DNA of 5,478 bases from Bacteroidales bacterium UBA1199 (GTDB taxonomy: Bacteria > Bacteroidota > Bacteroidia > Bacteroidales > UBA932). Each line of letters begins with the position of its first letter. Within the stretch, counting starts at the first letter, position 1. Both the position numbers and the translations under genes were made by a program. The notes below the pieces were generated by a model. The model saw nothing but the letters and a program-made list of their open reading frames with translations, had not been told where the DNA came from and made no database searches. Location: positions 20,427 to 25,904 of the forward strand of contig DBXZ01000012.1 in the NCBI GenBank assembly GCA_002309795.1, written 5' to 3'. Shown one piece after another: positions 1 to 5,478 of the stretch.

Positions 1-19
1 GAGTCTCGTTTTCCGCTCC

Positions 20-55
20 AAAAAAAACGCCAGCCTTTCGGTTGGCGTTTTTTTT
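20..55 (-). terminator. Intrinsic terminator of the murB-ending operon (bidirectional shape)
   Basis: An 8-base-pair GC-rich stem (28-35 pairs with 40-47, one G-T wobble) encloses a 4-base loop at 36-39. Eight A (20-27) and eight T (48-55) flank it, so either strand gives a hairpin followed by a U run. Read on the minus strand the loop is GAAA, a stabilising GNRA tetraloop closed by C-G, so the hairpin looks best suited to stopping leftward transcription. The murB stop codon (54-56) overlaps the A-tract, so there is essentially no 3' untranslated spacer. The symmetry would also let it stop a rightward transcript entering from outside the window. Confidence 0.93.
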
Positions 56-1112
56 ATCGAATTTGATTGACTTCCATGGAGAGGGTCACGCCGAAGCGGG
101 CAGCTACGTCGGCCACCACGGCGGTGGCCAGGGCCAGGATATCGTTACCCGTGGCGCCGCCCTGGTTGACCAGGACCAGCGGCTGTTTTTCATAGACGCC
201 GGCGGGACCCAGCGAGCGCCCTTTCCAGCCGGACTGGTCTATCAGCCAGGCGGCGGAAAGCTTGACAAACCCCTCACCTGCTTCATAGTGCGGCATCGCG
301 GGATAGCGTTCGGCCAGCGAACGGTACTGCGTCTCCGGCACCACCGGGTTCATGAAGAAGCTGCCGGCATTGCCCAGCACGGCGGGATTGGGAAGCTTTT
401 CGCCCCGCATCGCCACCACTTCGCGACGGATGTCCGCGGCGTCGAAGGCCGGACGCAGCCCGTTGCCGGTACGGCCCGCAAACCGGTCGGAGAGCGCCTT
501 ATATGAAAAATTCGGCGTAAAGGCGGTCTGCAGCCGGTAGGTTACGTAGGTGATGATATATTTCTTGTTTTCCGGCCGCTTGAAGATGCTGTCGCGGTAG
601 GCATAACCGCACTCCTCCACCGTAAAGACGCGCTTCTCGCAGGTCTCCGCGTTGATGGCCTCCACCTTCACGACCATATCTTTGATTTCCGCACCGTAAG
701 CGCCGATATTCTGCACGGCCGATGCCCCCACGTCGCCCGGAATGCCCGAGAGATTCTCCGCACCATACCAGCCGCTGGAGAGCGCCAGCGCCACGAAGGC
801 ATCCCAGTTGTGGCCCGAACCCACGCGGACGCAGACCGTAGCCTCGTCCGACACGGCACGGGAATGCGAGACGGGTCGCGGCCGCACGGTGACCGAATCG
901 ATCGCACTATGCAGCACCGTGCCGTGGAAGTCTCCGCAGAAGAGCAGGTTGGAGCCGCCGCCGATGTTCAGAATCCGCTCGCCGCGGAACATCCGAAGCG
1001 CCTCGACGAGCTCCGATTCGCTGTGATACTCCACGAACCGGTCCGCCCGCACATCCATCCCGAAGGTGTTGTGCGCAAGCAGCGGAAAGCCGGTTTCAAT
1101 ACGCAGGGCCAT
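54..1112 (-). CDS. murB: UDP-N-acetylenolpyruvoylglucosamine reductase (MurB, type I)
   Basis: This cytoplasmic FAD enzyme uses NADPH to reduce UDP-GlcNAc-enolpyruvate to UDP-MurNAc, the second committed step of peptidoglycan synthesis. The 352 residues are close to the E. coli enzyme (about 340). Visible motifs are the FAD-binding GGGSN (51-55), the ENLSGIPGDVGAS...NIGAYG block (119-140), YRDSIFK (172-178, with the substrate-contacting Arg173 and the Tyr typical of type I), GNAGSFFMNP (247-256, with Ser251 as the proton-donating serine) and Glu347 near the C-terminus (SMEVNQIR), matching the catalytic Glu of the family. WLIDQSGWKG (289-298) is also type I-like. The ATG at 1110-1112 gives a family-typical N-terminus reaching the conserved NTFG. 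It lies 11 bases after the murA stop, with no clear Shine-Dalgarno sequence. It is the last gene of the operon, and the terminator overlaps its stop codon. No key residue is missing. Confidence 0.97.
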   Translation of the reverse strand: MALRIETGFPLLAHNTFGMDVRADRFVEYHSESELVEALRMFRGERILNIGGGSNLLFCGDFHGTVLHSAIDSVTVRPRPVSHSRAVSDEATVCVRVGSGHNWDAFVALALSSGWYGAENLSGIPGDVGASAVQNIGAYGAEIKDMVVKVEAINAETCEKRVFTVEECGYAYRDSIFKRPENKKYIITYVTYRLQTAFTPNFSYKALSDRFAGRTGNGLRPAFDAADIRREVVAMRGEKLPNPAVLGNAGSFFMNPVVPETQYRSLAERYPAMPHYEAGEGFVKLSAAWLIDQSGWKGRSLGPAGVYEKQPLVLVNQGGATGNDILALATAVVADVAARFGVTLSMEVNQIR

Positions 1113-1123
1113 GGGCAGAAGGG

Positions 1124-2431
1124 CTAATCCACGCGGGTGATGTGTGCGCCGAGCGCGCGGAGGCGGTTTTCGATATCCTCGTAGCCGCGGTCGATCTGCT
1201 GCACGTTGTTGATGCGGCTGGTGCCGACTGCGCCAAGGGCGGCAATCAGCAGCGCGATACCGGCACGGATATCGGGAGAGGTCATGGTGCGGCCACGCAG
1301 GTCGCGTGCATGGTTGTGACCCACCACCACGGCCCGGTGCGGGTCGCAGAGGATGATCTGGGCGCCCATGTCAATCAGGTTGTCCACGAAGAACAGGCGG
1401 CTCTCGAACATCTTCTGGTGAATCAGCACGGAACCCTTGGACTGGGTGGCGACCACCAGCATCACGCTGATCAGGTCCGGCGTCAGGCCCGGCCAGGGAG
1501 CGTCGGCCACCGTCATGATGGAGCCGTCCAGATAGGTGTCGATGCAGTACTCTTCCTGGGCCGGGACAAAGATATCGTCGCCCCGCTGCTCCAGTTTGAT
1601 GCCGAGCCGGCGGAAGCTTTCCGGAATGATTCCGAGGTTGTCCCAGGATACGTCTTTGATGGTGATGGCGCTGCGGGTCATGGCGGCCATGCCTATGAAA
1701 GAACCGATCTCGATCATATCCGGCAGGATGGTATGTTCGGTGCCGTGAAGTTCCTCAACGCCCTCGATGGTCAGCAGGTTGGATGCAATGCCGCTGATGC
1801 GCGCGCCCATCGAATTGAGCATCTTGCAGAGCTGTTGCAGGTAGGGCTCGCAGGCCGAATTGTAGATGACGGTGGTGCCTTGGGCCAGCACGGCGGCCAT
1901 CACGATGTTGGCCGTACCGGTGACCGAAGCTTCGTCGAGCAGCATCTTGCAGCCTTTCAGCCGCTTGGCCTGCAGTTCATAGGTGGCGTTCTCCTTGCGG
2001 TAGACGAACTCCGCGCCCAGCTGTTTCATCCCCTCGAAGTGGGTGTCGAGCCGGCGCCGGCCAATCTTGTCGCCGCCCGGCTTGGAGGTCTGCGCCCAGC
2101 CGAACCGGGTGAGCAGCGGACCCACGAGCATGATGGAACCGCGCAGGGATTCGTTGCGGCGGAGGTAATCGGCACCGTGCAGATAGTCGAAGTCCACCTC
2201 GTCGGCCTGGAAGGAGTATTCCCCCTTGCCCAGGTGCGTCACCTTGACGCCCATCTCGCCGAGCATCGCAATCAGGTTGTTGACATCCACGATGTCCGGA
2301 ATGTTGCGGACCGTCACCTTTTCGCGGGTCAGCAGGGTGGCGCAAAGAATCTGCAGCGCCTCATTTTTGGCGCCTTGCGGACGGATTTCACCCGAGAGTG
2401 TGTGTCCGCCTTCTATGATAAACGAAGCCAT
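1124..2431 (-). CDS. murA: UDP-N-acetylglucosamine 1-carboxyvinyltransferase (MurA), Asp-type active site
   Basis: This cytoplasmic enzyme transfers enolpyruvate from PEP to UDP-GlcNAc, the first committed step of peptidoglycan synthesis; its product is the MurB substrate. The 435 residues form the usual two-domain EPSP-synthase-like fold (E. coli 419). Conserved residues seen are Lys22-Asn23 (AKNEALQIL), the RRNESLRGSIMLVGPLL segment (91-107), Asp319 in TPDLIS (equivalent to E. coli Asp305), Arg389 (DIRAG) and Arg415 (DRGYEDIENRLRALGA). The active-site loop reads SKPGGDKIGRR (116-126), so residue 121 is Asp (codon 2069-2071) where E. coli has Cys115. This natural variant is known from other lineages, stays active, and makes the enzyme insensitive to fosfomycin. 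The ATG at 2429-2431 starts directly at the family N-terminus (FIIEGG). It has no Shine-Dalgarno sequence, only an A-containing GCGAA upstream, as is common in Bacteroidota. It lies 32 bases after the upstream gene and 11 bases before murB, so co-transcription is likely. Confidence 0.97.
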   Translation of the reverse strand: MASFIIEGGHTLSGEIRPQGAKNEALQILCATLLTREKVTVRNIPDIVDVNNLIAMLGEMGVKVTHLGKGEYSFQADEVDFDYLHGADYLRRNESLRGSIMLVGPLLTRFGWAQTSKPGGDKIGRRRLDTHFEGMKQLGAEFVYRKENATYELQAKRLKGCKMLLDEASVTGTANIVMAAVLAQGTTVIYNSACEPYLQQLCKMLNSMGARISGIASNLLTIEGVEELHGTEHTILPDMIEIGSFIGMAAMTRSAITIKDVSWDNLGIIPESFRRLGIKLEQRGDDIFVPAQEEYCIDTYLDGSIMTVADAPWPGLTPDLISVMLVVATQSKGSVLIHQKMFESRLFFVDNLIDMGAQIILCDPHRAVVVGHNHARDLRGRTMTSPDIRAGIALLIAALGAVGTSRINNVQQIDRGYEDIENRLRALGAHITRVD

Positions 2432-2463
2432 TTCGCTGTGCTGTGTTTCAAATAACGTAACCT

Positions 2464-3852
2464 TTATTTCAGATCCGAGCGGAGTTTGTCGGCATAGCGG
2501 TCAATCTTCCGCATCTGCTGCGGGATGTTGATGCGCTGCGGGCAAGCCTCTACGCAATGGCCGCAGCCGATGCACTGCTCTGCCTGGCGCAGGCGCGGCA
2601 CACTCCGGTCGTAACCCACCAGGAAGGCGCGGCGCGCGCGGCGGTAAGCCTTATCGCCCTTGTCTTCGTTGATGTTGCCCTCGTTGACGCACTTGTTGTA
2701 GTGCGCAAAGATGCCGGGGATATCCAGGCCGTACGGGCACGGCATGCAGTACTGGCAGGCGGTGCAGTTGATGAGCGGATATTTGCGGAACTCGTCGGCC
2801 AGGCCGTAAAGCGTCTGGATATCTTCTTCCGTGAGCGGCTTCAACGGGCTGAACGACTTGAGGTTGTCCTGCAGGTGTTCCATGTAGGTCATACCGCTGA
2901 GCACCGTGAGAATCTGCGGGAAGGTGCCGCAGTAACGGAAGGCCCAGGAGGCAATGGAACGCTCCGGTTCCAGGGCCTGCAGTTTTGCGTTCAAATGGTC
3001 GTTGAGCGAAGCGAGCTGGCCGCCGAGCAGCGGTTCCATGATCACCACGGGAATGTTGCGCCTGGCCAGTTCGGTGTACATATACTCCGCGCTGCAGTCG
3101 GAAGTGCGCTGCGCCTCTTTCCAGTCGGCATAGTTCATCTGGATCTGCACGAAGTCCCAATGGTACTTGTCGTGCAGCGCGAGCACGTAGTCAAAGGTCT
3201 CGCGGTCGCAGTGCACCGAATAGCCCAGGTTGCGGATGCGGCCCGCCTTGCGCTCCTTGAGCAGGTAGTCCAGCACGCCGTTCTTGATGAAGCGGGTTTC
3301 AAAGCGCTGCGGTCCGGTTTCGCCGTCACGCGGCGTGCCGATGTTGTGCAGCAGGTAGTAGTCGATATAATCCACCTGCAGGCGCTTCATCGAGGCGTGG
3401 TACATCTCCAGGGCCGCAGCCTTGGTGAAGGGCGGACGGGCGTTGGAGAGTTTGGTGGCCACATAGTAGGAGCTGCGCGGATGACGCTTGAGGGCAATAC
3501 CGGTCGCGGTCTCCGAACGGCCCCGCTGGTACGCCGGGGCGGTATCGAAATAGTTGACGCCGTGTTCCAGTGCATAATCGACCAGGCGGTTGATGGTTTC
3601 CTGGTCCAGTTCCGGCTCCTTGCCTTCCGCTGCGGGCAGCGTGGGCCAGCGCATGCAGCCGTATCCGAGGAGGGAGACGCGGTCGCCTCGCGGACCTTCG
3701 CGGTAGGTCATTTCTCCTGCTTCCGGTGCCTGCGGAGCGATTGCGGCGCGGGCCGATGCGGGGATGGCGGTAGCGGCCGTGACGACAGTGGCGCCTACAC
3801 CCAGGCGCTGAAGGAATTCACGACGGTTGATGGTATTCTCGTTCTGTTTCAT
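2464..3852 (-). CDS. Tat-exported aldo/keto reductase with C-terminal 4Fe-4S ferredoxin domain
   Basis: A predicted periplasmic or exported oxidoreductase of 462 residues. The N-terminus has a twin-arginine signal: NRREFLQRL (9-17), a hydrophobic stretch to about residue 30, and a likely A-R-A cleavage site near residue 36. Residues about 50-335 form an aldo/keto reductase barrel with the catalytic tetrad in place: Asp103 and Tyr108 in YFDTAPAYQRGRSE, Lys134 in VATKLS and His169 in YYLLHN. The late-barrel cofactor loop reads VLSGMTYMEHLQDN (317-330), without the usual basic residue expected to hold the NADPH 2'-phosphate, so the cofactor is uncertain. The C-terminus carries two cysteine groups, C363/C366/C369/C372-P and C427/C430/C433/C437-P, enough for two [4Fe-4S] clusters. 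The layout matches the COG1453 type of Fe-S aldo/keto reductases. The start is fixed by a perfect Shine-Dalgarno sequence 7 bases upstream. The gene follows a membrane polyferredoxin by 12 bases, suggesting an electron-transfer partner. The substrate is unknown. Confidence 0.9.
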   Translation of the reverse strand: MKQNENTINRREFLQRLGVGATVVTAATAIPASARAAIAPQAPEAGEMTYREGPRGDRVSLLGYGCMRWPTLPAAEGKEPELDQETINRLVDYALEHGVNYFDTAPAYQRGRSETATGIALKRHPRSSYYVATKLSNARPPFTKAAALEMYHASMKRLQVDYIDYYLLHNIGTPRDGETGPQRFETRFIKNGVLDYLLKERKAGRIRNLGYSVHCDRETFDYVLALHDKYHWDFVQIQMNYADWKEAQRTSDCSAEYMYTELARRNIPVVIMEPLLGGQLASLNDHLNAKLQALEPERSIASWAFRYCGTFPQILTVLSGMTYMEHLQDNLKSFSPLKPLTEEDIQTLYGLADEFRKYPLINCTACQYCMPCPYGLDIPGIFAHYNKCVNEGNINEDKGDKAYRRARRAFLVGYDRSVPRLRQAEQCIGCGHCVEACPQRINIPQQMRKIDRYADKLRSDLK

Positions 3853-3859
3853 GGCTGTT

Positions 3860-3867
3860 CCTCCTTA
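3860..3867 (-). promoter_or_regulatory. Full-length Shine-Dalgarno site fused to the upstream stop codon
   Basis: On the minus strand the polyferredoxin stop codon and the next ribosome binding site read TAAGGAGG as one continuous string, complementary over eight bases to the usual 16S rRNA 3' end. Seven bases (3853-3859) separate it from the ATG of the aldo/keto reductase, an ideal spacing. It decides that start and suggests re-initiation by ribosomes that have just terminated. Neither murA nor murB has such a site. The base match is certain; translational coupling is inferred. Confidence 0.85.
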
Positions 3868-5367
3868 GATTTCCGAATGGACTTCGTGACCGACTACATA
3901 GATGGCGCTGAGCGGGCGGGCCGGGCAGTGATATTCGCACGAGCCGCAGCCTATGCAGCGTTCCGAATCGACGGCAGGCACCTTGAGGTTGCTGCCGAAT
4001 CCGGCGGGCACCATGCGGATGGCACCGGCCGGGCAGTGGCGCGCGCAGTTGCCGCACGAATCGCCGTTGGTGGTCACCACGCAGTTTTCGCGGAGCCAGA
4101 CGGCGTGGCCGATGCGGATGGAACTCTTCTGCGCCTTGGTCACCGGGGTGATGGCGCCGGCCGGGCAGACCTCCGAACAAGTGGTGCAGGTCGGGCGGCA
4201 GAATCCTTTGATATACGAGATCTCCGGCTGCATCAGGGTATTCAGGTCCGTGGAAGGCCGCAGGATGTGCGACGGGCACTTGGTCACGCAGAGCTGGCAG
4301 GCCACGCATTTGTCGGAGAAGTTCTTGAGGCTCAGCGAGCCGGCGGGCTTAATGGGGGTTTCGCGATCCGGCATGACCTTCTCTTCCAGGGCGGCCATGG
4401 CCACTTCCGCCTTGCGCTTTTTGGCCTCTACCGTGGTGGCGGCGGCCAGCATGACGCCGGCCGTCAGGAAGCCGCGTCGCGATTTGTCCACCTTCTCTTC
4501 CGCGGGTTTTTCCGCGGGCTGGGCAGCGGCTATTTTGGATTTGCAGCCCCAGCCGACGAATTTGTATTCAATGGCGTGCTGGTTGCAGTTCTCCAGGCAG
4601 TCCATGCAGACCACGCAGCGCGAATAGTCGATTTTGTGTTCCTTGGCGTTGATGCAGCCCGCCTTGCATTTGCGCGAGCAGATCGTGCAGCCGTTGCATT
4701 TATCCGTGTTGATCACCGGCTTGTAGAGCGACCAGTGCGAAATCAGGCCGAGCAGCGTACCCACCGGGCAGACGGTGTTGCACCAGGTACGGCCGCCGCG
4801 CCAGGCCAGGATGAAGATCAGCACGAAGAGGGCTGCCGCCGCGATAAAGGTAGGCAGGCTCTTGATGTAGACTTCGGTCGGATAGAACGCGTAGCTGTTC
4901 CAATGCTCGGCGAGCAGGGCCAGCAGGTTGTTCACGCCGCCGTAGATGGGGCCGAAGAGTTCGGTGGTCACGCGACCGAAGGTGCTGTAGGGCTCGATGA
5001 AGGCGGCAATGGAGGCCAGGCCGAAAGCCATCAGTGCGATAAAGATGAACATCAGACTGTAGCGCAGAGCGTTGTGCGCCTTGCGGTAGTGATAGCGGGC
5101 CTTTTTCTGCTTGCGGGAGAACCAGCCGATGATGTCCTGTGCGATGCCCAGCGGGCAGATGACGGAACAATAGACGCGGCCGAAGATCAGGGTCAGCAGC
5201 ACCAGGGCTACGATTACGCCCACGTTCACGGCCAGGATGGCGGGTACGAGCTGGATCTTGGCCAGCGCCCCGAACCAGGCGTGCAGGGTTCCCGTAAAAT
5301 CGAGAAACAGCAGGGTCAGCAGCGTAAAGATAACAGCTGCCAATATTACGCGGATTTTCTTCAACAT
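3865..5367 (-). CDS. NapH-NapG-like fused membrane polyferredoxin with internal twin-arginine segment
   Basis: A 500-residue inner-membrane electron-transfer protein. The first half resembles NapH: membrane segments at about 5-24, 39-63, 102-123 and 170-189; two CxxxCP motifs (C67/C71 in YCSVICPLG, C196/C200 in WCNTVCPVG); then two ferredoxin motifs (C224/C227/C230/C234 and C251/C254/C257/C261). After a charged Ala/Glu/Lys-rich linker (about 276-295) comes SRRGFL (296-301) and a short hydrophobic stretch ending ATTVEA, which reads like the Tat signal that normally begins NapG/MauM proteins. The second half is NapG-like, with four cysteine groups: C354/357/360/364, C390/394/397/401, C429/438/441/445 (a long first spacing) and C471/474/477/481. 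The cysteines could hold six [4Fe-4S] clusters. By NapH topology the first two should be cytoplasmic; the last four would be periplasmic if the internal segment works as a Tat signal. It is not part of a nitrate reductase operon here: no napA-type gene is adjacent. The ATG at 5365-5367 directly precedes the first membrane segment; upstream ATGs are out of frame. It is the first gene of the operon. Confidence 0.9.
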   Translation of the reverse strand: MLKKIRVILAAVIFTLLTLLFLDFTGTLHAWFGALAKIQLVPAILAVNVGVIVALVLLTLIFGRVYCSVICPLGIAQDIIGWFSRKQKKARYHYRKAHNALRYSLMFIFIALMAFGLASIAAFIEPYSTFGRVTTELFGPIYGGVNNLLALLAEHWNSYAFYPTEVYIKSLPTFIAAAALFVLIFILAWRGGRTWCNTVCPVGTLLGLISHWSLYKPVINTDKCNGCTICSRKCKAGCINAKEHKIDYSRCVVCMDCLENCNQHAIEYKFVGWGCKSKIAAAQPAEKPAEEKVDKSRRGFLTAGVMLAAATTVEAKKRKAEVAMAALEEKVMPDRETPIKPAGSLSLKNFSDKCVACQLCVTKCPSHILRPSTDLNTLMQPEISYIKGFCRPTCTTCSEVCPAGAITPVTKAQKSSIRIGHAVWLRENCVVTTNGDSCGNCARHCPAGAIRMVPAGFGSNLKVPAVDSERCIGCGSCEYHCPARPLSAIYVVGHEVHSEI

Positions 5368-5397
5368 AGGATTTCCAGTATCATGAAGACATTTCTA

Positions 5398-5405
5398 CAA
5401 AGATA
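5398..5405 (-). promoter_or_regulatory. Candidate Bacteroidota promoter (-7 element) for the four-gene operon
   Basis: Read leftward this is TATCTTTG, an exact match to the Bacteroidota -7 consensus TAnnTTTG. Transcription would start near 5391, leaving a leader of about 24 bases before the polyferredoxin ATG. No clear TTTG -33 element lies upstream: the corresponding place (about 5425-5430) reads ATGG in an AT-rich stretch. It may therefore be a weaker or activator-dependent promoter. Confidence 0.6.
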
Positions 5406-5410
5406 ATTTA

Positions 5411-5443
5411 TTTGCTCTAATCTCCATTATTTTTCTACCTTTG
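5411..5443 (+). promoter_or_regulatory. Bacteroidota-type promoter of the tRNA-Leu gene
   Basis: TTTG at 5411-5414 and TACCTTTG at 5436-5443 match the -33 (TTTG) and -7 (TAnnTTTG) elements of the primary sigma factor of Bacteroidota, 21 bases apart. Transcription would start near 5450, only about six bases before the mature tRNA 5' end at 5456. Two matching elements at suitable spacing just ahead of a stable RNA gene make this a strong call. Confidence 0.8.
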
Positions 5444-5455
5444 ACCCTACATAAC

Positions 5456-5478
5456 GCCTTGGTGGTGGAATGGTAGAC
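5456..5478 (+). tRNA. tRNA-Leu, 5' part only (cut by the window edge)
   Basis: The last 23 bases fit the start of a leucine tRNA: a 7-base acceptor strand (GCCTTGG), T at position 8, and the D-arm sequence GGTGGAATGGTAGAC that is characteristic of bacterial tRNA-Leu. The anticodon, variable arm and 3' end lie outside the window, so the isoacceptor cannot be named. A matching promoter lies directly upstream. Confidence 0.82.

What the first reader, a model, noticed from the sequence alone, without database searches (positions are those of the whole stretch)
3865..5367. NapH and NapG fused into one chain with a Tat-like signal in the middle
NapH (membrane, cytoplasmic clusters) and NapG (Tat-exported, four clusters) are normally separate subunits. 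Here one 500-residue protein contains both, and the SRRGFL motif that should begin NapG sits at residues 296-301 (4465-4482). If it works, the first half would be inserted by Sec and the second, already carrying its clusters, exported folded by Tat. Dual Sec/Tat insertion is known for some actinobacterial Rieske proteins. The result would be a single-chain wire of up to six cubane clusters across the membrane.
Basis: partly seen in the sequence, partly recalled or inferred. Interest (0 to 1): 0.72.

Follow-up and report, generated by a model that had tools for sequence, protein, structure and literature searches.

The report
Membrane electron wire, perhaps cut in two
A bacterium related to rumen Bacteroidales makes two parts of an iron-sulfur electron carrier as one protein with an export signal in its middle; relatives suggest that this signal is often cut after export, and the gene sits beside one for an exported partner enzyme that it probably exchanges electrons with.

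Summary
In detail: window 3865-5367, minus strand, encodes a 500-residue NapH-like/NapG-like fusion with SRRGFL at residues 296-301. The kind is known: Tooke et al. 2017 (PMC5449189) tested such a fusion and showed Tat dependence in E. coli. Here the pair is RR in 57 and KR in 3 of 60 full-length sequences, 28 cysteines are invariant, and TatC is in 50 of 50 relatives' genomes searched. Of 295 Bacteroidales genomes, 136 of 137 with the gene have TatC, against 112 of 158 without.

Two points go further. First, in Bacteroidales the internal Tat segment looks like a cleavable signal peptide: short, then small-x-Ala, often followed by Gln, as the Bacteroidetes Q-rule predicts (16 of 39 non-redundant sequences; shuffles mean 3.3, maximum 9). 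The window's own copy reads VEA|K, without the Gln. 'Single chain' may describe only the precursor. Second, the gene is half of a two-gene module: 141 of 150 listed copies lie beside an aldo/keto reductase-ferredoxin (56, as here) or a DUF362 protein (85), families that carry Tat signals where examined. Cleavage, electron direction and substrate are inferred.

The parts
3865..5367 (-). Polyferredoxin ORF, 500 aa: NapH-like half, internal Tat signal, NapG-like half
4795..5364 (-). Four-helix membrane part, residues 2-191
   Evidence: AlphaFold2 helices 2-22, 49-62, 99-114, 171-191; K+R counts 3, 1, 7, 2, 2 of successive regions favour N-in
5152..5169 (-). CX3CP motif 1, residues 67-72
   Evidence: C67, C71 invariant in 60 of 60
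4765..4782 (-). CX3CP motif 2, residues 196-201
   Evidence: C196, C200 invariant in 60 of 60
4666..4698 (-). NapH-like CX2CX2CX3C cluster motif, residues 224-234
4585..4617 (-). NapH-like CX2CX2CX3C cluster motif, residues 251-261
4465..4482 (-). SRRGFL twin-arginine motif, residues 296-301
   Evidence: RR 57 and KR 3 of 60
4429..4473 (-). Short hydrophobic stretch of the internal Tat signal, residues 299-313
   Evidence: least hydrophobic of five segments in 60 of 60 sequences (scale values recalled)
4423..4431 (-). Possible signal peptidase I site V313-E-A315, cut before K316
   Evidence: small-x-Ala by inspection; Gln-type sites in relatives; not shown for this protein
4411..4422 (-). Positive cluster KKRK after the Tat segment, residues 316-319
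3868..4347 (-). NapG-like half, residues 341-500, with four cluster motifs
   Evidence: TIGR00397, NF007012; 16 cysteines invariant in 60 of 60
2464..3852 (-). Partner: aldo/keto reductase with C-terminal 4Fe-4S domain, 462 aa, starting 12 bases after the polyferredoxin ORF
   Evidence: PF00248 E 9.4e-36 and Fer4_9; AKR fold matches; D103, Y108, K134, H169 invariant in 46 sequences (catalytic roles recalled); gap
3811..3828 (-). Twin-arginine motif NRREFL of the partner, residues 9-14
   Evidence: RR in 51 of 52 long relatives
2737..2766 (-). Partner cluster motif 1, residues 363-372
   Evidence: C363, C366, C369, C372 at least 90% conserved in 46
2542..2574 (-). Partner cluster motif 2, residues 427-437
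   Evidence: C427, C430 invariant, C433, C437 at least 90% conserved in 46

Best explanation
The window holds a two-gene anaerobic electron-transfer module. The polyferredoxin's four N-terminal helices are inserted by Sec. Its two NapH-like clusters stay in the cytoplasm, where it probably takes electrons from menaquinol as NapGH does. The NapG-like half folds around four clusters in the cytoplasm and is exported by Tat through the internal RR signal. In many Bacteroidales signal peptidase I probably then cuts behind that signal, leaving a membrane NapH-like subunit and a separate periplasmic NapG-like subunit made from one gene in equal amounts. The NapG-like part exchanges electrons, most likely as donor, with the Tat-exported aldo/keto reductase-ferredoxin encoded next to it. 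Shown here by computation: domains, RR conservation, co-occurrence with TatC, gene pairing, site statistics. Shown elsewhere by experiment: Tat dependence of one relative. Inferred: cleavage, electron donor and direction, substrate.
For: Domains and cysteines. RR 57 and KR 3 of 60; 181 RR, 13 KR, 1 QR of 195. TatC in 50 of 50 relatives' genomes; 136 of 137 gene-positive against 112 of 158 gene-negative Bacteroidales genomes. Published Tat dependence of a NapH-NapG fusion. Cleavage: 13-19 residues free of D, E, K, R, H, N and Q after the RR (commonest 14), and lowest hydrophobicity of the five segments in 60 of 60; small-x-Ala|Gln at RR+10 to +28 in 29 of 55, 7 of 20 and 79 of 120 sequences, above every one of 1000 shuffles in each set, and in 16 of 39 non-redundant sequences (shuffle maximum 9 of 2000). 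Module: 141 of 150 listed polyferredoxin places lie within 2.5 kb, same strand, of a partner gene (56 aldo/keto reductase, 85 DUF362). Partner RR signals in 51 of 52 long aldo/keto reductases and 19 of 19 aligned DUF362 proteins.
Against: The window's own site is VEA|K, with no Gln at +1. 23 of 39 non-redundant sequences lack small-x-Ala|Gln. My first two site callers gave Gln at +1 in only 8 of 55 loci sequences, not above the shuffle maximum. The wider motif small-x-Ala followed by any polar residue does not exceed shuffles in the DUF362-linked set (13 of 20; shuffle maximum 14). The published relative is modelled with TMD5 kept as a 22-residue segment (aa 338-359). One gene-positive genome (G138) lacks TatC. 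Kinship was not corrected in the Fisher test. The partner profiles were built from genes already next to the polyferredoxin, so counts taken from the partner side are biased towards pairing. No data on direction or substrate.
Confidence: 0.55

Rival explanations
1. The chain is not cut: the internal Tat segment stays as a fifth, short membrane anchor and the protein is a true single-chain six-cluster wire, as the first reader and the published model hold. Everything else is as in the best explanation.
For: Published model for the MLMS-1 relative: TMD5 with positive charges behind it; the window's copy has KKRK in that place and no Gln at +1. 23 of 39 non-redundant sequences lack the Gln-type site.
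Against: Only 13-19 residues without a charged or strongly polar side chain; AlphaFold2 gives residues 281-325 pLDDT below 50 and no helix in 301-312; enrichment of small-x-Ala|Gln exactly there, against about 1-2% of such sites followed by Gln elsewhere in the same proteins.
Confidence: 0.35
2. Electrons run the other way: the exported aldo/keto reductase oxidises a periplasmic alcohol or sugar and the polyferredoxin passes the electrons to the quinone pool or to a cytoplasmic acceptor. This concerns direction only and can hold with or without cleavage.
For: Aldo/keto reductases can work in both directions (recalled); among the best fold and sequence matches are L-galactose dehydrogenases.
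Against: NapGH, the closest characterised pair, is described as a quinol dehydrogenase (Tooke 2017). Nothing here measures direction.
Confidence: 0.3
3. The C-terminal half stays in the cytoplasm and the RR motif is without function.
For: No topology experiment exists for this protein.
Against: RR kept in an otherwise variable linker, co-occurrence with TatC, RR signals on the partners, published Tat dependence of a relative.
Confidence: 0.05

Closest known systems
Dual Sec-Tat polytopic polyferredoxin, delta proteobacterium MLMS-1 Q1NSB0 (Tooke et al. 2017, PMC5449189; abstract, passages and part 5 of 12 of the main text seen)
   Same: NapH-like four-helix half, RR directly before a weakly hydrophobic fifth segment, positive charges behind it, NapG-like half.
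   Different: In the window's family the fifth segment is shorter and, in many relatives, ends in a Gln-type signal peptidase site; the published TMD5 spans aa 338-359. The passages seen name chloroflexi, nitrospirae and euryarchaeota for this protein; 'Bacteroid' occurs once in that paper, for another protein.
NapG/NapH quinol dehydrogenase of periplasmic nitrate reductase
   Same: Same two domains and cluster motifs.
   Different: One gene instead of two; scores far below the curated cut-offs; neighbour is an aldo/keto reductase; no nitrate reductase gene in the 5478 bases (ORFs, families).
Dual-targeted actinobacterial Rieske proteins
   Same: Internal Tat signal in a polytopic protein.
   Different: Other cofactor and fold; same targeting principle only.
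Bacteroidetes Q-rule substrates of signal peptidase I (Bochtler et al. 2018, PMC5837995; abstract and passages seen)
   Same: Small-x-Ala|Gln after the hydrophobic stretch in many relatives.
   Different: The substrates described there are signal peptides of the Sec pathway; here the signal is internal and of Tat type. 'tat' and 'twin' do not occur in that paper's main text.

Membership tests
Dual Sec-Tat polyferredoxin (Tooke 2017) | NapH-like four-helix first half with two [4Fe-4S] motifs | tested here: met
Dual Sec-Tat polyferredoxin (Tooke 2017) | Conserved twin arginine directly before the fifth hydrophobic segment | tested here: met
   RR 57, KR 3 of 60; 181 RR, 13 KR, 1 QR of 195
Dual Sec-Tat polyferredoxin (Tooke 2017) | Fifth segment of low hydrophobicity | tested here: met
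   least hydrophobic of five in 60 of 60, simple sum with recalled scale values
Dual Sec-Tat polyferredoxin (Tooke 2017) | Positive charges just behind the fifth segment | tested here: met
   four K/R in 12 residues in the window's protein; 0 to 4 over 60 sequences
Dual Sec-Tat polyferredoxin (Tooke 2017) | NapG-like C-terminal half with four clusters | tested here: met
   16 invariant cysteines
Dual Sec-Tat polyferredoxin (Tooke 2017) | Fifth segment kept as membrane anchor | tested here: inconclusive
   short segment and Gln-type sites in relatives argue against it; the window's own site is weak
Dual Sec-Tat polyferredoxin (Tooke 2017) | Tat-dependent export shown by reporter | not testable with these tools
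   needs an experiment; done for MLMS-1
NapH (TIGR02163) | Score over the curated cut-off | tested here: not met
   77.7 against 213.05 bits
NapG/MauM (TIGR00397) | Score over the curated cut-off | tested here: not met
   62.7 against 178.85 bits
NapGH complex | Genetic link to periplasmic nitrate reductase napA in the genome | not tested
   none in the window's ORFs; genomes not searched for napA
Signal peptidase I substrate, Bacteroidetes Q-rule | Small residues at -3 and -1 | tested here: met
   V313, A315 in the window's protein
Signal peptidase I substrate, Bacteroidetes Q-rule | Gln at +1 | tested here: not met
   K316 in the window's protein; Gln in 16 of 39 non-redundant relatives
Aldo/keto reductase superfamily (partner) | Domain, fold and D-Y-K-H residues | tested here: met
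   PF00248 E 9.4e-36; best fold matches are AKRs; four residues invariant in 46 (roles recalled)

The most novel reading that the evidence does not exclude
A natural transmembrane polyprotein: one gene makes two electron-transfer subunits for opposite sides of the membrane. Sec inserts the first half, Tat exports the second already holding its clusters, and signal peptidase I cuts at the internal Tat signal, leaving a (pyro)glutamate N-terminus in many Bacteroidales. The free periplasmic half then serves as adaptor for Tat-exported partners of two unrelated kinds: an aldo/keto reductase, perhaps exported with a bound NAD(P)H that the wire re-reduces, or a DUF362 protein, which would give DUF362 an electron-transfer role.
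Probability: 0.4. Interest if true: 0.75.

Novelty: new variant of a known kind. Interest (0 to 1): 0.52.

Why it matters
It turns a topology puzzle into a testable system. The gene is common in Bacteroidales (137 of 295 genomes at E <= 1e-70) and its pairing predicts exported redox chemistry that I found described in none of the papers searched. If the internal signal is cut, dual Sec/Tat insertion becomes a way to make two matched subunits from one gene, and the Gln after the site gives a simple proteomic test. The pairing with DUF362 offers a functional lead for a domain of unknown function.

Tried and rejected
Site calling. My first two scripts for signal peptidase sites broke ties towards small-x-Ala inside the Ala-rich stretch. 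Gln at +1: 8 of 55 loci sequences (fraction 0.145; shuffle maximum 0.164), 7 of 19 DUF362-linked, 51 of 120 database homologues, 0 of 5 Negativicutes, 8 of 55 (0.145; shuffle maximum 0.145), 7 of 13, 54 of 119, 0 of 5. The control on N-terminal signals of neighbouring genes gave 7 of 35 sites from 37 crude candidates, far below the published mean of 71%, so these callers are not reliable. I then counted the motif directly against shuffles, a choice made after seeing those results, and repeated it on 39 sequences under 60% identity. In one search the segment of L005 was cut wrongly and counted as a miss; one search reads it correctly. The loci set and the database set overlap in content and are not independent. 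A wider motif (small-x-Ala then any polar residue) exceeds shuffles in the 55 loci (51; maximum 45) and 120 homologues (118; maximum 96) but not in the DUF362-linked set (13 of 20; maximum 14) or the Negativicutes (2 of 5; maximum 5).

Natural split genes: L041 has an in-frame stop in the NapH-like half, so it is a broken or mis-sequenced copy, not a split gene; described only.

Glutaminyl cyclase: PF04389 matched 5 of 5 relatives and 14 of 14 controls, so it says nothing. Signal peptidase PF10502 matched 4 of 5; the closest relative's genome, G001, had no match.

Fold search of the polyferredoxin gave no match at E <= 0.001.

Literature: searches returned no paper. The listings (titles and starts of abstracts) showed no report of the pairing or of cleavage at an internal Tat signal; searches list only 10 of 34, 12 of 27 and 15 of 120 papers. 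One search is no clean negative: 'NapH' matched naphthalene, and none of the 20 listed of 319 papers held DUF362 or polyferredoxin. Only open-licence PubMed Central papers were searched.

Rows dropped: L041, L051 and L061 of 62 loci before the alignment of 60 (59 loci plus the query); partners under 430 aa; L015, L023, L026, L028, L030, L033, L035, L043, L046, L047, L051 and L061, because of a 50-handle limit; L009, L029, L034, L035, L047 and L057 from the 51 partner sequences before alignment A2. L048 is labelled Planctomycetia but was counted with the Bacteroidota set. The genome searches asked for 90% completeness, but the answers showed no completeness values.

Full report
1. What is there. 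On the minus strand, 5367 to 3865, an ORF of 500 codons encodes a NapH-like membrane half and a NapG-like half. SRRGFL lies at residues 296-301, window 4465-4482. Two CX2CX2CX3C and two CX3CP motifs lie in the first half, and cysteines for four clusters in the second. Of 30 cysteines, 28 are invariant in 60 of 60 full-length sequences; C238 is kept in 57 and C275 is not conserved. K+R counts of the successive regions (3, 1, 7, 2, 2 in the query; family means 2.7, 1.1, 7.4, 2.6, 3.2) favour an N-in first half; the last two differ little. AlphaFold2 gives mean pLDDT 85.7 and pTM 0.80, but residues 281-325, which hold the RR segment, are below 50.

2. Relatives. One scan of genome contigs returned 62 loci, mostly labelled Bacteroidales or its families, five of Negativicutes (L052-L056; class recalled) and one labelled Planctomycetia. 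The fusion is therefore common. The pair is RR in 57 of 60 full-length sequences and KR in L017, L022 and L030, and RR 181, KR 13, QR 1 in the larger set of 195.

3. Tat. The window's own genome is not held. TatC is found in 50 of 50 genomes that hold a relative (50 of the 62 loci were given), among them those of the two closest relatives (86% and 84% identity). TatA/B/E was found in 5 of 5 tested. Among 295 genomes of one order (that of an Alistipes relative) the gene (E <= 1e-70) is in 137 and TatC over its cut-off in 248; 136 of 137 gene-positive genomes have TatC against 112 of 158 gene-negative ones (Fisher p 3.6e-13, kinship not corrected). The exception is G138.

4. Already known. Tooke et al. 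2017 (PMC5449189; abstract, passages and part 5 of 12 of the main text seen) describe this design, a NapH-NapG fusion with RR before TMD5. They report that reporters fused to the MLMS-1 protein need Tat and the RR pair for export, while membrane insertion itself does not.

5. Anchor or cleavable signal. Counted from the second residue after RR, the stretch free of D, E, K, R, H, N and Q is 13-19 long (commonest 14), and the segment is the least hydrophobic of the five in 60 of 60 sequences (scale values recalled). In many relatives it ends small-x-Ala followed by Gln. The Q-rule paper (PMC5837995; abstract and passages seen) reports that 332 of 334 Bacteroidetes species have a predicted Q-value above 48% (mean 71%), the share of signal peptidase I substrates with Gln behind the cut. 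Here small-x-Ala|Gln occurs at RR+10 to +28 in 29 of 55 loci sequences (shuffle mean 6.7, maximum 14 of 1000 shuffles), 7 of 20 DUF362-linked sequences (1.3, maximum 5) and 79 of 120 database homologues (11.9, maximum 22). Elsewhere in the same proteins small-x-Ala is followed by Gln in 32 of 1482, 1 of 282 and 34 of 2928 cases. The five Negativicutes, outside the Q-rule phylum, have 0 of 5. In 39 sequences under 60% identity the count is 16 (shuffle mean 3.3, maximum 9 of 2000 shuffles). Earlier site callers gave weaker figures (see Tried and rejected). I read this as good evidence that the internal signal is cut in part of the Bacteroidales family. For the window's own protein the site would be VEA|K, which is weaker, and 23 of the 39 lack the Gln-type site.

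6. The partner. Twelve bases behind the polyferredoxin ORF starts a 462-residue aldo/keto reductase with a C-terminal 4Fe-4S domain and its own RR signal. Of the 62 loci, 57 hold a relative of it; in nine of these it lies 1-4.2 kb downstream, in the others within about 600 bases. Of the five without, L015, L043 and L051 stop at or near a contig end, L061 holds only a fragment of the polyferredoxin, and L032 has 6 kb of room but no match. RR is in 51 of 52 long partners (the other, L056, was given a late start), and a lipobox-like Cys in 44 of 52; the window's copy lacks it. In the 295 genomes 150 polyferredoxin places were listed (the list was cut). On the same strand and within 2.5 kb, 56 lie next to the aldo/keto reductase (54 downstream, 2 upstream; median gap 36.5 bases), 85 next to a DUF362 protein (all upstream; median gap 24), none to both and 9 to neither. 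From the partner side, 56 of 61 reductase and 85 of 88 DUF362 places adjoin a polyferredoxin, but those profiles were built from adjoining genes at strict cut-offs, so these two figures are biased upwards. Nineteen of 20 fetched group-2 loci have an RR-signal protein of about 310 aa directly upstream; 5 of 5 scanned are DUF362. In the twentieth (L079, G236) the genome search finds DUF362 upstream with its first 37 profile positions unmatched. RR signals were checked in the loci sets, not in each of the 141 pairs.

7. Mechanism. Quinol to NapH-like clusters to NapG-like clusters to exported partner is the simplest reading, by analogy with NapGH. Direction, substrate and the partner's use of NAD(P)H are open. 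Export of the reductase with its nucleotide already bound would solve the cofactor problem; Zymomonas glucose-fructose oxidoreductase is a precedent (recalled, not searched).

8. Verdict. A real and common fusion of an already described kind, with two features not found in the papers searched: signal-peptidase-like marks at the internal Tat signal, and regular pairing with one of two kinds of Tat-signalled partner.

Noticed in passing
window 5456-5478, + strand: Looks like the 5' end of a tRNA-Leu gene cut off by the window end; ARAGORN finds none in the window, but 3 of 4 relatives tested (L062, L003, L004; not L002) have tRNA-Leu(taa) on the opposite strand upstream of the polyferredoxin.
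   Followed up: partly
window 54-1112 and 1124-2431, - strand: murB and murA follow the module on the same strand, over their NCBIfam cut-offs.
   Followed up: partly
window 2557-5406, + strand: A 949-codon open frame runs antisense to both module genes; probably a by-product of GC-rich codon use, not examined further.
   Followed up: no
L005, L019, L020, L025, L026, L033, L034, L035, L047: In nine loci the aldo/keto reductase lies 1-4.2 kb downstream of the polyferredoxin instead of next to it; what lies between was not identified (one search failed on a wrong frame).
   Followed up: no
L063-L082, gene upstream of the polyferredoxin: Twin-arginine DUF362 proteins pair with a second group of polyferredoxins: 85 of 150 listed places in 295 genomes.
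   Followed up: yes
partner N-terminus, window 3730-3852, and relatives: 44 of 52 partner reductases have a lipobox-like Cys after the Tat signal, so many may be Tat-exported lipoproteins; the window's copy and its close relative L062 lack it.
   Followed up: partly
L041:5951-7500: This relative has an in-frame stop in the NapH-like half; broken copy or sequencing error.
   Followed up: partly
genome G138: The only polyferredoxin-positive genome of 137 without a TatC match; incomplete assembly or a real exception.
   Followed up: no
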